A stretch of 64,000 nt of DNA from an uncultured Rhodopila sp. (GTDB lineage: Bacteria; Pseudomonadota; Alphaproteobacteria; Acetobacterales; Acetobacteraceae), in contig NZ_CAJATU010000192.1 of assembly GCF_903944925.1 (NCBI RefSeq), positions 1-64,000 on the forward strand, written 5' to 3'. The position numbers and the translations under genes were made by a program. The notes under the pieces were generated by a model. That model saw nothing but the letters and a program-made list of their open reading frames with translations, did not search any database and was not told the origin of the DNA. Shown here in pieces: positions 1-64,000 of the stretch. Every line of letters begins with the position of its first letter. Within the stretch, counting starts at the first letter, position 1.

Positions 1-136
1 GGTCGAAATGGCGGCCGAGGTTGAGCCGGGTGACCTGGCGGACCTGCCGGCCGGTGCGTTGCGAGGCGACGAGGCGGAAGGTGAAATAGGGTTCGCCGGT
101 GGATTTGTTCCTGGTTGCGGTTTTGCGGATGAACAT
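1..136 (-). CDS. IS1634-type transposase, N-terminal part only
   Basis: Read leftward from an ATG at 136, the frame stays open to the window edge and gives about 45 residues beginning MFIRKTATRNKSTGEPYF and continuing with VTRLNLGRHF. This matches the conserved start of IS1634/IS4-type DDE transposases (Arg/Thr-rich N terminus, then a 'VTLLNLG' segment). The catalytic domain lies outside the window, so activity cannot be judged. The gene faces away from the toxin-antitoxin fragments on its right, as expected for an element inserted next to them. The identification rests on a short conserved N terminus. Confidence 0.7.
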   Translation of the reverse strand, partial: MFIRKTATRNKSTGEPYFTFRLVASQRTGRQVRQVTRLNLGRHFD

Positions 137-280
137 CGCGGTAAGCTGGCAGCGGCGGCTTGCGGCGTCAATAGGTGCCGAAAATATTATGGCACTACAA
201 AGGAAGTTCCGAACCAGATACGTTCGAAATCAGCGGGTTACGCATTTTTCGTTACATATTATGAGCGATCAGGTGCTGAA
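1..280. mobile_element. Right end of an IS1634-type insertion sequence (boundary approximate)
   Basis: The transposase start at 136 is followed by about 140 bases that are more AT-rich than the surroundings. An antitoxin-like reading frame then opens at 280 with no start codon of its own. I infer that the element ends near 265-285. I did not identify the terminal inverted repeat, because the other end of the element is outside the window. Confidence 0.5.
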
Positions 281-402
281 GATGGGTCAAGACAAGCCGG
301 CCAAGCCTGGCGCACTACCTGGCCAACCTCGATACCGGCCTGAACGCGAAGGAAAGCGAGGCATGGTTGCAGAGCATGCGGGACGCCAGCGGCAAAGACT
401 GA
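280..402 (+). pseudogene. Antitoxin C-terminal remnant, 5' end lost at the IS boundary
   Basis: The frame from 280 to a TGA at 400-402 encodes a tail with SLAHYLANLDTGL and AKESEAWLQSMRDASGKD. No start codon lies in the frame, and a stop at 277-279 sits at the apparent IS edge. The tail resembles the toxin-binding C terminus of Phd/VapB-type antitoxins, and a PIN-domain start follows five bases later, the usual antitoxin-toxin order. I infer that the IS insertion removed the DNA-binding half. The family assignment is tentative. Confidence 0.45.
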
Positions 403-406
403 GACT

Positions 407-658
407 GTGGGGGCCTACCTGCTCGACACGGACGTTATCAGTGCGCTGATGACAATGCCCGGCCATCGCCGCCGGCAGAAAGTCGAGGCATGGTTGCGCT
501 CGCTTGGCGACGCCCCGGTCATCCTGTCCTCAGTATCGATTGCCGAGATCAACCGCGGCATTGCCCTGGTCAACCATCCGGCTGTTGCAGCCGCCATCGG
601 CAGGTCCCTCGACCCCCGAAGAGCGCTGGGCGTGCCGCAGCACGCGGGTGACAGATAA
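407..658 (+). pseudogene. Truncated VapC-like PIN-domain toxin
   Basis: A GTG start at 407 gives 83 residues. YLLDTDVISALM carries the first catalytic Asp of a PIN-domain ribonuclease and VSIAEINRGI the conserved Glu. Intact VapC proteins are about 130-140 residues with two more acidic residues in the C-terminal half. Here the protein ends after residue 83 in an unrelated tail and both later acidic residues are missing. It is probably an inactive remnant of the locus hit by the insertion sequence. Confidence 0.55.
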
Positions 659-706
659 GGTTCGTCGATGGTGACGCTACGCCCGGTCTACATTATACCC
701 CCTCAC

Positions 707-1297
707 ATGTCTCATGCGCTCGCACTGCCGGACGACCACCCCGTTTCCACCGCCGAATTCGAGCGGTTCCTGGAGGCGCAGCAAGACGACGAGTGCTGGG
801 AATTGGTCGACGGCCGCATCCACATGATGACAAACCCCGACGGGCGGCACGAGCTCATTGTCGGCAACCTGGGCGGCCCGTTGCACGCCGCTCTGCGCAA
901 GCGCGGCTGCCAGGCGTCCCAGGGCGGCATGCGCGTCCAACGGTCGGACGACGAGCGCGGTACCTATTCACCAAAACCGGATATCGTGGGCTGGTGCTCC
1001 CGCAACGACGCCCAGCGCTATACGACGGAACCCGGGATCGTGGTCGAGGTGCTTTCACCCAGCACCGAGGATCACGACCGGGAGCGCAAGTTGCCCTTCT
1101 ACAAGGCACTCCCTACGCTGCGGCACATTGTTTTCGTCCACAAGACCGAGATGCGCATAGAGCACTGGCGGCGCTCCCCGGACGGCTGGTCGAAGGAGAT
1201 TCTTCCGACGGATGCTGACGTACTCCGCCTGGAAGCCGCCCTCTTCGAGATAGATCTGGGAACGATCTACGACGGAGTGATTTTCGGAAACGACTAA
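707..1297 (+). CDS. Uma2 family (DUF820) putative endonuclease
   Basis: The protein has about 196 residues and a Uma2/DUF820 fold related to PD-(D/E)XK nucleases. Visible motifs are the N-terminal WELVDGRIHMM strand pair, PKPDIVGW with the catalytic Asp, and PGIVVEVLSPST followed by a charged DRERK stretch, which supplies the acidic and basic active-site residues. The ATG at 707 fits the family start; the frame is open upstream to 668 but those residues look non-native. No partner gene is adjacent. These genes often occur in multiple copies near mobile DNA and their cellular role is unknown. Confidence 0.8.
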   Translation: MSHALALPDDHPVSTAEFERFLEAQQDDECWELVDGRIHMMTNPDGRHELIVGNLGGPLHAALRKRGCQASQGGMRVQRSDDERGTYSPKPDIVGWCSRNDAQRYTTEPGIVVEVLSPSTEDHDRERKLPFYKALPTLRHIVFVHKTEMRIEHWRRSPDGWSKEILPTDADVLRLEAALFEIDLGTIYDGVIFGND

Positions 1298-1345
1298 GCA
1301 TCGGCCGCCCATGACCGCGACTGAGGGCGGCGCCAAGGCGCCCAC

Positions 1346-2281
1346 CTACTCCGTCGCCGGCTTTGCCTCCTCGGCGGCAGGCTTGGGCGCGGCCGGCACG
1401 TGGTCCGACACCGTCTCCGGCCGCACCGGCTGGCTTTTCTGGATCGCCCCGGTCATCGGAATGAAGAACACCCCGATGTCGCGCTTCGAGTGGATCTTCC
1501 CCTCGGCGTCCTTGGTATAGACATACAGCACCTGGCCGCGCTTGAACGGCTGGCCGATGGGGATGATCATCCGCCCGCCCGGCTTCAACTGCTTGAACAA
1601 ATCCGGCGGCGCGAAGGTCGCGGCGCAGGTGACGATGATGATGTCGAAACCGCCCGTCACCTCCGGCCAGCCGTAGTAGCCGTCGCCGACGCGTGAATGC
1701 ACGTTGTCGTAGCCCAGCGGCGCGAAAATCTTCCCGACCGCCTTGCCCAGCGGCTCGATGATCTCGATCGAGTAGGATTTCGCCACGATGCGCGACAGCA
1801 GGCTGCTCTGGAAGCCGCTGCCGGTGCCGATTTCCAGCGTCACCTCGCCCGGTGTCGGCTTGCAGATCTGGGTCATGTAGGCCTGCCCGAGATAGTCGGA
1901 CAGCGCGGACCCCCACCCCAGCGCCCAGGGCTTCGGGTTGTCCTCGTAGGCATCGCCGGGAGTCGCCCGGTGTTCCGGGTATTCGTAATGGTAATATTCC
2001 CGCGGCACCGCCTGGAATGCCGCCAGCACCGCCGGATCGGCCGAACCGAGACGCTCCTTCAGGTACGACTCGATCAGCCGCATCGCCGCCGGCTTGCGCT
2101 TCTGTATCGCCTCGAACTGGGCGTCCGTCAGGCTGACCGGGCGGCCGGACTCGCGCATCGCCGTCTCGTAAGCGGCCTTGGTCCAGGCCGTGGCCGCGCG
2201 GGCGGTCACGGGCAGGACGGACGCGGCGGCCGCGGTGGAGATTACTCCGCGGCGGGTGATGGTGCTGGATTGTCTTGCCAA
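1346..2281 (-). CDS. Protein-L-isoaspartate methyltransferase-fold protein with Tat-like signal
   Basis: The protein has about 311 residues in the PCMT family. Motif I appears as LEIGTGSGFQSSLLS, followed by YSIEIIEP, a GGFDIIIV strand and LKPGGRMIIPIG. The proposed start is a TTG at 2281, with GAGGA about ten bases upstream, giving an N terminus with ITRRGVIS and a hydrophobic Ala-rich stretch ending ARA, which resembles a twin-arginine signal peptide. The tail is rich in Ala, Pro and Glu. The gene overlaps the end of the upstream membrane gene by 40 bases, so they are probably co-transcribed. A SAM-dependent fold carrying an export signal is odd, because SAM is not expected in the periplasm. 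Confidence 0.72.
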   Translation of the reverse strand: MARQSSTITRRGVISTAAAASVLPVTARAATAWTKAAYETAMRESGRPVSLTDAQFEAIQKRKPAAMRLIESYLKERLGSADPAVLAAFQAVPREYYHYEYPEHRATPGDAYEDNPKPWALGWGSALSDYLGQAYMTQICKPTPGEVTLEIGTGSGFQSSLLSRIVAKSYSIEIIEPLGKAVGKIFAPLGYDNVHSRVGDGYYGWPEVTGGFDIIIVTCAATFAPPDLFKQLKPGGRMIIPIGQPFKRGQVLYVYTKDAEGKIHSKRDIGVFFIPMTGAIQKSQPVRPETVSDHVPAAPKPAAEEAKPATE

Positions 2282-4686
2282 ACCGAAGTTTTCCTCATCG
2301 CCGGGAATGTTATCAAAGCGATGCCATAAAGGATTGCCGCACAGAAAAGAACCCACCTGAATCCGGCTTCGCGCGCAATCAGATTGGCGAGTGGCGTCGC
2401 AACAACAGAAAAGGCTCCGTTCAGCCCCCAGGCCCAGGGCAAAAATCCGGTGGAGCCGGTCTGGTTCAGCCCCAGCGGGAACGGCAGGCCGAGCGCGATC
2501 GACACCGGCGCGCTGAGCGCCAGCAGTAGCGCCACCCGCGCGGCAAAGGGCCAGTCCAGCGTCGCCAGCAGCAGCGGTTGCAGGAAAGCCGCCGCGGCGG
2601 CGCACCAGACCAGCACCACCAGCGCCGCCAGCGCCATGAAATGCCGGGGCGCGGCCCCCATCCGCTCCGACAGCAGGCTGCCGAGGCCGGAGAAGATCAG
2701 CATCCCGGTCAGCACCAGCGCAAATCCGCTGGTGCGGTCGGACAGCCAGAAGCTGGCTTTCTCGATCAGGTAGATCTCGATGAACAGGAACCCGAGCGCC
2801 AGCGCCGGGAAATACACCACGGCGCGCAGCAGCCCGGCGCCGGGCGCGCGGATCCGCCCCGGCGCCAGCAGCGGCACCATCAGCACCAGCACCGCGATCA
2901 CCGCCGCCTGGGCCAGCACCGCAAGGTTGACCAGTGCGCCGACCTCGGCCTGGGGCAGGATTTCGAGGCGTTTCAGGATGGTGCCGATGCGGTCCAGCCT
3001 GAGCACGGCGTAGAAGAACGGGCGGTCCAGGGTGATGGGGGAAAGGTTGAACTGCTCGCGGGAGGGTGACGCCTCGCCCGACAGCACCGCCTGCGCCTCG
3101 TCGGCGATGGCGTCGTCCGGGCCGCCGGATTCGACCTCGCCTTTGTCGAAGGAAACCGCCGGCAGGTCGTTGTAGATGGTGTCGCGGGCCTTGGCGACGT
3201 CCATGCCCGGGTACCAGGCGATGTCGAACGAGCGGTCGTCGGCGAACTTTTTCGCGGCGTCGATGCGGGCGGCATCCCAGCCGCCGGGCGCGATCAGGAT
3301 GCGGACGTTCCAGGCCGAGCGATACACCAGGACATGCGCGGCCGGGTCGTCGATGCCAGCCGACAGCAGCGCCGCCCGCACCGTGGCCAGCATGCGCAGC
3401 GCATACACCGGGAAATCGCGGATCGACACCGGGATCGACACGATCCCGCCCGGCGCCAGGGCCCGCAGATAGGAAACAATGGCTTCCCGGCTGAACGCGC
3501 TGGCATTGGTTTCCGCCGCGTCGAGGAAGTCGGCCGACAGGTCGATGATGTCGAACGGCCCGTTGCCGATGGCGGCCAACGGCGCGGACCCGGACATCGT
3601 GGCCCCGGCGGCGGCGGGGGCGGCCGCGACGGGGCCGATGCCATGGCGGAGAATGTCGAGCAGCACGGGTTCCGGCTCCAGCGCGCGGATTTCGGCGGCG
3701 CCCAGACGCGACGCCTCGGCAATGCGGAAGCCGCCGGAGGCGCCGGCCAGCATCACCCGGGCGTGCGGGATCAGCGTGTAGGGCAGGGCGTCCAGCGCCG
3801 CGGCGGCATAGTCGGACCCGAGCGGACCGGGCTGCGACGGCAGCGCGGCGATGCGGTTGCCGTCGCGGTACAGGCCGTAGGAGCGCGGCGGCCCCTCGAC
3901 GCCCAGCATGCCGGCATTGTTGGAAATGTCGGTGTCGACGCGTTCGGTAAAATCGTCCAGCACGGCGTAGTTGCCGCGCGGCGAGTTTATCGCGGCGACG
4001 ATCTTCGCATCCGGCGTATGAAGCGGGGCGTATATCGCCTTGAAATCATTGTAGGCGGCTTCGTTGTCGAGCAGCAGCACCGCCTCGGCCAGACCCAACG
4101 CCAGCACCGCGGCGACGACCGCCCGCACATGGTGCGGCCCGCGCATGAACACCGCAGCCAGAGCCAGCGGCACCAGCAGCAGCGGCACGAGGTGGAAGGC
4201 GTGGACAAGATACATCGCCGCCAATACCCCGGCGGCGCCGGCCCCCGCGCCGGTCAGGTCGAACGCATAGACCAGTCCGATGCGGCTGGCGTTACGAACA
4301 AAACTCAGGCTGATGAACAGGCCGGCCAGGAAGAAGAACGGCAGCAGCGCGGCGTAGTAGCCGGCGATGTTCCAGATCTGCGGCTGCCACGTGACCGGGT
4401 TCTGCAATTGCAGCGGGTTGAACGGGTTGGTGGTCGTGAAATGGTAGCCGGCGGCGGCGGTCAGCACCAGGCATGCCGGCAAGGCCGCCATCAGCACAGC
4501 GGCGCGGCGGGCGAAGGCGTCGCGCCACAACGCCAGCACCACGCCGCTCAGCGCGAATCCCACCATGACGATGGAGATCACCCAGTAGCCGTACTCCGAC
4601 CATTTCGCGACGGCGAAATAGCGCGTCAAAGCCGTCTCGTAGCCGACGGCGGCCAACGAGACGAGGAACAGCGGAAACAGGTTCAT
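2242..4686 (-). CDS. Polytopic membrane protein with spermidine-synthase-like central domain
   Basis: The protein has 814 residues. Several N-terminal hydrophobic helices start at MNLFPLFLVSLAAVGYETAL. A soluble middle region (roughly residues 230-590) has a Rossmann-like segment (ARVMLAGASGGFRIAEAS) of the type found in spermidine-synthase/SAM-binding folds. A second set of helices occupies the C terminus. This matches the group of integral membrane 'spermidine synthase-like' proteins. The usual glycine-rich SAM loop is altered, so catalysis is uncertain. Its ATG overlaps the stop of the upstream hydrolase gene, and its 3' end overlaps the methyltransferase gene. Confidence 0.72.
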   Translation of the reverse strand: MNLFPLFLVSLAAVGYETALTRYFAVAKWSEYGYWVISIVMVGFALSGVVLALWRDAFARRAAVLMAALPACLVLTAAAGYHFTTTNPFNPLQLQNPVTWQPQIWNIAGYYAALLPFFFLAGLFISLSFVRNASRIGLVYAFDLTGAGAGAAGVLAAMYLVHAFHLVPLLLVPLALAAVFMRGPHHVRAVVAAVLALGLAEAVLLLDNEAAYNDFKAIYAPLHTPDAKIVAAINSPRGNYAVLDDFTERVDTDISNNAGMLGVEGPPRSYGLYRDGNRIAALPSQPGPLGSDYAAAALDALPYTLIPHARVMLAGASGGFRIAEASRLGAAEIRALEPEPVLLDILRHGIGPVAAAPAAAGATMSGSAPLAAIGNGPFDIIDLSADFLDAAETNASAFSREAIVSYLRALAPGGIVSIPVSIRDFPVYALRMLATVRAALLSAGIDDPAAHVLVYRSAWNVRILIAPGGWDAARIDAAKKFADDRSFDIAWYPGMDVAKARDTIYNDLPAVSFDKGEVESGGPDDAIADEAQAVLSGEASPSREQFNLSPITLDRPFFYAVLRLDRIGTILKRLEILPQAEVGALVNLAVLAQAAVIAVLVLMVPLLAPGRIRAPGAGLLRAVVYFPALALGFLFIEIYLIEKASFWLSDRTSGFALVLTGMLIFSGLGSLLSERMGAAPRHFMALAALVVLVWCAAAAAFLQPLLLATLDWPFAARVALLLALSAPVSIALGLPFPLGLNQTGSTGFLPWAWGLNGAFSVVATPLANLIAREAGFRWVLFCAAILYGIALITFPAMRKTSVWQDNPAPSPAAE

Positions 4687-5573
4687 GGCCAGATATGGCG
4701 CCGCAGAAACTGGTCGGTCACGCTGTTGAATCGGGCGGGTTCATCGACGAACAACGCATGGCCGGCGTCATCGAACACTTCCATCTCTGTGTCCGGCCGG
4801 TTTCGCACGAGGTTTTCCCCCTGCGCAACCCAGCGCGGCCTGACGACATAGAGAAGCGGCACTTTTGTCTCGTACACCGCCTCCCGCCAATACGAGCGCG
4901 GCATTGGATAGGCGCGCAGCAGCTTGCTGGCCGATTCCGGCGTACGCAGCGACGCCTCGGTCAGGCGGTTCAGGTAGGCGGGCGGCTGCGGGCGGTGGAA
5001 CATGGCGCGCACGAAGACCTGCATCGCCCTGGCATGGTCAATCGGCGGCCCGCGCCGCTTCGGCCCGGGCGGCAGCGGCACCGGCGGCGGGTCTTCTCCG
5101 ACGGAATTGTCGACCAGCACGAGACCGCCGATCGGCCGGTCGCCCGTTTCATGGACGCAGGCCAGGGTGTCGAGCACGCCGAGCGACCAGGCGACGATGA
5201 CGACAGGCCGCGAACCCAGCCGCGCGATCAGCTCGGCGATGTCCCGGCCGCGGCGGATCGGCTCGTATCCCCCCGGCGGGGCGGCGGAATCGCCCTGGCC
5301 GCGCGGATCGAAGGCGACCACGTGGTAGCGTTGCGACAAGGCGAGGATCTGCGGCATCCAGATCCAGGCCGGCATGGTCCAGCCGGGCACCAGCACCAGC
5401 GTATGGCCGGCGGGCGGCCCGGCCTCCAGGTAATGCAGCCGCACACCGTCGGTGGTCTGGAAGAAATGGTCCACCACGTCGCGCGGCATGGCGGAGCGCA
5501 GCGGCTGCGCCGTGGCGGCGGCAGCCGCCAGGCTGAGCAGGAGACTCGAGAGCAGGAGCAGGACGTGCCGCAT
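4683..5573 (-). CDS. Alpha/beta hydrolase with signal peptide
   Basis: The protein has about 296 residues. The hydrophobic N terminus (MRHVLLLLSSLLLSLAAAAATAQ) is a likely Sec signal peptide. The hydrolase core shows LVLVPGWTMPAW (oxyanion region), the DPRGQGDS strand, the nucleophile elbow VVAWSLGV (Ser in A-W-S-L-G) and GHALFVDEPARF with the C-terminal His. The chosen ATG places the signal peptide first. The stop codon overlaps the start of the membrane spermidine-synthase-like gene (TCA/CAT overlap), so the three genes 5573-1346 form one leftward operon. The substrate cannot be inferred. Confidence 0.8.
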   Translation of the reverse strand: MRHVLLLLSSLLLSLAAAAATAQPLRSAMPRDVVDHFFQTTDGVRLHYLEAGPPAGHTLVLVPGWTMPAWIWMPQILALSQRYHVVAFDPRGQGDSAAPPGGYEPIRRGRDIAELIARLGSRPVVIVAWSLGVLDTLACVHETGDRPIGGLVLVDNSVGEDPPPVPLPPGPKRRGPPIDHARAMQVFVRAMFHRPQPPAYLNRLTEASLRTPESASKLLRAYPMPRSYWREAVYETKVPLLYVVRPRWVAQGENLVRNRPDTEMEVFDDAGHALFVDEPARFNSVTDQFLRRHIWP

Positions 5574-5743
5574 TGGCACCAGAAGACCGGCAATCGCGTG
5601 GCGGTCAATCGGGATTTTGTTACGGGCTATCGGGACATCGGCGCCGGGGCCGGAACCGGATGGTGCCGCGGCCGGCGGCTGTTCGGCTGCGCGCGTGGCG
5701 GTGGCGGCGCGGCCACCGCCCGGCGGCGCTGACGGCGCGGCGG

Positions 5744-5944
5744 CTAGAGCAGCATGTAGAGGGTGAAGCCCATAAGAACCCAAAACGGTGCAGATATAAT
5801 CACGGCGGCTGCGACGCCTCTGGCAACGGCGAGACGATCGCTGTCATCCGCCTCGACGTCGTCGTCGAACGGCAGCAGCGTTGGCGGCGCGGCCTTGGCA
5901 GGCTCGTGGACAAGCAGTTCGGCCTCGGCTACATGGATGGACAC
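5744..5944 (-). CDS. Small membrane protein of unknown function
   Basis: A GTG at 5944 preceded by GGAGGA at suitable spacing starts a 66-residue protein. It has an acidic middle (FDDDVEADDSD) and a single C-terminal hydrophobic helix (AVIISAPFWVLMGFTLYML). The good ribosome-binding site and tail-anchor-like topology support a real gene. I recognise no family. It lies between the hydrolase operon and dut, both also on the minus strand. Confidence 0.5.
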   Translation of the reverse strand: MSIHVAEAELLVHEPAKAAPPTLLPFDDDVEADDSDRLAVARGVAAAVIISAPFWVLMGFTLYMLL

Positions 5945-6067
5945 GTCCGATCCTCCGGGTTGAGGGGCGTTGTCTGTGCAACGGCGATACTCTTACCCTA
6001 TAGCAATATATGACAAATCGGACCATTTATTTCGTTCAACAGGTTGCGATCAAACACCCGCCCCGGG

Positions 6068-6568
6068 TCACGCCGCCGGATCGGCCCCCGGCCGGTGCGC
6101 CGAACCGGTCGAGCCAAACCCGCCGGCGCCGCGGGCCGACACCAGGGTAAACGACTCGACAAGCCGGAACCGCGGCCGCAGCACCGGGACGAATACCATC
6201 TGCGCGAAGCGCTCCCCCGGCGTCAGCACGATGGCCCCGGAGCCGGGCGCCAGCCGGTTCCAGGCGCTCACCAGCACCGGTCCGGTGTAATCCGCATCGA
6301 TCAGGCCAACCAGGTTGCCCAGCACCAGGCCCTTGCGATGCCCGAGGCCGGACCGCGGCAGCACCAGCGCCGCCATCCCCGCATCGGCCATGTGCACGGC
6401 AATCCCTGTCGGCACCAGCACCGCCGGCGCCCCCGCCACCAGCTCCAGCGGCGCGTCGATGCAGGCGTGCAGGTCGATCGCCGCCGCCATCTCGCTCTGA
6501 TACTGCGGCAAGCCCCAGGCTCTCAGGCGGTCGTCGAGGATCTTCAGTTCGACGCTCGGGTTGCTCAT
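6068..6568 (-). CDS. dut: Deoxyuridine 5'-triphosphate nucleotidohydrolase (dUTPase)
   Basis: The protein has 166 residues and hydrolyses dUTP to dUMP and pyrophosphate, keeping uracil out of DNA and supplying dTMP synthesis. The trimeric dUTPase motifs appear in order: [50 protein letters not shown] and the C-terminal glycine-rich lid [10 protein letters not shown]. The ATG at 6568 follows a GGAG-rich leader. Length is normal for the family. Confidence 0.95.
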
Positions 6569-6693
6569 CGGGTTCGGCTCCTGCTCCGGTTCGGCGCGCG
6601 TTCCTAGCGGCAAATCCGTCGCCCGTGAATTGGCGCCCGCCGCCCCGGGGCGAGTGGCGCCACGCCCGGTGCCGTGCGACTAATCGGGGAGAC

Positions 6694-8193
6694 ATGGAAA
6701 CGTCCGCTCCCCCTTCATCGTCCCGCCCGCGGGCGGTGGCGCCGCAACACCTGTTCCGGCTGGTCGTGCCGCCGATAATCCTGCCGGTGTTCCTGTCGGC
6801 CGCCGACGGGACCGTCGTCGCCACCGCGTTGCCCGCCATCGCGTCCGACTTCGGCGAAGTGGCGAATCTGTCCTGGGTGGTGGTCGCCAACCTGATCGCC
6901 GGCACGGTCGCCGCCCCGGTCTACGGACGCCTCGGCGACCTGTTCGGGCGGCGGCGGATGATGCTGATCTCGCTGTGCCTGTTCATGGCCGCATCGGGCC
7001 TGTGCGCGATCGCGCCGGGCTTCGGCTTGCTGCTCGCTGCCCGCGTCCTGCAAGGCCTGGGCGGCGGCGGCCTGATGACCCTGGCGCAGGCGCTATTGGG
7101 CGAGAACGTGCCGCCGCGGCAGCGCGGCAGCTACCAGGGCTACCTGTCCGCCAACATCGTCGCCGGCAGCACCGTCGGCCCGGTCGCCGGCGGCTTCATC
7201 ACCCAGGCCTGGGGCTGGCACGCCGTATTCCTCGCTTACCTGCCGCTCTGCCTGATCGCCATCGTGCTGGTGCTGAGGCTGCCGCGCGGCACGCCGGGCG
7301 GCAGCCGCGCCGGATTTGATGTCGCCGGCATCGCGATGCTGACCGGTTTCATCGTGCCCCTGCTGGTGGCGGTGTCGCAGTTGCAACGGATGAGCCCGGC
7401 CGCGCTGCCCGGGCTGGGCGCCTGGCTCGCGCTGGCCGCGGTGGCGCTGGCGGCCTTGCTGTGGCAGCAGCGCCGTGCCCGCGCACCGCTGCTGGCGCTG
7501 CCGCTGCTGAAGATTCCGGCGTTCTGGCGCGCCGATGTGATGGGGGCCTGTTCCGGCGCCTCGCTGACCGCGATGATGACGTTCCTGCCGATTTACCTCC
7601 AGGTCGTCACCGGCGCGTCGCCCGCGCAGTCCGGGTTGCTGCTGATCCCGCTGACGGGCGCGGTCAGTCTCGGCTCGGTGCTCACCGGCTGGCTGATCTC
7701 GCGCACCGGCCGCACCGCGATCTTTCCCACCTTCGGCCTGGCGATCACCGCGCTCAGCCTTGTCGGCCTGGCAATCTGGGCGCCGTCGCTGACCCGTACG
7801 CAACTGGCGTGGCTGCTGGCGCTCGGATCATTGTCGCAGGGGTCAGCCATGATCACGGCGCAGATCACCGTGCAGGCGGTGGCGGGCATCCATCAACTCG
7901 GCGCCGCCGCGGCCTCGGTGCAGTTGTCGCGCTCCCTGGGGTCCGCGTTCGGTGCCGCGGTGGCCGGGGCGGTGCTGTTCGGGCTGCTGTCGGAGCTGCA
8001 CCCGGCGACGGCGGACCTGTTCTCCGAGATGCTGCGGCACGGGGCAGGGGCTTTGGACGGGGTATCCGCGGCGCAACAGGATGCGGCCCGGGCGGATATT
8101 GCGTCGGCGTTCAGGGGGGTGTTTCTGACGGTGGCCTGCTTTTCCGTGACGATCGTCGCCTGCGCAGCGACCTTGCCGATGCGCAGGCTGTAA
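6694..8193 (+). CDS. MFS transporter, DHA2 (EmrB/QacA-like) family
   Basis: About 499 residues with roughly fourteen hydrophobic segments. MFS motif A is visible as GRLGDLFGRRRMM between helices 2 and 3, and the DHA2 motif around helix 5 as STVGPVAGGFI. The ATG at 6694 follows GGGGAG. Proton-driven drug or metabolite efflux is the family role; the substrate is not evident and no membrane-fusion partner or regulator is adjacent. It diverges from dut with a gap of about 125 bases that must hold both promoters. Confidence 0.85.
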   Translation: METSAPPSSSRPRAVAPQHLFRLVVPPIILPVFLSAADGTVVATALPAIASDFGEVANLSWVVVANLIAGTVAAPVYGRLGDLFGRRRMMLISLCLFMAASGLCAIAPGFGLLLAARVLQGLGGGGLMTLAQALLGENVPPRQRGSYQGYLSANIVAGSTVGPVAGGFITQAWGWHAVFLAYLPLCLIAIVLVLRLPRGTPGGSRAGFDVAGIAMLTGFIVPLLVAVSQLQRMSPAALPGLGAWLALAAVALAALLWQQRRARAPLLALPLLKIPAFWRADVMGACSGASLTAMMTFLPIYLQVVTGASPAQSGLLLIPLTGAVSLGSVLTGWLISRTGRTAIFPTFGLAITALSLVGLAIWAPSLTRTQLAWLLALGSLSQGSAMITAQITVQAVAGIHQLGAAAASVQLSRSLGSAFGAAVAGAVLFGLLSELHPATADLFSEMLRHGAGALDGVSAAQQDAARADIASAFRGVFLTVACFSVTIVACAATLPMRRL

Positions 8194-8206
8194 CGCCCGT
8201 AAGCGG

Positions 8207-8428
8207 TCAGCGGCCTTTCAATTCCGCGTCGATCTCGGCAGCGAGGCCGGGATTGGCGCGGCGGATCTGGGAGGCGCGGAGCGTGGCCCCGAGCAAAGGC
8301 TCGGGCCGCATTTCCCAGGCTTCGAGAAACAGCAGATCTGCTTCCTTTCCAGAATTGTTTGCTTCTTGTAGCGCTCTACGCACGGCCTCAGTGTAAGGCG
8401 GTCTCAGTACGTTAGACGCGGTTAACAT
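8207..8428 (-). CDS. Small hypothetical protein, 73 residues
   Basis: The ATG at 8428 opens a 73-residue frame with a charged, probably helical composition (TEAVRRALQEAN, KEADLLFLEAWEMRPEP). Composition is like that of the neighbouring genes, and the frame converges on the MFS gene with 13 bases between. No family is recognised and no strong ribosome-binding site is seen. It may be a genuine small cytosolic protein. Confidence 0.4.
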   Translation of the reverse strand: MLTASNVLRPPYTEAVRRALQEANNSGKEADLLFLEAWEMRPEPLLGATLRASQIRRANPGLAAEIDAELKGR

Positions 8429-8593
8429 CAGACATTTCCCATCAACGGCACCGCGCGTTTCCTAGCCACCCGCCACCGGTTCGAGACCGGGAGACGAGTG
8501 GCATAGGCCGCACGGCATCCAGTTAGGGAGTGTAGACCTGATTCACCAGCACAACAAGGTGACAAGGGGGTGAATTAAGTTACGGACCAACAC

Positions 8594-9901
8594 TCAGTAC
8601 CGGTAGAGGTCGTGCTTGAACGGTCCTTGCTCGGGCAACCCCAGGTATTCCGCCTGTTTCGCTGACAGCTTCGTGAGCTTGGCGCCGACTTTCGCCAAAT
8701 GCAGGGCAGCTACCTTCTCATCGAGGTGCTTCGGCAGGGTGTAGACGATGGTACGCTCATACTTGCCGGTAGGCGCGTTGTACAGTTCGATTTGCGCCAG
8801 AACCTGGTTGCTGAAGCTGGCGCTCATGACAAAGCTGGGATGCCCGGTAGCGTTACCAAGGTTGACCAGGCGGCCTTCGGACAAGACGATCAGGCGCTTG
8901 CCGTCGGGAAACACCACTTCGTCGACCTGCGGCTTGACATTGTCCCAGGTATAGTTGCGCAGCGCATCGATCTGGATTTCAGAGTCGAAATGGCCGATGT
9001 TGCAGACGATCGCGCGATGCTTCATCGCACGCATATGGTCGATCGTGATCACATCGACATTACCGGTCGCGGTGACGAAGATGTCGCCGATGGACGCGGC
9101 GTCGTCCATGGTGACGACCTGATAACCCTCCATCGCCGCCTGCAACGCGCAGATCGGATCGACTTCCGTCACCATGACGCGGCAGCCCGCGTTGCGCAGC
9201 GAGGCGGCGGAGCCTTTGCCGACATCGCCGAAGCCGTTCACCACGGCAACCTTGCCGGCCATCATCACGTCGGTGCCGCGGCGAATGCCGTCCACCAGCG
9301 ATTCACGACAGCCATAGAGGTTGTCGAACTTCGACTTGGTAACGCTATCGTTCACGTTGATCGCCGGGGTCAGCAAAGTGCCGGCCTTGGCCATGTCCCA
9401 CAAACGGTGCACGCCGGTGGTGGTTTCCTCCGATATGCCGCGCACATCGGCCAGCATTTCCGGGTACTTCTGGTGCATCAGGATCGTCAGGTCGCCGCCG
9501 TCATCAAGGATCATGTTCGGCGTCCAGCCGTCAGGGCCGCGCACCGTCTGCTCGATGCACCACCAGAATTCTTCCTCGTTCAGGCCCTTCCAGGCGAACA
9601 CCGGGGTGCCGGCCGCGGCAATCGCGGCGGCGGCGTGATCCTGGGTGGAGAAGATGTTGCACGACGACCAGCGCACGGTGGCGCCGAGTGCCGTCAGCGT
9701 CTCGATCAGCACGGCGGTCTGGATGGTCATGTGCAGGCAGCCGGCGATGCGCGCACCCTTCAGCGGTTGCGCGTTGCCGTATTCCTCACGGATCGCCATC
9801 AGACCGGGCATTTCGGTCTCGGCCATGTGGATTTCCTTGCGGCCCCAGGGCGCGAGGGACAGGTCCTTGACCTTGAAATCGTTGAATGCCGCGTCGGCCA
9901 T
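8594..9901 (-). CDS. ahcY: S-adenosylhomocysteinase
   Basis: 435 residues, normal for the enzyme that reversibly splits S-adenosylhomocysteine into adenosine and homocysteine, relieving product inhibition of SAM methyltransferases. Diagnostic features are the start [16 protein letters not shown], the NAD-binding [15 protein letters not shown] near residue 225, the [16 protein letters not shown] strand and the canonical C-terminal FKHDLYRY that reaches into the neighbouring subunit's NAD site. The ATG at 9901 follows AGGAGC; a longer in-frame extension upstream has no similarity to the family. Confidence 0.97.
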
Positions 9902-10074
9902 GCGTAAAGCTCCTGAATGGGTGGCGGCGCTATATAAAGATATCTGCATGTTTGCAAGTGGCTTGATCGGCCCCGCCGCCTGTATCATCGGCAGGCAACA
10001 CAAATGGGGTGGACAGGCATCCGAAAGCGGAGTGATTCGTTGGCGGGCGGCAAACCGCTCCGCCCGGGACATCG

Positions 10075-10950
10075 ATGCCAGCACTGACCGTCACCCACAC
10101 CACGATCTACCGCTACGCCAACCCGGTGGTGTTCGGCGAGCACCGGATGATGATGCGGCCGCGCGACAGCCACGACCTGCGGCTGCTGAAGACGGCGCTG
10201 GAGCTGCATCCCGCCGCCTCGGTCCGCTGGATCCACGACGTGTTCGGCAACTCCGTCGGCATCGCGAAGTTCAGGCAGCCGGCCCGGGAGCTGCGCGTAG
10301 TGTCGATGTTCCAGGCGCAGCATTTTCCGCTGCCGGAAGGCTCGGTGGTGATCGAGGAATACGCGCGGCGCTATCCGTTCAGCTACGACGTGTCGGAGGC
10401 GCCGGATATCGGCCGCCTGGCGGAGCGGCATTACGCCGATGCGGCGCATGCGGTGGACGCGTTCGCGCGACGGTTCCTGGAGGAAACTCCGGGACAGGAC
10501 ACGCTGGGAATCCTGGCGGCGATCACCAAGGCGATCAAGGCGGAGTTCACCTATAATCCGCGCGACGAGATGGGCACGCAGGACCCGGTGACGACCCTGG
10601 CGTCGAAGACCGGGACCTGCCGCGACTATGCGCTGCTGATGATGGAGACCGCCCGCAGCCTGGGCTTCGCGGCGCGCTTCGTCTCCGGCTACCTGTATGA
10701 CGACAGCAAACTCGGGGATGCGGCGGACACGCTGATTGGCGGCGGGGTGACGCATGCCTGGGCCGAGATCTATCTGCCAGGTGCCGGCTGGGTGCCGTTC
10801 GACCCGACCAACGGGCTGATCAGCGACCGCAACCTGATCCGCGTGGCGGTGACCCGCGATCCCTCCCAGGCGGTGCCGCTGCGCGGGAGTTTCGTCGGCA
10901 AGCCGGGCGATTTTCTCGGCATGGATGTTTCGGTGGAGATCCGGGTCTAG
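10075..10950 (+). CDS. Transglutaminase-like cysteine protease family protein
   Basis: 291 residues. The bacterial transglutaminase-like N domain starts [17 protein letters not shown], and the catalytic domain carries [11 protein letters not shown] (Cys), [11 protein letters not shown] (His) and FDPTNGLIS (Asp). The architecture is the same as in the gene at 22261-23160, but this copy stands alone, without the ATP-grasp/alpha-E partner. It diverges from ahcY. The substrate is unknown; relatives are suspected of acting on isopeptide or peptide bonds. Confidence 0.85.
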
Positions 10951-11001
10951 CGGTTGACACTGCCGGGACGCCGCCGGACACGGCCCGCGGCGCATGGACA
11001 A

Positions 11002-11019
11002 TAATGCAAAAATGCATTA
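11002..11019. promoter_or_regulatory. Palindromic operator of the VapBC module
   Basis: TAATGCA-AAAA-TGCATTA is a perfect 7-bp inverted repeat about 30 bases upstream of the antitoxin ATG, in an AT-rich patch within GC-rich DNA. AbrB/VapB antitoxins, alone or with their toxin, commonly repress their own promoter through such repeats. Function is inferred from position and symmetry. Confidence 0.55.
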
Positions 11020-11048
11020 CATGTGACTCGCGACAGGAGGATGCCGCT

Positions 11049-11300
11049 ATGACCACTCTGACCGTGACCGCTCGGGGACAAGTCACGTTTCGCAAGGACG
11101 TGCTGACCCATCTCGGCATCAAGCCGGGGGAGAAAATCGAGTTGGACAAACTGCCGGATGGCCGGATTGCACTGCGTGCGGCGAAGCCGCCGGGCACGAT
11201 CGACGGATTTCTCGGCCTGCTTGCGGGCAAGACAAAAAAGATCGCCACGCTGGAGGAAATCGATGAGGCGGCCGCGGCCGGTTGGGCCGGGACGGAATGA
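11049..11300 (+). CDS. vapB: AbrB/MazE-type antitoxin (VapB-like)
   Basis: 83 residues. The swapped-hairpin AbrB DNA-binding domain occupies the first half (TLTVTARGQVTFRKDVL, then GIKPGEKIELDKLPDGRI). The second half (TIDGFLGLLAGKTKK through EEIDEAAAAGW) is the type of tail that blocks a PIN-domain toxin. The ATG at 11049 has AGGAGG nearby. The stop overlaps the toxin start (ATGA), indicating translational coupling. Confidence 0.85.
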   Translation: MTTLTVTARGQVTFRKDVLTHLGIKPGEKIELDKLPDGRIALRAAKPPGTIDGFLGLLAGKTKKIATLEEIDEAAAAGWAGTE

Positions 11301-11695
11301 GGATTACAGTCGATACGAATATCCTGATCCGGGCCGTGGTTTGCGACGATACGAAACAAGCCGCGGCCGCCGCCAGGCTTTTGCATGACGCGGAAATCAT
11401 TGCAGTGCCGCTGCCCTGCCTGTGTGAATTCGTTTGGGTGCTGCGGCGGGTTTACAGCCTCGGCCGGAGCGACATTCATGCCGCCCTGCAAGCCCTGTTA
11501 AGCGCGGCAAATGTCGCAGTGAACCGACCGGCCGCCGATGCCGGCTTGGCCATGCTCGACGCGGGCGGGGACTTCGCGGACGGCGTCATCGCCTACGAGG
11601 GGCGATGGCTCGGCGGGGAAGCCTTCTTTTCCTTCGACAAGCAGGCGGTCGAGCTGCTCGAAAAGCAAGGTTGGCCGGCAAGGATTCTTGTCTGA
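11297..11695 (+). CDS. vapC: PIN-domain ribonuclease toxin (VapC-like)
   Basis: 132 residues, full length for VapC. The acidic metal-binding residues are visible in RITVDTNILIR (Asp), CLCEFVWVL (Glu), GGDFADGVIAY (Asp) and FSFDKQAVELL (Asp). The start overlaps the antitoxin stop by four bases. VapC toxins cut tRNA or rRNA when the antitoxin is degraded. Unlike the remnant at 407-658, this copy looks intact. Confidence 0.85.
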   Translation: MRITVDTNILIRAVVCDDTKQAAAAARLLHDAEIIAVPLPCLCEFVWVLRRVYSLGRSDIHAALQALLSAANVAVNRPAADAGLAMLDAGGDFADGVIAYEGRWLGGEAFFSFDKQAVELLEKQGWPARILV

Positions 11696-11988
11696 TCAAG
11701 ATGGGTCCAACATACAAGTAACGTGCGTTCGACAGTCACAACGACAGGCAGCCAGCCGACTGAACCGGCCGGTTGCGGAGGATGTCCCGGCGTAGATCCG
11801 GGCTTGGCCGGGCCGTCCGCCTTTCATTCCGGTCAGCGATTGTCACCTGCCGAATCGCCGTCATGATTTTTTCGCCATCCAGAACTGCCCGATCCGCCGA
11901 GTCGCCCGCACGACCGCGGTAGCCGCTTGGAACGCATTCGTTTAGAGGCTTCACAAAACTCCGCCCCCGGCGGAGCCGAAGGGGAATC

Positions 11989-13152
11989 ATGTTGATGCTG
12001 TCTCGCTTAGCCTCCGCCGCGCCGCTGCGCGCATGCCTGCTGGCCGCTTCCGCCTGCTTCGCCGTTGCGGCGAGCGCGGCCGAACCGTCCGGCGACACGC
12101 CTAAACAGCCCGCCGTTCACCCGGTCACGGTGACCGAGGAAATGACCGGCGCCGGCATCGTCTCCAGCGGCGTGACGCTGCCGCCGCCGCCGCCGGTGAC
12201 CGGCTCGCGCGCCCACCCGGTCCCCGCCTGGGACAGTCCGCTCCCCTGGCCGATCCTGATCGCCGATCGGCGGAACAACAGGCTGTTGGAGGTGACACCG
12301 GACAAGCGGATCGTCTGGGAGTTCCCCTCGCCGAACCTGAAGATCTACCGCGGCAACGACGACGTGAACTTCACGCCCGACGGCAAGACCCTGGTCATCA
12401 ACGAGGAGGATAACTACGACATCCACTTCGTCGATTATCAAACCCGTGCACTCACCTGGACCTATGGCGTGTCGGACACCTGGAGCCGGGGCGAGGGCTA
12501 CCTGAACTTCCCCGACGATGCGCGCCTGCTGCCGGACGGCCGGATGACGGTCGCCGACATCCGCAATTGCCGACTGCTGTTCATCAATCCGGACAGCGGC
12601 AAGACATTGGCGCAATGGGGCAAGCCCGGTGTCTGCAAGCATAACCCGCCGGAGACGTTTGCGTTTCCAAACGACATTAATTACTATGATAACGGCGACT
12701 TCCTGGTGACGGAAATCCCGGATGCCTGGATCTCCCGCCTCGGCAAGGACGGCCACGTGGTCTGGAGCGTCAAGGCGCCGCATCTGCGCTATCCCTCGGA
12801 CGCCAGGGCCGCCAGCGACGGCAACGTCATCGTGGCGGATTTCACCAAGCCGGGCGGTGTGGTGATCTTCAACCCGCAAACCGGCAAGGTGGTGTGGGAA
12901 TACCGGGTGAAAGAGGGCGAAAAGGCGCTGGACCATCCCTCGCTGGCGGAGGAACTGCCGAACGGCAACATCCTGCTGAACGACGACCATCGCGAACGGG
13001 TGCTGGTGATCGATCGCCAGTCCAAGGAGTTCGTCTGGCAATACGGCACGACCGATACCCGCGGCCACACGCCGGGGCTGCTTTGGTACCCTGACAGCCA
13101 GGATCTCGACTATTACCACGACTGGAAGGCGGCGCTGGCGGGGAAGCATTGA
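11989..13152 (+). CDS. Exported beta-propeller protein (aryl-sulfotransferase/PQQ-like repeats)
   Basis: 387 residues with a signal peptide (hydrophobic Ala-rich stretch ending ASAAEP) and a proline-rich linker. Repeated blades follow: LLEVTPDKRIVWEFPSP, RLLFINPDSGKTLAQWG, VVIFNPQTGKVVWEYR and VLVIDRQSKEFVWQYG. The repeated hydrophobic-W-Y/F motif is typical of PQQ-like or aryl-sulfotransferase-type propellers. No catalytic residues stand out. The 293-base gap upstream holds no gene; GAAGGGGA precedes the ATG. Confidence 0.7.
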   Translation: MLMLSRLASAAPLRACLLAASACFAVAASAAEPSGDTPKQPAVHPVTVTEEMTGAGIVSSGVTLPPPPPVTGSRAHPVPAWDSPLPWPILIADRRNNRLLEVTPDKRIVWEFPSPNLKIYRGNDDVNFTPDGKTLVINEEDNYDIHFVDYQTRALTWTYGVSDTWSRGEGYLNFPDDARLLPDGRMTVADIRNCRLLFINPDSGKTLAQWGKPGVCKHNPPETFAFPNDINYYDNGDFLVTEIPDAWISRLGKDGHVVWSVKAPHLRYPSDARAASDGNVIVADFTKPGGVVIFNPQTGKVVWEYRVKEGEKALDHPSLAEELPNGNILLNDDHRERVLVIDRQSKEFVWQYGTTDTRGHTPGLLWYPDSQDLDYYHDWKAALAGKH

Positions 13153-13516
13153 TATAGTATAAAAATCCTCCGCGCCGCCTCATCATGCCGGCGGCGGTCG
13201 TCCGATCGCCGCGCCGACGCAGGCCCGGCATCCGGGCCGGATGGCCGGAACCGCTGGCCAAAGGCAACTGCGTCGCCGGGAAAGGGATGGAAGCGCCTGT
13301 CGTCCAGCGAGCAGGTCAAGCGGGCGATTCGCAATGACTGGTTCGATGAACTTGGACTTGTCAGGATGGCAGGCCACCATGCCGTGGTACGTGACCCGTA
13401 CGCCCGGCGGTGTCAGAGGGGGGCTTGCCGCGAGGGGCATCCCCTCGATTTTGCTTGTGCAAGAACCTCCATCGGCGTGACGGGGCGGCGCGCCTGCCAA
13501 GGCCAGCCGCCACCTA
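13153..13516. other. Intergenic stretch without a supported gene
   Basis: Several short frames cross this region but none has a credible start plus family motif. One rightward frame contains EQVKRAIRNDWFDELGLV, which looks coding and may be a remnant of an old gene, but I could not assign it. The two flanking genes converge here. No clear terminator hairpin with a T-run is visible. Confidence 0.4.
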
Positions 13517-16500
13517 CTACTTAGCCGGGCCAAACAGCTCCTCGATATCCGCCTCGGTCAGCTTCAGTGCCCCGCCATGCTCGGCGTCCAGCACGCTGGC
13601 GACGATGGCCCGCTTCTTGTCCTTCAGCACTTCCATCTTTTCTTCAATCGTGCCCAGCGTCACCAGCCGGTGCACGAACACTTTCTTGGTCTGTCCGATG
13701 CGGTGCGCCCGATCGGTTGCCTGGTCCTCGACCGCCGGATTCCACCAGGGATCGTAATGGATAACCGTATCGGCCGCGGTCAGGTTCAATCCCACCCCGC
13801 CCGCCTTCAAACTGATCAGGAACAGCGGCACGTCGCCGCCCTGGAACTTCTGCACCGGCGTGGCGCGGTCCTTGGTATCGCCGGTCAGTTTCACATAGTC
13901 GACCGCATCCTCAACCAGGCGGTTCTCGATCAGCGCCAGCATCTCGGTGAACTGCGAGAACAGCAGCACCCGCCGCCCTTCCGCGAACATGATCGCCAGC
14001 ATTTCCATCAGCCGATCGAGCTTGGCCGAACCGGCTTTTGACTTCGCAACGGTTTTCAGTTTCAGCAGCCGCGGATCGCAGCACGCCTGCCGCATCTTCA
14101 GCAGCGCATCCAGTATAATGATCCCCGACCGCGCCAGTCCTTTCTGCGCGATCGCCGCCTGCACTTTCGCATGCATCGACAGCCGGATCGCCTCATAGAT
14201 CGCGCGCTGGTTCGCCTCCATCTCGACCGGCTCGACGATTTCCGTCTTGGGCGGCAGTTCGGTAACGACCTCCTCCTTGGTCCGGCGCAGCATGAACGGC
14301 CGGATGCGGCGGTTCAGCATATCCTGCCGCTCGACATCGCCGGCCTTTTCAATCGGCGTTCGGAACCGCGTCTTGAACGACTTCTGGCCGCCGAGGAATC
14401 CGGGCGCGAGGAAATCGAACAGCGACCACAACTCCCCCAGATGGTTCTGCAACGGCGTCCCGGACAGGCACAGCCGCTGCCGCGCTTTCAGCCGCAGCGC
14501 CTGGCGGGTGGTCTCGGCGTTCGGGTTCTTGATCGACTGCGCCTCATCCAGGATGACGATGTGCCAATCCTGTTCCGACAGGACTTCATGATCGCGCGTC
14601 AGTAAAGGATAGGTCGAGAGCACCAGGTCATGCTTCGCAATCTTGCGGAAGCCGGCCTTGCGCGTCGGACCATGCAGCGGCAGCACGGACAACTTGGGGG
14701 CAAAACGGGCGGCCTCGGCCAGCCAGTTCGGGATCAAGCTGGTCGGGCAGACGATCAGCGACGGACGATCCAGCCGCCCCGCGGCTTTTTCGATCATCAG
14801 GTGCGCCAGGGTCTGCACCGTCTTGCCCAGCCCCATATCGTCGGCCAGCACCCCGCCCAGCCCGGCGGCGGCGAGGAACTGCAGCCAATCGACCCCCTGG
14901 CCCTGATACGGCCGCAACGTCGCCTTGAACGACTTCGGAATCTCCGCCTTCGGTATCCCGCCGGACTGGCGCAACAGCCGCCCGAGTTCGCGCAGCGACT
15001 CGCCGCCGCGCCAGACCAGGCCGGTGCGTTCCTCCAGCCCCGCCACATCGGCCGCGTCCAGGCGGGAAAAGCCGATCTTGCCGGAGTCCGGGTCGATGCC
15101 GCCGCCGGCCCAGAGTTCGAGCAGCGCCTGCAACGTGGGGCGGATGCGCGACATCGGCAGCGACAGCACGCGGCCATCCAGCAGCGGCAGCACGAACGGC
15201 TTGTCGTCGTCGCCCTCGGCCAGCGCGGTGGCTTCCGGGCGGGCGATCAGCCTGATCAGCGCCGGGACAAGGTCGACCTGCTCGCCGTCCACCGTCACGC
15301 CGAGATGCAGTTCCAGCCAGTCGATGCCGGAACCTTCGACCAGTTCGGCCTCGATCTCCGCGTCGGCGGTCAGCACCTGGACGGGGAAGTCGGTATCCAC
15401 CTCGACCGTCCAGCCGTCGCGGCGCAGGCGGGGGATTTCCTGCGTAACAACCTGCATCCAGGTCAGGTGCGCGCCGCTTTCGCGCAGCACGAAGTCGTCG
15501 GTGTGGGCGTGCTGGTAGTAGACCGGGACAAGCTCATGCACGGAGGCAAAGCCCAGGCTGGCGAGTTCGGTCAGCGCGCGCGATTCGGCGGCGCGGTCGC
15601 GGATCACTTCATACAGGGCGCCTTCCAGCACGGTGATCTTCGGCAGCGGCTTCAACGTGCGCGGCAGGCCGATGGGACCGTACTGGAACGTCAGCCGCAG
15701 CAGCGGCACGGAATACAGCCCGCGGCCGAGCGCCCTGGCGGAGCCGCGGCCGTAGCTGGGGTCGCTCGGCAGGGTGCCGCTGATCAGCCGCAGATGCGGG
15801 TGCATCGGCTGTTGCACCAATTCAGCCGCCTTCATCTCCGCGGGGATCGGCACCCTCGCCGCCGGCGAGCGGCGGGTCAGTTGCTCGCGCACCTCGGCAG
15901 CGGCTTCGGGCGGGATGGAGGGCGCATTCAGCAGCCGTGCGACGACCCGCGGCGCGAGGTCGAGGCCGACGGGACCCATCCTGCCGGAGGTGGGATCGAT
16001 GTACCAGGGGGCGGGCAGGCGGACGCCGACAAGGCCCTCGTCCAGCGCCAGCGTGGCCTGTTGCGACGCGTCCGGGCGGGTGATCCAGGTGATCTGTCCC
16101 TGCCGCTCCGGCCCTTCGGCGAGCGCGGGTCCTTCCGCCGACGCCCAGCGGGCGCGGCCGGTCGCCAGGATGCGCCGCACCGTGTCGAGCGGGTCGTCGT
16201 CGGCCGGGGGGCCGTTGTAACCGGTGCGGCGGCCGAGACGCGCCAGGATCACCAGATCGGACGGGCGCAGATATTTGGCCGGAGTATTGATCTGGTGCGG
16301 GGCGTACCGCTTGACTGTCCCGGCGCTGTCGTCCCGCCGCAATGCCACGGTCATCGGGTCGATCAGCAGTCTCGGCACGCCGGGCGCGCTCGTTTCTGCG
16401 TTCAATACATAGAACACGCGGGTGCGAATCGAGGCCGGATAGTCCTCGGTCGGTTCTTCGTCCTCACGATCGAAGTCGGCCAGCCAGGTCTGGATCTGCG

Positions 16501-16909
16501 GCGGCAGCGCGGTCGCAGGCAGCTCGGTCTTCGCGGCCTTCGGGGGCGGCCGGAACAGCGATTCCTGGTGGTGGGGGACCATCATTTCGCGGCGCTGGGC
16601 GGAGATCAGCACCGCGGCCAGATGCTTGCAGCCGCGTCCGACCGGACAATTGCACGCCCCGGCTATGCGCAGCCCGTTGTGCGGAGACGGGCTGATTTTC
16701 AGCGTTTGCCGGTAGGGATCGGGCCGTGTTCCCTGCGTCGTCGCGGTGATGATGGCGCCGCGGTCAGCGATTTCCAGATCCTGCACGCGCCCGCGCTGCT
16801 CGTACGAGCGGCCGGCCAACAACGTATTCGGCGGAAAAATCCGCCTGATGTCGGCTTCACGGATGGCGAGCGTGGGATCGATGTCAGGAGCGATGGGCAC
16901 GATATGCAT
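13517..16909 (-). CDS. SWIM zinc-finger SNF2-family DEAD/DEAH helicase
   Basis: 1130 residues. A SWIM zinc finger (CNCPVGRGCKH) lies near residue 95, followed by a long SNF2-associated middle region. The SNF2 ATPase begins near residue 690 with ADDMGLGKTVQTLAHL (Walker A), has DEAQSIKN (motif II) near 790, SGTPLQNHLGELWSL (motif III), and the C-terminal lobe with LLFSQFTEML, LKAGGVGLNLTAAD and DRAHRIGQTKKV (motif VI). It is a DNA-translocating ATPase of the HepA/RapA type. It is transcribed alone, and no nuclease or methylase partner is adjacent that would make it a defence system. Confidence 0.92.
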   Translation of the reverse strand: MHIVPIAPDIDPTLAIREADIRRIFPPNTLLAGRSYEQRGRVQDLEIADRGAIITATTQGTRPDPYRQTLKISPSPHNGLRIAGACNCPVGRGCKHLAAVLISAQRREMMVPHHQESLFRPPPKAAKTELPATALPPQIQTWLADFDREDEEPTEDYPASIRTRVFYVLNAETSAPGVPRLLIDPMTVALRRDDSAGTVKRYAPHQINTPAKYLRPSDLVILARLGRRTGYNGPPADDDPLDTVRRILATGRARWASAEGPALAEGPERQGQITWITRPDASQQATLALDEGLVGVRLPAPWYIDPTSGRMGPVGLDLAPRVVARLLNAPSIPPEAAAEVREQLTRRSPAARVPIPAEMKAAELVQQPMHPHLRLISGTLPSDPSYGRGSARALGRGLYSVPLLRLTFQYGPIGLPRTLKPLPKITVLEGALYEVIRDRAAESRALTELASLGFASVHELVPVYYQHAHTDDFVLRESGAHLTWMQVVTQEIPRLRRDGWTVEVDTDFPVQVLTADAEIEAELVEGSGIDWLELHLGVTVDGEQVDLVPALIRLIARPEATALAEGDDDKPFVLPLLDGRVLSLPMSRIRPTLQALLELWAGGGIDPDSGKIGFSRLDAADVAGLEERTGLVWRGGESLRELGRLLRQSGGIPKAEIPKSFKATLRPYQGQGVDWLQFLAAAGLGGVLADDMGLGKTVQTLAHLMIEKAAGRLDRPSLIVCPTSLIPNWLAEAARFAPKLSVLPLHGPTRKAGFRKIAKHDLVLSTYPLLTRDHEVLSEQDWHIVILDEAQSIKNPNAETTRQALRLKARQRLCLSGTPLQNHLGELWSLFDFLAPGFLGGQKSFKTRFRTPIEKAGDVERQDMLNRRIRPFMLRRTKEEVVTELPPKTEIVEPVEMEANQRAIYEAIRLSMHAKVQAAIAQKGLARSGIIILDALLKMRQACCDPRLLKLKTVAKSKAGSAKLDRLMEMLAIMFAEGRRVLLFSQFTEMLALIENRLVEDAVDYVKLTGDTKDRATPVQKFQGGDVPLFLISLKAGGVGLNLTAADTVIHYDPWWNPAVEDQATDRAHRIGQTKKVFVHRLVTLGTIEEKMEVLKDKKRAIVASVLDAEHGGALKLTEADIEELFGPAK

Positions 16910-17274
16910 ATACAGAGGATGCGTGGTGCGTTCGAGTCGTGACTAGGGGCGGAATGTGTTGATTCCTCACTAGCGTGTCATTTTGGTTAATGCGTGGGCG
17001 TTGTCCCGCCTCCCTTGTCCCGGGCCGGCTTGCCGCGCCAGGACGCGAACGCGCCGGCGATGCGGCAAACTCAATGCGCGCTGGCGTCGGATCGCGGTTT
17101 CCGGCTTGACGCAGGCCGTCCGATCGCGCCTTCTCGGCGCCGCACGGGTTCCCGCCGCAGTGTTCACAACCGCTTGACGGAGGCGGCTGGCGTATCGCAG
17201 ATTGCTACAAGACAATTTTCTGGCGCGTTGCGCGTCCTAAAAACCCGAGCCCAAGCGGTTCAAAGGAGGCGACC
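16910..17274. other. Intergenic region upstream of the methylmalonyl-CoA operon
   Basis: No convincing gene is present. The region must carry the divergent promoters for the helicase gene and the epimerase-decarboxylase operon. A TTGACG at about 17174 could be a -35 element, but I cannot find a good -10 at proper spacing. AAAGGAGG directly before 17275 is the epimerase ribosome-binding site. Confidence 0.4.
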
Positions 17275-17679
17275 ATGATCGGAAAGCTCAATCACGTGGC
17301 CATTGCGGTACCGGACCTGGACAAGGCCACCGCGGTCTATCGCGACGTTCTCGGCGCCAAGGTCTCCGCACCGGTGCCGCAGCCGCTGCACGGCGTGACC
17401 GTCGTGTTCGTCGAGCTGCCGAACACCAAGGTGGAACTGCTGCTGCCGATGGGCGAAAAAAGCCCGATCGCGGCGTTCCTGGAAAAAAATCCGGCCGGCG
17501 GCATTCACCATATGTGCTTCGAGGTCGAGGACCTGCTCGGCACACGCGATTCGCTGAAAGCCCAGGGCGCCCGCGTGCTCGGCGACGGGGAGCCGAAAAT
17601 CGGCGCGCACGACATGCCGGTGCTGTTCCTGCACCCCAAGGACTTCAACGGCTGCCTGATCGAGCTGCAGCAGATCTGA
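17275..17679 (+). CDS. mce: Methylmalonyl-CoA epimerase
   Basis: 134 residues, the usual length. The VOC-fold metalloenzyme starts IGKLNHVAIAVPDLDKA (His metal ligand), with VELPNTKVELLLPMG (Glu), GGIHHMCFEVEDL (His) and GCLIELQQ (Glu) completing the metal site. It interconverts (R)- and (S)-methylmalonyl-CoA. It sits 38 bases upstream of the decarboxylase alpha-subunit gene and is probably first in the operon, behind a strong AAAGGAGG site. Confidence 0.93.
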   Translation: MIGKLNHVAIAVPDLDKATAVYRDVLGAKVSAPVPQPLHGVTVVFVELPNTKVELLLPMGEKSPIAAFLEKNPAGGIHHMCFEVEDLLGTRDSLKAQGARVLGDGEPKIGAHDMPVLFLHPKDFNGCLIELQQI

Positions 17680-17717
17680 CCGCGCCGCGCGCCCCCGACT
17701 GAAAAGGTGACCCCCGC

Positions 17718-19271
17718 ATGACGTTGAGCGCACACATCCTGCAGGATTTACGGGACCGAGAAGCCAAGATTCTGGCCGGCGGGGGCGCCGAGAAGGCCCG
17801 CGTCCGCCATGAGCAGGGGCGGCTGACCGCCCGTGAACGCCTCGCCGCCCTGTTCCAGGACGGCACGTTCCAGGAAATCGGCCGCCACATCCGCAGCAAC
17901 CGCCAGGCCGGCGTGGCGCATCACGTCGATCAGCCGGCCGACGGCGTCGTCGTCGGCACCGGCTACGTCAACGGCCGGGCGGTGGCGGCGTTCAGCCAGG
18001 ACTTCACCGTCGCCGCCGGCACGCTCGGCAAGATGCACGCCGGCAAGATCGTCAAGGCGATGCAGACCGCGGCGCATTCCGGCATGCCGGTGGTTGCGTT
18101 CAATGACTCCGGTGGAGCCCGCATCCAGGAAGCGGTGGACGCGCTGTCCGGCTATGGCCAGGTGTTCTACCAGAACGTGCTGCTGTCCGGTGTGGTGCCG
18201 CAGATCGCGGTGGTCTGCGGGCCATGCGCGGGCGGTGCCGCCTATTCCCCGGCGCTGATGGACTTCATCATCATGACGAAGTCGAACGCCGATCTGTTCA
18301 TCACCGGGCCGGAGGTGATCAAGGCGGTGACCGGCAAGACGGTCACCATGGACGAAGTCGGCGGCGCGGCGATGCACGCCACCGTCAGCGGCAACGTGCA
18401 TTTCCTGGCCGATGACGACCGCCACGCCGTCCAGTTGGTGCAGCGCCTGCTGAGCTTCCTGCCGGCGAACAATGCCGAGGAACCGCCGCATCACCTGACA
18501 CCGGATATCGACGAAAGCCCGGACGAGGGCATGACGGCGCTGATCCCGGAGGACAACTCCACGCCGCTTGACACGCATACGGTGATCGCGCGGCTGGTGG
18601 ATGGCGGCGACTTCCTGGAGGTCCATGCCGGTTTTGCCGAAAACATCATCATCGGCTTTGCCCGTATCGGCGGCATGGTCGTCGGCATCATCGCCAACCA
18701 GCCGGCGGTGCGGGCAGGGGCACTGGATATCGATGCGTCCGACAAGGGCGCGCGCTTCATCCGCTTCTGCGACTGCTTCAACATTCCCCTGGTTACGCTG
18801 GTCGATGTGCCGGGGTTCCTGCCGGGCATCGAGCAGGAACGCGGCGGCATCATCCGGCACGGCGCCAAGCTGCTGTTCGCCTATGCCGCGGCGACGGTGC
18901 CGAAGCTCACGCTGATCCTGCGCAAGGCCTATGGCGGATCGTACCTCGCGATGTGCAGCCAGGAGATGGGCGCGGACTTCGTCTACGCCTGGCCCTCGGC
19001 GGAGATCGCGGTGATGGGCGCCGAGGGCGCCGTCAACGTGCTGTATCGCAAGGAGTTGAAGGATGCGCCTGACCGCCGGGCCAAGGCGGCGGAACTGGCC
19101 GCGGCCTACCGGGCGGAGTTCAGCACGCCGTATTTGTCCGCCGGGGCCGGCTACATCACCGACGTGATCGATCCGGCGTCGACGCGGTGGATCGTCGCGC
19201 TGTCGCTGCGCAAGCTGCAGAGCAAGCGGGATGTGCGTCCGCCGAAGAAGCACGGGAACATGCCGCTGTGA
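17718..19271 (+). CDS. mmdA: Methylmalonyl-CoA decarboxylase alpha subunit (carboxyltransferase)
   Basis: 517 residues in the acyl-CoA carboxylase carboxyltransferase family. Core motifs are FNDSGGARIQEAVDAL and GPCAGGAAYSPALMDF in the N-terminal crotonase fold, and LVDVPGFLPGIEQE plus LTLILRKAYGGSYLAM in the C-terminal half. The same fold serves propionyl-CoA carboxylase beta subunits. The decarboxylase call rests on the downstream OadG-like, biotin-carrier and OadB-like genes and on the absence of a biotin carboxylase gene here. It transfers the carboxyl group of methylmalonyl-CoA to biotin. Confidence 0.88.
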   Translation: MTLSAHILQDLRDREAKILAGGGAEKARVRHEQGRLTARERLAALFQDGTFQEIGRHIRSNRQAGVAHHVDQPADGVVVGTGYVNGRAVAAFSQDFTVAAGTLGKMHAGKIVKAMQTAAHSGMPVVAFNDSGGARIQEAVDALSGYGQVFYQNVLLSGVVPQIAVVCGPCAGGAAYSPALMDFIIMTKSNADLFITGPEVIKAVTGKTVTMDEVGGAAMHATVSGNVHFLADDDRHAVQLVQRLLSFLPANNAEEPPHHLTPDIDESPDEGMTALIPEDNSTPLDTHTVIARLVDGGDFLEVHAGFAENIIIGFARIGGMVVGIIANQPAVRAGALDIDASDKGARFIRFCDCFNIPLVTLVDVPGFLPGIEQERGGIIRHGAKLLFAYAAATVPKLTLILRKAYGGSYLAMCSQEMGADFVYAWPSAEIAVMGAEGAVNVLYRKELKDAPDRRAKAAELAAAYRAEFSTPYLSAGAGYITDVIDPASTRWIVALSLRKLQSKRDVRPPKKHGNMPL

Positions 19272-19355
19272 GGACGTTGCCTATAGCGGCGGCGCGCTCA
19301 GCGCGGTTCAACACAATAGGCGAACGACCCCGCGTGGCGTCACGGAGACACGCCC

Positions 19356-19691
19356 ATGAATGACACCATGGCCGGCAGCCCGATCCTGACCAACTGGCTG
19401 GCAATCGTCGGGGTCGTGAGCCTGATGTACTGGGGCTGGCGCATCGTCGCCGCCATCCAGCACCGGACGCGCAAATCCCGCCCCGTCGACGCTGATTTGC
19501 CGGCTCCTGCCGTGGCGGGGTCGTTCATACCGGCGTCCGACGGATTTCCCGACGATATCGTCGCCATCGCGGCCGCCGTCCATGCCATGATGGGCGCGCA
19601 CCGGATCGTCCACCTCGAATCCACCCGGACTGGCCAGACCTGGGCCGCCGAAGGGCGCTGGATGCACCAGACCTCCCATCGGCCCGGCTGA
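19356..19691 (+). CDS. mmdD: OadG-like delta subunit of the Na+-translocating decarboxylase
   Basis: 111 residues. One N-terminal transmembrane helix (LTNWLAIVGVVSLMYWGWRIVAAI), a linker, then the OadG-type C-terminal segment with IAAAVHAMMGAHRIVHL and WAAEGRWMHQTSHRPG. In decarboxylase pumps this subunit anchors the soluble carboxyltransferase to the membrane beta subunit. It lies between mmdA and the biotin carrier, as in other such operons. Confidence 0.82.
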   Translation: MNDTMAGSPILTNWLAIVGVVSLMYWGWRIVAAIQHRTRKSRPVDADLPAPAVAGSFIPASDGFPDDIVAIAAAVHAMMGAHRIVHLESTRTGQTWAAEGRWMHQTSHRPG

Positions 19692-19713
19692 CGCACTACC
19701 CAAGGACCTGACC

Positions 19714-20103
19714 ATGCAGAAGAGCTTCCGCATTACCGTTGACGGCCGCAGCTACAACGTGGTCGTCGAGGATCTCGACCCGGTCGCGCCCACCGCGGCC
19801 CTGCCGCCCGTCGTCGCAGCCGCCGTGGCGGCGCCCGCTCCGGCACCGGTCGCCGCCCCGCCGCCCGCATCACCGGCTGCCGCGGCAGGCCCCGGCTCCA
19901 TCGTCGCCCCGCTCGGCGGCGTGGTGTTTTCCATCGACGTGCCGCTCGGCCGCGACGTCGCGGTGGGCGACAAGGTCGCCACCATCGAGGCGATGAAGAT
20001 GAAGACCGAAGTGCGGGCGAAGGTCGCCGGCAAGGTCACCGCCATCGCCGCCAAGGTGAACGAAAGCGTCGAGACCGGTCAGTTGCTGATGACCGTGGGC
20101 TAA
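19714..20103 (+). CDS. mmdC: Biotin carrier protein (gamma subunit) of methylmalonyl-CoA decarboxylase
   Basis: 129 residues. N-terminal FRITVDGRSYNVVVEDL, an Ala/Pro linker, then the biotinyl domain with the biotinylation motif EAMKMKTEV and the mirror half VNESVETGQLLMTVG. The flexible proline/alanine linker lets biotin move between carboxyltransferase and membrane subunit. AAGGACC precedes the ATG. Confidence 0.92.
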   Translation: MQKSFRITVDGRSYNVVVEDLDPVAPTAALPPVVAAAVAAPAPAPVAAPPPASPAAAAGPGSIVAPLGGVVFSIDVPLGRDVAVGDKVATIEAMKMKTEVRAKVAGKVTAIAAKVNESVETGQLLMTVG

Positions 20104-20194
20104 CCCGCCGCCCCCGGCGGCTGAGAAGACCATCGATCGCCTATCCGCTGCCGGAGGCCGCAACGGCCGTCCGCTGTTATTTCAGGAGTCTGCA

Positions 20195-20353
20195 TTGGAA
20201 AAAGATACCGTTACGTTCGCGGTCATGCTGAGCGTGATCGATTTCTTCCTCAGCATGGTGCTGATCTCCGGCATCGGCGTGATCCTCTGGCTGCTGCCGT
20301 TCCTCAACCGGCTCGGCAAGCTCGACGAAGAGAGCATGCGCCGCGGTCACTGA
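20195..20353 (+). CDS. Small membrane subunit of the decarboxylase (MmdE-like)
   Basis: A TTG start at 20195, preceded by CAGGAG, gives 52 residues ending at the TGA at 20351. One long hydrophobic helix (VIDFFLSMVLISGIGVILWL) is followed by a charged tail (GKLDEESMRRGH). It lies exactly between the biotin carrier and the beta subunit. Veillonella methylmalonyl-CoA decarboxylase has a 55-residue epsilon subunit of similar size; equivalence is inferred from size, topology and position rather than sequence identity. The non-ATG start and short length make it easy to miss. Confidence 0.65.
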   Translation: MEKDTVTFAVMLSVIDFFLSMVLISGIGVILWLLPFLNRLGKLDEESMRRGH

Positions 20354-20392
20354 CCGCCGCGCCGCACGAAATTCCAGGGGGCCAGGACGACC

Positions 20393-21520
20393 ATGTTCTT
20401 CGACGAGATGCTGCACTTCTTCGGCCAGATGGCCTCGCAAACCGGCCTTGCCCAGTTCTGGTGGGGCAACGTGCTGATGATCGCCGTCGGCGTCTCGATG
20501 ATCCTGCTGGCCGTGATCAAGAAATACGAGCCGCTGCTGCTGGTGGGCATCGGCTTCTCCTGCATCATCTCGAACGTGCCGGGATCGGACCTGACGCTGC
20601 CGGGCGGGCTGTTCCACTACGCGTATGAAGGCGTGCAACTGCTGATCCTGCCGCCGCTGATCTTCTTCGGCGTCGGCGCAATGACCGATTTCGGTCCGAT
20701 GATCGCCAATCCGAAGCTGGTGATCCTCGGCGCCGCCGCGCATCTGGGCATCTTCGTCGCGTTGATTGGCGCCAAGCTGCTCGGGTTCACCATCTATGAG
20801 GCCGGCGCCATCGGCATTATCGGCGGTGCCGACGGCCCGATGGCGATCTTCATGACGATGAAGCTGGCGCCGCATCTGCTGCCGCAGATCTCCGTCGCGG
20901 CGTATTCCTACATGGCGCTGATGCCGCTGATCCAGCCGCCGGTGATGCGGCTGCTGACCACGAAGCGGGAGCGTCAGATCCGCATGAAGCAGATGCGCAC
21001 TGTTTCCCGCGTCGAGCGGATCGCCTTCCCGATCGTCATCGGCATCGTCGTCAACCTGCTGCTGCCCCCGGTGGCGCCGCTGATCACCATGCTGATGCTG
21101 GGCAACCTGTTCAAGGAAGTCCTGGTAACCGAGCGGCTGGCCAAGGCCGCGGCGAACGAGGTGATGAACGTCGTCATCGTGATCCTGACGATCGCCATCG
21201 GCTCGACCATGGGGGCGGACAAGTTCCTCACCGGCAGCACGATCGAGATCATCGGCCTCGGCCTGGTGGCGTTCGTGTTCGGCACCGGGTCTGGCGTCAT
21301 CGGCGCCAAGATCATGAACCTGTTCCTGGAGGAGAAGATCAACCCGCTGCTCGGGTCCGCCGGTATCGCCTCGGTGCCGATCGCCGCGCGGGTGGCGCAT
21401 GTGGTGGCGCTGCAGGATGATCCGGAGAATTTCCTGATCTATCATGCGATGGGTCCGAACCTTGCGGGCGTGTTCGGCACCGCGCTGTCGGGCGGAATCA
21501 TGCTGGCGCTGCTGCAATAG
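20393..21520 (+). CDS. mmdB: Na+-translocating decarboxylase beta subunit (MmdB/OadB/GcdB family)
   Basis: 375 residues with about nine to eleven hydrophobic segments. Family signatures are GGADGPMAIFMTMKLAP, SYMALMPLIQPPVM and the C-terminal NFLIYHAMGPNLAGV. This subunit decarboxylates carboxybiotin and exports Na+ in exchange. The family usually has GGADGPT; here Thr is replaced by Met. The gene closes the operon, and a strong terminator follows immediately. Confidence 0.93.
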   Translation: MFFDEMLHFFGQMASQTGLAQFWWGNVLMIAVGVSMILLAVIKKYEPLLLVGIGFSCIISNVPGSDLTLPGGLFHYAYEGVQLLILPPLIFFGVGAMTDFGPMIANPKLVILGAAAHLGIFVALIGAKLLGFTIYEAGAIGIIGGADGPMAIFMTMKLAPHLLPQISVAAYSYMALMPLIQPPVMRLLTTKRERQIRMKQMRTVSRVERIAFPIVIGIVVNLLLPPVAPLITMLMLGNLFKEVLVTERLAKAAANEVMNVVIVILTIAIGSTMGADKFLTGSTIEIIGLGLVAFVFGTGSGVIGAKIMNLFLEEKINPLLGSAGIASVPIAARVAHVVALQDDPENFLIYHAMGPNLAGVFGTALSGGIMLALLQ

Positions 21521-21546
21521 AAAAGGGGCTGATTTCAGCCCCTTTT
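21521..21546 (+). terminator. Intrinsic terminator of the decarboxylase operon
   Basis: A perfect 12-bp inverted repeat (AAAAGGGGCTGA / TCAGCCCCTTTT) begins right after the mmdB stop codon and ends in a T-run. It can also act for leftward transcription because of its A/T ends. Confidence 0.85.
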
Positions 21547-21560
21547 CAATCTCGGCAAGC

Positions 21561-22114
21561 TCAGCCGGTAACGGCCCGCGGGCGCCGGATGCGGGCGCCT
21601 GCCAGTCCGAAAAGCGTAGCCGTAAAGGCAAACATGGCGAAATCCGTGTCAGGCTCCGAAACGGCGACGTCATAGTTGAGTGTAAACGAGCCGCTTTTGT
21701 CGCCGTACTAGCCTGGGGTGCCGTTGATAGCCCAACCGTCCGGTAAGCCAGGCAGCAGCTTCGTTGAACCGCTCGGTGCAATGAACGTTCCACCGTCACC
21801 GACGTAGAAGGGACTGTATTCACCCGATCCGGTTCCCGTGCCGATGAAGGCCCCGGCCAGGAAAAAATGGGTCGAGTAGTCTATGCCGCCGAAGATGCCG
21901 AAAGCACTAATGTTCGTCTCCCCCGCGGCCCCGGCCGGACCGTTGGTCTCAGCGCCAATGCCAGGGGCAACTGTCCAGTGGTGGGCAGTTGACCACTGGC
22001 GCCGATAAAGATCGAACCCGTTGCGTCAACGGTGGCAACATCCGCGCGCGCCACGCCGGATGCGGAAATTGCCGCGCAAACGATAGCCACTCTCCAAACA
22101 TAGCCTGTTCTCAT
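21561..22114 (-). pseudogene. Decayed PEP-CTERM-type secreted protein gene
   Basis: A signal peptide (MRTGYVWRVAIVCAAISASG) begins at 22114 and the frame continues to about 21970. A one-base shift is then needed to continue with GIGAETNGPAGAAGETNISAF and YSPFYVGDGG. An in-frame TAG follows near 21712 (after AINGTPG). The last segment, SEPDTDFAMFAFTATLFG then GARIRRPR, is a PEP-CTERM-like sorting signal with SEP instead of PEP. One frameshift plus one nonsense codon make it a likely pseudogene. An intact PEP-CTERM protein is encoded at 61794-62522. Confidence 0.75.
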
Positions 22115-22260
22115 GAGTCCATGCTCCGACCAAGGTCTGTCGTTACTTGATCATATCTAGAATGCGCGTTCAAGAGAATTTGAGCATGTTTGTTACATCT
22201 AATAGCGGGTTTGGCATCAAAGGCCATCGCCTACCCGCGAACCCGGCCTCGCAGCCATTG

Positions 22261-23160
22261 TCATGTCGGCGTGGTATAAGCCTCCGCGCCTTCATCCACC
22301 GGCTCCAGATCGACGCTGACCAGCACGCTGTGGTCGCCGCCGCCCAGGATCACCCCGCGCACCGGGCTGACATCGCTGAAGTCGCGCCCCCACCCCAGCA
22401 GCACATGCTCATCGCGAATCAGGATGCCGTTGGTCGGGTCAACGTCGATCCAACCATACTCGGGGCCAAGCCAGCAGCCGACCCAGGCGTGCGATTGATC
22501 CGCTCCCTGGCGCTTGACCTGGCCGGGCGGCGGCTTGGTGCGGATATAGCCCGACGTGTAGCGCGCCGGGATGCCGATGCCGCGCAGCCCGCTGACCATG
22601 GCGTGGGAGAAATCCTGGCACACCCCCTCCCGCCGCTGCATCACCTGCGACACCGGCGTGGAGATCGTTGTCACGCCGGAGCGGAAGCGGAAATCCGTAT
22701 AGAACCGCTCGTTCAGTTCCAGCAGCGCCTCCAGCACCGGCCGCCCGGGCGTGAACGACTGGCTGACATACTCCCGTGTGTCCGCATCGATCGGCGCCAT
22801 TTTGGTACCGAATTGAAACTCCGCCGCGTCCCAGCCCTCCGGGCTCCGCGCCGCCTCCACCACGCTTTCCCAGTTCGGCGTGGCCGCCGCATCGCCCGGC
22901 GGCCAGCGATCGACCTCCACGATCGCTTCGGAGGTCACCTCGAAATCGGCATGCGGCAGGTCCAGGAACAGCCAGGTAACATGATTGCCGAAATGATCGA
23001 GGCCGTCGGTTCGCCGGGCCGGCATCGGGTCGGTTACGATGCTTTCCGAGATCACCGTCTGCCAGGGCTGCATGCGCGGCCGCAAGTGCACCATGTGCGC
23101 GGCCAGTTCGACAGGGCTGCCATAAGCGTATCGGGTGATATGTTGGACGCGGTAACGCAT
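22261..23160 (-). CDS. Transglutaminase-like protein paired with ATP-grasp/alpha-E protein
   Basis: 299 residues. The N domain starts MRYRVQHITRYAYGSPVEL, and the catalytic triad sits in REGVCQDFSHAM (Cys), DQSHAWVGCWLG (His) and DVDPTNGILI (Asp). It lies 97 bases downstream of the fused ATP-grasp/alpha-E gene on the same strand. This genomic association is well known and has been proposed to make and break peptide-like amide bonds, with the transglutaminase acting as peptidase; the natural product is unknown. Confidence 0.9.
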   Translation of the reverse strand: MRYRVQHITRYAYGSPVELAAHMVHLRPRMQPWQTVISESIVTDPMPARRTDGLDHFGNHVTWLFLDLPHADFEVTSEAIVEVDRWPPGDAAATPNWESVVEAARSPEGWDAAEFQFGTKMAPIDADTREYVSQSFTPGRPVLEALLELNERFYTDFRFRSGVTTISTPVSQVMQRREGVCQDFSHAMVSGLRGIGIPARYTSGYIRTKPPPGQVKRQGADQSHAWVGCWLGPEYGWIDVDPTNGILIRDEHVLLGWGRDFSDVSPVRGVILGGGDHSVLVSVDLEPVDEGAEAYTTPT

Positions 23161-23257
23161 GGCGTCAGTTTAGCCGGAGTTTCGCGTCATTGCGAAGCGT
23201 CCACCCGTTTGATCCGCCGAAAGACGTGGGTAATACGCCAGGCGGGCGAAGGTCCCC

Positions 23258-25753
23258 TCACGCAGCCCCGCGCCGCGGTTCGCTGTCCACGCCCAGGCTG
23301 CGCGCCACCGGCAGCAAGGTGAAATACCGCCGCGACACCCGGTCCCCCACCGCTGCAATCGCCTGGTCCAGTTTCCGCAGCCGCTGCGGCAGCCGCGCCG
23401 TCGTCACCATCTGGTCCGGCGAGCGCAGGACGTCCTGCACGATGTCGCGAGTCTCCTGCAACAGCGGCTCCACCGCCAGCAGCAGCGAATCGCCGTCCTC
23501 GACGATCTCGCGCAGCAGCTCCCGCGCCGCGACAAGCTGGAACGCCAGGCCGCGCGGGTTGCCCTCGTCGGCCAGGATCAGGTCGAGCGCCGGGGCCGGC
23601 TGCAGCACCGCCAGGTAGCGGGTGCGATAGGTGATGACGGAGTCGCGCAGCTCCAGCGCCAGCCGCAGCCCGGTCTCCACCCGGCCCGGCTGGGTCAGCG
23701 CACCCGGCTGGTCCAGCACCTGCCGCAGCTCCGCCGCAATCGCCTGCGCCCGTTCCATTCTGCGGCCGAAATCCAGGAACAGCCGCCCGCCGCCGCGCAC
23801 CATGTTCTCCGCCGCCAGGCCCGCGACCGTGGCGGCGAATTCCAGGATCTCGGTGGTCAGGTGCGAGGCGGCCTCCAGCGTCCGCGCATTGGCCTCCGGC
23901 GGCAGCTTGCGCATCGCCTCACCGAGTTCGCGCAGCGAGCGTGTCACGACCGCGTGCATCTCGCCGGTCAGGCGGTCGCGCAAGGTTTCGACCTGGCGCG
24001 CCACATGCGCCAGCACCCGCGGCATGCCGCCTTTCGCCCGGAATGCCTTCAAAACCGCCGCCGACAGCATGCCCATGCCCAAAACGCTGGCATCTTCGTC
24101 CGCCAGCATCTTCAGGCTGCTCAGGCTGCCGATGAGAATCTCCAGTTCGGAAATTTCTCGCGCCGAGGGCATCGGCCGCAGGATGCGCGTGATCACCGCC
24201 CTTTGCAGCCGCGCGGCTTCTTCCAGCCGCTCCAGATAGCGCCCGAGCCAGTAGAAATTGTCCGCCACCCGCGATGGCAGGTCGCCGGCGGTGCGGCGGA
24301 TCGCCAGCGTCGGCGTCACCAGGCCCAGCACGCCCTGCACCATGCTGGACTCGTCCGCCATGACCCAAACGTCCTTGGACACGGCGTTGCGCGGCAGCCG
24401 CCCGGCCAGGGCGTCTTCCTCCGACAAGGCGCGGGCGAGGCCGCCGGGAAAGGCCCGCCACCGGTTGCCATCATACGTCATGAACATCCGCAAGGCGATC
24501 GGCTTGGCATCCAGCCCGCTTGGGCCGACACACGGCGCCAAGGACGGCACCGGCGCCACCGAGGCCGCCCAGCCGCCCGGGTCCGCCTCCATCCTCGCGG
24601 CGAGCTCCGCCCGCTCCGCGGCGGACAGCAGCATCGGCACCACCGGGCGCGCCCCGCCGTCAGTGGCGGGACGGATCAGCCAGCCCTCCAGGTCGCGCAG
24701 CACGGTGCGGACGACGGCACCCTCGCCCAGCCACAACGTCGCCTGGCTGGCCAGCCGCAGCTCCTCGCCCAGCAGCCGGCGCGCCAGCGCGGGCAGGAAT
24801 GCGGCCAGGCCCGGCGCCTCCACCAGGGCGGAGCCGGCGTCGTTGACCATCCGCACGAAACCGCCGCGAATCGCATCGAGCAGCCCCGGCACGCCGGTCC
24901 CGGAGGCCAGTTCGAGCGAATCCACCTTGTTGCCGTCCTTGCGGCGGAACAGCACGCCGATGCGCTGCAGACCGCGCAGCGTCTTGAGGAACACCTTGCC
25001 GTCGCGCAGGGTCAGGTCGCCGCCCTCGACCAGGCCGATGGACATCTCGCGCGACAGCAGCACGTGCTCGAACCACATCGTGTCCGAATGGCCGCTGCTC
25101 AGCAATGCGGCGCCGCCGGCATCGTCGGTGCCGAGCGCCTGCAAGGCGTTGCTGACGACCTCCAGGTACGGCCGCAGCGGCTCGATCTTCTGGTACTGGA
25201 ACAGCTCCGGCACGATGCGGGCGAGGATGCGGCGGTTTTCCAGTGCATAGGCGATGCCCTGCGCCTGGCCGGTGCGGTCCGCCAGCACGCGCCAGGCGCC
25301 GTCCGTGCCGCGCAGCATGTCGGCGGCGTAGAACGACAGGTGGCGGTGCCCACGGCTGCCGTCGGGCATGCAGCACGGCCGCAGGAAGGCCGGGTTGCCG
25401 TAGACCAATTCGGGCGGGATCAGGCATTCGGCCATGAGGTTACGCGGGCCGTAGAGGTCCTGCAGGATCAGCTCCATCAGCTCCGCCCGCTGCGCCAGCC
25501 CGGACTCCAGTTGGGCGAATTCGGCGGCGGAGAGCAGCAACGGAACCGGGTCGCAGCGCCAGTTGACTGACCGCTCGCCCGGCAGGATGGCGGTGATGCC
25601 TTCCTCGGCGAAGGCCTGGTCGAGCAGGCGCGCACGTTCGGCCAGGGTTTCCCGCCCCAGCGCGAACATCGATGACAGCAACGGGCGCCAGTGCGGTTTC
25701 GCCTGGCCGCGGCCGTCGCCCATCTCATCGAGCGGTTGGTCGCCCGTCGTCAT
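23258..25753 (-). CDS. Fused circularly permuted ATP-grasp and alpha-E domain protein
   Basis: 831 residues. The N-terminal part (about 1-490) is a circularly permuted type 2 ATP-grasp ligase: SVNWRCDPVPLLLSAAEFA, LYGPRNLMAECLIP, VYGNPAFLRPC, and later DVWVMADESSMVQGV. The C-terminal part (about 500-820) is an all-helical alpha-E domain beginning LPSRVADNFYWLGRYLERLEE. In many genomes these are two separate genes beside a transglutaminase; here they are fused. The ATP-grasp part would activate a carboxylate for amide formation. Confidence 0.9.
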   Translation of the reverse strand: MTTGDQPLDEMGDGRGQAKPHWRPLLSSMFALGRETLAERARLLDQAFAEEGITAILPGERSVNWRCDPVPLLLSAAEFAQLESGLAQRAELMELILQDLYGPRNLMAECLIPPELVYGNPAFLRPCCMPDGSRGHRHLSFYAADMLRGTDGAWRVLADRTGQAQGIAYALENRRILARIVPELFQYQKIEPLRPYLEVVSNALQALGTDDAGGAALLSSGHSDTMWFEHVLLSREMSIGLVEGGDLTLRDGKVFLKTLRGLQRIGVLFRRKDGNKVDSLELASGTGVPGLLDAIRGGFVRMVNDAGSALVEAPGLAAFLPALARRLLGEELRLASQATLWLGEGAVVRTVLRDLEGWLIRPATDGGARPVVPMLLSAAERAELAARMEADPGGWAASVAPVPSLAPCVGPSGLDAKPIALRMFMTYDGNRWRAFPGGLARALSEEDALAGRLPRNAVSKDVWVMADESSMVQGVLGLVTPTLAIRRTAGDLPSRVADNFYWLGRYLERLEEAARLQRAVITRILRPMPSAREISELEILIGSLSSLKMLADEDASVLGMGMLSAAVLKAFRAKGGMPRVLAHVARQVETLRDRLTGEMHAVVTRSLRELGEAMRKLPPEANARTLEAASHLTTEILEFAATVAGLAAENMVRGGGRLFLDFGRRMERAQAIAAELRQVLDQPGALTQPGRVETGLRLALELRDSVITYRTRYLAVLQPAPALDLILADEGNPRGLAFQLVAARELLREIVEDGDSLLLAVEPLLQETRDIVQDVLRSPDQMVTTARLPQRLRKLDQAIAAVGDRVSRRYFTLLPVARSLGVDSEPRRGAA

Positions 25754-25957
25754 GCGGCGCCCACCCGGCCAGACTGGCTGGGAGTGGCAGCCATTCTGGA
25801 ATAGGCCGGCAAGCGTCGATCCATCTGAAGCCTCGTTCGCGTTACCGTGCCAGGGGCGAGAACGCTTGTCCAGGAAGAGACGTGGCGTTCAATGGAATGA
25901 CACCGGGCAGAAACGGCAACGTCATGCCTTTGCCGCCACCGGCACCGCAAGGCGTGG

Positions 25958-25979
25958 ATGGTCCGCCTGCGCGGACCAT
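25958..25979. repeat. Short dispersed palindrome ATGGTCCGC-CTGC-GCGGACCAT
   Basis: A perfect 9-bp inverted repeat with a 4-base loop in the noncoding gap before the APC permease stop. A half-degenerate relative (GGCGGACCATGACGCAG) occurs at about 59499-59515. It may be a dispersed palindromic repeat unit, and could also act as a terminator-like hairpin. Confidence 0.5.
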
Positions 25980-26000
25980 GACGTAGAGAGCAACGTGACC

Positions 26001-27455
26001 CTACCCGCGGGAATGACGCAGCTTCGAATGGCGCCGCCCGTAGCCCAGGTAGATCACCATCCCGACCGCCAGCCACACCGCCAGCCGCAGCCACGTGACC
26101 GCCGGCAGTCCCGCCATCAGCAGCAGGCAGAACAAGATCCCCAGGATCGGCACCGTCGGCACGCCGGGCACCCGGAACGGCCGGAATACCTCCGCGTCCG
26201 ACCGCCGCAGGTAGATCACCGCGGCGCATACCAGCACGAACGCAAACAGCGTGCCGATGCTCACCAGTTCCCCGAGCACGCTGATCGGCACCAGCGCGGC
26301 GACGACGGCGACGACCGCGCCAATCAGCATCTGGCTGAGGAACGGCGTACGCAGGGTGGGATGTATCTTGCTGAAGAACCCCGGCAGCAACCCGTCATGC
26401 GCCATGGTATAGAAAATCCGCCCCTGGCCGTAGAGCATCACCAGGATCACCGTCGTCAGCCCGGCCAGCGCGCCGATTTTGATCAGGATGGAGAACCAGG
26501 TCAGGCCGATGACATCCACGCCCTTGGCGATCGGGTCGGGGACGTTCAACTCGGTGTAGGGCACCAGTCCGGTCAGCACGGCGGAGACCAGGACGTACAG
26601 CACCGTGCAGATCACCAGCGAGCCGAGGATGCCGATGGGCATGTCGCGCTGCGGCTTTTGCGCCTCCTGCGCGGCGGTCGAGACGGCGTCGAAGCCGATG
26701 AAGGCGAAGAACACCACGCCCGAGCCGCGCAGGATGCCGCTCCAGCCATATTCGCCGAACGTGCCCTTATTGTCCGGAATCAGCGGATGCCAATGCGCGG
26801 TATCAACGAAAAACGCGCCCAGCACAATGAACGCCACCACGACGAACAGCTTGACCGCGACCATGATGTTATTGAGCCGTGACGACTCCCTGGTGCCGAA
26901 GATAAGCATCGCCGTCAGCGCCGCAACGATCAGCGCGGCAGGGAGGTTGATGATCGCGGTGGCATCGGTGCCGTCCGCCAGCTTGACCGCGGTGCCCGGC
27001 GCCGCCGCGAACTGCGGCGGGATGGTGATGCCGAAATTATGCAGCAGGCTGATGATATAGCCGGACCAGCCGACGGCGACGGTGGCCGCCCCCATGGCGT
27101 ATTCCAGGATCAGGTCCCAGCCGATGATCCAGGCGAAGATTTCGCCGAGCGTGGCATAGGTGTAGGAGTAGGTGCTGCCGCAGACCGGGATCATGGCGGC
27201 GAGTTCGGAGTAGCACAGCCCGACGAAAGCGCAGACGATGCCGCCGAGCACGAAGGACAGCATGATCGCCGGCCCGGCATAGCGCGCCGCGGCCGTGCCC
27301 GTCAGGACGAAGATACCGGCGCCGATGATGGCGCCGATGCCCATCGAGGTGATGCTGACGACGCCGAGGGTTTTCGACAGCGAGACCCCCTCGGCGTCGC
27401 CGCTTTTCATGATTTCGTCGACGGACTTTCGCGTCATGAGTCCCGCTTGCGACAT
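26001..27455 (-). CDS. APC family amino acid permease
   Basis: 484 residues with about twelve to thirteen hydrophobic segments. The APC signature starts LGVVSITSMGIGAIIGAGIF and continues with YSELAAMIPVCGSTYSY and FFAFIGFDAVSTAAQEAQKP. This pattern is closest to the cationic amino acid transporter (CAT/YfnA-like) branch. The ATG at 27455 follows AGGGGCG; the extra in-frame residues upstream are unlike the family. The substrate is probably an amino acid or polyamine. It stands alone on its strand. Confidence 0.85.
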   Translation of the reverse strand: MSQAGLMTRKSVDEIMKSGDAEGVSLSKTLGVVSITSMGIGAIIGAGIFVLTGTAAARYAGPAIMLSFVLGGIVCAFVGLCYSELAAMIPVCGSTYSYTYATLGEIFAWIIGWDLILEYAMGAATVAVGWSGYIISLLHNFGITIPPQFAAAPGTAVKLADGTDATAIINLPAALIVAALTAMLIFGTRESSRLNNIMVAVKLFVVVAFIVLGAFFVDTAHWHPLIPDNKGTFGEYGWSGILRGSGVVFFAFIGFDAVSTAAQEAQKPQRDMPIGILGSLVICTVLYVLVSAVLTGLVPYTELNVPDPIAKGVDVIGLTWFSILIKIGALAGLTTVILVMLYGQGRIFYTMAHDGLLPGFFSKIHPTLRTPFLSQMLIGAVVAVVAALVPISVLGELVSIGTLFAFVLVCAAVIYLRRSDAEVFRPFRVPGVPTVPILGILFCLLLMAGLPAVTWLRLAVWLAVGMVIYLGYGRRHSKLRHSRG

Positions 27456-27817
27456 GTCGGCGCCCCTGTTTTGTGGTTTGCGATGAACGTGGTGCAACAC
27501 GGATGCCGCATACAGGGGCAGGGAGTTCACGATGGGCGCAGGTGACGCGGTGATGAACACGCAGCGGCGCGCCGGATGCAACGGACTGCGGTGTTAGCGC
27601 TATCCTACGCAGCGGACGGGTGTTCCGAACATGCACTGACTTTCACAAATGCCGTCGTGAACGCCGCCGTGGTGTCATGAACAAATGGCGTCATGACCGC
27701 CGCCATGGTGTCATGGCCGGGCTTGGCCCGGCCATCCACGACTTTGCGGTGTTAGTTAATGATTTGGGGATGCGCCGTTATCGGCACCCCCGGCAACAAT
27801 AGCGGCCTTATGTGGTG
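27456..27817. other. Gene-poor stretch with repeated palindromic sequence
   Basis: No supported gene. The stretch contains several near-copies of a 'GCCGTGGTGTCATG' type phrase between about 27660 and 27716, and a perfect palindrome at 27713-27735. It separates the permease promoter side from the 3' end of the cytochrome operon. Confidence 0.5.
27713..27735. repeat. Palindrome ATGGCCGGG-CTTGG-CCCGGCCAT
   Basis: A perfect 9-bp inverted repeat with a 5-base loop. A near-identical copy with one change lies at 44821-44843, also in noncoding DNA. Likely a dispersed extragenic palindrome. Confidence 0.65.
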
Positions 27818-28429
27818 TCAAAGGGGTTTCTTGCCGTCCGCATCGCCCTTGGATTCATCGACCACATCCGCCGGCTCGAGGCCCCCCGGCGGCGGCTTGT
27901 GCGCGATACCGTAATGACAATCGATGCAGGTCGTGCCGCTGCCGTCATCAAGCCGGAGGTGCTGCTTCTGCGCGGTGCGTCCCTGCATATCGGCGACCAT
28001 GGCCGAGCGGTCGTGGCAGTTGCGGCATTCCTGAGAGTCGGTTTCCTTCATCCGCAGCCAGACTTTCTTGGCCATCTCCAGACGATGGGCGGTGAATTTC
28101 TCCCGCGTGTCGATGGTTCCCTGGAAATGGTACATCAGGTCGCGCAGTGCTCCCGCCTTGTGCATTACCAGGCCGACGACATCGTGCGGGACATGGCAAT
28201 CCGCACAGATCGCCTTGACCCCGGTGCGGTTGCGGCCGTGGATGGTGTCCTTGTATTCCGCATAATTGTTTTCGGCCATTTCATGGCAGCCGGTGCAAAA
28301 TGCCAGCGTATTGGTGTGCGCAAGCACAGCGCTGAATCCGCCGAGCAAAGCAGCCCCGGCAACCATGGCGAGGATCGCACCGAAGATGATCGATGCGACC
28401 CTGACGTTGACGTATTTTCTGTTGGTCAT
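27818..28429 (-). CDS. NapC/NirT/CymA-like membrane tetrahaem cytochrome c
   Basis: 203 residues. One N-terminal membrane helix (VASIIFGAILAMVAGAALLGG), then four CxxCH haem sites at residues 45-49 (CTGCH), 75-79 (CADCH), 135-139 (CRNCH) and 168-172 (CIDCH). This is the layout of NapC/NirT/CymA quinol dehydrogenases, which pass electrons between the quinone pool and periplasmic partners. The ATG at 28429 starts right before the membrane helix. It is the last of three leftward genes, behind a monohaem cytochrome and an outer-membrane cytochrome-porin. Confidence 0.9.
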   Translation of the reverse strand: MTNRKYVNVRVASIIFGAILAMVAGAALLGGFSAVLAHTNTLAFCTGCHEMAENNYAEYKDTIHGRNRTGVKAICADCHVPHDVVGLVMHKAGALRDLMYHFQGTIDTREKFTAHRLEMAKKVWLRMKETDSQECRNCHDRSAMVADMQGRTAQKQHLRLDDGSGTTCIDCHYGIAHKPPPGGLEPADVVDESKGDADGKKPL

Positions 28430-28480
28430 TGCCCTATTCGTATACTGCGCCGCGGAAGGAATCTGATGCCGATCCAAGAC

Positions 28481-28867
28481 TTATTTGTGGAGCGTAAGCA
28501 GGAAAGCGATGATGTCGGCGCGTTCCTTCGGATCGGGGTCGCCCTTGAACTTCATGATGGTGCCGGGCACCACCGATTTCGGCGCCGCGAGATACGGCTC
28601 CAGCCGCTCGGGCGTCCAGATCCAGTCCTTGGCCTTGTTGGCGTCGGAATAATCAAACCCCGGCACGGTGCCGCTCTTGCGGCCGATGACGCCGAACAGG
28701 TTGGGACCTTTGCGGTTGCCGCCGCCTTCCTTGACCGAGTGGCAGTCGCCGCAATTGTCGGCAAACAAATCGGCGCCGCGCTTGGCATCGCCGGCCGCGC
28801 GGACCGGGGTCGCGGCCATTACCGCGGCAGCGGCCAGCGCCGCGCACAATACAGACAAGTGTCTCAT
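28481..28867 (-). CDS. Periplasmic monohaem cytochrome c (class I)
   Basis: 128 residues: signal peptide (MRHLSVLCAALAAAAVMAAT, cleavage near VRAAG), the haem site CGDCH at residues 39-43, the GPNLFGVIGRKSG segment of mitochondrial-type/c2 cytochromes, and the distal Met ligand in PGTIMKFKG (residue 105). The ATG shares one base with the stop of the upstream cytochrome-porin gene (TGATG), so translation is coupled. Probable electron shuttle between the outer-membrane protein and the tetrahaem membrane cytochrome. Confidence 0.92.
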   Translation of the reverse strand: MRHLSVLCAALAAAAVMAATPVRAAGDAKRGADLFADNCGDCHSVKEGGGNRKGPNLFGVIGRKSGTVPGFDYSDANKAKDWIWTPERLEPYLAAPKSVVPGTIMKFKGDPDPKERADIIAFLLTLHK

Positions 28868-30282
28868 CAGAATGCGACCCATCCCAGCAGATAAAGCGTG
28901 TTGTTGTTGGAGGCATTGCGCCCGAAGCCGTCATAGTTCGTGCTGCCGCCATTGAACCGGGTGTAGCCGGTATACTGCAACGCAAGCCGCAAATTCGCCC
29001 AGGGCTGGCCCCACGAATCCTCCTTGCCGAACGGCGTCCAGTCGATCTGCACGATATACCCGTCGCTGTCCGGGCTGTTGGACAGGCTGCCGACATCCGG
29101 CGCCGATGCATACAGCAGCGCATCGTTCGAACCATGAACCGAGAACATCCCGACGGTCAGACCCCAGGTCTGGTCATAGTAGTACGAACCATTCATCTTG
29201 AAGGTGTTCAGGGAGAAGTTCTTGTTCGCCGCGGCGCCGCTGGTCACCGACGAATTCAATTGCGCCGTCTCACGAATCGCGGTGGCATAGAGCGAGAACA
29301 CATGCTTCTTGCTCGCATGGTACTGCAAACTGGCATCGAAGCCGATATCCAGGTACTGGTCGGTGCCGGACAACTGGTCGTTGTTGGGGAACACCCCGGC
29401 GGAGATGCCGAAGGTGCCAAGCGACAGCGACAGCTTAGGCGTCTCATGCTGCAACGCCAGACGCCAATACGGTGCCGCACCGTTCAGCACTGGCCCGTCG
29501 GTGGGGAACACCCCCAGCACCTGATGGTTGCCGAGCTGGGGCAGCGCGCCGTAAGCGCCGGCCTCCACATACACAAGGTCGCCGAACAGGCCATAAACCG
29601 TGCTGCCGAGCACACGCCCGGACAGCGCGCCCTCGATCAGGGTGGACGCCGGCGTCAAAGCCAGTTTCGAGGAGGCGTACGGGAAGCTCCAGGCCGGCGT
29701 GCTGTTATACGGGTCGGTTACGGTCGGATTGTTGTTCACCGTCACGCCGAGGATGGCGTCGATCCCGCCGAGTTGGGTTTCCCGGCCATAGCGCAGATCG
29801 AGGTTGTCCCACGCCCAGGTGTGGGCGACTCCGTCCCAGGTGATCTGGTCGAAAATGCCGAGATGGTCGTAAATCCGCCCGGCGATGAAGAAGCTGATCT
29901 GATCGAACGCGATGTTGTCGTTGCCCTTGAATCCCGGCGCGGCCGGGCCGCTCTGGTCCTTCTGCGTTTGGGTATAGGAGGTTTCCACCATCGCCGACAG
30001 CAGCGGCACCTGCCGCGTGCGGGTGCCATCGCTGTACCCGGTCAGCTTGAATTCCCGGCCATGCGCGGTGAGCTGGGGGCCGAAACTGCCGACATGGCAG
30101 GCGCTGCAGGGATCCCCGGTCTGGTCGGAAAACGACGGCACGGCCTCTGCCCTGTCGGCAACGCCGAGGGCGAGCGCGAGGACAATCCGGCCGGCCGCCA
30201 GAGGCGGCAGGCAGGGATGACGGTTCCTCCGCTGCGTCGCGGCCGCAGGGCCGCAGCACCGCATCCATTTTATATTGGTCAT
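28867..30282 (-). CDS. Cyc2-like outer-membrane monohaem cytochrome-porin fusion
   Basis: 471 residues. After a signal peptide (cleavage near AEA, residue 47) comes VPSFSDQTGDPCSACH with the haem site at 59-63, then QLTAHGREFKLTGYSDG. The remainder is rich in alternating aromatic/polar strands and ends with a terminal Phe (LYLLGWVAF), as expected for an outer-membrane beta-barrel. The haem-site context resembles Cyc2 iron oxidases (FARQTG-x2-CxxCH, then FGRxFKLxGY), with SFSDQTG instead of FARQTG. Length also fits Cyc2. Predicted role: electron transfer across the outer membrane; direction and substrate are unknown. AGGTGA precedes the ATG. Confidence 0.8.
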   Translation of the reverse strand: MTNIKWMRCCGPAAATQRRNRHPCLPPLAAGRIVLALALGVADRAEAVPSFSDQTGDPCSACHVGSFGPQLTAHGREFKLTGYSDGTRTRQVPLLSAMVETSYTQTQKDQSGPAAPGFKGNDNIAFDQISFFIAGRIYDHLGIFDQITWDGVAHTWAWDNLDLRYGRETQLGGIDAILGVTVNNNPTVTDPYNSTPAWSFPYASSKLALTPASTLIEGALSGRVLGSTVYGLFGDLVYVEAGAYGALPQLGNHQVLGVFPTDGPVLNGAAPYWRLALQHETPKLSLSLGTFGISAGVFPNNDQLSGTDQYLDIGFDASLQYHASKKHVFSLYATAIRETAQLNSSVTSGAAANKNFSLNTFKMNGSYYYDQTWGLTVGMFSVHGSNDALLYASAPDVGSLSNSPDSDGYIVQIDWTPFGKEDSWGQPWANLRLALQYTGYTRFNGGSTNYDGFGRNASNNNTLYLLGWVAF

Positions 30283-30399
30283 AAGATCACCTGTTGGTTG
30301 GACGTAAGCTCCGTGTGAAACGTTCCGTGGTCACGGTGGGGAGTGATGTGTCAGCCTTCAATCGATATTACTTACTCAGGCCCTCATTATTTTGGCAAG

Positions 30400-30416
30400 C
30401 TAATTTGACATATTAG
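30400..30416. promoter_or_regulatory. Inverted repeat CTAAT-N7-ATTAG upstream of the cytochrome operon
   Basis: A 5-bp perfect inverted repeat spaced by seven bases in an AT-rich patch about 118 bases upstream of the cytochrome-porin ATG. Position and symmetry suggest a regulator-binding site, but it fits no consensus that I recognise. The rest of the gap 30283-30774 holds no supported gene. Confidence 0.3.
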
Positions 30417-30774
30417 TTTTCCTGATCAGCGTCATTGTTGCGGACATTGGCGGTCCCGGTAAGCCGTTCCCGAGGCAGTGTCGCCACAGATGTACCATAT
30501 CCACTTTTTATTACCACGCGGGAAGCGTGCCCCTTCATTATGCAACAGCACCGCTTCATGCGGATTGACACCCGCGAAAGGTTTGCTATAGCGTAACAGT
30601 GCCATTACAGAACCATCGGCGTGGGACACTCTGGCCCGGTGCCAAGCGCGGCTACCGCCTCGGCTATCTCAATCCCACAAGACCATCAGAGCATCGTTCC
30701 GGCTATGATATGACACGAATGCCGCGGGGCCAGCCTGCGCGTGGCTCAAGCGGCGCCGGTATGGCTGATGTGAA

Positions 30775-32067
30775 TCAGCGGTTGCCCAGCCGCAACGCAA
30801 TGCTGCGGGCGTGCGCCTGCAAGCCTTCAGCCTCCGCCAGCGCCACCCCGGCCGGGCCGATGGCCGCCAATGCCTCGGGCGTTGCGGAAACGAAGGTGGT
30901 GCGCTTGAGGAAGTCGAACACCGACAGGCCCGAAGCGAAGCGGGCCGTGCGGCCCGTCGGCAGCACGTGGTTCGGTCCGGCGACGTAATCGCCGACCGCC
31001 TCCGGGCAGAAGCCGCCGAGGAACACGGCGCCGGCGTGGCGGACCCGGGCGAACAGCGCCTCGGGGTCCGGCAGCATCAGCTCCAGGTGCTCCGGTGCCA
31101 GGCGATCGACCAGGGCAACGGCCTGCGCCCAGTCATCGACGACGATCACCGCGCCGTTCGCCTCCCAGCTTGCGCCGGCAATGGCGGAGCGGGGCAGGGA
31201 CGGCAGCTCCGCCAGCACCGCGGCGGCGACGGCATCGGCGAAAGCGGCGCTGTCGGTGATCAGGATGGATTGCGCCGCCTCGTCATGCTCGGCCTGGGCC
31301 AGCAGATCGACGGCGATGCGGCGCGGGTCGTTGTTCGCATCCGCCAGCACGACGACCTCCGACGGGCCGGCGATGTTGTCGATGCCGACGCGGCCGAACA
31401 CCTGGCGTTTGGCTTCGGCGACATAGGCATTGCCCGGGCCGACGATGCGGTCCACGGCCGGGATGCTGGCAGTGCCGTAGGCCAGCGCCGCCACCGCCTG
31501 GGCGCCGCCGATGCGGTAGATTTCAGTGACGCCCGCACGGCGCGCCGCGGCCAGCACCAGCGGGTTCAGCACGCCATCGGGAGTCGGCACGCACATGGCG
31601 ATCCGCCCGACCCCGGCCACAACCGCGGGGATGGCGTTCATCAGCACGGAGGATGGATACGCCGCCTTGCCGCCCGGCACGTAAAGGCCGACGGCATCCA
31701 GTGCGCCCCATCGCATGCCCATCGTCACGCCGGCCGCGTCGGTCATGCGCAGATCCTGCGGAAGCTGGGCGCGGTGGAACGCCTCGATCCGCGCCGCGGC
31801 CAGGTCCAGCGCCGCCGCCAGTTCCGCCGAAATCGAGCCAGCCGCCGCGTCGATCTCGTCCGCGCCGATGCGCAGCGTGTCCGGCGTCAGGGTCAGCCGG
31901 TCGAACCGGGCGGTGTACTCGATCACCGCCGCATCGCCGCGGGCGCGAACCGCGGCGAGAATCGCCGCCACGGCGCGGTCAACGCTTTCGGTGGTTTCGC
32001 GGGCCTGCGACAGCAGGGCGGCGAATGCAGCTTCAAAGCCGGTGTCGGCGGTTGAGAGACGGATCAT
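30775..32067 (-). CDS. hisD: Histidinol dehydrogenase
   Basis: 430 residues, normal length. It catalyses the last two oxidations from histidinol to histidine. Signatures are LYVPGGKAAYPSSVLMN, IVGPGNAYVAEAKRQVFG, IAGPSEVVVLADA, LAQAEHDEAAQSILIT with the zinc ligands, RLAPEHLELML and the YVAGPNHVLPTGRTARF loop. It lies downstream of hisG on the same strand with a 194-base gap. Confidence 0.97.
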   Translation of the reverse strand: MIRLSTADTGFEAAFAALLSQARETTESVDRAVAAILAAVRARGDAAVIEYTARFDRLTLTPDTLRIGADEIDAAAGSISAELAAALDLAAARIEAFHRAQLPQDLRMTDAAGVTMGMRWGALDAVGLYVPGGKAAYPSSVLMNAIPAVVAGVGRIAMCVPTPDGVLNPLVLAAARRAGVTEIYRIGGAQAVAALAYGTASIPAVDRIVGPGNAYVAEAKRQVFGRVGIDNIAGPSEVVVLADANNDPRRIAVDLLAQAEHDEAAQSILITDSAAFADAVAAAVLAELPSLPRSAIAGASWEANGAVIVVDDWAQAVALVDRLAPEHLELMLPDPEALFARVRHAGAVFLGGFCPEAVGDYVAGPNHVLPTGRTARFASGLSVFDFLKRTTFVSATPEALAAIGPAGVALAEAEGLQAHARSIALRLGNR

Positions 32068-32261
32068 CCGGTTGCTTTAGCGGATCGGGAATCGCACGTC
32101 ATCTCGTGTCTGATAAGGAATCTTGAGGCCCGGGAAACTCGCAGACAGGATGCGGCTTGGCCGGGTGATGCCGGCGGCGGTCCCGCGGCTGGCGGCCGTG
32201 TCGGACTAAGACTCGATATGGCCTGTGGCACGGTCAGCTACGCCGGTGAGCAGATTTCACG

Positions 32262-32957
32262 CTACGGGCTTTCCATCGCCGCGCGGAAGCGTGCGATCCA
32301 TTGACCGATGGCCTCGGGTTGGGTCTTCAGGGCCGACCGATTGACGATCAGCCGGCTGGTAACATCCGCGATGACCTCGGTTTCCACCAGCCCGTTGGCC
32401 TTCAGCGTGGACCCGGTCTGCACCAGATCGACGATCATCCGGCACAGCCCCAGACCGGGAGCCAGCTCCATCGCTCCGTTCAGATGCACGACCTCGGCGT
32501 GGATGCCGCGGCTGGCGTAATGCCGCCGGGAAATGTTGGGGTATTTCGACGCCACCCGCACCCGGCTCCAGCGCGACGGATCGTCCGTGCCGGCGCTTGC
32601 CAGCGGCTCCGCCACCGACACCCGGCACTTGCCGATGCCGAGGTCGAGCGGCGCGTAGATCTCGGGATAGTCGAACTCCATCAGCACGTCGGCGCCGCAA
32701 ATGCCGATTTGCGCCGCCCCGAAGGCGACAAACGTGGCGACATCGAACGGCCGCACCCGCACTACGTCGAGCATCGGGTCGTTCGTCGGGAAGCGCAGGC
32801 GGCGGCTGTCTTCGTCCGAAAGGTCGGGAGCCGGCACGATCCCGGCGCGCGCCAGCAGCGGGCCGCACTCCGACAGGATGCGGCCCTTGGGCAGGGCGAG
32901 GATCAAAGGCGTGGTCGCTTCCGGGCTGAGGGAGGAAGCGGGGAACGGGGCGGTCAT
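32262..32957 (-). CDS. hisG: ATP phosphoribosyltransferase, short form
   Basis: 231 residues. First step of histidine synthesis (ATP + PRPP). Motifs: LILALPKGRILSE, the IGICGADVLMEF strand, and the PRPP loop region MIVDLVQTGSTLKANGL. The protein stops after the catalytic domains and lacks the C-terminal ACT-like regulatory domain, so it is the HisG-S type that depends on a HisZ regulatory subunit; no hisZ is present in the window. The ATG at 32957 follows GGAGCC; a longer upstream frame lacks similarity. Confidence 0.93.
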   Translation of the reverse strand: MTAPFPASSLSPEATTPLILALPKGRILSECGPLLARAGIVPAPDLSDEDSRRLRFPTNDPMLDVVRVRPFDVATFVAFGAAQIGICGADVLMEFDYPEIYAPLDLGIGKCRVSVAEPLASAGTDDPSRWSRVRVASKYPNISRRHYASRGIHAEVVHLNGAMELAPGLGLCRMIVDLVQTGSTLKANGLVETEVIADVTSRLIVNRSALKTQPEAIGQWIARFRAAMESP

Positions 32958-33587
32958 GGAGGCTCCAGCATACGGTCGCCGGGCGTTTACATCAGCCGGA
33001 CGGCGATCGGAAGCCCGGGCGGGAGAACGTGCCCATGCGCCTGCCGATAATCCGATCCAATCGCGCGCGGATTCGTGCCATCCTGTAGCGTCGGCGCGGG
33101 CTGGCCGATATAAGCGCCGCGGCGATCGTACCGGCAATGGAACAGGCGCGGCGGGCCGGCACTTGCGGTGCCCTTGTGTCCGAATCGCCACGTTCCAGCA
33201 TCGATTTGAACGTCATTGCGCGCGGATCGCTCCCTGTTGATCTGATAACGAAAACGCGATGAAATATCCGGACCAACCGAAGGATTTCATATTTGTGTCG
33301 CTACAAACATGGTCTGTTTCGTGGAAAAAACCCCGTGAAACCACCTTTTTGATATCCTCTGCCTTCTTATTGCCCAGTGATATGGTGGCAAAAGTGAAGT
33401 GTTTGACTAACAACATATCGGCTTGGCGTGACAACTCGGCAACACTCTCGGATGAGCCACCGGTTTCCGCCGGGCGACGCAATTGACAGTTTTGTGGCGG
33501 TGAAGTGAGCTTGGTTTAACAAAGCGCGGCGCAACGATCAGCGGCAGTGCAATAGCGCGGCGCGGCAACGGACGGGGGGAAAGAGAG
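32958..33587. other. AT-rich intergenic region, no supported gene
   Basis: The centre (about 33240-33520) is clearly more AT-rich than the rest of the window. Short frames occur on both strands (for example 33259-33486 rightward) but lack family motifs, ribosome-binding sites and typical codon usage. It separates hisG from the lipoprotein-porin pair and probably holds promoters for both, or old horizontally acquired DNA. Confidence 0.4.
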
Positions 33588-34379
33588 ATGAAGAAACAAG
33601 GCATCAAGCCCGACGCGGCGACTATCGTTGCGGCCTCAGGTCTTCCGGCCGATCGAGCCGTTGCGATGGAAGCTGCGCCTGCGCGGAGGACGCAGGCGTT
33701 GCTCCCCGTGGTCGCGGCGGCGGGACTTCTGCTCGCGGCCTGCACGCCGCCCGCCACCAGGGCGCTGGACGCCGGGGTTCCGCTGGGGCAGGCCCCCGAC
33801 CTTGCCGGAGCGGCGCCGAGCGGTTCGATGATCTGGCGGTCACCGGATCTCGGTGCGGCCGAGCATGCTGCGTCAGCCTACACAATTCCGCCGGCCACGG
33901 TGTACCGGGGCAGGGGCTCATACTTCGCCGACTTGAGCCCGAGCCAGGTGGATCAGATCGCCGCCATGCTGACCCGCGACGTCCGCACCGCCATCGGCCG
34001 CCGCTTCAGGGTCGTCGATGCCCCCGGGCCGGGGGTTTTCACTCTCGAGCTTATCCTGGTGAACGTTACACCGCCCCGTCCGGCCTATGTCACCAGCGGG
34101 GAGCGCGCGGTCTCCGCGCTCGCCGTGGGAATGCCGGACGCGGGCGGCACGGTAGCGGGGACCATGACCGTGGCCGGCAAGTTCATCGACTCTCAAAGCG
34201 GCAAGATGCTGGTGGCGTTTTCGTCGCCGCTCAGCCCGACGGTCATGGACCTCGTACCCCCGGGGAATTCGGCGCGCGCGCTGGACTTTGCCGAGGCGGC
34301 GAGCGAGCAGTTTGCCTCCGACCTGGTTCGGGCGATCGTTCGCCAACGGCAGAACTCGGGTGCGTTGCCACCGGGCTAG
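33588..34379 (+). CDS. DUF3313-like lipoprotein
   Basis: 263 residues. An unusually long N terminus precedes a hydrophobic stretch and lipobox (AAGLLLAACTPP), so the mature protein should be lipid-anchored at that Cys. The rest contains GRGSYFADLSPSQVDQIAAM, an FTLELILVNVTPP strand and GTMTVAGKFIDSQSGKML, typical of DUF3313 outer-membrane lipoproteins of unknown function. It lies 82 bases upstream of a porin gene on the same strand, so co-expression is likely. Confidence 0.7.
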   Translation: MKKQGIKPDAATIVAASGLPADRAVAMEAAPARRTQALLPVVAAAGLLLAACTPPATRALDAGVPLGQAPDLAGAAPSGSMIWRSPDLGAAEHAASAYTIPPATVYRGRGSYFADLSPSQVDQIAAMLTRDVRTAIGRRFRVVDAPGPGVFTLELILVNVTPPRPAYVTSGERAVSALAVGMPDAGGTVAGTMTVAGKFIDSQSGKMLVAFSSPLSPTVMDLVPPGNSARALDFAEAASEQFASDLVRAIVRQRQNSGALPPG

Positions 34380-34461
34380 CGTCGCCCGAATTGGCCGGAG
34401 GGATATAGCAATAAAACGCCAAATAAGCAACAGCCGGTAACGGACTGTACTGGAGGAATCA

Positions 34462-35730
34462 ATGAACAAGGTGCGTTACGGCTCTTGCCCGGGAGCGGCG
34501 GCAGCGATTTGCCTGCTTTCCGGGATTGCAACCCCGGTCTACGCGCAAGGCACGCCGTCGGCTTCGCCGTTCGACCCGGTCATCAATTTCGGACAAACGC
34601 TGAAAAACAACGGCGTGTTTATGGACTTGAGCTACGTCCAGGACGTCACCGGCAACGTCAACGGCGGCAAAGAAACCGGCTGGATGCCGATCGGCAATCT
34701 CGCGGCGAACGCGGTGTTCGATCTGCAAACAATCCTGGGCATTCCGGGTGCGTCAATCCACATCGGTTTCTCCGACCGCAACGGCATCCCCGTCGGTGCA
34801 ATCGCCGGAAGCCCCGCGGGTCTGCTGCAGTCCGACCAGGGACCGGCCAAGTTCCGCCTGAGCTGGTTTTACTGGGAACAAGGCTTCGACAACGATCGGC
34901 TGGACATTACCGCCGGGCGAGTCAACCCGACCTTCGACTTCGCGTTCTCCAGCATCTCCTGCTCGTTCGTCGGCGTGATCTGCGCGCAGCCGACATCCTG
35001 GTATTTCAACAACGGCAGCACTCCGTATCCGTCCGCTACCAATGGCGGCCGGGTCAACTTCCAGGTCACGCCGGAGGTCTATATCCGGGCTGGTATCTAC
35101 CAACATGCAGATCAGAACGGTGACTTCACCAATGCCGGCTGGAACTGGGCTGTCAACTCCGCCGGAGCGTTCTATCCGGTCGAAATCGGCTATCAGACCA
35201 GCGCAGCAGCCGTTACCTATCCGGCGAAGTATGACGTCGGGTTTTATTATGATTCCTCCAGCTACACCAAAGCCGACGGCACCGCGGGGGGACGCGGCGC
35301 ATTCTGGGCGCAATTCCAGCAGGCTGTCTGGCGGCCGGCGCCAAACTCTCCTCAGATCCTGAACGTTTTCGGCGGAGCGCTGATCTACAACGGAAATTCA
35401 CCGCAGTGGGGCCAATATTACCTCGGCATCTATGACCAGGCGCCGTTCTACACGCGGCCGCGTGACACCATCGGCTTCATCGCTTCGTTGTATACCAACA
35501 ACTCGGATATTCATCCGAACCAGAAGACCCAGACGATGTTCGAGTTGAACTACGGGTTCAGCGCCATCCCGGGCATCACCATCAAACCCTATACACAGTA
35601 TGTCATTGCGCCGACGAATGCCGGCGCGCCAATCGGCTCGACCCAGCCGAAGAATGCGTGGTTGATTGGCGTGCAGTTTGTCATCGACCTCGCCCAGGCC
35701 TTTGAGTGGCCGCAGTTCATCCCGCACTAA
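34462..35730 (+). CDS. OprB-like outer-membrane porin
   Basis: 422 residues with a signal peptide ending VYAQG. The barrel part opens with FGQTLKNNGVFMDLSYVQDV and contains SWFYWEQGFDNDRLDITAGR and the strand pattern typical of carbohydrate-selective OprB porins. It ends near a Trp-Pro-Gln-Phe terminus. TGGAGG precedes the ATG. The substrate is unknown; a strong terminator follows. Confidence 0.8.
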   Translation: MNKVRYGSCPGAAAAICLLSGIATPVYAQGTPSASPFDPVINFGQTLKNNGVFMDLSYVQDVTGNVNGGKETGWMPIGNLAANAVFDLQTILGIPGASIHIGFSDRNGIPVGAIAGSPAGLLQSDQGPAKFRLSWFYWEQGFDNDRLDITAGRVNPTFDFAFSSISCSFVGVICAQPTSWYFNNGSTPYPSATNGGRVNFQVTPEVYIRAGIYQHADQNGDFTNAGWNWAVNSAGAFYPVEIGYQTSAAAVTYPAKYDVGFYYDSSSYTKADGTAGGRGAFWAQFQQAVWRPAPNSPQILNVFGGALIYNGNSPQWGQYYLGIYDQAPFYTRPRDTIGFIASLYTNNSDIHPNQKTQTMFELNYGFSAIPGITIKPYTQYVIAPTNAGAPIGSTQPKNAWLIGVQFVIDLAQAFEWPQFIPH

Positions 35731-35744
35731 GACGGGACCTTGCG

Positions 35745-35779
35745 AAAGGGTGGAGAGAGCGCGCTCTCTCCACCCTTTT
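35745..35779 (+). terminator. Bidirectional intrinsic terminator
   Basis: An uninterrupted 17-bp palindrome (AAAGGGTGGAGAGAGCG and its complement) ending in TTTT, between the convergent porin and oxidoreductase genes. Symmetric A/T flanks make it suitable for both directions. Confidence 0.88.
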
Positions 35780-35798
35780 CTTCGCGGACCCGGCCCGG

Positions 35799-37106
35799 CT
35801 AGTCCGCCGGGAACGCCGCTTCCATCGCACGTCTGTAACGGTATGCCTCATCCGTCGTGTCGATCCGCACGTCGTCGCGGGTGATCGGCCGGCCGAGCGG
35901 GACGTCGCGCACCAAGGCCACGCGGTTGGCCAGGCCGATGGGCAGGCCGCCGAGGCGAAGACTGTCGGCGGCGGGCATCAGCTTGCCCCAGACGCAGGCG
36001 CCGCCTTCGCCATCCAACACTTCTCCGGCGCGCAGATTCCGTTTGGCTGTCGATACCACATCGCCGCGGAACCCGGTCGCAGCACCCGTTGCTTCCTTGC
36101 GCAACGCGGCCGACAGGATTGAGACATTCAGTTCAAGCCCGATCAGGTGGAACGGGCGGAACAGGGCGGAGACCCGGCCGGAGGAATCGGTGACGACGCC
36201 GTATTCCTGGAAGCAGCGTTGAGCGTATTCGTTCGGCGCCTCGAACACCACGAACACGCCCCAGCGCAGGTCGTTTTGCACCGGGCTGCCGTCGCGATGC
36301 ACCGAGGAGACCACCTCCACCTGCCCGGCATGGTGCAGGGTACCGGCGTTGCCGGGGCGCAGCTTGTCCGCCAGTTCATGCGTGCCGACGGGGGGAAACA
36401 CCAGCCCGTCCGGGGCGGGGGTCAGGCCGGAGGCGTTGGCGACGGCGGCCATCTCGATCGATGATTTCGTGCCGTCCAAGAACGAGTTGAACATCTGCGG
36501 GTTCATGCCGCCGGTCTTCGCCTGTTCCGGGGTCAGGCCGTAATGCCCCCAGACCGTTTCCGGCGTGGAGGCGTGATATTCGGGCCGGTATTTCGTCCCT
36601 TTCCCGGCGGCGATCACCGGGAACCCGCATGACCTTGCCCAGTCCACCAGCTCGCAGATCAGCGCCGGCTGGTCGCCATAGGCGAGACTGTAGACCACGC
36701 CGGCCGCCGCGGCTTCGCGGGCCAGCAGCGGGCCGGCGAGCACGTCGGCCTCGACGTTCACCATGACGATGTGCTTGCCCTCGTGGATGGCGCGTCGGGC
36801 ATGCGCGATGCCGGCGGGGGCGTGGCCGGTGGCTTCGACGACGACCTCAAGCTCCGGCAAGGCGATCATGGCGGCGGCGTCATCGACGAAGCGGGTGGCG
36901 GCGATGCGGTCCTCGGTCCAGCCCACCCGGCGGCACGCCTCCCTTGCCCGATCGGGTGACAGATCGGCGATCGCCGCGACTTCCAGGCCGGGGGTTGTCG
37001 GCACCTGCGACAGGAACATCGACCCGAACTTGCCGGCGCCGATGAGGCCGACGCGCACCGGGTGGCCGCCGGCGGCGCGCTTTTGCAGCAGTCGATACAG
37101 GTTCAT
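35799..37106 (-). CDS. NAD(P)-dependent oxidoreductase with SAF domain (homoserine-dehydrogenase-like)
   Basis: 435 residues. The N-terminal Rossmann fold (VRVGLIGAGKFGSMFLSQ) is followed by VVVEATGHAPAGIAHARRA and GKHIVMVNVEAD, then a catalytic region with KYRPEYHASTPETVWGHYG. The C-terminal third is SAF-like (TAKRNLRAGEVLDGEGG). The family is related to homoserine dehydrogenases and often acts in sugar-acid pathways; the substrate here is unknown. ACGGGAGGAC precedes the ATG at 37106. It lies 117 bases downstream of a flavoprotein on the same strand. Confidence 0.8.
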   Translation of the reverse strand: MNLYRLLQKRAAGGHPVRVGLIGAGKFGSMFLSQVPTTPGLEVAAIADLSPDRAREACRRVGWTEDRIAATRFVDDAAAMIALPELEVVVEATGHAPAGIAHARRAIHEGKHIVMVNVEADVLAGPLLAREAAAAGVVYSLAYGDQPALICELVDWARSCGFPVIAAGKGTKYRPEYHASTPETVWGHYGLTPEQAKTGGMNPQMFNSFLDGTKSSIEMAAVANASGLTPAPDGLVFPPVGTHELADKLRPGNAGTLHHAGQVEVVSSVHRDGSPVQNDLRWGVFVVFEAPNEYAQRCFQEYGVVTDSSGRVSALFRPFHLIGLELNVSILSAALRKEATGAATGFRGDVVSTAKRNLRAGEVLDGEGGACVWGKLMPAADSLRLGGLPIGLANRVALVRDVPLGRPITRDDVRIDTTDEAYRYRRAMEAAFPAD

Positions 37107-37223
37107 GTTTGTCCTCCCGTTCGGTTGCCTGAATCGATAGCAGCGTCGGGAGGCTTTGGCGAACCGTGGGGACCGGGCTGACATGGCGGACGCGGGATGC
37201 GCCGCCATGTCAGGATCGGATGG

Positions 37224-38456
37224 TCAGGCGGCGACAAGCTCCGGTTCGGCGCGAGCTGTTTGGTGAACCGCGTCGCGGGCGAGGAAGCCGGACAGGCGGC
37301 GCGATGCAAAGCCGGCGCCATACGCGAAGCGCAGCAGCGGCCCGAAGCTGTTCGCCGCGGTCACGCCGATCATGAACAGTCCGGGGACCGAGGTTTCGAA
37401 ATGCGGCGACAGGGCGGGGGTTTTGTCTTCCAGGACCAGGCTGCTCATGATCCGCGGGCCGATGAAGTTCAGGCGCCGCACATCCACCCGGAAGCCGGTC
37501 GCGGCGATGACGTGATCCGCCTCGATCGTCTGCCGGGTGCGGTTGCTGACCCGGAAGGTGACGGCGGCGTTGTCGTGGCGAAGGGCCGCACTTTCCGGAT
37601 TGGCATCCAACAATACGGTCACGTGGCGCTCGACCTCGTCGCGCGAGGTCCAGCCGGGCGCCGGCCCGAGATGCTTGCGCACCACCATGTGCCGAAATGA
37701 TTGCGGCATGTGGTAGAACACCATCGGCGCCTCGACGCAGGCGAGCGAGCGCCAGCCGGTGCCGAGGCCGGATTCGGGCGCCTGGAGCTTGTCCAGCAGC
37801 GACCGCTGGCTGGGCGGCCCGCAGAAGGCGATGCGCGGCTGGCGGGTGGCGACCGTTACGCTGGACCCCCTCTGGCTCATGAGGCCGGCGAGTTCCACGC
37901 CCGATGCGCCGCCGCCGATGATCAGGACCTTTTTGCCGGCATAGGGTTCGAGCTCCCGCACCTCGGTGCTGTGGACGCATTGCGGCCCGAGAATCTGATC
38001 GAGTTCGCACGGGATGTACTGAAAGCTGCCGATGCCGGGGGCGAGGACGACCCGCCGGGCGGTGACGACGTCGCTGTCCTGGATCCGCAGTTCGAAGTGA
38101 TCATCGCGGCGATCCAGCCCGGTCACCCAGCGCTGATCGAGGTTCGGCACGAACCGCTTCTGGAATTCTACACCGTAGTCGCAGAAGGTCTGTAGCGGTA
38201 TCGGTAGCCCCGCCCGCTTATAGGGCAGGCCGCGTTCGGCACAGAAAGCCTGCAACGTCAGCGCGTTGTTCGGGTGCCAAAGGTCGGAGGCAAAACCTTC
38301 GGATTTCAGCACCATGCCTTCCGGCATCTTGGTGCGCCAGAAATGCATGGTCTTCCCGAACACGCGCACATCGAGGCCGGCGGCGTTGAGGTGCGCCGCG
38401 AGCGAAAGACCGTAGGGTCCCGCGCCGATGATTGCGACATCCGTACTTGTACCCAT
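37224..38456 (-). CDS. FAD/NAD(P)-binding oxidoreductase (flavin monooxygenase-like)
   Basis: 410 residues. Two dinucleotide-binding motifs are visible: VAIIGAGPYGLSLAAHL at the N terminus (FAD) and KVLIIGGGASGVELAGLM mid-protein (NADPH). ADHVIAATGF is the ATG(G/D)-type motif shared by flavin monooxygenases, and SVPGLFMIGVTAANSFGP the C-terminal FAD contact. This pattern fits class B flavoprotein monooxygenases or lysine/ornithine N-hydroxylase relatives. AGGAGACC lies just upstream of the ATG. The neighbour is a SAF-domain dehydrogenase; a joint catabolic role is possible but unproven. Confidence 0.8.
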   Translation of the reverse strand: MGTSTDVAIIGAGPYGLSLAAHLNAAGLDVRVFGKTMHFWRTKMPEGMVLKSEGFASDLWHPNNALTLQAFCAERGLPYKRAGLPIPLQTFCDYGVEFQKRFVPNLDQRWVTGLDRRDDHFELRIQDSDVVTARRVVLAPGIGSFQYIPCELDQILGPQCVHSTEVRELEPYAGKKVLIIGGGASGVELAGLMSQRGSSVTVATRQPRIAFCGPPSQRSLLDKLQAPESGLGTGWRSLACVEAPMVFYHMPQSFRHMVVRKHLGPAPGWTSRDEVERHVTVLLDANPESAALRHDNAAVTFRVSNRTRQTIEADHVIAATGFRVDVRRLNFIGPRIMSSLVLEDKTPALSPHFETSVPGLFMIGVTAANSFGPLLRFAYGAGFASRRLSGFLARDAVHQTARAEPELVAA

Positions 38457-38676
38457 CGTTATGGTCTCCTGAGGGTTGCGACACGCACCGGATCAACGGA
38501 AACGTTTCACTGTGGAGTGATCGTCCTGGCGTGGTTGCGGTTCGGCAAGCCATGGACGAGAGGTCTCATGTAATTAGCTTAGCGAGAAAATTCTGTATCA
38601 CACAATAAAAGCTGCGTATCGAAGCGCGGGCCCCGGTTGTATATCGTGGTTTTGACTCAGTGGCCCGCATCGCGCT

Positions 38677-39696
38677 TTAGCCTTTCACCGCGCGGTCCGG
38701 CCGCGGCCCGGCGTGTCCCGCGTCGGCGTGCTTGTGCACCCAGGCGCTGACCATTGCATAGATTTTCTTCACCGGCACCACATGCAGGCGCACGAGCGAC
38801 TGGTACTCCGCGTGCTCATTGTTCGACAGTCCGAAGGTGAACTGCTGCTGCGGCTCGGGCACCGCCAGCGTGCCGAACGCCCGGTCCCACACCGACAGCA
38901 GCAGGCCGTAGTTCTTGTTATAGTCCGCCGGATTGATGCTGTGGTGCAGTTGATGGTAGTGCGGGCACAGGAACACCCGGTTCAGCCATGGCCCGTAGGA
39001 CATCTTCAGATGCGTATGGCGAACGACGTCCATCATCAGCAGGCTGCGCAGGAAGTAGGCGCTGATGCCGAACACCGTCACCTCGACCGGGTCCAGCGCG
39101 AAGAACAGCCAGATCCCGTAGGCCAGGCCGGGGATCATGCCGTCCCACCAACGATTGAGCAGCTCCTCCAGCGGGTGCACGCGGTCCTTGGTAACGCCAA
39201 CCATCACCTGCGCAGAATGGTGCACTTTGTGCAGTTCCCAGATCAGCGGCACGTTATGGGCGGTGTAATGATAGGTGTAATATGACAGGTCGTAGGCGAG
39301 CACCATCGTCAGCGTGAACAGGCACAGCATCAGGGTACTTGCCTGGCCGGCATGGGTTGCCGGGCCGAAGATCAGGGTCAGGCCCTCATAGGCTACATAC
39401 CCTGCGGTGACCGTGGAAATCGCCAGCGGCAGCACGAACAGCGGCATGAAAATCCGGCGCGACAGCCAGAACAGGAAGTCGGCGCGGGCGGAGGGGTGGC
39501 TGAGCGTTCCCGCCGGCAGGCAGTGTCGGAAGAAGCCCCGGATTCCGGGTTCGGCGTCTCGTGCCTGCCAATAGGTAAAAACCGCGGCGAACGCGACAGT
39601 ACCCCATACCAGGAGAAGCGCGACCCAATCGTGGCCGATGAACGCCGTCTGGACGCTTGTCAGCAGGCCGGAAAAGCTGAACCCTGCGATGGTCAT
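38677..39696 (-). CDS. Fatty acid hydroxylase/sterol desaturase superfamily membrane protein
   Basis: 339 residues with several membrane helices. Histidine clusters of the di-iron hydroxylase family are present: YYTYHYTAHNVPLIWELH, KVHHSAQVMVG and CPHYHQLHHSINPADYNKNYG. It hydroxylates or desaturates lipids in the membrane; the substrate is unknown. The ATG at 39696 follows GAGG. A perfect FNR/FixK box lies about 90 bases upstream. A second member of the superfamily is encoded at 60970-61779. Confidence 0.85.
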   Translation of the reverse strand: MTIAGFSFSGLLTSVQTAFIGHDWVALLLVWGTVAFAAVFTYWQARDAEPGIRGFFRHCLPAGTLSHPSARADFLFWLSRRIFMPLFVLPLAISTVTAGYVAYEGLTLIFGPATHAGQASTLMLCLFTLTMVLAYDLSYYTYHYTAHNVPLIWELHKVHHSAQVMVGVTKDRVHPLEELLNRWWDGMIPGLAYGIWLFFALDPVEVTVFGISAYFLRSLLMMDVVRHTHLKMSYGPWLNRVFLCPHYHQLHHSINPADYNKNYGLLLSVWDRAFGTLAVPEPQQQFTFGLSNNEHAEYQSLVRLHVVPVKKIYAMVSAWVHKHADAGHAGPRPDRAVKG

Positions 39697-39784
39697 GCTG
39701 AGGAACCTCGTGATCTGGTGATGATGGTTTGCGGCGGCGACGCGCCAGTGCAGCCAGCATCGGGTCATTCCCCGGGCCTTCTAG

Positions 39785-39798
39785 TTGATTCAGATCAA
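39785..39798. promoter_or_regulatory. FNR/FixK-type box TTGATTCAGATCAA
   Basis: A perfect match to TTGAT-N4-ATCAA, the binding site of FNR/FixK/Anr regulators. It lies between the leftward hydroxylase gene (ATG 39696) and the rightward rpsF operon (ATG 40042). A TAATAA at 39820-39825 on the plus strand is near the spacing of a class II FNR promoter. On the minus strand a comparable -10 is less clear. Which gene is controlled is open. Confidence 0.6.
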
Positions 39799-40041
39799 CG
39801 GGCTGCTCACACTTAGGCATAATAACGTCCTTGTGTCGGTCCGTTCGCGTTCAGACGTCACGCGCCGCAGCAAATGGCCGGCTCGGGCACCGCTTTCCTG
39901 TTGCGCCGCGCCCCGATCCGTGCTTCAAGCCGCGCCTTCCCTGCCGGGAGCGACGGCATCGCGCCCGGCTATGCTCAGTTTCCATTGTGGAAACAGACCC
40001 TTCAGGGTCGCGAGCGGAGACAAGCCATAGGGGGTTCATCC

Positions 40042-40509
40042 ATGCCGCTTTACGAAACCGTGCTGATTGCACGGAATGACGTCACGCAACAGCAGGTCGA
40101 GCAGATCGCCGACGACATCGGCACCGAGCTCGAAACCGACGGCGGGGCGGTCAAGAAGCGCGAGTACTGGGGCCTGCGCGGCCTGTCCTACCGCATCAAA
40201 AAGAACCGCAAGGGCCATTACCTGCTGCTCGGCCTCGACGCCAAGCCGACCTTCATCACGGAAATGGAGCGCAAGCTCGGCCTGAACGAAGACGTGCTGC
40301 GGTTCATGACGATCCGCGTCGACGAAATCGAGGAAGCGCCGTCCGCCATCCTGTCCCGCAAATCCGATGAACGGGAACGCGGCTTCCGCGGTCCCAAGCC
40401 CGCCGGACGCTTCGAAAGCGGCCGCCGCCGCGGGTTCGACGACCGTGAAGAATTCCGCGCGCGCGACGCCTTCCCCGGCGACGACTTCCGTGGCGGCCTC
40501 GAGGAATAA
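40042..40509 (+). CDS. rpsF: 30S ribosomal protein S6
   Basis: 155 residues. The S6 core occupies the first 100 residues (PLYETVLIARNDVTQQQVEQ, KREYWGLRGLSYRIKKNRKG, FMTIRVDEIEE), followed by a long charged Arg/Asp/Gly-rich tail common in alphaproteobacteria. S6 binds S18 on the 30S platform. First gene of rpsF-rpsR-rplI. Confidence 0.97.
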   Translation: MPLYETVLIARNDVTQQQVEQIADDIGTELETDGGAVKKREYWGLRGLSYRIKKNRKGHYLLLGLDAKPTFITEMERKLGLNEDVLRFMTIRVDEIEEAPSAILSRKSDERERGFRGPKPAGRFESGRRRGFDDREEFRARDAFPGDDFRGGLEE

Positions 40510-40515
40510 CGCATC

Positions 40516-40788
40516 ATGTCCGAAACTGAAATCAATCCCGCCGCCCGGCGCGCCGCCGTCGGCGCCCGCCGCCCGTTCTACCGCCGCCGCAAGTCCTGCC
40601 CGTTCTCCGGCCCGAACGCGCCGAAGATCGACTACAAGGACGTGCGCCTGCTGTCCCGCTTCCTGTCGGAGCGCGGCAAGATCGTGCCGAGCCGCATCAC
40701 CGCCGTCTCCGCCAAGAAGCAGCGCGAACTCGCGGTCGCCATCAAGCGCGCCCGCTTCCTGGCGCTGCTGCCCTACATCGTCGCGTAA
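40516..40788 (+). CDS. rpsR: 30S ribosomal protein S18
   Basis: 90 residues, with [36 protein letters not shown] and the C-terminal [14 protein letters not shown]. It sits six bases after rpsF, within the standard operon. Confidence 0.97.
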
Positions 40789-40800
40789 GGAGCACGGGTC

Positions 40801-41367
40801 ATGGCCGCCGTTGAACTGATCCTGCTGCAGCGCGTCGATAAGCTGGGGCAGATGGGCGACAAGGTGAAGGTGAAGCCGGGCTACGCCCGTAACTACCTGT
40901 TGCCGCAAAAGAAGGCGTTGCGCGCGAACAAGGAGAACCTCGCGCATTTTGAAACGCAGCGGGCGCAGCTTGAAGCGCAGAACATCAAGCGCCGCGAGGA
41001 GGCGGAACGTCTGGCCGAGCGTGTCGGCGGCCTGACCGTCGTCATCATCCGCCAGGCCGGCGAATCCGGCAGCCTGTATGGCTCGGTGTCGGCACGCGAC
41101 ATCTCCGACGCGGCGACCGCCGCCGGGCTGACGATCAACCGGTCCCAGGTGGTGCTGGAACATCCGATCAAGACCCTGGGCCTGGCGAAGGTCCGCGTGT
41201 CGCTGCATCCGGAAGTTTCCATCCCGGTGACCGTAAACGTCGCCCGCAGCCCAGAAGAAGCCGAACGCCAGGCCCGCGGCGAGAGCGCCAAGCAGACCGA
41301 GGCCGAGGAAGACGAGGAACAGGCACCGACCGAAGAGAATATCTTCGAAGGCGACACGCCGGTCTGA
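40801..41367 (+). CDS. rplI: 50S ribosomal protein L9
   Basis: 188 residues. The conserved N-terminal domain has [20 protein letters not shown] followed by [15 protein letters not shown]; a central helix leads to the C-terminal domain ([15 protein letters not shown]) and a long acidic tail ([12 protein letters not shown]). The length is in the long alphaproteobacterial range. AAGGAGCAC precedes the ATG. Confidence 0.97.
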
Positions 41368-41370
41368 TCC

Positions 41371-41406
41371 GTCGCGTCCTGTTCCTGCGCCGGAACAGGA
41401 CGCGAC
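41371..41406 (+). terminator. Hairpin terminator after rplI
   Basis: A perfect 15-bp stem (GTCGCGTCCTGTTCC / GGAACAGGACGCGAC) with a TGCGCC loop, starting four bases after the rplI stop. No T-run follows, so termination may be partial or Rho-assisted. Confidence 0.65.
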
Positions 41407-41512
41407 GCCGCCACGATTTCTTGAGGTAAAGCGGCTATCACCGTTGTGACGGGACCGCGCTGTCGATCCGTGCTTGGCTGATTTTCAGGTCGAGATACTG
41501 GATTGGGGCGCG

Positions 41513-42751
41513 ATGCAAATTGTCCTTGATGCCATTCTCCGGCGGCTGATCGCTGTTGGCCGACTGACCGTCATCTGGCCGGATGGCTCGCAAAAAACCT
41601 ATGGCACCGGTGACGCTCCGCAGGCGGTCATGCGTCTGCGAACCTGGCAGGCGGTGCGGCGGCTGGCACTCAATCCATCGGTTGCGACCGGAGAGGTCTA
41701 CATGGATGGCACCATGTCGGCGGAAGACGGTAGCATATACGACCTGATGGACGTCGTGCTGACCAACCTGCAGCACAATCCGTCCGGCCATCCGTTTGTC
41801 AGGCTGCGAGAGATTCTCAGCGCGGCCGGGCGCCGGCTGGTGCAATACAACCCGGCGGCGCGCTCGCGGCGCAACGCGGCGCATCATTACGATCTCAATG
41901 GACGCCTCTACAGCCTGTTCCTCGATCGCGATCGGCAATATTCGTGCGCCTATTTCCCGCAGGGCAACGAAACCCTGGAGGAGGCCCAGGCCGCGAAGAA
42001 GCGCCATATCGCCGCGAAGCTCTGCCTGGACCGTCCGGGGCTGACGGTGCTCGACATCGGCTGCGGCTGGGGCGGCCTGGCATTGAGCCTCGCGCGCGAC
42101 TTCGGCGCCTGCGTCACCGGAATCACCTTGTCCGAGGAACAACTGACCGAGGCCCGGACCCGCGCTGCCGCCGAAGGGCTACAGGACCGCGTGCGGTTCG
42201 AGCTGCTGGATTACCGCGCGGTGTCCGAAACATTCGACCGGATCGTGTCCGTCGGCATGTTCGAGCATGTCGGGGTGGTTCATTACGGCGCATTCTTCGA
42301 TACGGTGGCGCGGCGCCTGAAGCCGGATGGCGTGGCGCTGATCCATGCCATCGGCCGCAGCGACGGGCCGGGTGGCACGAATCCGTGGCTGCAGAAATAC
42401 ATCTTCCCGGGCGGCTACTCGCCGGCCTTGTCGGAGGTGCTGCCGCCGATAGAGCGCAGCGGGCTGATGGCGACCGACATCGAAATCCTCCGTTTGCATT
42501 ACGCCGAAACGTTGCGGCACTGGCGGCGCCGCTTCGCCGCCAACCGCGACGCCATCGCGGCACTGTATGACGAACGTTTTTGCCGCATGTTCGAGTTCTA
42601 TCTCGCGATCTGCGAACTGACCTTCCGCTATCGCGGCCATATGGTCTGGCAGGTGCAGCTTGCGCACCGGCAGGCGGCCGTGCCGATGACGCGGGATTAC
42701 ATGGCCGCGGCGGAGGCTGCGTCTTCCGGGGTAAGGCAGATGGCGGAGTAG
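41513..42751 (+). CDS. cfa: Cyclopropane-fatty-acyl-phospholipid synthase
   Basis: About 412 residues. The SAM-binding motif is VLDIGCGWGGLALSLAR, with GITLSEEQLTEARTRA (CFA signature), FDRIVSVGMFEHVGV with the catalytic region, and YIFPGGYSPALSEVLPPIE. It adds a methylene bridge to unsaturated acyl chains of membrane lipids, often in response to acid or stationary phase. The ATG at 41513 follows a GGGG run; a TTG at 41474 is an alternative start. It stands alone after the ribosomal operon. Confidence 0.92.
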   Translation: MQIVLDAILRRLIAVGRLTVIWPDGSQKTYGTGDAPQAVMRLRTWQAVRRLALNPSVATGEVYMDGTMSAEDGSIYDLMDVVLTNLQHNPSGHPFVRLREILSAAGRRLVQYNPAARSRRNAAHHYDLNGRLYSLFLDRDRQYSCAYFPQGNETLEEAQAAKKRHIAAKLCLDRPGLTVLDIGCGWGGLALSLARDFGACVTGITLSEEQLTEARTRAAAEGLQDRVRFELLDYRAVSETFDRIVSVGMFEHVGVVHYGAFFDTVARRLKPDGVALIHAIGRSDGPGGTNPWLQKYIFPGGYSPALSEVLPPIERSGLMATDIEILRLHYAETLRHWRRRFAANRDAIAALYDERFCRMFEFYLAICELTFRYRGHMVWQVQLAHRQAAVPMTRDYMAAAEAASSGVRQMAE

Positions 42752-42835
42752 GGGAGGCGTTGCAAACGATGACTCTTTGGCGCCGAGCGGCTAAGGTCCG
42801 GATGTGATACCACGCATATACTGACCGGAGGAGCC

Positions 42836-43150
42836 GTGTCCGCCTCGACAGTCCTGCCGCCCCTGACCGCGCTCCCGTCCATCTGCCGGGAATATCGAGT
42901 CCGCAGTCTCGACCTGTTCGGGTCCGCGCTGACCAGTGGCTTCGATCCGGTTCGCAGCGATATCGATTGCCTGGTCACTTTCGACGAGATGCCGGAAGGC
43001 GGCTATGCCGAGGCGTATTTTGGTCTGCATGCCGCGCTCGAGGCTCTGTTCGGGCGCCGCGTCGATCTGTTGACCGACCGGTCAGTCGTGAATCCCTTCC
43101 TTCGCCGTTCGATCGACGCGTCGCGGCGGCGTCTTTTCGGTTCACCGTGA
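42836..43150 (+). CDS. mntA: MNT-type nucleotidyltransferase antitoxin
   Basis: 104 residues from a GTG preceded by GGAGGA. The minimal nucleotidyltransferase motif is LFGSALTSG followed by SDIDCLVTFD, i.e. GS-x11-DxD (one residue longer than the usual x10), with a third acidic residue in RRVDLLTD. In characterised pairs the MNT protein AMPylates and silences its HEPN partner. Its stop overlaps the HEPN start (GTGA). Confidence 0.85.
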   Translation: MSASTVLPPLTALPSICREYRVRSLDLFGSALTSGFDPVRSDIDCLVTFDEMPEGGYAEAYFGLHAALEALFGRRVDLLTDRSVVNPFLRRSIDASRRRLFGSP

Positions 43151-43494
43151 CGGGCGAGCGATCCGCTGGCCTGCTGTGGGATGCGCTGCGAGCAATCGAA
43201 CGCTGCCGGCGGTTTGCTGCGGGTAATTCCTTCGACGACTACCTTGCGAATGACATGCTGAGCAGCGCGGTCGAACGGCAGCTCGAAATCGTTGGTGAGG
43301 CACTCTCCGCTCTGCGGCGTTTCGATCCGGCTTTGGCCGGCAAGATTCCTGGTCTGCCTCAGGCGGTCGGATGTCGAAACGTGCTGATCCACGGTTACGC
43401 CTCGGTTGATCATCAGATCGTTTGGGAAGTCGTGCAATTGCACCTACCCAAGCTGGAAGCTCACCTCCGAGAGAAGCTGCCGCCGGATCCATGA
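43147..43494 (+). CDS. hepT: HEPN-domain toxin (HepT-like, DUF86)
   Basis: 115 residues from the GTG at 43147. The active-site motif RNVLIHGY (R-x4-H-x-Y) near residue 80 is that of HepT ribonuclease toxins; its Tyr is the residue AMPylated by MNT partners. SSAVERQLEIVGEALSALRR is the typical helix before it. Translationally coupled to the antitoxin. The module looks intact. Confidence 0.87.
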   Translation: MTGERSAGLLWDALRAIERCRRFAAGNSFDDYLANDMLSSAVERQLEIVGEALSALRRFDPALAGKIPGLPQAVGCRNVLIHGYASVDHQIVWEVVQLHLPKLEAHLREKLPPDP

Positions 43495-43580
43495 CCCGCC
43501 GGGTCCCCGCCGCACCCGGGCGAGGGTGACGGCATCCCGGCATCGTGCCAGACTTTCCGAAACGCAGCAGGAGACTGTTC

Positions 43581-44435
43581 ATGCATTTCGGCGCTTCCAT
43601 GTTCTTCACCGACTATTCCATGACCTCGGCCGCCCTGGCCAAGGCGCTGGAGGAGCGCGGCTTCGAATCCGTCTGGGCCCCTGAGCATTCCCACATCCCG
43701 CTGTCGCGCAAGTCGCCCTGGCCCGGCGGCGGCGACCTGCCGAAAATGTATTACGACGTCATGGACCCGTTCGTGACGCTGACCGCCGCCGCAGCCGCCA
43801 CCACGACGCTCAAGGTCGGCACCGGCGTCTGCCTGGTCAATCAGCGCGACCCGATCCAGACGGCGAAGCTGGTCGCCTCGATCGATCAGGTCTCCGGCGG
43901 CCGCTTCCTGTTCGGTATCGGCGTCGGCTGGAACGCCGAGGAGATGGAGAACCACGGCACCGTCTTCACCACCCGCGCCAAGCTGGTGCGCGAGCGGGTG
44001 GAGGCGATGAAAGCGATCTGGACCGAGGCAAAGGCTGAATACAGCGGCGAATTCGTCAAATTCGAGCCGCTGAGCACCTGGCCGAAGCCGGTGCAGAAGC
44101 CGCATCCTCCGGTCATCGTCGGCGGCGCCTTTCCGCACGGCGCGCGCCGCGCGGCACGCTATGGCGATGGCTGGATTCCGCTGGCGGGCCGGCCGGGGCC
44201 GAATGGCGACATCGCCCAGACCCTGCCGCAATTTCACGCGTTGCTGAAGGAGGCCGGCCGCGATCCGGCTTCGTGCCCGGTCTCGATTTTCTCCGCGCCG
44301 GAGAATGGCGACACGCTGAAGCGGTATCGCGACCTCGGGATTGTCCGCGTGGCCGTCGGCTTGCCGGCCGCGAAGGAGGATGTGGTGTTGCCGATACTCG
44401 ACCGCTGGGCCGGGATCATTCGCGACGTCGGTTGA
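43581..44435 (+). CDS. LLM class F420-type oxidoreductase (luciferase-like)
   Basis: 284 residues in the TIM-barrel luciferase-like family. SVWAPEHSHIPLSRKSPWPG, KVGTGVCLVNQRDPIQTAK, GRFLFGIGVGWNAEEMEN and HPPVIVGGAFPHGARRAARYGDGW are typical of the F420-dependent TIGR03619 branch. AGGAGA precedes the ATG at 43581. The cofactor could be F420 or FMN; sequence alone does not settle it, and no F420 biosynthesis gene is in the window. Confidence 0.85.
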   Translation: MHFGASMFFTDYSMTSAALAKALEERGFESVWAPEHSHIPLSRKSPWPGGGDLPKMYYDVMDPFVTLTAAAAATTTLKVGTGVCLVNQRDPIQTAKLVASIDQVSGGRFLFGIGVGWNAEEMENHGTVFTTRAKLVRERVEAMKAIWTEAKAEYSGEFVKFEPLSTWPKPVQKPHPPVIVGGAFPHGARRAARYGDGWIPLAGRPGPNGDIAQTLPQFHALLKEAGRDPASCPVSIFSAPENGDTLKRYRDLGIVRVAVGLPAAKEDVVLPILDRWAGIIRDVG

Positions 44436-44590
44436 CGTTGACAGAGGTTTTTTAATACGTGCGGACAGCCTGCTGTGGCGCGGGTCACAGCGGGCGGCTT
44501 CACTTGCCGTTAGCTTGGCCGGTATCGGAAGTTCCCGACTTAGCCAACGGAATTCCGCAACCGTATACAGCAGTCGCAAGTGAGGCCGCC

Positions 44591-44797
44591 ATGGAATCGC
44601 CCGCGGACTTCTTTCCATTCCAAACCGACAAGACGTGGTACAAAAAGACCTGGAACGATCCTATACCGCAAGAAAGCAAGCGGCCGCGCCGTGAGGGTTT
44701 TGTTCGGATCTCGGCTTTTCTACGCATCATGCGGACGCGGCTTGTGGCGCAAACCCGCCCGCGCAGTGGGGAAGACGCGGTACGGATGCTGCCCTAG
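44591..44797 (+). CDS. Small basic protein with DFFPFQTDKTWYKKTW motif
   Basis: 68 residues from the ATG at 44591. The Trp/Tyr-rich N terminus (DFFPFQTDKTWYKKTWNDP) followed by a basic segment resembles small uncharacterised proteins in alphaproteobacteria with a 'WY-x2-xW' core. No membrane helix is obvious. The rest of the 44436-44867 gap contains no other gene apart from a palindrome. A distinctive N terminus is the only support. Confidence 0.45.
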   Translation: MESPADFFPFQTDKTWYKKTWNDPIPQESKRPRREGFVRISAFLRIMRTRLVAQTRPRSGEDAVRMLP

Positions 44798-44820
44798 GCT
44801 TGATACAGCAACACCGTTTG

Positions 44821-44843
44821 ATGGCCGGGCTTGGTCCGGCCAT
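44821..44843. repeat. Second copy of the ATGGCCGGG-CTTGG palindrome
   Basis: Same 23-base unit as at 27713-27735, with T in place of one C in the right arm. Located just downstream of the motA stop, in noncoding DNA. Confidence 0.6.
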
Positions 44844-44867
44844 GACTCGGAGGCCGACCCCGCAAAC

Positions 44868-45731
44868 CTAAATATCCAATGACTGCACCGCCTCTTCCAG
44901 TTCCTGGAAGGTCGGCATGTGCTCGTTCGGCACCATCTTGCGGCCCGACTCCACACTGACCTGCGGTGCGTTGCCATGCAGATGGGTCACCAGGACGGCG
45001 CGGATCACCTCCAGGTACTTCGCCTCCTCCTCGGCAATGCCTTTCATCCGCGTGGCGAACGGGCCGACGACGCCATAGGCCAGCAGCACACCCAGGAACG
45101 TTCCGGTCAACGCACCGCCGATCATGGCGCCGAGAATGGCGGGGGGCTGATCGATGTGCGACATGGTCTTGATCACGCCCAGCACCGCCGCGACGATCCC
45201 AAGCGCCGGCAGACCGTCCGACATGGTTTGCAGCGCGTGCGACGGATGCAGTTCCTCATTGAGCGTTTTCTTCAACTCACGCCCCATCACGTCCTCGATC
45301 TGGTTCGGGTCGTCCGCATTCATCCCGACCATCCGCAGGTAGTCGCACATGATCGTGCTGGCGTGGTGGTTGTGCAGGATCTTGGGGAATTTCGTAAAAG
45401 CCTTGCTCTCCTCCGGCTTCTCGATATGCGGCTCGAGCGCCATTGCGCCCTTGGTGCTGGCGAGCCGCACCAGGAAGTACAGCAGGCTCAGCAACTCGAT
45501 GTAGTCGGGCTTCTTATAGGCGGCGCCCTTGATGGCCTTGCCGAGCCCGCCCAGCGTGTGTTTCACGTCGTGCATGCTGTTCGACATGATGAACGTGCTG
45601 ATCGCGGCGCCGCCGATGGTCCACATCTCGAACGGCACGGCTTCGATCAGCGGCTCCATGCTGCCGCCGGAGGCCAGGTAGCTGCCGAACACGCAGCCGA
45701 ACAGCAGGACCAGTCCGCCGATAACGAGCAT
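44868..45731 (-). CDS. motA: Flagellar motor stator protein MotA
   Basis: 287 residues with four membrane helices, starting MLVIGGLVLLFGCVFGSYLA. The cytoplasmic loop region holds ALEPHIEKPEESKAF, and the last two helices DGLPALGIVAAVLGVIKTM and GGALTGTFLGVLLAYG match the family. MotA4-MotB2 or MotA5-MotB2 stators use proton flow to turn the flagellum. It lies nine bases downstream of motB, an inverted gene order compared with the common motA-motB. Confidence 0.95.
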   Translation of the reverse strand: MLVIGGLVLLFGCVFGSYLASGGSMEPLIEAVPFEMWTIGGAAISTFIMSNSMHDVKHTLGGLGKAIKGAAYKKPDYIELLSLLYFLVRLASTKGAMALEPHIEKPEESKAFTKFPKILHNHHASTIMCDYLRMVGMNADDPNQIEDVMGRELKKTLNEELHPSHALQTMSDGLPALGIVAAVLGVIKTMSHIDQPPAILGAMIGGALTGTFLGVLLAYGVVGPFATRMKGIAEEEAKYLEVIRAVLVTHLHGNAPQVSVESGRKMVPNEHMPTFQELEEAVQSLDI

Positions 45732-45740
45732 GGCGCGTGA

Positions 45741-46832
45741 CTACGGTCCGGTCGGCACCGGCGCGGGCGCCGACGGCGGCATGTTCCGCAGCACCAGGAT
45801 GGCGATCCGCCGGTTGGCCGGCGCCAGCGGGTCCGCCGGAAGCAGCGGATCGCGATCGGCCAGTCCCGTCACCGAGCGGATACGCGTCTCCGGCAACCCG
45901 CCATCGACCAGCAGGCGGCGCGTCGCGTTCGCCCGCTCCGACGACAATTCCCAGTTGGTTCGCTCCGGCCCGGGGAACGGCGCGGCATCGGTGTGGCCCG
46001 CCACGGAAATCGGATGGCTGAGCTTCATCAGCACCGGCACGACCTTCTGCATCAGCAGCCGCACGCGCTCGTTCGGCGTGGCGGAACCGGAGGGGAACAT
46101 CGCCACCTTCACCTCATCCATGATCTGGATGCGCAATCCCTCCGGCGTCATGTCGATCGACAATTGCTTCACCAAATCGGCCAGCGCCGGATCGGTGCGC
46201 ACGGCGTCCTTGATCTGCTGCGCGGCCTGTTCGAATTCCGCCTTCTCCTTGCGTGCCGCCTCGGCCGCGGGGTCGTCCGCCGGCTGCCCGCGCGATTCGG
46301 GCTGCCCTTCGCGGCGCAGGGCAGCCGAACCACCCGGTCCGGCGGCAGGCTTGGTGGCGGCCTGGCCGAGCGGCTTGTCATCCGCCCCATCGTCGGCGTC
46401 CTGGTCATCCGTCGCCGGACCGGCACCCTCGCCCTCGCCGGACCGGGAGCGGTGGTAGTCGGAGTAGACCGGATCCTTGCCGTCCTTGGTCCGCTCGACC
46501 ACCGGGCGCTGGCCGGTGACGACCTGCACGCTGCCCCGATCGGACACCAGGGCGCCCTGGTCGAGCGCGCTGTGGCCGCCGAACGGGTCGCCGGTTCCGG
46601 AGGACGAATGCGACAACACATTGTTGGGGCTGAAATAGTCGGCGAGTCCCTTGCGCTGGTCCTCGGTGGTGGCGTTCAGCAGCCACATCAGCAGGAAGAA
46701 CGCCATCATGGCGGTGACGAAGTCCGCGTAGGCCACCTTCCAGGCGCCGCCATGGTGGCCGCCTTCGACGACTTCCTCCCGCTTGATGACGACCCCGCCG
46801 CCGTTTCCCTTCTTGTCCCGCTTGCCTGCCAT
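45741..46832 (-). CDS. motB: Flagellar motor stator protein MotB
   Basis: 363 residues. The single membrane helix contains WKVAYADFVTAMMAFFLLMW with the proton-carrying Asp, followed by a long Gly/Asp-rich periplasmic linker and a C-terminal OmpA-like peptidoglycan-binding domain (SVAGHTDAAPFPGPERTNWE, LSSERANATRRLL, NRRIAILVL). The MWLLNA extension after the helix is common in alphaproteobacteria. The ATG at 46832 follows AGGGC-type spacing. Confidence 0.94.
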   Translation of the reverse strand: MAGKRDKKGNGGGVVIKREEVVEGGHHGGAWKVAYADFVTAMMAFFLLMWLLNATTEDQRKGLADYFSPNNVLSHSSSGTGDPFGGHSALDQGALVSDRGSVQVVTGQRPVVERTKDGKDPVYSDYHRSRSGEGEGAGPATDDQDADDGADDKPLGQAATKPAAGPGGSAALRREGQPESRGQPADDPAAEAARKEKAEFEQAAQQIKDAVRTDPALADLVKQLSIDMTPEGLRIQIMDEVKVAMFPSGSATPNERVRLLMQKVVPVLMKLSHPISVAGHTDAAPFPGPERTNWELSSERANATRRLLVDGGLPETRIRSVTGLADRDPLLPADPLAPANRRIAILVLRNMPPSAPAPVPTGP

Positions 46833-47138
46833 GCTGCCCTCCGTCGGCGGCAAGGTATGACGGCTAAACCTTAACCAATTGCTAACCCGAGGGGCCGAAA
46901 GCGCAGCCGGGCGATATTTTCTCAACCGTTACCGGAGGGTGGAGGCGGCGGCCCAATCCTGATTTTGGCAAGGCGCCGGCCGCGTGCCGGAACTGCATAG
47001 TGGCCGCGGTTTAGCCCGAGATATCACACGTGAGCGGTGACCGGGGCTGGTGGAACGGCAAGAGGGCGGTCTGAACCGCACCCGTCATCGGGTCTCAGCT
47101 TGAATGCCCCTAAGCGGGTTTTCCGGGAGTTTATCGAC

Positions 47139-48569
47139 ATGAGTCTTTCACGACGCAGCTTCGCCGCTGGTGCCTTGCTGGGAGCGACGGCGCTCCGTCC
47201 GGCGCTGGCGGCGGACGGAGGCGAAACCCTGCTGGCCGACGTAGAGGGTCTGGGCAACATCATCCCGGCGGTCGAAGCCTATGTCTATGGTTACTCGCTG
47301 GTGACGATGGAGATGACCCGGCGGGTGATGACGAACGCAGCGGCGGCGGAGGGCACGCGCGCGCCGATGGGGCAGTTCATGCGCGCCCGCAGCTATCCGG
47401 ACGCCAGCTATCGCGACGTCACGGCGCCGAACGCGGACACGCTCTACACCACGGCCTGGGTGGACGTGGGCAAGGAACCCATGGTGCTGAGCCTGCCCGA
47501 CATGAAGGGCCGCTACTACCTGTTCCCGATGCTGGACGCCTGGACCAACGTGTTCCAGGCTCCCGGCACGCGCACCACCGGCACGGGCGCGCAGACCTAC
47601 GCGATCACCGGCCCGGGCTGGAGCGGGACGCTGCCGTCCGGGATGACGGAGTTGAAATCGCCGACAGCGCTGGTCTGGATCCTCGGCCGCATCTACTGCA
47701 CCGGCACGCCGGAGGACTACGCCGCCGTCCATGCGCTGCAGGACGCATGCTCGCTGGTGCCGCTGAGTTCGTACGGGAAAGAGTACACCGCGCCGCCGGG
47801 CCAGGTGGACCCGTCGGTGGACATGAAGACGGCGGTGCGGGATCAGGTGAACCGCCTCGATGCCGTGGCCTTCTTCGGGTTGATGGCGGAGTTGCTAAAG
47901 ACAAATCCGCCCGCCCCGGCCGACACGCCGATGCTCGCCACGCTGGCGCGGCTCGGCATCGTGCCGGGACAGGACTTCGACAAGTCGAAGTTCGACGTGG
48001 ACTTCGCAAAACGCGTGCCGCAGCTCGGCTTTGACCGCATCATGCTGCACTTCAAGCTCAGCGATGGCGACATCCAGACTCTCAACGGCTGGGCCTTCAC
48101 CACGAAAACCGGCCAATACGGCACGAACTATGTGCAGCGCGCCCTGGTGACGGTGATCGGGCTGGGCGCCAATCTGCCGCAGGACGCGGTTTATCCTTTC
48201 TCCGAGAAGGACGGACATGGCGACAGCTACAGCGGCGCCAGCAAATATGTCGTGCATTTCGCCAAGGGCGCGACGCCCCCGGCGAAAGGGTTCTGGTCCA
48301 TCACGATGTACGACAAGAACTACTTCTTCGTGGCGAATCCGCTCAACCGCTACTCCATCAGCATGCGGCAGAACCCGAAGTTCAACGCCGACGGGTCGCT
48401 CGACCTCTATGTTCAGAACGAGTCGCCGGGGCCGGACAAGGAAGCGAACTGGCTGCCCGCGCCGCAGGGTGCGTTCATCCTGATGATGCGGCTCTACTGG
48501 CCGGATGCGGCGCCTCCGAGCATCATCGATGGCTCCTGGGCACCCCCACCCGCCGTCGTTGCCGTGTGA
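47139..48569 (+). CDS. Tat-exported DUF1254/DUF1214 domain protein
   Basis: 476 residues. A twin-arginine signal (MSLSRRSFAAGALLGATAL then ALAADG) precedes the DUF1254 part (AYVYGYSLVTMEMTRRVM, DVTAPNADTLYTTAWVD, RYYLFPMLDAWTNVF) and the C-terminal DUF1214 part (GFWSITMYDKNYFFVANPL and NWLPAPQGAFILMMRLYWP). The function of these domains is unknown; they are common in proteobacteria and some actinobacteria. No operon partner. Confidence 0.85.
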   Translation: MSLSRRSFAAGALLGATALRPALAADGGETLLADVEGLGNIIPAVEAYVYGYSLVTMEMTRRVMTNAAAAEGTRAPMGQFMRARSYPDASYRDVTAPNADTLYTTAWVDVGKEPMVLSLPDMKGRYYLFPMLDAWTNVFQAPGTRTTGTGAQTYAITGPGWSGTLPSGMTELKSPTALVWILGRIYCTGTPEDYAAVHALQDACSLVPLSSYGKEYTAPPGQVDPSVDMKTAVRDQVNRLDAVAFFGLMAELLKTNPPAPADTPMLATLARLGIVPGQDFDKSKFDVDFAKRVPQLGFDRIMLHFKLSDGDIQTLNGWAFTTKTGQYGTNYVQRALVTVIGLGANLPQDAVYPFSEKDGHGDSYSGASKYVVHFAKGATPPAKGFWSITMYDKNYFFVANPLNRYSISMRQNPKFNADGSLDLYVQNESPGPDKEANWLPAPQGAFILMMRLYWPDAAPPSIIDGSWAPPPAVVAV

Positions 48570-49019
48570 TCCAGGCGCCGGGGGAGCGCCGCCCCCGGTG
48601 CACTCGTTGTGCGCTCAACAGGCGGCCGATCATATTGCAGCGCTTTGAGTTGACGCCGTGCCGCCGCTGTCAAGGCGGGCGCAATTTGACCGCGATGGTT
48701 GACGAGACACGGGATCATGGTACCGTGCCGCTAATACTCGCGTACCAGTAATTGCAGTACATGAATACTGGCGATGCCAGTCTCGGTGACGAAAGCAAAG
48801 TTCGATTAATGAGTGTCTGTTCTCAATGGCTTCCGCGGAACACCCGCCAGCGGGCGAGCGGTGAATGACGTCAGCCCCTGCTGTACCGTGCGTCCATTCA
48901 GAATCGTGCCTCGCGATGTCCCGGTCCTCAGGACCGATTCGGGCCCTCCGCCCTCAGGTTCGGCCCGCTCGCATACCGGCGGCCAGGCGAACCAATGTCT
49001 GCTTCTCCAAAGGACTCCC
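48570..49019. other. 450-base gap without a supported gene
   Basis: An open frame extends the radical SAM gene upstream to 48813, but its first 69 codons carry no family similarity and are probably leader. An imperfect inverted repeat lies near 48745-48770. No promoter can be called with confidence. Confidence 0.35.
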
Positions 49020-50345
49020 ATGCCCAGACTGCTGATTATCCAGGCCGCCTGCTATCGCTCACGCGATGACCGCCGCCCGCTTCGCATCCGCAAGCGCAAG
49101 TTGATGGGTGCGGTCATGCCGTACCTGGCGGCGCTGGCCCCGCCGGGCTGGGATATCACGCTGGTCGATGACGCGATCGAGGAGCCGGATTTCAACGCCG
49201 ACGTGGACGTCGTCGCCATCACCGCCCGCATGGTGACCTCGCTGCGCGCCTACGAAATCGCCGACAGGTTCCGCGCGCGGAAAGTCCCGGTGCTGATGGG
49301 CGGCCCGCACGCGACGTTCTACGCCGACGAGATGGCGCAACACGCCGACGGCGTGTGCATCGGTGAGGCGGAGGAAATCTTCCCGGTGATGCTGGAGGAC
49401 GCTGCCGCCGGCCGCCTGCGGCAATTCTACCAGCGCGAGACGGCCGCCAGCATGGAGGGCATGCCCACGCCGCGATGGGACCTGCTCAAGCCGAAGGACT
49501 ACGTGTTCTACCGGCCGGTGGTCATCCAGCAGTCGCGCGGCTGCCCCTATACCTGCGATTTCTGCGCCGAACGCCGCCTCAACGGCGACTACGGTTACCG
49601 CGACCGCCCGGCGGAAGAGATCGTCGAGGAAATCAGGAAGTCCGGCAGCCACCACATCTTCTTCGCGGCCAGCCAGTTCGTCGGCAACAAAAAGCGCACG
49701 ATGGAACTGCTCGAAGCGCTGATTCCTTTGAAAATTCGCTGGTCGGCGTTGTTCTCGCCGCGCTTCGGGCTGGATGCGGAGTTTCTCGACCTGGCGCAGA
49801 AATCCGGGCTGCTGCATGTCAACATGGGGATCGAGAGCATCTCCCAGGACACGTTGAAGACCATGCACAAGGAATTCAACAAATCCCACAGCTACACCGA
49901 CATGATCGGCAATCTTAACAAGCGCAACATCAGCTTCTCGTTCAACTTCGTCTTCGGCGCGGATGCGGACGATGAAAGCATCTTCCCCGCAACCCTGGAG
50001 TTCCTGAAGGAGCACAAGGTCCCGGCGGCTTACTTCAACATCCTGGTGCCGTTGCGAGGCACGCCGCTCTGGGACCGCATGAAGGCCGAGGACCGCATCA
50101 TCGATGAGGCCAACATGGAACGCTGGCCCGGCGCGTTCTGCCACATCCATCCGGCGAAGATGTCGAAGGAGCAACTGGTGAGCCAGGTGCAGAAGCTGCA
50201 GAGGGAGTTCTACTCGGTGCGCTCCATGACTCAGCGCCTGCGGATTCCGCGTTCGCAGGCCGATCTGGCTTCGTGGAATGTGAACCTGACACAGCGGAAA
50301 GTGGCGCAGAATTCTGAGAGTATGTGTGAGTTCAGCGAATTCTGA
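49020..50345 (+). CDS. B12-binding radical SAM protein
   Basis: 441 residues. An N-terminal cobalamin-binding-type Rossmann domain (VDVVAITARMVTSLRAYEIA, PVLMGGPHATFYADEMAQH, GEAEEIFPVML) is followed by the radical SAM core with the [4Fe-4S] motif CPYTCDFC inside QQSRGCPYTCDFCAERRL, VNMGIESISQDTLKTMHK and FNFVFGADADDESIF. The architecture is that of B12-radical SAM enzymes used in lipid, tetrapyrrole and natural product synthesis. AGGACTCCC precedes the ATG. The product is unknown; a cupredoxin gene follows 22 bases later. Confidence 0.88.
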   Translation: MPRLLIIQAACYRSRDDRRPLRIRKRKLMGAVMPYLAALAPPGWDITLVDDAIEEPDFNADVDVVAITARMVTSLRAYEIADRFRARKVPVLMGGPHATFYADEMAQHADGVCIGEAEEIFPVMLEDAAAGRLRQFYQRETAASMEGMPTPRWDLLKPKDYVFYRPVVIQQSRGCPYTCDFCAERRLNGDYGYRDRPAEEIVEEIRKSGSHHIFFAASQFVGNKKRTMELLEALIPLKIRWSALFSPRFGLDAEFLDLAQKSGLLHVNMGIESISQDTLKTMHKEFNKSHSYTDMIGNLNKRNISFSFNFVFGADADDESIFPATLEFLKEHKVPAAYFNILVPLRGTPLWDRMKAEDRIIDEANMERWPGAFCHIHPAKMSKEQLVSQVQKLQREFYSVRSMTQRLRIPRSQADLASWNVNLTQRKVAQNSESMCEFSEF

Positions 50346-50367
50346 GGCTGGTGACCACCGGGGGGAA

Positions 50368-50772
50368 ATGATGCGCATCATAGCGAGCGCCGTGGCTGTC
50401 GTGTTTGTGGCGGTATCGGGGATGCCGCAGGCCGTCGCCCAACCGGCGGCCGCCGGCCAGACGGTCACCGTCACCTTGTCGAACTTTGCGTTCGAGCCCG
50501 AGGTGGTGCGGCTGAAGGCGGGCGTTCCGGTTCGGCTGCGTCTGGTGAACGAAAGCTCCGGCGCGCACGATTTCAGCGCGCCGGCGTTTTTCGCCGCCAG
50601 CCTCTTTCCGCCCGGAACGTCGGCACCGGCGGACGGCGATGTCGATGTCGCCGGACACGATACGGTCGAGATCAATCTTACCCCGCGAACCGCGGGGTCG
50701 TATCGTCTCAGGTGCACTCACTTCCTGCATGGCCTGTTCGGGATGCATGGCTCGATCGAGGTGAGTCCGTAG
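50368..50772 (+). CDS. Exported cupredoxin-like copper protein
   Basis: 134 residues with a Sec signal peptide (cleavage near AVAQP). The single cupredoxin domain carries the type 1 copper ligands: His in SSGAHDFSAP, Cys in YRLRCTHFLHGLFGMHG, and the following His and Met. A GGGGGGAA site precedes a double ATG (50368 and 50371). It is a periplasmic electron carrier or copper-binding protein, and is probably co-transcribed with the radical SAM gene. Confidence 0.82.
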   Translation: MMRIIASAVAVVFVAVSGMPQAVAQPAAAGQTVTVTLSNFAFEPEVVRLKAGVPVRLRLVNESSGAHDFSAPAFFAASLFPPGTSAPADGDVDVAGHDTVEINLTPRTAGSYRLRCTHFLHGLFGMHGSIEVSP

Positions 50773-50947
50773 CCGGAGCTATCCTTGGCCCGATCTTGGC
50801 ACCGCTTCTTGAAAGCCGTTTGCAATCGGTTACTTTATGTTCCATTGCTTTCAGGCGCCGGGATCACAGCTCGACTACCCCGATTGGGCGGGTGTTTGCG
50901 ATTAAGGCGGTGCAATGTAGCAAAGACCATATAAGCTGAGACAGACC

Positions 50948-51150
50948 GTGGCAGATTTTGATCATCCGAGGTTCGAGGACTTCCCCGAAGTGACCCTGGC
51001 GCATCCGGTCGTCGTGCAGGGGGTTGCCATGCCGGCCGGATCGCGCGGTGTCATCATGGCTGCCTGGGCCGATGGCCGGGCCTGTGAGGTTGAATTCGAA
51101 ACACCCGCCACGTCCTGCTGACAGTCGAGGCGGGATACCTTCAGGCGTGA
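50948..51150 (+). pseudogene. DUF4926 gene with a one-base frameshift
   Basis: A GTG at 50948 begins MADFDHPRFEDFPEVTLAHP and continues to CEVEFETP, the usual start and core of DUF4926 proteins. The frame then stops at 51119-51121, but one base out of frame the expected end RHVLLTVEAGYLQA appears and stops at 51148. A single lost C in the CCC run near 51106 explains it. Either a true frameshift mutation or a sequencing error. Confidence 0.7.
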
Positions 51151-51305
51151 TTTGGTTGCCCAACGCCAAGCAAGCCGGCATCGATCCAGCGAAGCTTACG
51201 TATCTTTTCACCTCCGGGTAGGCCAAATTTTTTATTCTGCACGGTTTCGATCCATTGAGGTTGGCGGAGGTCGGCCCTCCGCCGGTATTTCCCGGGCTTC
51301 CATAG
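51147..51305 (+). pseudogene. DUF6883-like partner gene with an internal stop
   Basis: A GTG overlapping the DUF4926 end starts IWLPNAKQAGIDPAKLTYLF, matching the DUF6883 N terminus, but a TAG occurs at codon 25 (51219). The same frame continues AKFFILHGFDPLRLAE, which also fits the family, and ends at 51303, well short of the usual length of about 110 residues. So a nonsense codon plus a 3' truncation. DUF4926 and DUF6883 genes normally occur as a pair, which supports both calls. Confidence 0.6.
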
Positions 51306-51317
51306 GCAGGTGCTCTA

Positions 51318-53186
51318 CTACCGTCCCGCCAGGCACCGGTTCGCCCGTGCCGCCGCCTGTTGGGCCGGGGGCAATCCGCCCAATTCGTCGCCGCTGAACA
51401 GGTGATCCCGCGCGGAGGACTTGCCCGCCGGCAGCACGCGGGGATGGTCCAGCGGGCCGCTGATAGTGATCGGGATATCCAGCGCGAAGAAATCCGTAGT
51501 CGATGACAGGCTGCCGACCGTCAGGTCCAGCCATTTCTTTTGCAAATCGAAACTGCCGACGCCGGCCAGCGTCCCGTCGCTGGTCCGGATGCGCAACGGC
51601 CGCAAGCGTCCCGCCAGCCCGTTCATGTCCACCACAGCCAGCAGGCAACTGATGCCGGATGCACCCGTCGGCTTGCGGAACAGTCGCCGCGCGTTCAGCG
51701 AGATCATTTCGACAATATTGGTATCCAGCGACCCGCTCGTCATCGTCACCAACGCGGTGGTGCGCGCGCCGCGCATCGTGCGCACGAGGTCGTCGCCCGA
51801 CATGGTCGAGACCGCCTGCGCCGTGAAGCCGCCGCCGATGGGCACCTGGCTGACACCAACGGATCGCAGCAGCGTCCGCAGCTCGCCGCCGGACAAATCG
51901 GCCGTCACATCAACCCGGGTAACCGGCCCCTTTTGCTCGGCAGCACCCGAAACGACGGCGCGCGTCCCGGCATAGAGCAGCGACAGGTTGTCCAACGATA
52001 CCTTCTTCGGGACGATCCTGGCCCGCAGCGCGACGTCGCTGGCATTGAAACGGCCGTAGATCAGTTGTTTCACATCGACGGCCGCATCCAGCAGCGTCAG
52101 GGGCTTGTCCTCGACGTAGAGAGGAATACTCGCGGACCGGACGTTGCGCGGAGCCTTGGTGCCCTTCTGCCGCTTCGCTCCGGCATCGGTCAGCAGGTTC
52201 AGGTCGAGGCGATCGAACACCGCTGAAAACTTGACGTCATCAGCCTGCCCGTGCGGGCCTTCCTTCATATGGCCGGACAGGGTGAAGGCGTCCTCATCGA
52301 TCAGCCCGTTGCCATCCGGCAGGTCCCAGTCGTCACCGGTCTTGGTCAGCGTGGCCGCCAGGGAGACCGGGAGGTTGGCGTCGATGCTGAAGCCGATGGC
52401 ATCCTGCAGGTCGCTCAGGAAGGGCACGTTCAGGTAAACCGGCCCCGTCACCCCGTCGAAGTTCAGCGGATCGGTCATCGTGCCCTTGAACTCCGCCACC
52501 GCGTCGCCGGACTTGATTTGCACGCTCGCCCCGAACGGCTGAGGCACAAGGCGGAGGCGGTCGAACGACTGGAACTTGCCCTCCACATGCATCGGCGTGC
52601 CGTTGTAGCTGCCATCCGCGACCACCCCGATGGGCTGGTCGCGCGCCGGCGTGTGCATGGCGAAGGAGGCGGCTTTGGCATCCAGAATTGCGCCGCTGGA
52701 GGTCCGGAAGGTGAAGGCGAAGTCGTGCACCGCGGCCTCCAGCACGGTCGGGAAGGCCGCCAGATCGGGGGGTGACGCCGGCTTGGGGCTGGGCGGTCCG
52801 AACTTCCAGTTCGCCGCATCTCCCGCGACACGCTCCAGCAGCATGGTCACGCCCTCAACCGTCACGGAGCGGACGACCAGCGGACCGGACAGGATGGATT
52901 GCGCCTCCACCACCGCATCCAGTTGGCGCAAGCCGAGCATCACCGGGCCGCTGCCGCCTTCGAGATTGTCGACGCGCAGGTCGCGCAGCAGCACCGTCAC
53001 CCCGCCGTTCCACCCGACCCGCACTTCACCCACGCCGACGGGGCGGTGCAGCCTGGCGGAGGCGAGGCGGCCGGCGACCGGGCCGAGGTTGGCATGCAGC
53101 GCCCAAATCAGCGAACCGCCGGCGGCGAAGACGATCAGTGCCAGCAGGATGGCGGCGGCAACTGCGATCCGGCGGCGGGTGCTCAA
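51318..53186 (-). CDS. AsmA-family protein
   Basis: 622 residues. One N-terminal membrane helix (IAVAAAILLALIVFAAGGSLIWAL) is followed by a long repetitive beta-rich region (VTVLLRDLRVDNLEGG, LVVRSVTVEGVTMLLERV) and a C-terminal AsmA-2-type segment (ALVTMTSGSLDTNIVEMISL and GTLAGVGSFDLQKKWLDL). AsmA-like proteins are thought to move phospholipids between inner and outer membrane. It lies 30 bases downstream of the SHOCT gene on the same strand. Confidence 0.85.
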   Translation of the reverse strand: MSTRRRIAVAAAILLALIVFAAGGSLIWALHANLGPVAGRLASARLHRPVGVGEVRVGWNGGVTVLLRDLRVDNLEGGSGPVMLGLRQLDAVVEAQSILSGPLVVRSVTVEGVTMLLERVAGDAANWKFGPPSPKPASPPDLAAFPTVLEAAVHDFAFTFRTSSGAILDAKAASFAMHTPARDQPIGVVADGSYNGTPMHVEGKFQSFDRLRLVPQPFGASVQIKSGDAVAEFKGTMTDPLNFDGVTGPVYLNVPFLSDLQDAIGFSIDANLPVSLAATLTKTGDDWDLPDGNGLIDEDAFTLSGHMKEGPHGQADDVKFSAVFDRLDLNLLTDAGAKRQKGTKAPRNVRSASIPLYVEDKPLTLLDAAVDVKQLIYGRFNASDVALRARIVPKKVSLDNLSLLYAGTRAVVSGAAEQKGPVTRVDVTADLSGGELRTLLRSVGVSQVPIGGGFTAQAVSTMSGDDLVRTMRGARTTALVTMTSGSLDTNIVEMISLNARRLFRKPTGASGISCLLAVVDMNGLAGRLRPLRIRTSDGTLAGVGSFDLQKKWLDLTVGSLSSTTDFFALDIPITISGPLDHPRVLPAGKSSARDHLFSGDELGGLPPAQQAAARANRCLAGR

Positions 53187-53216
53187 GGCGGACTCCTATG
53201 CCGGCGTATATCCGGG

Positions 53217-54026
53217 TTACAGCCTGCTGAGCAGTTCCGCCTTCTTGGTGTTGAACTCGGCATCGCTGAGGATGCCGCGATTGTGCAGGGCCGCCAGCTT
53301 CTCGATCGCGGCGAACACGTCGCCGCCGGGTGCGGAATTATCCGGCGGCGCGGCGAACGGCGGCAAGGGCTGAGACCGCACGCCGTTCACCGAAATGACG
53401 GGCAGGGAAGCCACATCCACCACACCGTATTGGCTCGTGAAGGTGAACGACCCGCCATAGGATTGCTGCTGGCCGAACCCGCCGATGGCGTGGTCCAGCG
53501 TGTCGTAGATCGTCACCGTCCCGTTCAGGTCGATCGCCAGTCGCCGCGCCTGGGCGAAATAGGCATAACGGACGTTGTTCTGCGCGCCGGTGCTGTTCGG
53601 CCAGCTCAGTTCGTCGCCCCACCAGTTCCCGGAGGCGCCGGTGTTCGGCGGCGGGATGAACAGGCTGTTCGGGCCGGACGGTCCGCCGCCGGTCTGCTGG
53701 TGCTGCTGGCTGTAGCCGCCCTGGCTCTGCGACTGGAAGCTGCCGTCCCGGGTCAGGTTCGGCTGGTTGGCGACGATGGCGGACAGGTCGCTGCACAGCG
53801 CATCGACGCGGCCTTTCAGATACCCGTTGAACATGTCGCCGATCATGGTCATGCCGCCGCGCATCCATTGGCCGGAGCCGCCGAACTCGGGATGGCTGAA
53901 CTGTGCCATGCCGCCATTGCCGTTGATCACGGCGTCCAGCATCGTCGCCACCGCATCGAAGCTGAAGCCATGGCGCTGGGCGAGGTCGTTGACCACTTGC
54001 TCGCCGGCGGGTGAGAGCTGTCGCAT
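53217..54026 (-). CDS. SHOCT-domain protein with Gln/Gly-rich middle
   Basis: 269 residues. The N terminus (GEQVVNDLAQRHGFSFDAVATML) and a Gln/Ser/Gly-rich segment (residues 100-125) lead to a DUF-like middle and a C-terminal SHOCT domain (IEKLAALHNRGILSDAEFNTKKAELL). SHOCT domains are short oligomerisation modules. AGGAAACAGCC precedes the ATG. The function is unknown; it is probably co-transcribed with the AsmA gene. Confidence 0.75.
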   Translation of the reverse strand: MRQLSPAGEQVVNDLAQRHGFSFDAVATMLDAVINGNGGMAQFSHPEFGGSGQWMRGGMTMIGDMFNGYLKGRVDALCSDLSAIVANQPNLTRDGSFQSQSQGGYSQQHQQTGGGPSGPNSLFIPPPNTGASGNWWGDELSWPNSTGAQNNVRYAYFAQARRLAIDLNGTVTIYDTLDHAIGGFGQQQSYGGSFTFTSQYGVVDVASLPVISVNGVRSQPLPPFAAPPDNSAPGGDVFAAIEKLAALHNRGILSDAEFNTKKAELLSRL

Positions 54027-54114
54027 GGGGCTGTTTCCTGAGTGTGCATGGCGATTACGCGCGGCCGCCGGGGCGGTCAACCGGGTGAACTGTTGCCTGA
54101 TCCGCAGCGTTTGT

Positions 54115-54136
54115 CTATATAACAATCATTATATAG
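54115..54136. promoter_or_regulatory. Palindromic operator/promoter of the AbrB-Doc module
   Basis: CTATATAA-CAATCA-TTATATAG is a perfect 8-bp inverted repeat ending 14 bases before the antitoxin ATG, in an AT-rich island within GC-rich DNA. It probably combines a -10-like element with the autoregulatory operator. Inferred from symmetry and position. Confidence 0.6.
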
Positions 54137-54150
54137 CTCGGAGCCGCACG

Positions 54151-54378
54151 ATGATGGCGTTCAAAGTGACTACGGTCGGGTCGTCCGTCGGCTTCATCCT
54201 GCCGAAAGTGGCACAGGAGCGGCTGAAGGTCGCCAAAGGGGACGTCCTGTACCTGACGGAGGCGCCGGACGGCGGATACCGGTTGACCCCGTATTCTCCC
54301 GACTTCGAACGCCAGATGTCCCTGGCGGAGACGATCATGCGCGAGGACCGCGACATTCTGCGCGCATTGGCAAAATGA
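54151..54378 (+). CDS. AbrB/MazE-type antitoxin of a Doc toxin
   Basis: 75 residues. The AbrB-like swapped hairpin fills the N-terminal part (FKVTTVGSSVGFILPKVAQE, LKVAKGDVLYLTE), with a helical C-terminal toxin-binding tail (FERQMSLAETIMREDRDIL). Its stop overlaps the toxin start (ATGA). It is one of two AbrB-type antitoxins in the window, here with a Fic/Doc rather than a PIN partner. Confidence 0.82.
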   Translation: MMAFKVTTVGSSVGFILPKVAQERLKVAKGDVLYLTEAPDGGYRLTPYSPDFERQMSLAETIMREDRDILRALAK

Positions 54379-54761
54379 CCGAGTGGCGCCGGGTCGATCC
54401 GAAGGTCGTTCAGGCGGTGCATGAGGCGCAGCTTGCCGAGCATGGCGGACTGGATGGCGTGCGCGACACGGGGTTGGTTGAATCCGCTCTGGCGCGCCCG
54501 CAGAACCTCGCCGCCTATGGCGATCCCGACGCAGCGGCGCTGGCTGCTGCCTATGCTTACGGACTGGCAAGAAACCACGGCTTTTCCGATGGAAACAAGC
54601 GCACCGCCTGGGTGGTCGCGCGCCTGTTTCTGGCGGATAACGGCTGCGTCCTGCGTTTCGATCCGGCCGAGGCGGTCAATCTGACGGAGTCCCTGGCGGC
54701 CGGAACCCTTGAGGAGGCGGCGGTGGCGGAGTGGTTCCGGTCGCGGCTCGCCGCCGCGTAA
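54375..54761 (+). CDS. doc: Doc-family (death-on-curing) Fic-fold toxin
   Basis: 128 residues. The Fic motif is HGFSDGNKRTAWVVARLFL (HxFxDGNKR), and LDGVRDTGLVESALARPQ is the typical Doc front part. Doc toxins phosphorylate EF-Tu and stop translation. Convergent with the DedA-like gene; their stop codons abut at 54761/54762. Confidence 0.88.
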   Translation: MTEWRRVDPKVVQAVHEAQLAEHGGLDGVRDTGLVESALARPQNLAAYGDPDAAALAAAYAYGLARNHGFSDGNKRTAWVVARLFLADNGCVLRFDPAEAVNLTESLAAGTLEEAAVAEWFRSRLAAA

Positions 54762-55340
54762 TTACAGCAGCTTCAAAGCCAGGAACCCGCCGACAATCCC
54801 GATTGCCAGGGCGCTGGTCACCAGCGTCAACCGGCGCTCGATGAAATCGCGCACGGAATCGCCGCAGAAATGCAGCAGCGTGGCGACAATGAAGAATCGC
54901 GCCCCGCGGGTCACCACGCTCGCCGCCATGAACACCGCGAAATCGAACCGCGCCGCCCCCGCCGCAATCGTCACTATCTTGTAAGGGATCGGCGTCAGCC
55001 CCTTCACCAGGATGATCCACACGCCGTATTTCTGGAACGTCGCCTGGAACGCTGCATAGGCATCGCCATAGCCGTAGACGTTCAGGATTGGCCGGGCAAG
55101 CTGGTCGAACACCGCAAAGCCGATGAAATAGCCCAGCGCGCCGCCGGTCACGCTCGCGAGGGTGCAGATCCCGGCGTATCGCCAAGCCTTCCCTGGCTTC
55201 GCCAGCGCCATCGGCACCAGCAGCGCATCCGGCGGGATGGGAAAGAAACTCGCCTCGGCAAAGGCGATCAACGCCAGCCACCAGGCAGCGTAGCGGGAGG
55301 CGGCGAGCGCCATGACGCGCGAATACAATCGGTGAAGCAT
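54762..55340 (-). CDS. YqaA/DedA-family membrane protein
   Basis: 192 residues with about five hydrophobic segments. Typical SNARE-associated (VTT) motifs are FAEASFFPIPPDALLVPMAL and FQKYGVWIILVKGLTPIPYK (re-entrant loop with the conserved Gly/Pro), followed by GGFLALKLL at the end. Relatives act in membrane lipid transport or envelope homeostasis. The ATG at 55340 was chosen because the extension upstream is unrelated. Confidence 0.82.
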   Translation of the reverse strand: MLHRLYSRVMALAASRYAAWWLALIAFAEASFFPIPPDALLVPMALAKPGKAWRYAGICTLASVTGGALGYFIGFAVFDQLARPILNVYGYGDAYAAFQATFQKYGVWIILVKGLTPIPYKIVTIAAGAARFDFAVFMAASVVTRGARFFIVATLLHFCGDSVRDFIERRLTLVTSALAIGIVGGFLALKLL

Positions 55341-55426
55341 GGCGCCGCGTCTAGCAGCCCGGGCGTCCCTGGTCACGCACGAACAGCCTGCGTATCGTCT
55401 TCGGCAAAACAGGAGGCGCGCCGACA

Positions 55427-57115
55427 ATGCCAACCACCACCGTCGCCCGGTTGCTGGCCGACAGTCTGGAAGCGCATGACGTCGATCAGATCTTCTGCGT
55501 CCCGGGCGAAAGCTATGTCGGCCTGACCAGCGTGCTGACCGAACGCAACACCATCCGCCTGATCGTCTGCCGGCATGAGGGTGGCGCCGGCTTCATGGCG
55601 GTGGCCGACGGGCGGCTGCGCAGCCGGGCAGGGGTCTGCATCGTCTCGCGCGGCCCGGGCCTGTCGAACGCGATGGTGTCGCTGCACTCTGCGTTCCACG
55701 ACGCCACCCCGATGGTGATGCTGGTGGGCCAGGTGGAGCGGGCGGATTTCGGGCGGCTGGCGTTGCAGGAGCAGAACTACTCCCGCCTGCTGTCCGACAT
55801 CACCAAAAGCGTCATCGAGGTGAACCAGCCGGAGCAGGCCTCCGAAGCCATCGCCCGCGCCTTCCATGTGGCGGAGAGCGGCACGCCCGGGCCGGTCGCG
55901 GTGATCCTGCCGGAGGATATATTCGACGCAGAAACCGATGCCGTGCTGAACGCCCCGCGTCCGCGCGTCGTGGCCGGCCCTCGGGGGCAGGACTTGCAGC
56001 GGCTGGCGGAGCTGCTGGCGCGGGCGGAACGGCCGCTGATCCTGGCGGGCGGCGCGCTGCTGGCGGATAGTTTATATGACGGCGAGGTCTATGCTGATTT
56101 GCGGCGTCTGGCGGAGGATTGGGTGCTGCCGATCAGCCCGACCCACCGGCGGCCCCAGTTGTTCGACGCGCGGCATTCCAACTACGGCGGCTACATGGGC
56201 ATCCGCGTGCCTCCCGCGCTTATCGGCGAAATGAAAACGGCCGATTTGATCGTCGCGCTGGGGGAACGGCTGACCGATACGGTTAGCCAGTCCTATACCT
56301 TCCCCGCCGCGCCGCAGCCACAGGTTCCGCTGGTTCATGTCTGGCCCGATCCGAATGAGGTCGGCCGGGTGTGGCGGCCCGACCTCGGGATGCCGTGCGA
56401 TCCTTATGAGGTCGTGAAGGGACTGCTGGCGCTGCAGCCCCCGGCGGATGCGGCGAAGCGGCGCGGCTGGGTTGACGGACTGCATGCGATTCATCTGTCG
56501 CTGCTGGAAAAGACCTGGGATCCCACGGTGGACGGGGTGAATTTCGCCGCCGTGGTCTGCGAGATCGACAAGCATCTGGCCGATGATGCGGTGGTGACCT
56601 CGGATGCGGGCAATTTCGGGTCGTTTCTTCACCGCTATATCCGCTTCAGGCCCGGGCAGGTTTTCCTGTCCTCGGTTGTCGGCGCGATGGGGTCGGGCAT
56701 GCCGATGGCGGTGGCCGGCGCGCTGCGGCGGCCGGGCGTCCAGGTCGTTGCGTTCATGGGCGACGGTGGCGCGCTGATGATGGGCAACGAGATCGCCACC
56801 GCGTGCCAGTATGGTTGCGCGCCTATCGTTGTCATTTCGGACAACGCCATGTATGGCACGATCGGGATGCATTCCTATGTGCGCTATCCGAATCGCAAGT
56901 TCATGCAGGCGACGCGTCTCACCAACCCGGATTTCGCCGCGTGGGGGAGGTCGTTCGGGGCGGAGGGGATCACGATCCGGGAGGAGTCGGAGGTCGCGGA
57001 CGGCATTGCCCGGGCGTTTGCCGTGAAGACGAAGCCGGTGGTGGTGCACTGCCTGACGTCGGCGGTGCAAATGAGCGCGTGGCGGCGGTACAAGGGGGAG
57101 GGGGCGTTGGAGTGA
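55427..57115 (+). CDS. Thiamine-diphosphate-dependent enzyme (acetolactate-synthase-like)
   Basis: 562 residues with the three-domain ThDP fold. The conserved Glu is in VCRHEGGAGFMAVADG, VSRGPGLSNAMVSLH follows, and the ThDP/Mg2+ motif is FMGDGGALMMGNEIATACQ then PIVVISDNAMYGTIG. This places it in the acetolactate synthase/glyoxylate carboligase/benzoylformate decarboxylase superfamily; the substrate cannot be fixed. AGGAGG precedes the ATG. There is no regulatory small subunit (IlvH) nearby, so branched-chain synthesis is less likely than a catabolic role. Confidence 0.88.
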   Translation: MPTTTVARLLADSLEAHDVDQIFCVPGESYVGLTSVLTERNTIRLIVCRHEGGAGFMAVADGRLRSRAGVCIVSRGPGLSNAMVSLHSAFHDATPMVMLVGQVERADFGRLALQEQNYSRLLSDITKSVIEVNQPEQASEAIARAFHVAESGTPGPVAVILPEDIFDAETDAVLNAPRPRVVAGPRGQDLQRLAELLARAERPLILAGGALLADSLYDGEVYADLRRLAEDWVLPISPTHRRPQLFDARHSNYGGYMGIRVPPALIGEMKTADLIVALGERLTDTVSQSYTFPAAPQPQVPLVHVWPDPNEVGRVWRPDLGMPCDPYEVVKGLLALQPPADAAKRRGWVDGLHAIHLSLLEKTWDPTVDGVNFAAVVCEIDKHLADDAVVTSDAGNFGSFLHRYIRFRPGQVFLSSVVGAMGSGMPMAVAGALRRPGVQVVAFMGDGGALMMGNEIATACQYGCAPIVVISDNAMYGTIGMHSYVRYPNRKFMQATRLTNPDFAAWGRSFGAEGITIREESEVADGIARAFAVKTKPVVVHCLTSAVQMSAWRRYKGEGALE

Positions 57116-57140
57116 GACAGGGCGCCGGAACCTGTGCCGA

Positions 57141-57445
57141 TCAGTCGTGTCCGACCAGTTGCGCGGCTTCGGCGGCGAACTCCGTCAGCATCGTCATGAC
57201 TTGTTGCAGGTCTTTGATCTCCGGTCGGGCTTCCTGTTCGTCCTCCAGCCCGGGATACGCCCCAAATGGTGAGCCGTCGTACTGCCTCCAGCGTAACTGC
57301 GAAGTGCGGATAGATTGGCAGCAAACGTTTCACAAGCTTATCCAGATCGTGAGTACGCCGAAACGGCTCGCCGGTCAGGACGAGCCGAGCCTTGACGAGT
57401 TTCTCGGCGGCTTGCTGCAAGTGGTAGGCGGCGGCGCCCTGGCGT
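57141..57445 (-). pseudogene. HEPN-domain protein remnant with frameshift
   Basis: From about 57445 leftward the text reads GAAAYHLQQAAEKLVKARLV, FRRTHDLDKLVKRLL and HFAVTLEAVRRLTIWG, a typical HEPN domain. A one-base shift near 57260 is then needed to continue with AYPGLEDEQEARPEIKDLQ and the stop at 57141. No start codon of its own is seen; it runs out of an overlapping HigA-like fragment. Confidence 0.65.
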
Positions 57446-57593
57446 GATCGGTTTGCAGGCCGATCCAGAATTGCGGTGTCGTCCCGAAAACCCGGGCGAG
57501 CCGAAGCGCGGTGTCGGCCGTCACCGGCTGCTGTTCTCGTACCAGGCCTTCCACCCGAGTCCTGTCCGTCAGGCCCGTCGCCTTGGCCCTGGA
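57375..57593 (-). pseudogene. HigA-type antitoxin fragment
   Basis: In a different frame from the HEPN remnant, the stretch reads AKATGLTDRTRVEGLVREQQ then TADTALRLARVFGTTPQFWI, the helix-turn-helix and recognition helix of HigA antitoxins. The frame opens at 57593 right after a stop and lacks the N-terminal helix. Past about 57440 it runs into the HEPN remnant and is no longer HigA-like. Confidence 0.6.
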
Positions 57594-57740
57594 TCAATCC
57601 GGCAGACGGTAAAGCTTACCACACACACATTGCGTACTGCGCTACGGATGTCGAGATATGCCGCGCGCGGCGCCAGCATGGACTCCCGGGAATCCGCGCG
57701 TATCATGCCGCGAACGCCGTCAGCAGGGAGAGACCACGAG

Positions 57741-58634
57741 ATGAACGACACATCAGTGCTCGCGCCAGCCTTCGACCGCACCAAGGAAGACCTCGGCAAC
57801 ATCGTCGAACTCGGCCATGTCAACGTCCGGGTGCCCGACCAGAGCAGGGCCATCGCCTTCTACCTGATGGGCCTCGGCCTGACCCGTGATCCGTATCTGA
57901 TGACCGGCCTGGAAAACATGTGGGTCAATGTCGGCCGCGGCCAGTTCCACCTGCCGGCCGGGAAGGGCGAGGTCGTCCGCGGCACCACCGCCCTGGTGAT
58001 CCCCGACCGGGAAGCCCTGCTGCGCCGCCTGCACAACGCGCAGAAATACCTGACCGGGACGAAGTTCAGCTTCCGCGAAGCCGGCGACGCAGTCGAAACG
58101 ACCTGCCCCTGGGGCAATCGCATCCGTGTCCACACCCCCGACCCGGCGCGGTTCGGCCCGATGCGCCTCGGCATGCCGTATGTCGAGTTCGACATTCCCG
58201 CCGGCACGGATCTGTCCGCCATCACACGGTTCTACGTGGAAATCCTCGGCGGTATCGCCGGGGTCGCCAGCGATGAGCGCGGGTCCTATGCCTGGGCAAG
58301 CACCTCGGCCGAAAGCAAGGTGACGTTCCGTGAAACGACCGCCCCGCTGCCGGACTATGACGGGCACCACATCCAGATCACGCTCGCCGATTTCTCCGGT
58401 CCGCACAGGAAATTGCAGGAGCGCGGGCTGATCAGCGAGGAGAGCGACCAGCATCAATACCGCTTCCTCGACATCGTCGATGTGGACAGCAACAAGCCAC
58501 TGTTCCGGGTCGAGCACGAAACCCGCAGCATGCGCCACCCGATGTTCGGCCGCACCTACATCAACCGCAATCCGGACATGACCAACCGCAACTTCGTTCC
58601 GGGATACGAAGTCGGCCTCTGGGCGCTGAACTGA
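57741..58634 (+). CDS. Two-domain VOC (glyoxalase/extradiol-dioxygenase-like) protein
   Basis: 297 residues with two VOC modules (VELGHVNVRVPDQSRAIAFY at the N terminus, and YVEFDIPAGTDLSAITRFYV in the second half). FYLMGLGLTRDPY and GHHIQITLADFSGPHRKLQE are typical of the catechol 2,3-dioxygenase-like subgroup. The metal ligands of true dioxygenases are only partly evident, so the reaction is uncertain. One base separates the stop from the next gene, so the pair is an operon. Confidence 0.78.
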   Translation: MNDTSVLAPAFDRTKEDLGNIVELGHVNVRVPDQSRAIAFYLMGLGLTRDPYLMTGLENMWVNVGRGQFHLPAGKGEVVRGTTALVIPDREALLRRLHNAQKYLTGTKFSFREAGDAVETTCPWGNRIRVHTPDPARFGPMRLGMPYVEFDIPAGTDLSAITRFYVEILGGIAGVASDERGSYAWASTSAESKVTFRETTAPLPDYDGHHIQITLADFSGPHRKLQERGLISEESDQHQYRFLDIVDVDSNKPLFRVEHETRSMRHPMFGRTYINRNPDMTNRNFVPGYEVGLWALN

Positions 58635-58635
58635 C

Positions 58636-59439
58636 ATGGCGCTGCCGGCCTATCGCGTCGCCGCCTTCAACACGGCGAAAGCGTCGGAGAACAAAATCCA
58701 CGACGACGCTACCGCACAACGGTTCGGCTTCAGGGGCGGATTCGTCGGCGGCGTCAACGTCTACGCCTACATGTCGCACCAGCCGGTGCAGCGTTGGGGC
58801 CGCGCCTGGCTCGAACGCGGCACCGGCGAGGCTCGTTTCGCCAGGCCGGTGTATGAGGGCGACATCGCCGAGGTCTCGGCCATCGAGGACGCTGCGGGTC
58901 TGGCGCTGAGCGTGCACAGCCAGGGCGTGCTGTGCGCGACCGGCCGGGCGGAGATGCCGGTGGCCGCGGAACCCGCCCCGTCGCTCGATGATTACCGGCA
59001 GGTGCCGGCGCGGGCGGAGCGCGTTGCGGCTGATGAAAAGTCCCTGGCTGCCGGCGACTGGCTGGGCATGGTTCCGCTGACGGTGACTGCGGCGCATCAT
59101 GCGCAGGACCTGGCGGATCTGCGGGAAGCTGATCCGATATATCTGCGGGAGGGCATCTTGCATCCCGGAACGATCTTGCGGTGCTGCAACTGGGTGCTGA
59201 CCCACAACGTTATTTTGCCGGCATGGATCCATATGGGCAGTACGGTGCGCAACCTCGGCCTCGCCCGGGTAGGCGATACGCTGAACGTGCGGGCGCGGGT
59301 CATCCGGAACTATGAGCACAAGGGCCACAAATGGGTGGAGCTCGACGTGCTGGTGGTTGGCAATGAAACCACGCCGGTGGTGCGGGCGGCGCACACGGCG
59401 ATCTATCGCCCCCGGCAGGTGGATGACGTGCGCAGTTAG
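58636..59439 (+). CDS. MaoC-like hotdog-fold protein
   Basis: 267 residues with double hotdog character. FNTAKASENKIHDDATAQRF then GFRGGFVGGVNVYAYM is the first half (hydratase-type helix with acidic and His residues), and GDTLNVRARVIRNYEHKGHK then WVELDVLV the second. It probably acts on a CoA-linked substrate as hydratase or thioesterase. Co-transcribed with the VOC gene; the shared pathway is unknown. Confidence 0.72.
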   Translation: MALPAYRVAAFNTAKASENKIHDDATAQRFGFRGGFVGGVNVYAYMSHQPVQRWGRAWLERGTGEARFARPVYEGDIAEVSAIEDAAGLALSVHSQGVLCATGRAEMPVAAEPAPSLDDYRQVPARAERVAADEKSLAAGDWLGMVPLTVTAAHHAQDLADLREADPIYLREGILHPGTILRCCNWVLTHNVILPAWIHMGSTVRNLGLARVGDTLNVRARVIRNYEHKGHKWVELDVLVVGNETTPVVRAAHTAIYRPRQVDDVRS

Positions 59440-59587
59440 AGTTAACGTATCCCGGTTCCTGGAGCGCAACGCCGACCCGTCCCGTCATGCCGACGCAGGC
59501 GGACCATGACGCAGAGTGGTCAGTCGCCGCAATGCCCGAAAAACAGGCGGCACCCGGCGGGACGTCCTGCCGCAAAAACCAGCGGTT

Positions 59588-59606
59588 TTGCATCCGCGGC
59601 GTGCAA
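59588..59606 (+). promoter_or_regulatory. NtrC-like binding site upstream of amt
   Basis: TTGCATCCGCGGCGTGCAA is an inverted repeat that fits the NtrC half-site pattern GCAC-N7-GTGC with a single mismatch. It lies about 60 bases upstream of the sigma-54 promoter, a suitable distance for an enhancer-binding activator. Confidence 0.55.
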
Positions 59607-59657
59607 CCCGTGCCGCCCAATTATGCGGCATCGCGGCGGTCCACACCGCTCGCAAGG

Positions 59658-59673
59658 TTGGCACGTTTCTTGA
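59658..59673 (+). promoter_or_regulatory. Sigma-54 (RpoN) promoter of the ammonium transporter
   Basis: TTGGCACG-TTTC-TTGA has the -24 (TGGCAC) and -12 (TTGC-like, here TTGA) elements at the right spacing, thirty bases before the amt ATG. Only the last -12 base deviates. With the NtrC-like site upstream it indicates induction under nitrogen limitation. Confidence 0.78.
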
Positions 59674-59703
59674 CTGGCATGGTTTCAGACCAGGAGACTA
59701 ACC

Positions 59704-60966
59704 ATGCAAACGATAGAACCCGGCGACGTCGCCTGGGTGCTGACCAGCACCGTGCTGGTGCTGCTGATGACGATACCCGGACTGGCGCTGTTCTATGCCG
59801 GAATGGTGCGGAAAAAGAACCTGCTCGCCATCATGATGCAGTCGTTCAGCCTGTGCGCGCTGATGACCGTTGTCTGGATCGTCGCCGGCTATTCGCTCGC
59901 TTTCACTAACGGCAATGCCTTTATCGGCGATTTTTCCCGCCTGTTCCTCAACGGGCTGGGCGATGCCTGGGACAAGCCCTTCACCCTCGGCGCCGGAACC
60001 GCCAATGCCCAGCCGACGACGATCCCGGAAAGCGTGTTCCTGATGTTCCAGATGGCGTTCGCGATCATCACGCCCGCGGTGGTGACCGGCAGTTGCGCCG
60101 ACAGGATGAAGTTTCCAGCGCTGCTGATGTTCTTCACCCTGTGGTCGCTGCTGATCTACGCCCCGCTGGCGCACTGGGTCTGGAGCCCGAACGGCTGGCT
60201 CGCCAGCTTGGGCATCGCGGACTTTGCGGGGGGCACCGTTGTGGAAATCAACTGCGGCGTGTCCGGCCTGGTGTGCGCGCTCATGCTCGGCCGCCGCCTG
60301 GGCTACGGGCAGGAAAACATGGCGCCATGGAACCTCAGCTATGCCGTCGTCGGCGCATCTCTGCTTTGGATCGGCTGGATGGGATTCAATTCCGGTGGCG
60401 CACTGGGTGCCAACGGCCGTGCCGGCATGGCGGTGCTGGTGACGCAAATCGCCGCCGCGGGCGCCACCATGTCCTGGACCTTCGCGGAGTGGTTCCTGCG
60501 CGGCAAACCCTCGGTGCTCGGGGCGATCTCCGGTTCGATCTCCGGCCTGGTGGCGATCACCCCGGCCGCCGGCTTCGTGCTGCCCGGACCAGCCTTGGCC
60601 ATCGGTGTCGTCGCCGGCATGGTTTGTTTCTGGACCGCCACCGAACTGAAGATCCTGCTGCGTTACGATGACAGCCTCGATGCCTTCGGGGTGCACGGTG
60701 TCGGCGGCATCATCGGCATGCTGGCGACCGGCTGGTTCGCCTTCGGACCGCTATCCGCGACCCGCGACGCCCCGGCGGGCGTCTATTTCGGCGGGTTCCC
60801 GTTGATGCAGGTCCAGGCTGCGGGAATTGCGGTCACCATCGTCTGGTGCGCGTTCGGCAGTTGGGTGCTGCTGAAGATCACCGACCTTGCCATCGGCCTG
60901 CGGGTCAGCAAGGAGGAAGAGCGCGAGGGTCTGGATATCGTGCTGCACGGCGAGCAGGTGTTCTGA
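59704..60966 (+). CDS. amt: Ammonium transporter (Amt family)
   Basis: 420 residues with eleven hydrophobic segments. Signatures: PGLALFYAGMVRKKNLLAIM, SFSLCALMTVVWIVAGYSL, the HWVWSPNGWL His of the pore, DFAGGTVVEINCGVSGLVCA, and DAFGVHGVGGIIGMLATGWF with the twin pore His. It ends with the standard C-terminal tail LRVSKEEEREGLDIVLHG. GGAGA precedes the ATG. No glnK is adjacent, so PII control must come from elsewhere. Confidence 0.95.
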   Translation: MQTIEPGDVAWVLTSTVLVLLMTIPGLALFYAGMVRKKNLLAIMMQSFSLCALMTVVWIVAGYSLAFTNGNAFIGDFSRLFLNGLGDAWDKPFTLGAGTANAQPTTIPESVFLMFQMAFAIITPAVVTGSCADRMKFPALLMFFTLWSLLIYAPLAHWVWSPNGWLASLGIADFAGGTVVEINCGVSGLVCALMLGRRLGYGQENMAPWNLSYAVVGASLLWIGWMGFNSGGALGANGRAGMAVLVTQIAAAGATMSWTFAEWFLRGKPSVLGAISGSISGLVAITPAAGFVLPGPALAIGVVAGMVCFWTATELKILLRYDDSLDAFGVHGVGGIIGMLATGWFAFGPLSATRDAPAGVYFGGFPLMQVQAAGIAVTIVWCAFGSWVLLKITDLAIGLRVSKEEEREGLDIVLHGEQVF

Positions 60967-60969
60967 GGC

Positions 60970-61779
60970 TCAGGTCCCGGTCAGCGGCCGCAGCAACTGG
61001 CGGCCGACGCCGTGTGGCATCGGCGTGTCGATGCCATAGTGCGGCGGCAGCGATCGTGGCAGGTCGTAGGTGCCGAACAGGCGATCCACCCAGGGCAGCA
61101 GGGCGGCATAGTTGCTGTCGCGGTGCGAATCCTTGCTGTGGTGCCAGTGGTGGAACGCCGGAGTCGCCACCAGTCCTTCCAGCCAGCCGAACCGCCAGCG
61201 CAGATTGGCGTGGATGAAGAAGCCCCAGATGGTTCCGGCCAGCACGCCCAGCACCGTTACCATGCCGGATGCGCTCGTCTGCACCAGGCCGAAGGCGTAA
61301 AGCGGCACGAAGCCGCACAAGCGGGTGAATATCAGGTCCACCGGATGCGCCCGGGTATTCACCAGCCAATCGATCTGCTCCGCGCTGTGGTGCACGGAGT
61401 GGAAGCGCCACAGCAAGGGAACCTCGTGCGCCCAGCGGTGGCCCCAGTAGAATCCGACATCGCCGAGGATCAGGGCGATCACGACGCGAAGCCAAACCGG
61501 CAGCGCGCCGGCGGCGGATTGCACGGCGCCGGGAACGATATGATGCAGGCCAACGGCAAGCGCCGCCATGGGCAGGAACAGCACGCTCTTGATGACCAGG
61601 CCGTTCAAAAAGAACCAGCCGCTGTCTTCGAGGAAATCCTTGCGCAAGACGGTCTGCCGGCGGGCCGGGAACAGTCGCTCCAGCGGCACGAAAATCGCCG
61701 CCAGGATCATCATCCAGATGATCAGCCGCAGCACGTCGAACAGCATCGGCCACAGATAGGCGGTCTGCCACGTGGCCAT
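60970..61779 (-). CDS. Sterol desaturase/fatty acid hydroxylase family protein
   Basis: 269 residues. Histidine clusters HRWAHEVPLLWRFHSVHHSAE and FHHWHHSKDSHRDSNYAALLP are the di-iron ligands; several membrane helices flank them (LIIWMMILAAIFVPLERLFP). Function as a lipid hydroxylase/desaturase is inferred. It converges on amt with only three bases between the stops. It resembles the protein at 38677-39696 in family, not closely in sequence. Confidence 0.85.
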   Translation of the reverse strand: MATWQTAYLWPMLFDVLRLIIWMMILAAIFVPLERLFPARRQTVLRKDFLEDSGWFFLNGLVIKSVLFLPMAALAVGLHHIVPGAVQSAAGALPVWLRVVIALILGDVGFYWGHRWAHEVPLLWRFHSVHHSAEQIDWLVNTRAHPVDLIFTRLCGFVPLYAFGLVQTSASGMVTVLGVLAGTIWGFFIHANLRWRFGWLEGLVATPAFHHWHHSKDSHRDSNYAALLPWVDRLFGTYDLPRSLPPHYGIDTPMPHGVGRQLLRPLTGT

Positions 61780-61793
61780 GGGATGCAGTCTCC

Positions 61794-62522
61794 TTAGCGC
61801 GGGCCGCGCCGCCGCAGACGCCGCACCCCGGCCATCACCGCGCAGCCGGCGGCCAGGATCAATGACGAAGCGGGCTCCGGTATCGCGGTGGCCTGCAGGC
61901 TGACGCCGTCGAGCAGCGAGAACGGCGGCACCCCGTCCGGCGTGCCGATGGCGAGGAACGACAGCAACTCGGTCGCGGCGGTCGCCGTGAAGGTGAATGT
62001 CTGCGTGATCCAGCCGGTGAAGCCGTGGCTTACGTTATCCAACACGGGCGTGTACCGGGCATCTGCGCCCAGGCTGACCTCCCATTGCTCGGTCGTGGCG
62101 CCGGTGAAGCCGTATTGCTGCGCCCCGGCCCATTCGAATGTCAGGGCATAGGTCTCGCCGACGGTCAGGCCGGAGATGGATTGCGATATCGGCGCCTGGC
62201 CGAAGGCGCCGTCGGCGCCGATAAAGTTGCCGCCGGCCGGACTCGCGGCGGGCATGCCGTTGGCGGAGCCGCTTTGCGGTCCCCAGAGTATGAGTGAGCC
62301 ATACTGCCCGGGCGAACCGGCCGCATCCGCGGTGCCCGACGCAAACAGGAAGTTGTAGCCGTTGGTCGCCCAGTCGGTGACGGTGGTGTTGTAGCCGGCT
62401 TGCCCGGGACCGTGCGTGCTCAGTTCGAAGTTGCCGTTGGTGACGAGTTCGGTCTGCGCCCTGGCGCCACCGGCGATAACGAACACGGCCGCAGCCGCAA
62501 GAGCCGCCCGCCCCCAGAGCAT
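61794..62522 (-). CDS. PEP-CTERM secreted protein
   Basis: 242 residues from the ATG at 62522, which has AGGAC upstream. Signal peptide (MLWGRAALAAAAVFVIAGGARA), a beta-sandwich-like region (VTNGNFELSTHGPGQAGY, WEVSLGADARYTPVLDNVSH), and the C-terminal sorting signal IPEPASSLILAAGCAVMAG followed by RRLRRRG. Sorted by an exosortase elsewhere in the genome; related to extracellular matrix functions. The frame extends upstream to 62552 with an alternative ATG. Confidence 0.85.
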   Translation of the reverse strand: MLWGRAALAAAAVFVIAGGARAQTELVTNGNFELSTHGPGQAGYNTTVTDWATNGYNFLFASGTADAAGSPGQYGSLILWGPQSGSANGMPAASPAGGNFIGADGAFGQAPISQSISGLTVGETYALTFEWAGAQQYGFTGATTEQWEVSLGADARYTPVLDNVSHGFTGWITQTFTFTATAATELLSFLAIGTPDGVPPFSLLDGVSLQATAIPEPASSLILAAGCAVMAGVRRLRRRGPR

Positions 62523-62691
62523 CGATATCGTCCTTTGTCCGCGAGTCATCACGGAGGCCGATTAAAAGGATGATAGCCGGTTCTGCAACATTTATTTTTT
62601 GTCTAATTAAGTCAGAAATGGTACGTTGACCCGCCACCCGGAACGCCGCCAGCTTGACCGGGGCGCGCAGACCCAACAAGCTGCCGCTCGC

Positions 62692-63165
62692 ATGAGCAGA
62701 CCGGTCACCGAAATGGCAGCCATCGTCCGGCCGGAGTGGATCGACTCCAACGGACATCTCAACCTGGCCTATTACGTAGTGGTTTTCGACCTAGCCACCG
62801 ACGCGTTCTATGCCGCGCTCGGCATCGGCGACGCCTACCGCGACGCCACCGGGTTTTCCTGTTTCACCGCCGAGACGCACACGCTGTATGAACGCGAGGT
62901 GCACCTCGGCGACAAGCTGCTGGTGCGCGCCTGGCTGTTGGGAACAGATGCCAAGCGGGTACATTATTTTCACGAAATGTTTCACGCCGATAGTGGAGAA
63001 CGCTCCGCGGCGCAGGAATTGCTGGCGCTGCACATCGACATGAGCATTCGCCGGGTGGCGCCGTTTCCGGCCGAGCGATACGCCGCGCTGCGCCAGGCGG
63101 TCGCGGACTATGCCCCGGCGACGCCGCCGAAAGGTGCAGGGCGGAAGATTGCGCTGCCCGGGTAA
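62692..63165 (+). CDS. Thioesterase-family (4HBT-like) protein
   Basis: 157 residues in the hotdog family. IVRPEWIDSNGHLNLAYYVV with the D-x-N-G-H-x-N motif, and the ETHTLYEREVHLGDKLLVRAW strand match acyl-CoA thioesterases (YbgC/4HBT-type). The substrate is unknown. The ATG at 62692 was chosen as the first start before the D-S-N-G-H motif. It lies 12 bases before the glycosyltransferase gene. Confidence 0.8.
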   Translation: MSRPVTEMAAIVRPEWIDSNGHLNLAYYVVVFDLATDAFYAALGIGDAYRDATGFSCFTAETHTLYEREVHLGDKLLVRAWLLGTDAKRVHYFHEMFHADSGERSAAQELLALHIDMSIRRVAPFPAERYAALRQAVADYAPATPPKGAGRKIALPG

Positions 63166-63177
63166 TCGCGCATCGCC

Positions 63178-63837
63178 ATGGACGGGCTGTCCGTCGTCAT
63201 CCCCGCGCTGAATGCCGAGGCCCTGCTGGCCGGGACGCTGGCTGCCCTCGGCCCGGACCTGGAGGTCATCGTGGTGGACGGTGGCAGCGCCGACCGCACC
63301 GCCGAGCTTGCCGCCGGGGCGGGCGCCCGCGTGCTGGGCGCGCCGCGCGGACGAGGCGGCCAGATCGCCGCCGGCATCGCCGCCGCGAGCCATCCGTGGT
63401 TGCTGATCCTGCACGCCGACACGCAGCTTGGTGACGGCTGGCGCCAGGCCGTCGCGGCGCACCTGGCGACCCCGGACCGCGCCGGATATTTCCGCTTCGT
63501 CCTCGATAGCCCCGCGAAACGCGCGCGCCGGCTGGAGCGGTTCGTCGCCTGGCGCTGCCGGGTTCTCGGCCTGCCCTATGGCGACCAGGGTTTGCTGATC
63601 CATCGCGACCTGCTGCGCGCCGTTGGCGGGATCAAGCCGCTGCCGCTGATGGAGGATGTCGATCTGGTCCGCCGCCTCGGTCGCGAACGAATGCGCTTGC
63701 TGGCTGCTGACGCGGCCACCTCCGCCGAGCGGTGGGAACGGGAGGGTTATCTGCGCCGCTCCGCCCGCAACCTGTGCTGCCTGTCGTTGTGGTTCGCCGG
63801 GGTGCCGCCGCGGGTTATCCAGCGACTGTACGGATGA
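63178..63837 (+). CDS. TIGR04283-type glycosyltransferase family 2 protein
   Basis: 219 residues. GT-A fold with LSVVIPALNAEALLAGTL, EVIVVDGGSADRTAELA, GRGGQIAAGIAAASHPWLL, LHADTQLGDGWRQA and PLPLMEDVDLVRRLGRE. This is the 'rSAM/selenodomain-associated transferase 2' group, which usually precedes a TIGR04282 gene, as here. The acceptor is unknown. Confidence 0.85.
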   Translation: MDGLSVVIPALNAEALLAGTLAALGPDLEVIVVDGGSADRTAELAAGAGARVLGAPRGRGGQIAAGIAAASHPWLLILHADTQLGDGWRQAVAAHLATPDRAGYFRFVLDSPAKRARRLERFVAWRCRVLGLPYGDQGLLIHRDLLRAVGGIKPLPLMEDVDLVRRLGRERMRLLAADAATSAERWEREGYLRRSARNLCCLSLWFAGVPPRVIQRLYG

Positions 63838-64000
63838 CGGACACTGTCATCGTTTTCGCCCGGGTGCCGCGCCTGGGCACGGTGAAGCGCCGCCTCGCGC
63901 GGGATATCGGCGACCGGGCGGCGTTGCGGTTTCACGTTGCGACCTTGACGGCTTTGCTGCGCGGCCTGCTGGCGGCCCGGCGCTTCAACGTCGTGCTGGC
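63834..64000 (+). CDS. TIGR04282-type glycosyltransferase, partial at the window end
   Basis: The ATG overlaps the preceding stop (ATGA). 55 residues are visible (TDTVIVFARVPRLGTVKRRL then ARDIGDRAALRFHVATLTALL), matching the N terminus of rSAM/selenodomain-associated transferase 1 (arsenosugar-type) enzymes. The rest lies outside the window. Confidence 0.8.
   Translation, partial: MTDTVIVFARVPRLGTVKRRLARDIGDRAALRFHVATLTALLRGLLAARRFNVVL

Follow-up and report, generated by a model that had tools for sequence, protein, structure and literature searches.

A three-gene operon in the window, the 64,000-nucleotide stretch of an uncultured Rhodopila sp. analysed here, appears to encode one electron wire that would run from the outer membrane to quinone. 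We give this reading a probability of about 0.6, and within it we infer the location of the proteins, their choice of partners, the substrate and the direction of flow. The initial annotation had suggested that these genes could form a route between the quinone pool and the cell exterior. That proposal is also our best reading, and it is strengthened because linkage of a NapC-type gene to cyc2 recurs in other bacteria and because the NapC in question is of a distinct type.

Layout of the operon

The features that carry the argument are as follows.

Gene 1, cyc2: 28867..30282, minus strand; 471 aa, one CXXCH; predicted Cyc2-family outer-membrane cytochrome-porin with a signal-like N-terminus, haem region AVPSFSDQTGDPCSACHVGSFGPQL, then 16 long strands
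Gene 2: 28481..28867, minus strand; putative periplasmic class I cytochrome c (c2 / mitochondrial type), one CXXCH, 128 aa (133 aa from 28882)
Gene 3, napC: 27818..28429, minus strand; predicted tetrahaem NapC/NirT-family quinone oxidoreductase, 203 aa, one N-terminal membrane anchor, haem IV motif CIDCHYGIAHKPP
Intergenic stretch hisD-cyc2: 30283..30774, no strand assigned; should carry the operon promoter, with a putative ribosome-binding site AGGTGATC just before the cyc2 ATG

The ORF listing and inspection place the leftward trio at 28867-30282, 28481-28867 (or -28882) and 27818-28477 (from TTG) or 27818-28429 (from ATG), which agrees with the three leftward genes, the haem counts of one, one and four, and the TGATG overlap described in the initial annotation. 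The cyc2 stop and the gene 2 ATG share one base of that overlap (28865-28869); an alternative in-frame ATG for gene 2 lies 15 bases upstream, at 28882. For gene 3, inspection makes the ATG at 28429 a more likely start than the TTG at 28477. The three genes, which are presumably co-transcribed, are flanked by an amino-acid permease gene on one side and hisD on the other. A scan for FNR-like patterns returned 17 matches against 9.2 expected; the sole exact match lies far from the operon, and matches with two mismatches fall at 28463 and 30765.

Gene 1 as a Cyc2-family cytochrome-porin

The product of gene 1 has no Pfam match up to E 1 and no NCBIfam or PHROGs match, and neither it nor the product of gene 3 matched a solved structure by sequence at E ≤0.001. 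Homologues were found in 76 of 395 genomes of an order sample, in 77 of 398 genomes of a phylum sample (over half of these being N-terminal matches only), in 36 of 199 genomes of the family of a Cognatazoarcus genome and in 48 of 369 genomes of its class. Full-length homologues with the haem motif are common, indicating that gene 1 is genuine, not a fortuitous reading frame. AlphaFold2, given an alignment of 13 rows, predicts 16 long strands, spanning model residues 93-469 (model residue number equals protein residue number minus 1), and three strands of 3 residues, with a pLDDT of 66.5 and a pTM of 0.71; model residues 36-66, which contain the CXXCH, have a pLDDT below 50. When this model was searched with Foldseek, the best 50 of 257 matches (E up to 0.001) were outer-membrane barrels in 50 of 50 cases, with a best E of 4e-9 and modest TM-scores of 0.26-0.44 by query length. 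OprO and OprP, which have served as structural templates for Cyc2 (PMC8406198), are among the matches listed.

Cyc2 has been defined by the motif AXPXFAR[Q/K][T/Y] before a CXXCH, PXL after the CXXCH, a 16-strand barrel and a length above 365 aa (PMC8406198). Gene 1 encodes a single N-terminal CXXCH in the context AVPSFSDQTGDPCSACHVGSFGPQLT, is 471 aa long, has the 16 strands in its predicted model and carries the downstream PXL as CSACHVGSFGPQL, in which P and L are invariant in 13 of 13 alignment rows. It departs from the definition in the upstream motif, where AVPSFSDQT keeps A, P, F, Q and T and has SD in place of AR. Together, sequence and predicted fold confirm gene 1 as a Cyc2-family cytochrome-porin, presumably located in the outer membrane. 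The Cyc2-like assignment of the initial annotation is thus borne out by homologues, by the barrel of about 16 strands that it had proposed to look for by structure prediction, and by the porin matches.

One claim attached to gene 1 did not survive. The haem context SFSDQTG, which differs from that of iron oxidases, had been taken as a possible sign of another substrate. We compared it with 81 other Acetobacterales homologues of near full length, drawn from 79 loci (one of which, L082, holds two) plus a paralogue in the same genome, with shorter Cyc2 fragments from the order search left outside this set. The strict pattern PXFAR[QK][TY] is failed by 76 of the 81, and the R is absent in 74 of 81. 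The R is likewise absent in eight of 25 rows of mixed origin, and in none of 68 rows from the Cognatazoarcus family (30), the class sample (24), Magnetococcia-like sequences (3) and Zeta-like sequences (11). Since loss of the R is usual among Acetobacterales, the SD change marks the lineage and not the operon, and a special substrate on this ground is rejected.

Genes 2 and 3

The product of gene 2 matches PF00034 (E 7.3e-12), as expected for the class I cytochrome c first proposed, and among solved chains it is closest to cytochrome cy, mitochondrial cytochrome c and cytochrome c2. Cytochromes of the c2 type are usually high in potential. The product of gene 3 matches PF03264, Cytochrom_NNT, at 1.1e-61 and 208 bits against a cut-off of 24.1. 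It has the features of the NapC/NirT family, with four CXXCH, a haem I site of the CXXCHxM form (CTGCHEM) and an N-terminal anchor seen on inspection of the translation, in keeping with its earlier description as a membrane cytochrome with four haems. Its scores lie under the NCBIfam cut-offs for TIGR02161 napC_nirT (203.8 against 310.6), TorC (189.8 against 478.2) and NapC (173.2 against 349).

Linkage of NapC to Cyc2

The initial annotation had suggested surveying genomes for the three-gene synteny. In such a survey, NapC was found within 1.5 kb of seven of 179 Cyc2 places, with neighbours counted over 1.5 kb on each side or to the contig end and absences read as lower bounds. The seven are the window, L013, L133, L169, L170, L171 and L175, and they fall in three distant groups. 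Those other than the window are the following.

L013: Zoogloeaceae MAG; gene order as in the window; NapC truncated at the contig end
L133/L197: another class; gene order as in the window
L169-L171/L198-L200: Cognatazoarcus family; napC divergent from cyc2
L175/L209: Cognatazoarcus family; a more distant Cyc2; truncated NapC

Dropped from the 179 were L001, L007, L051, L161, L162, L168, L248 and L265 (duplicates, the window itself, or the broken sister copy, which is L007/L051), and cyc2 ORFs below 140 aa and L280 also lie outside that number. An eighth place beyond the 179, G931, has a Cyc2-like ORF of a different kind, with NapC immediately upstream of it. Adjacency of Cyc2 and NapC is therefore rare yet repeated, and it occurs in both orientations.

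These counts bear on a second reading, in which Cyc2 would be paired with the cytochrome, like its counterparts in other Acetobacteraceae, and napC would be a passenger whose product works for some other periplasmic enzyme. Of the 179 Cyc2 places, window included, 79 have a cytochrome resembling gene 2 no more than 1.5 kb away, as do 52 of the 81 other Acetobacterales places. Among Acetobacterales, a Cyc2-linked NapC occurs only in the window and in a broken sister copy, and in none of the 81 others (sister excluded from the count), as the passenger reading would have it. Against that reading, the linkage recurs in distant groups and in both orientations with a distinct type of NapC, and the genome has a second, more ordinary NapC elsewhere. 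We regard a passenger napC as quite improbable.

A distinct type of NapC

Several comparisons suggest that Cyc2-linked NapC proteins are largely a kind of their own. Over about 155 residues, the window NapC has 65% identity with its L199 and L200 counterparts; identity is 48% with that of L198, as against 42% with the second NapC of its own genome, which is encoded at C64 beside a gene matching ethylbenzene dehydrogenase, PF09459. Against other genomes of a 249-genome phylum sample, it scores at most 182 bits. A NapC tree built with 28 panel rows groups the window with L198, L199 and L200 in one set, starred in the tree (97/86), and L013 joins it (93/84). L197 lies nearby beside a panel row (95/73), the two on long branches, and the truncated L209 NapC falls among the panel, as does the other NapC of the window's genome; L133/L197 and L175/L209 are thus outside the window's clade. 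A search with the L199 NapC matched 143 of 199 genomes, and the top three scores, 465 (self), 372 and 272 bits, belong to L199, L200 and L198, all beside cyc2. The fourth score is 211 bits and G931 is fifth at 210; contig ends cut the linked NapC of G401 and G962, whose best E-values (5e-51 and 6e-31) place them lower still. Since the scores of these last three are ordinary or lower, not every Cyc2-linked NapC is distinct in its score.

The residue after the haem IV CXXCH offers a further contrast. It is Tyr, Phe or His in six of six readable Cyc2-linked NapC proteins and Lys in none of the six, whereas in other NapC proteins it is Lys in 48 of 54, Gln in three, Ala in two and Phe in one. Two more, L232 and L245, were missed by the haem IV pattern; read by eye they have Lys and Thr, bringing Lys to 49 of 56. 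The six include the L280 motif, and L013 and L209 are truncated before haem IV and unreadable. The sole Phe outsider, L303, adjoins an ORF with ten CXXCH, as in a Mto-type conduit. A Fisher test on the contrast gives 1.8e-5, which is overstated in that the six related sequences amount to about three independent cases (the clade of the window, L198, L199 and L200; L197; and L280). With only about three such cases, the haem IV signature is a lead, and it is a candidate marker for recognising, from sequence, the NapC proteins that work with outer-membrane conduits.

Descent of the window's Cyc2

An initial Cyc2 tree of 175 rows, from which L021, L151 and rows without CXXCH or with fewer than 300 residues after it had further been dropped, showed a long-branch warning and was replaced by one of 60 hand-chosen rows. 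In the latter, the window is a long single branch, consistent with the divergent branch suggested in the initial annotation. It lies outside an Acetobacteraceae clade (20 rows, 100/98) that contains a paralogue from the same contig, and outside a beta/gamma clade (23 rows, 100/99) that contains L013, L133 and L169-L171. The AU test rejects neither joining the window to the Acetobacteraceae clade (p 0.060) nor joining it to the beta/gamma clade (p 0.177), and horizontal gain of this cyc2 is therefore plausible and unproven. Descent from an ordinary Acetobacteraceae Cyc2 is unsupported by the tree, in which the window is outside that clade, though the joining has p 0.060.

Several observations count against a single wire: NapC linkage is found in a minority of Cyc2 places (7 of 179), not all Cyc2-linked NapC proteins join the window's NapC clade or stand out by score, the operon is broken in the nearest relative, and the window's Cyc2 does not group with those that have both neighbours, although the AU test does not reject that grouping (p 0.177).

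The sister-species copy and selection on the operon

A MAG of a sister species (L007) has the operon at the same site, between hisD and the permease gene, at about 90% identity. The sister has no counterpart to 974 window bases (29808-30781), which take in codons 1-158 of Cyc2 and the sequence upstream of them, and the rest of its operon has frameshifts or stops in all three genes. MAG errors could explain single lesions and hardly all of them; the sister has probably lost the operon recently, and its breakage in the nearest relative means that it is dispensable there. Over 222 in-frame codons, Cyc2 has a dN/dS of 0.06 against the sister at a dS of 0.30, and two stretches of NapC give 0.21 and 0.09, with dS across the comparisons of 0.30-0.37. 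Such low ratios indicate that purifying selection acted on the operon during the greater part of the period after the two species separated.

The sister copy also invites the reading that the operon is an old import in the course of being lost, which in the window is silent and intact by chance. The missing 158 residues, frameshifts and stops in the sister would fit this, as would a GC content of 0.58-0.65 in the operon, lower than the 0.71-0.72 of hisD, though the permease gene on the other side has only 0.62-0.67. The three open frames in the window and the dN/dS values of Cyc2 and NapC, at dS 0.30-0.37, speak against it, and we consider a decaying import very improbable.

The host

The window belongs to a 139-kb contig of a 7.0-Mb genome that is 99.4% complete. 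This genome encodes PufL and PufM, and the solved chain closest to its PufM is 7xxf_M, which we take to be part of the R. globiformis complex. A tetrahaem ORF that adjoins pufL/pufM is taken for PufC, and RuBisCO-family proteins are present, one of them at 447 bits. PufLM, the PufC candidate and RuBisCO together point to a Rhodopila-like purple phototroph of the Acetobacteraceae, in line with the alphaproteobacterium presumed at the outset. R. globiformis has its growth optimum at pH 5 and contains ubiquinone, menaquinone and rhodoquinone (PMC9640540).

The proposed electron wire and its direction

In the proposed wire, the gene 1 barrel with its single haem would exchange electrons with a partner outside the cell, for which the family precedent is dissolved Fe(II); the gene 2 product would be a soluble periplasmic shuttle; and the gene 3 product would be a dedicated NapC-type membrane protein joining the shuttle to the quinone pool. 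The shuttle probably also serves the reaction centre or an oxidase in this phototroph, in which case extracellular electrons need not climb to quinone. Potentials in Sideroxydans bear on this point. There, adjacency of a monohaem cytochrome gene to that of a NapC-type protein need not mean that the two are partners: MtoD, at +155 mV, proved too high in potential to feed ImoA, at 0 to -400 mV, and the NapC-family ImoA oxidises quinol in vivo (PMC13390432). Given the low potential of ImoA and the c2 type of gene 2, flow from cytochrome to NapC would be uphill and flow from NapC to cytochrome downhill, and NapC would more readily be a donor to a c2-type cytochrome than an acceptor from it. The version of the wire that we favour is one in which Cyc2 and NapC both feed the cytochrome, which would in turn reduce the reaction centre; this arrangement would reconcile Fe(II) uptake with the potentials.

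The same wire could run outward. NapC would then oxidise menaquinol, rhodoquinol or ubiquinol and pass electrons through the cytochrome to Cyc2, which would reduce, for example, soluble Fe(III) and so dump excess reductant during photoheterotrophy in acid water. In favour of this model, ImoA is of low potential and oxidises quinol (PMC13390432), making transfer from NapC to a c2-type cytochrome downhill, Cyc2 isoforms have been linked to ferric iron reduction by acidithiobacilli (PMC10715153), and all three quinones occur in R. globiformis (PMC9640540). However, the biochemically verified activity of Cyc2 is Fe(II) oxidation (PMC8406198), and the host is not known to have an extracellular acceptor. 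We find outward flow possible and on balance doubtful. Net uptake seems likelier than disposal as the main use of the wire, slightly favoured by the family function, at what we would call even odds. A more ambitious form of the uptake reading gives the single-haem conduit a NapC subfamily of its own, with Tyr, Phe or His in place of the haem IV Lys, as a fixed link to quinone, and has an acidophilic purple bacterium use it to grow on Fe(II) in the light; this would be photoferrotrophy without Pio or Fox, with the cassette spread between distant bacteria, and we think it unlikely.

Relation to known systems

The Cyc2 porins of Acidithiobacillus, Mariprofundus and Gallionellaceae share with gene 1 a single N-terminal CXXCH preceded by AxPxF..QT and followed by PxL, a 16-strand barrel and a length above 365 aa; the window's protein differs in having SD for the AR of the FAR motif, in its isolated branch and in its NapC-type partner (PMC8406198). 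The Mto pathway of Sideroxydans with ImoA/CymA likewise joins a conduit in the outer membrane to monohaem cytochromes of the periplasm and a NapC-family protein, and its MtoD and ImoA/CymA genes adjoin mtoA (PMC13390432, PMC12442390). There, however, a decahaem MtoA sits in a separate porin, MtoB, whereas the window has a single-haem fused porin, and no ORF of at least 70 aa in the window has more than four CXXCH, where a Mto/Pio-type conduit would have a decahaem cytochrome encoded with its porin. Acetobacteraceae Cyc2 proteins with Cyc1-like neighbours come from the same bacterial family and resemble the window in pairing a Cyc2 homologue with a monohaem cytochrome; the available text of that report describes mono- or dihaem neighbours and no NapC (PMC10715153), and the main Acetobacteraceae clade does not include the Cyc2 of the window. 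The closest counterparts are the Zoogloeaceae-type cyc2-cytc-napC loci (L013, L198, L199 and L200), in which all three gene families recur, with NapC identity reaching 65% and an aromatic haem IV residue in the three that are readable. They differ in that napC is divergent in three of the four and Cyc2 is only 42-44% identical and belongs to another clade.

A NapC-family protein with a multihaem Mto conduit, and Cyc2 beside mono- or dihaem cytochromes in Acetobacteraceae, are thus already published. The pairing of Cyc2 with NapC appears new, as we found no published description in the open-access literature searched, partly available as text and with most subscription journals outside it. The operon bears on the route by which Cyc2 electrons reach the quinone pool and on the reversibility of Cyc2. 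It bundles outer-membrane, periplasmic and quinone-side parts in a three-gene unit small enough to transfer to a laboratory strain. The survey also bears on how Cyc2 is catalogued: the motif filter of the published Cyc2 database, as described in the text available (PMC8406198), would discard 76 of the 81 Acetobacterales homologues examined here.

Cyc2 diversity within and beyond the genome

Additional evidence on Cyc2 diversity in the Acetobacterales came from a second paralogue in the same genome, which lies outside the window and shares 39% identity with the window Cyc2:

L004:4938-6374 (contig C192, 88962-90374), second Cyc2 paralogue, haem context FAAQTG

In the Cyc2 tree, this paralogue falls in the ordinary Acetobacteraceae Cyc2 clade. 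Three genes for class I cytochromes c lie around it, as do two further ORFs that resemble each other by eye; a Pfam search with these two ORFs gave no matches.

The strict motif PXFAR[QK][TY] is absent from 76 of the 81 other Acetobacterales Cyc2 places (L004, L052-L130). Given that this motif serves as the filter of a published Cyc2 database (PMC8406198), motif-based surveys probably overlook most Acetobacterales Cyc2 proteins. Cyc2 homologues are also carried by nine plasmid records (H1-H9), from Polymorphobacter, Caballeronia, Acidiphilium, Acidithiobacillus, Paraburkholderia, Methylocystis and Ideonella.

In a MAG of a sister Rhodopila species, the operon is disrupted; cyc2 lacks its 5' part, and each of the three genes carries frameshifts or stops:

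L007:7716-9973, disrupted operon

NapC and other cytochrome loci

Two further loci of the same genome encode cytochromes:

L195:6648-8325 (contig C64), second NapC gene and its neighbour
L196:5874-6854 (contig C42), ORF with two CXXCH, after the puf genes

The neighbour of the second NapC gene encodes a single-CXXCH protein that resembles ethylbenzene dehydrogenase (PF09459), and both CXXCH sites of the L196 ORF match the class I cytochrome query.

NapC genes were also found beside other putative conduits:

L303:1486-2085, NapC, Phe after haem IV, motif CIDCHFGIAHNEP
L303:480-1439, adjoining ORF with ten CXXCH
L280 (G931:C218), NapC, motif CIDCHFAIAHKEP, immediately upstream of a Cyc2-like ORF

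Because the Phe-type L303 NapC adjoins the ten-CXXCH ORF, there is a hint that an aromatic haem IV residue could be a general mark of outer-membrane-conduit NapC proteins. The Cyc2-like ORF at L280 is of a different type (motif AMPAFARQTGKACTTCH).

FNR-type sites

A scan of the window for the FNR-type pattern, allowing up to two mismatches, gave 17 matches versus 9.2 expected. An FNR-type palindrome, TTGATTCAGATCAA, is matched exactly at window positions 39785-39798.
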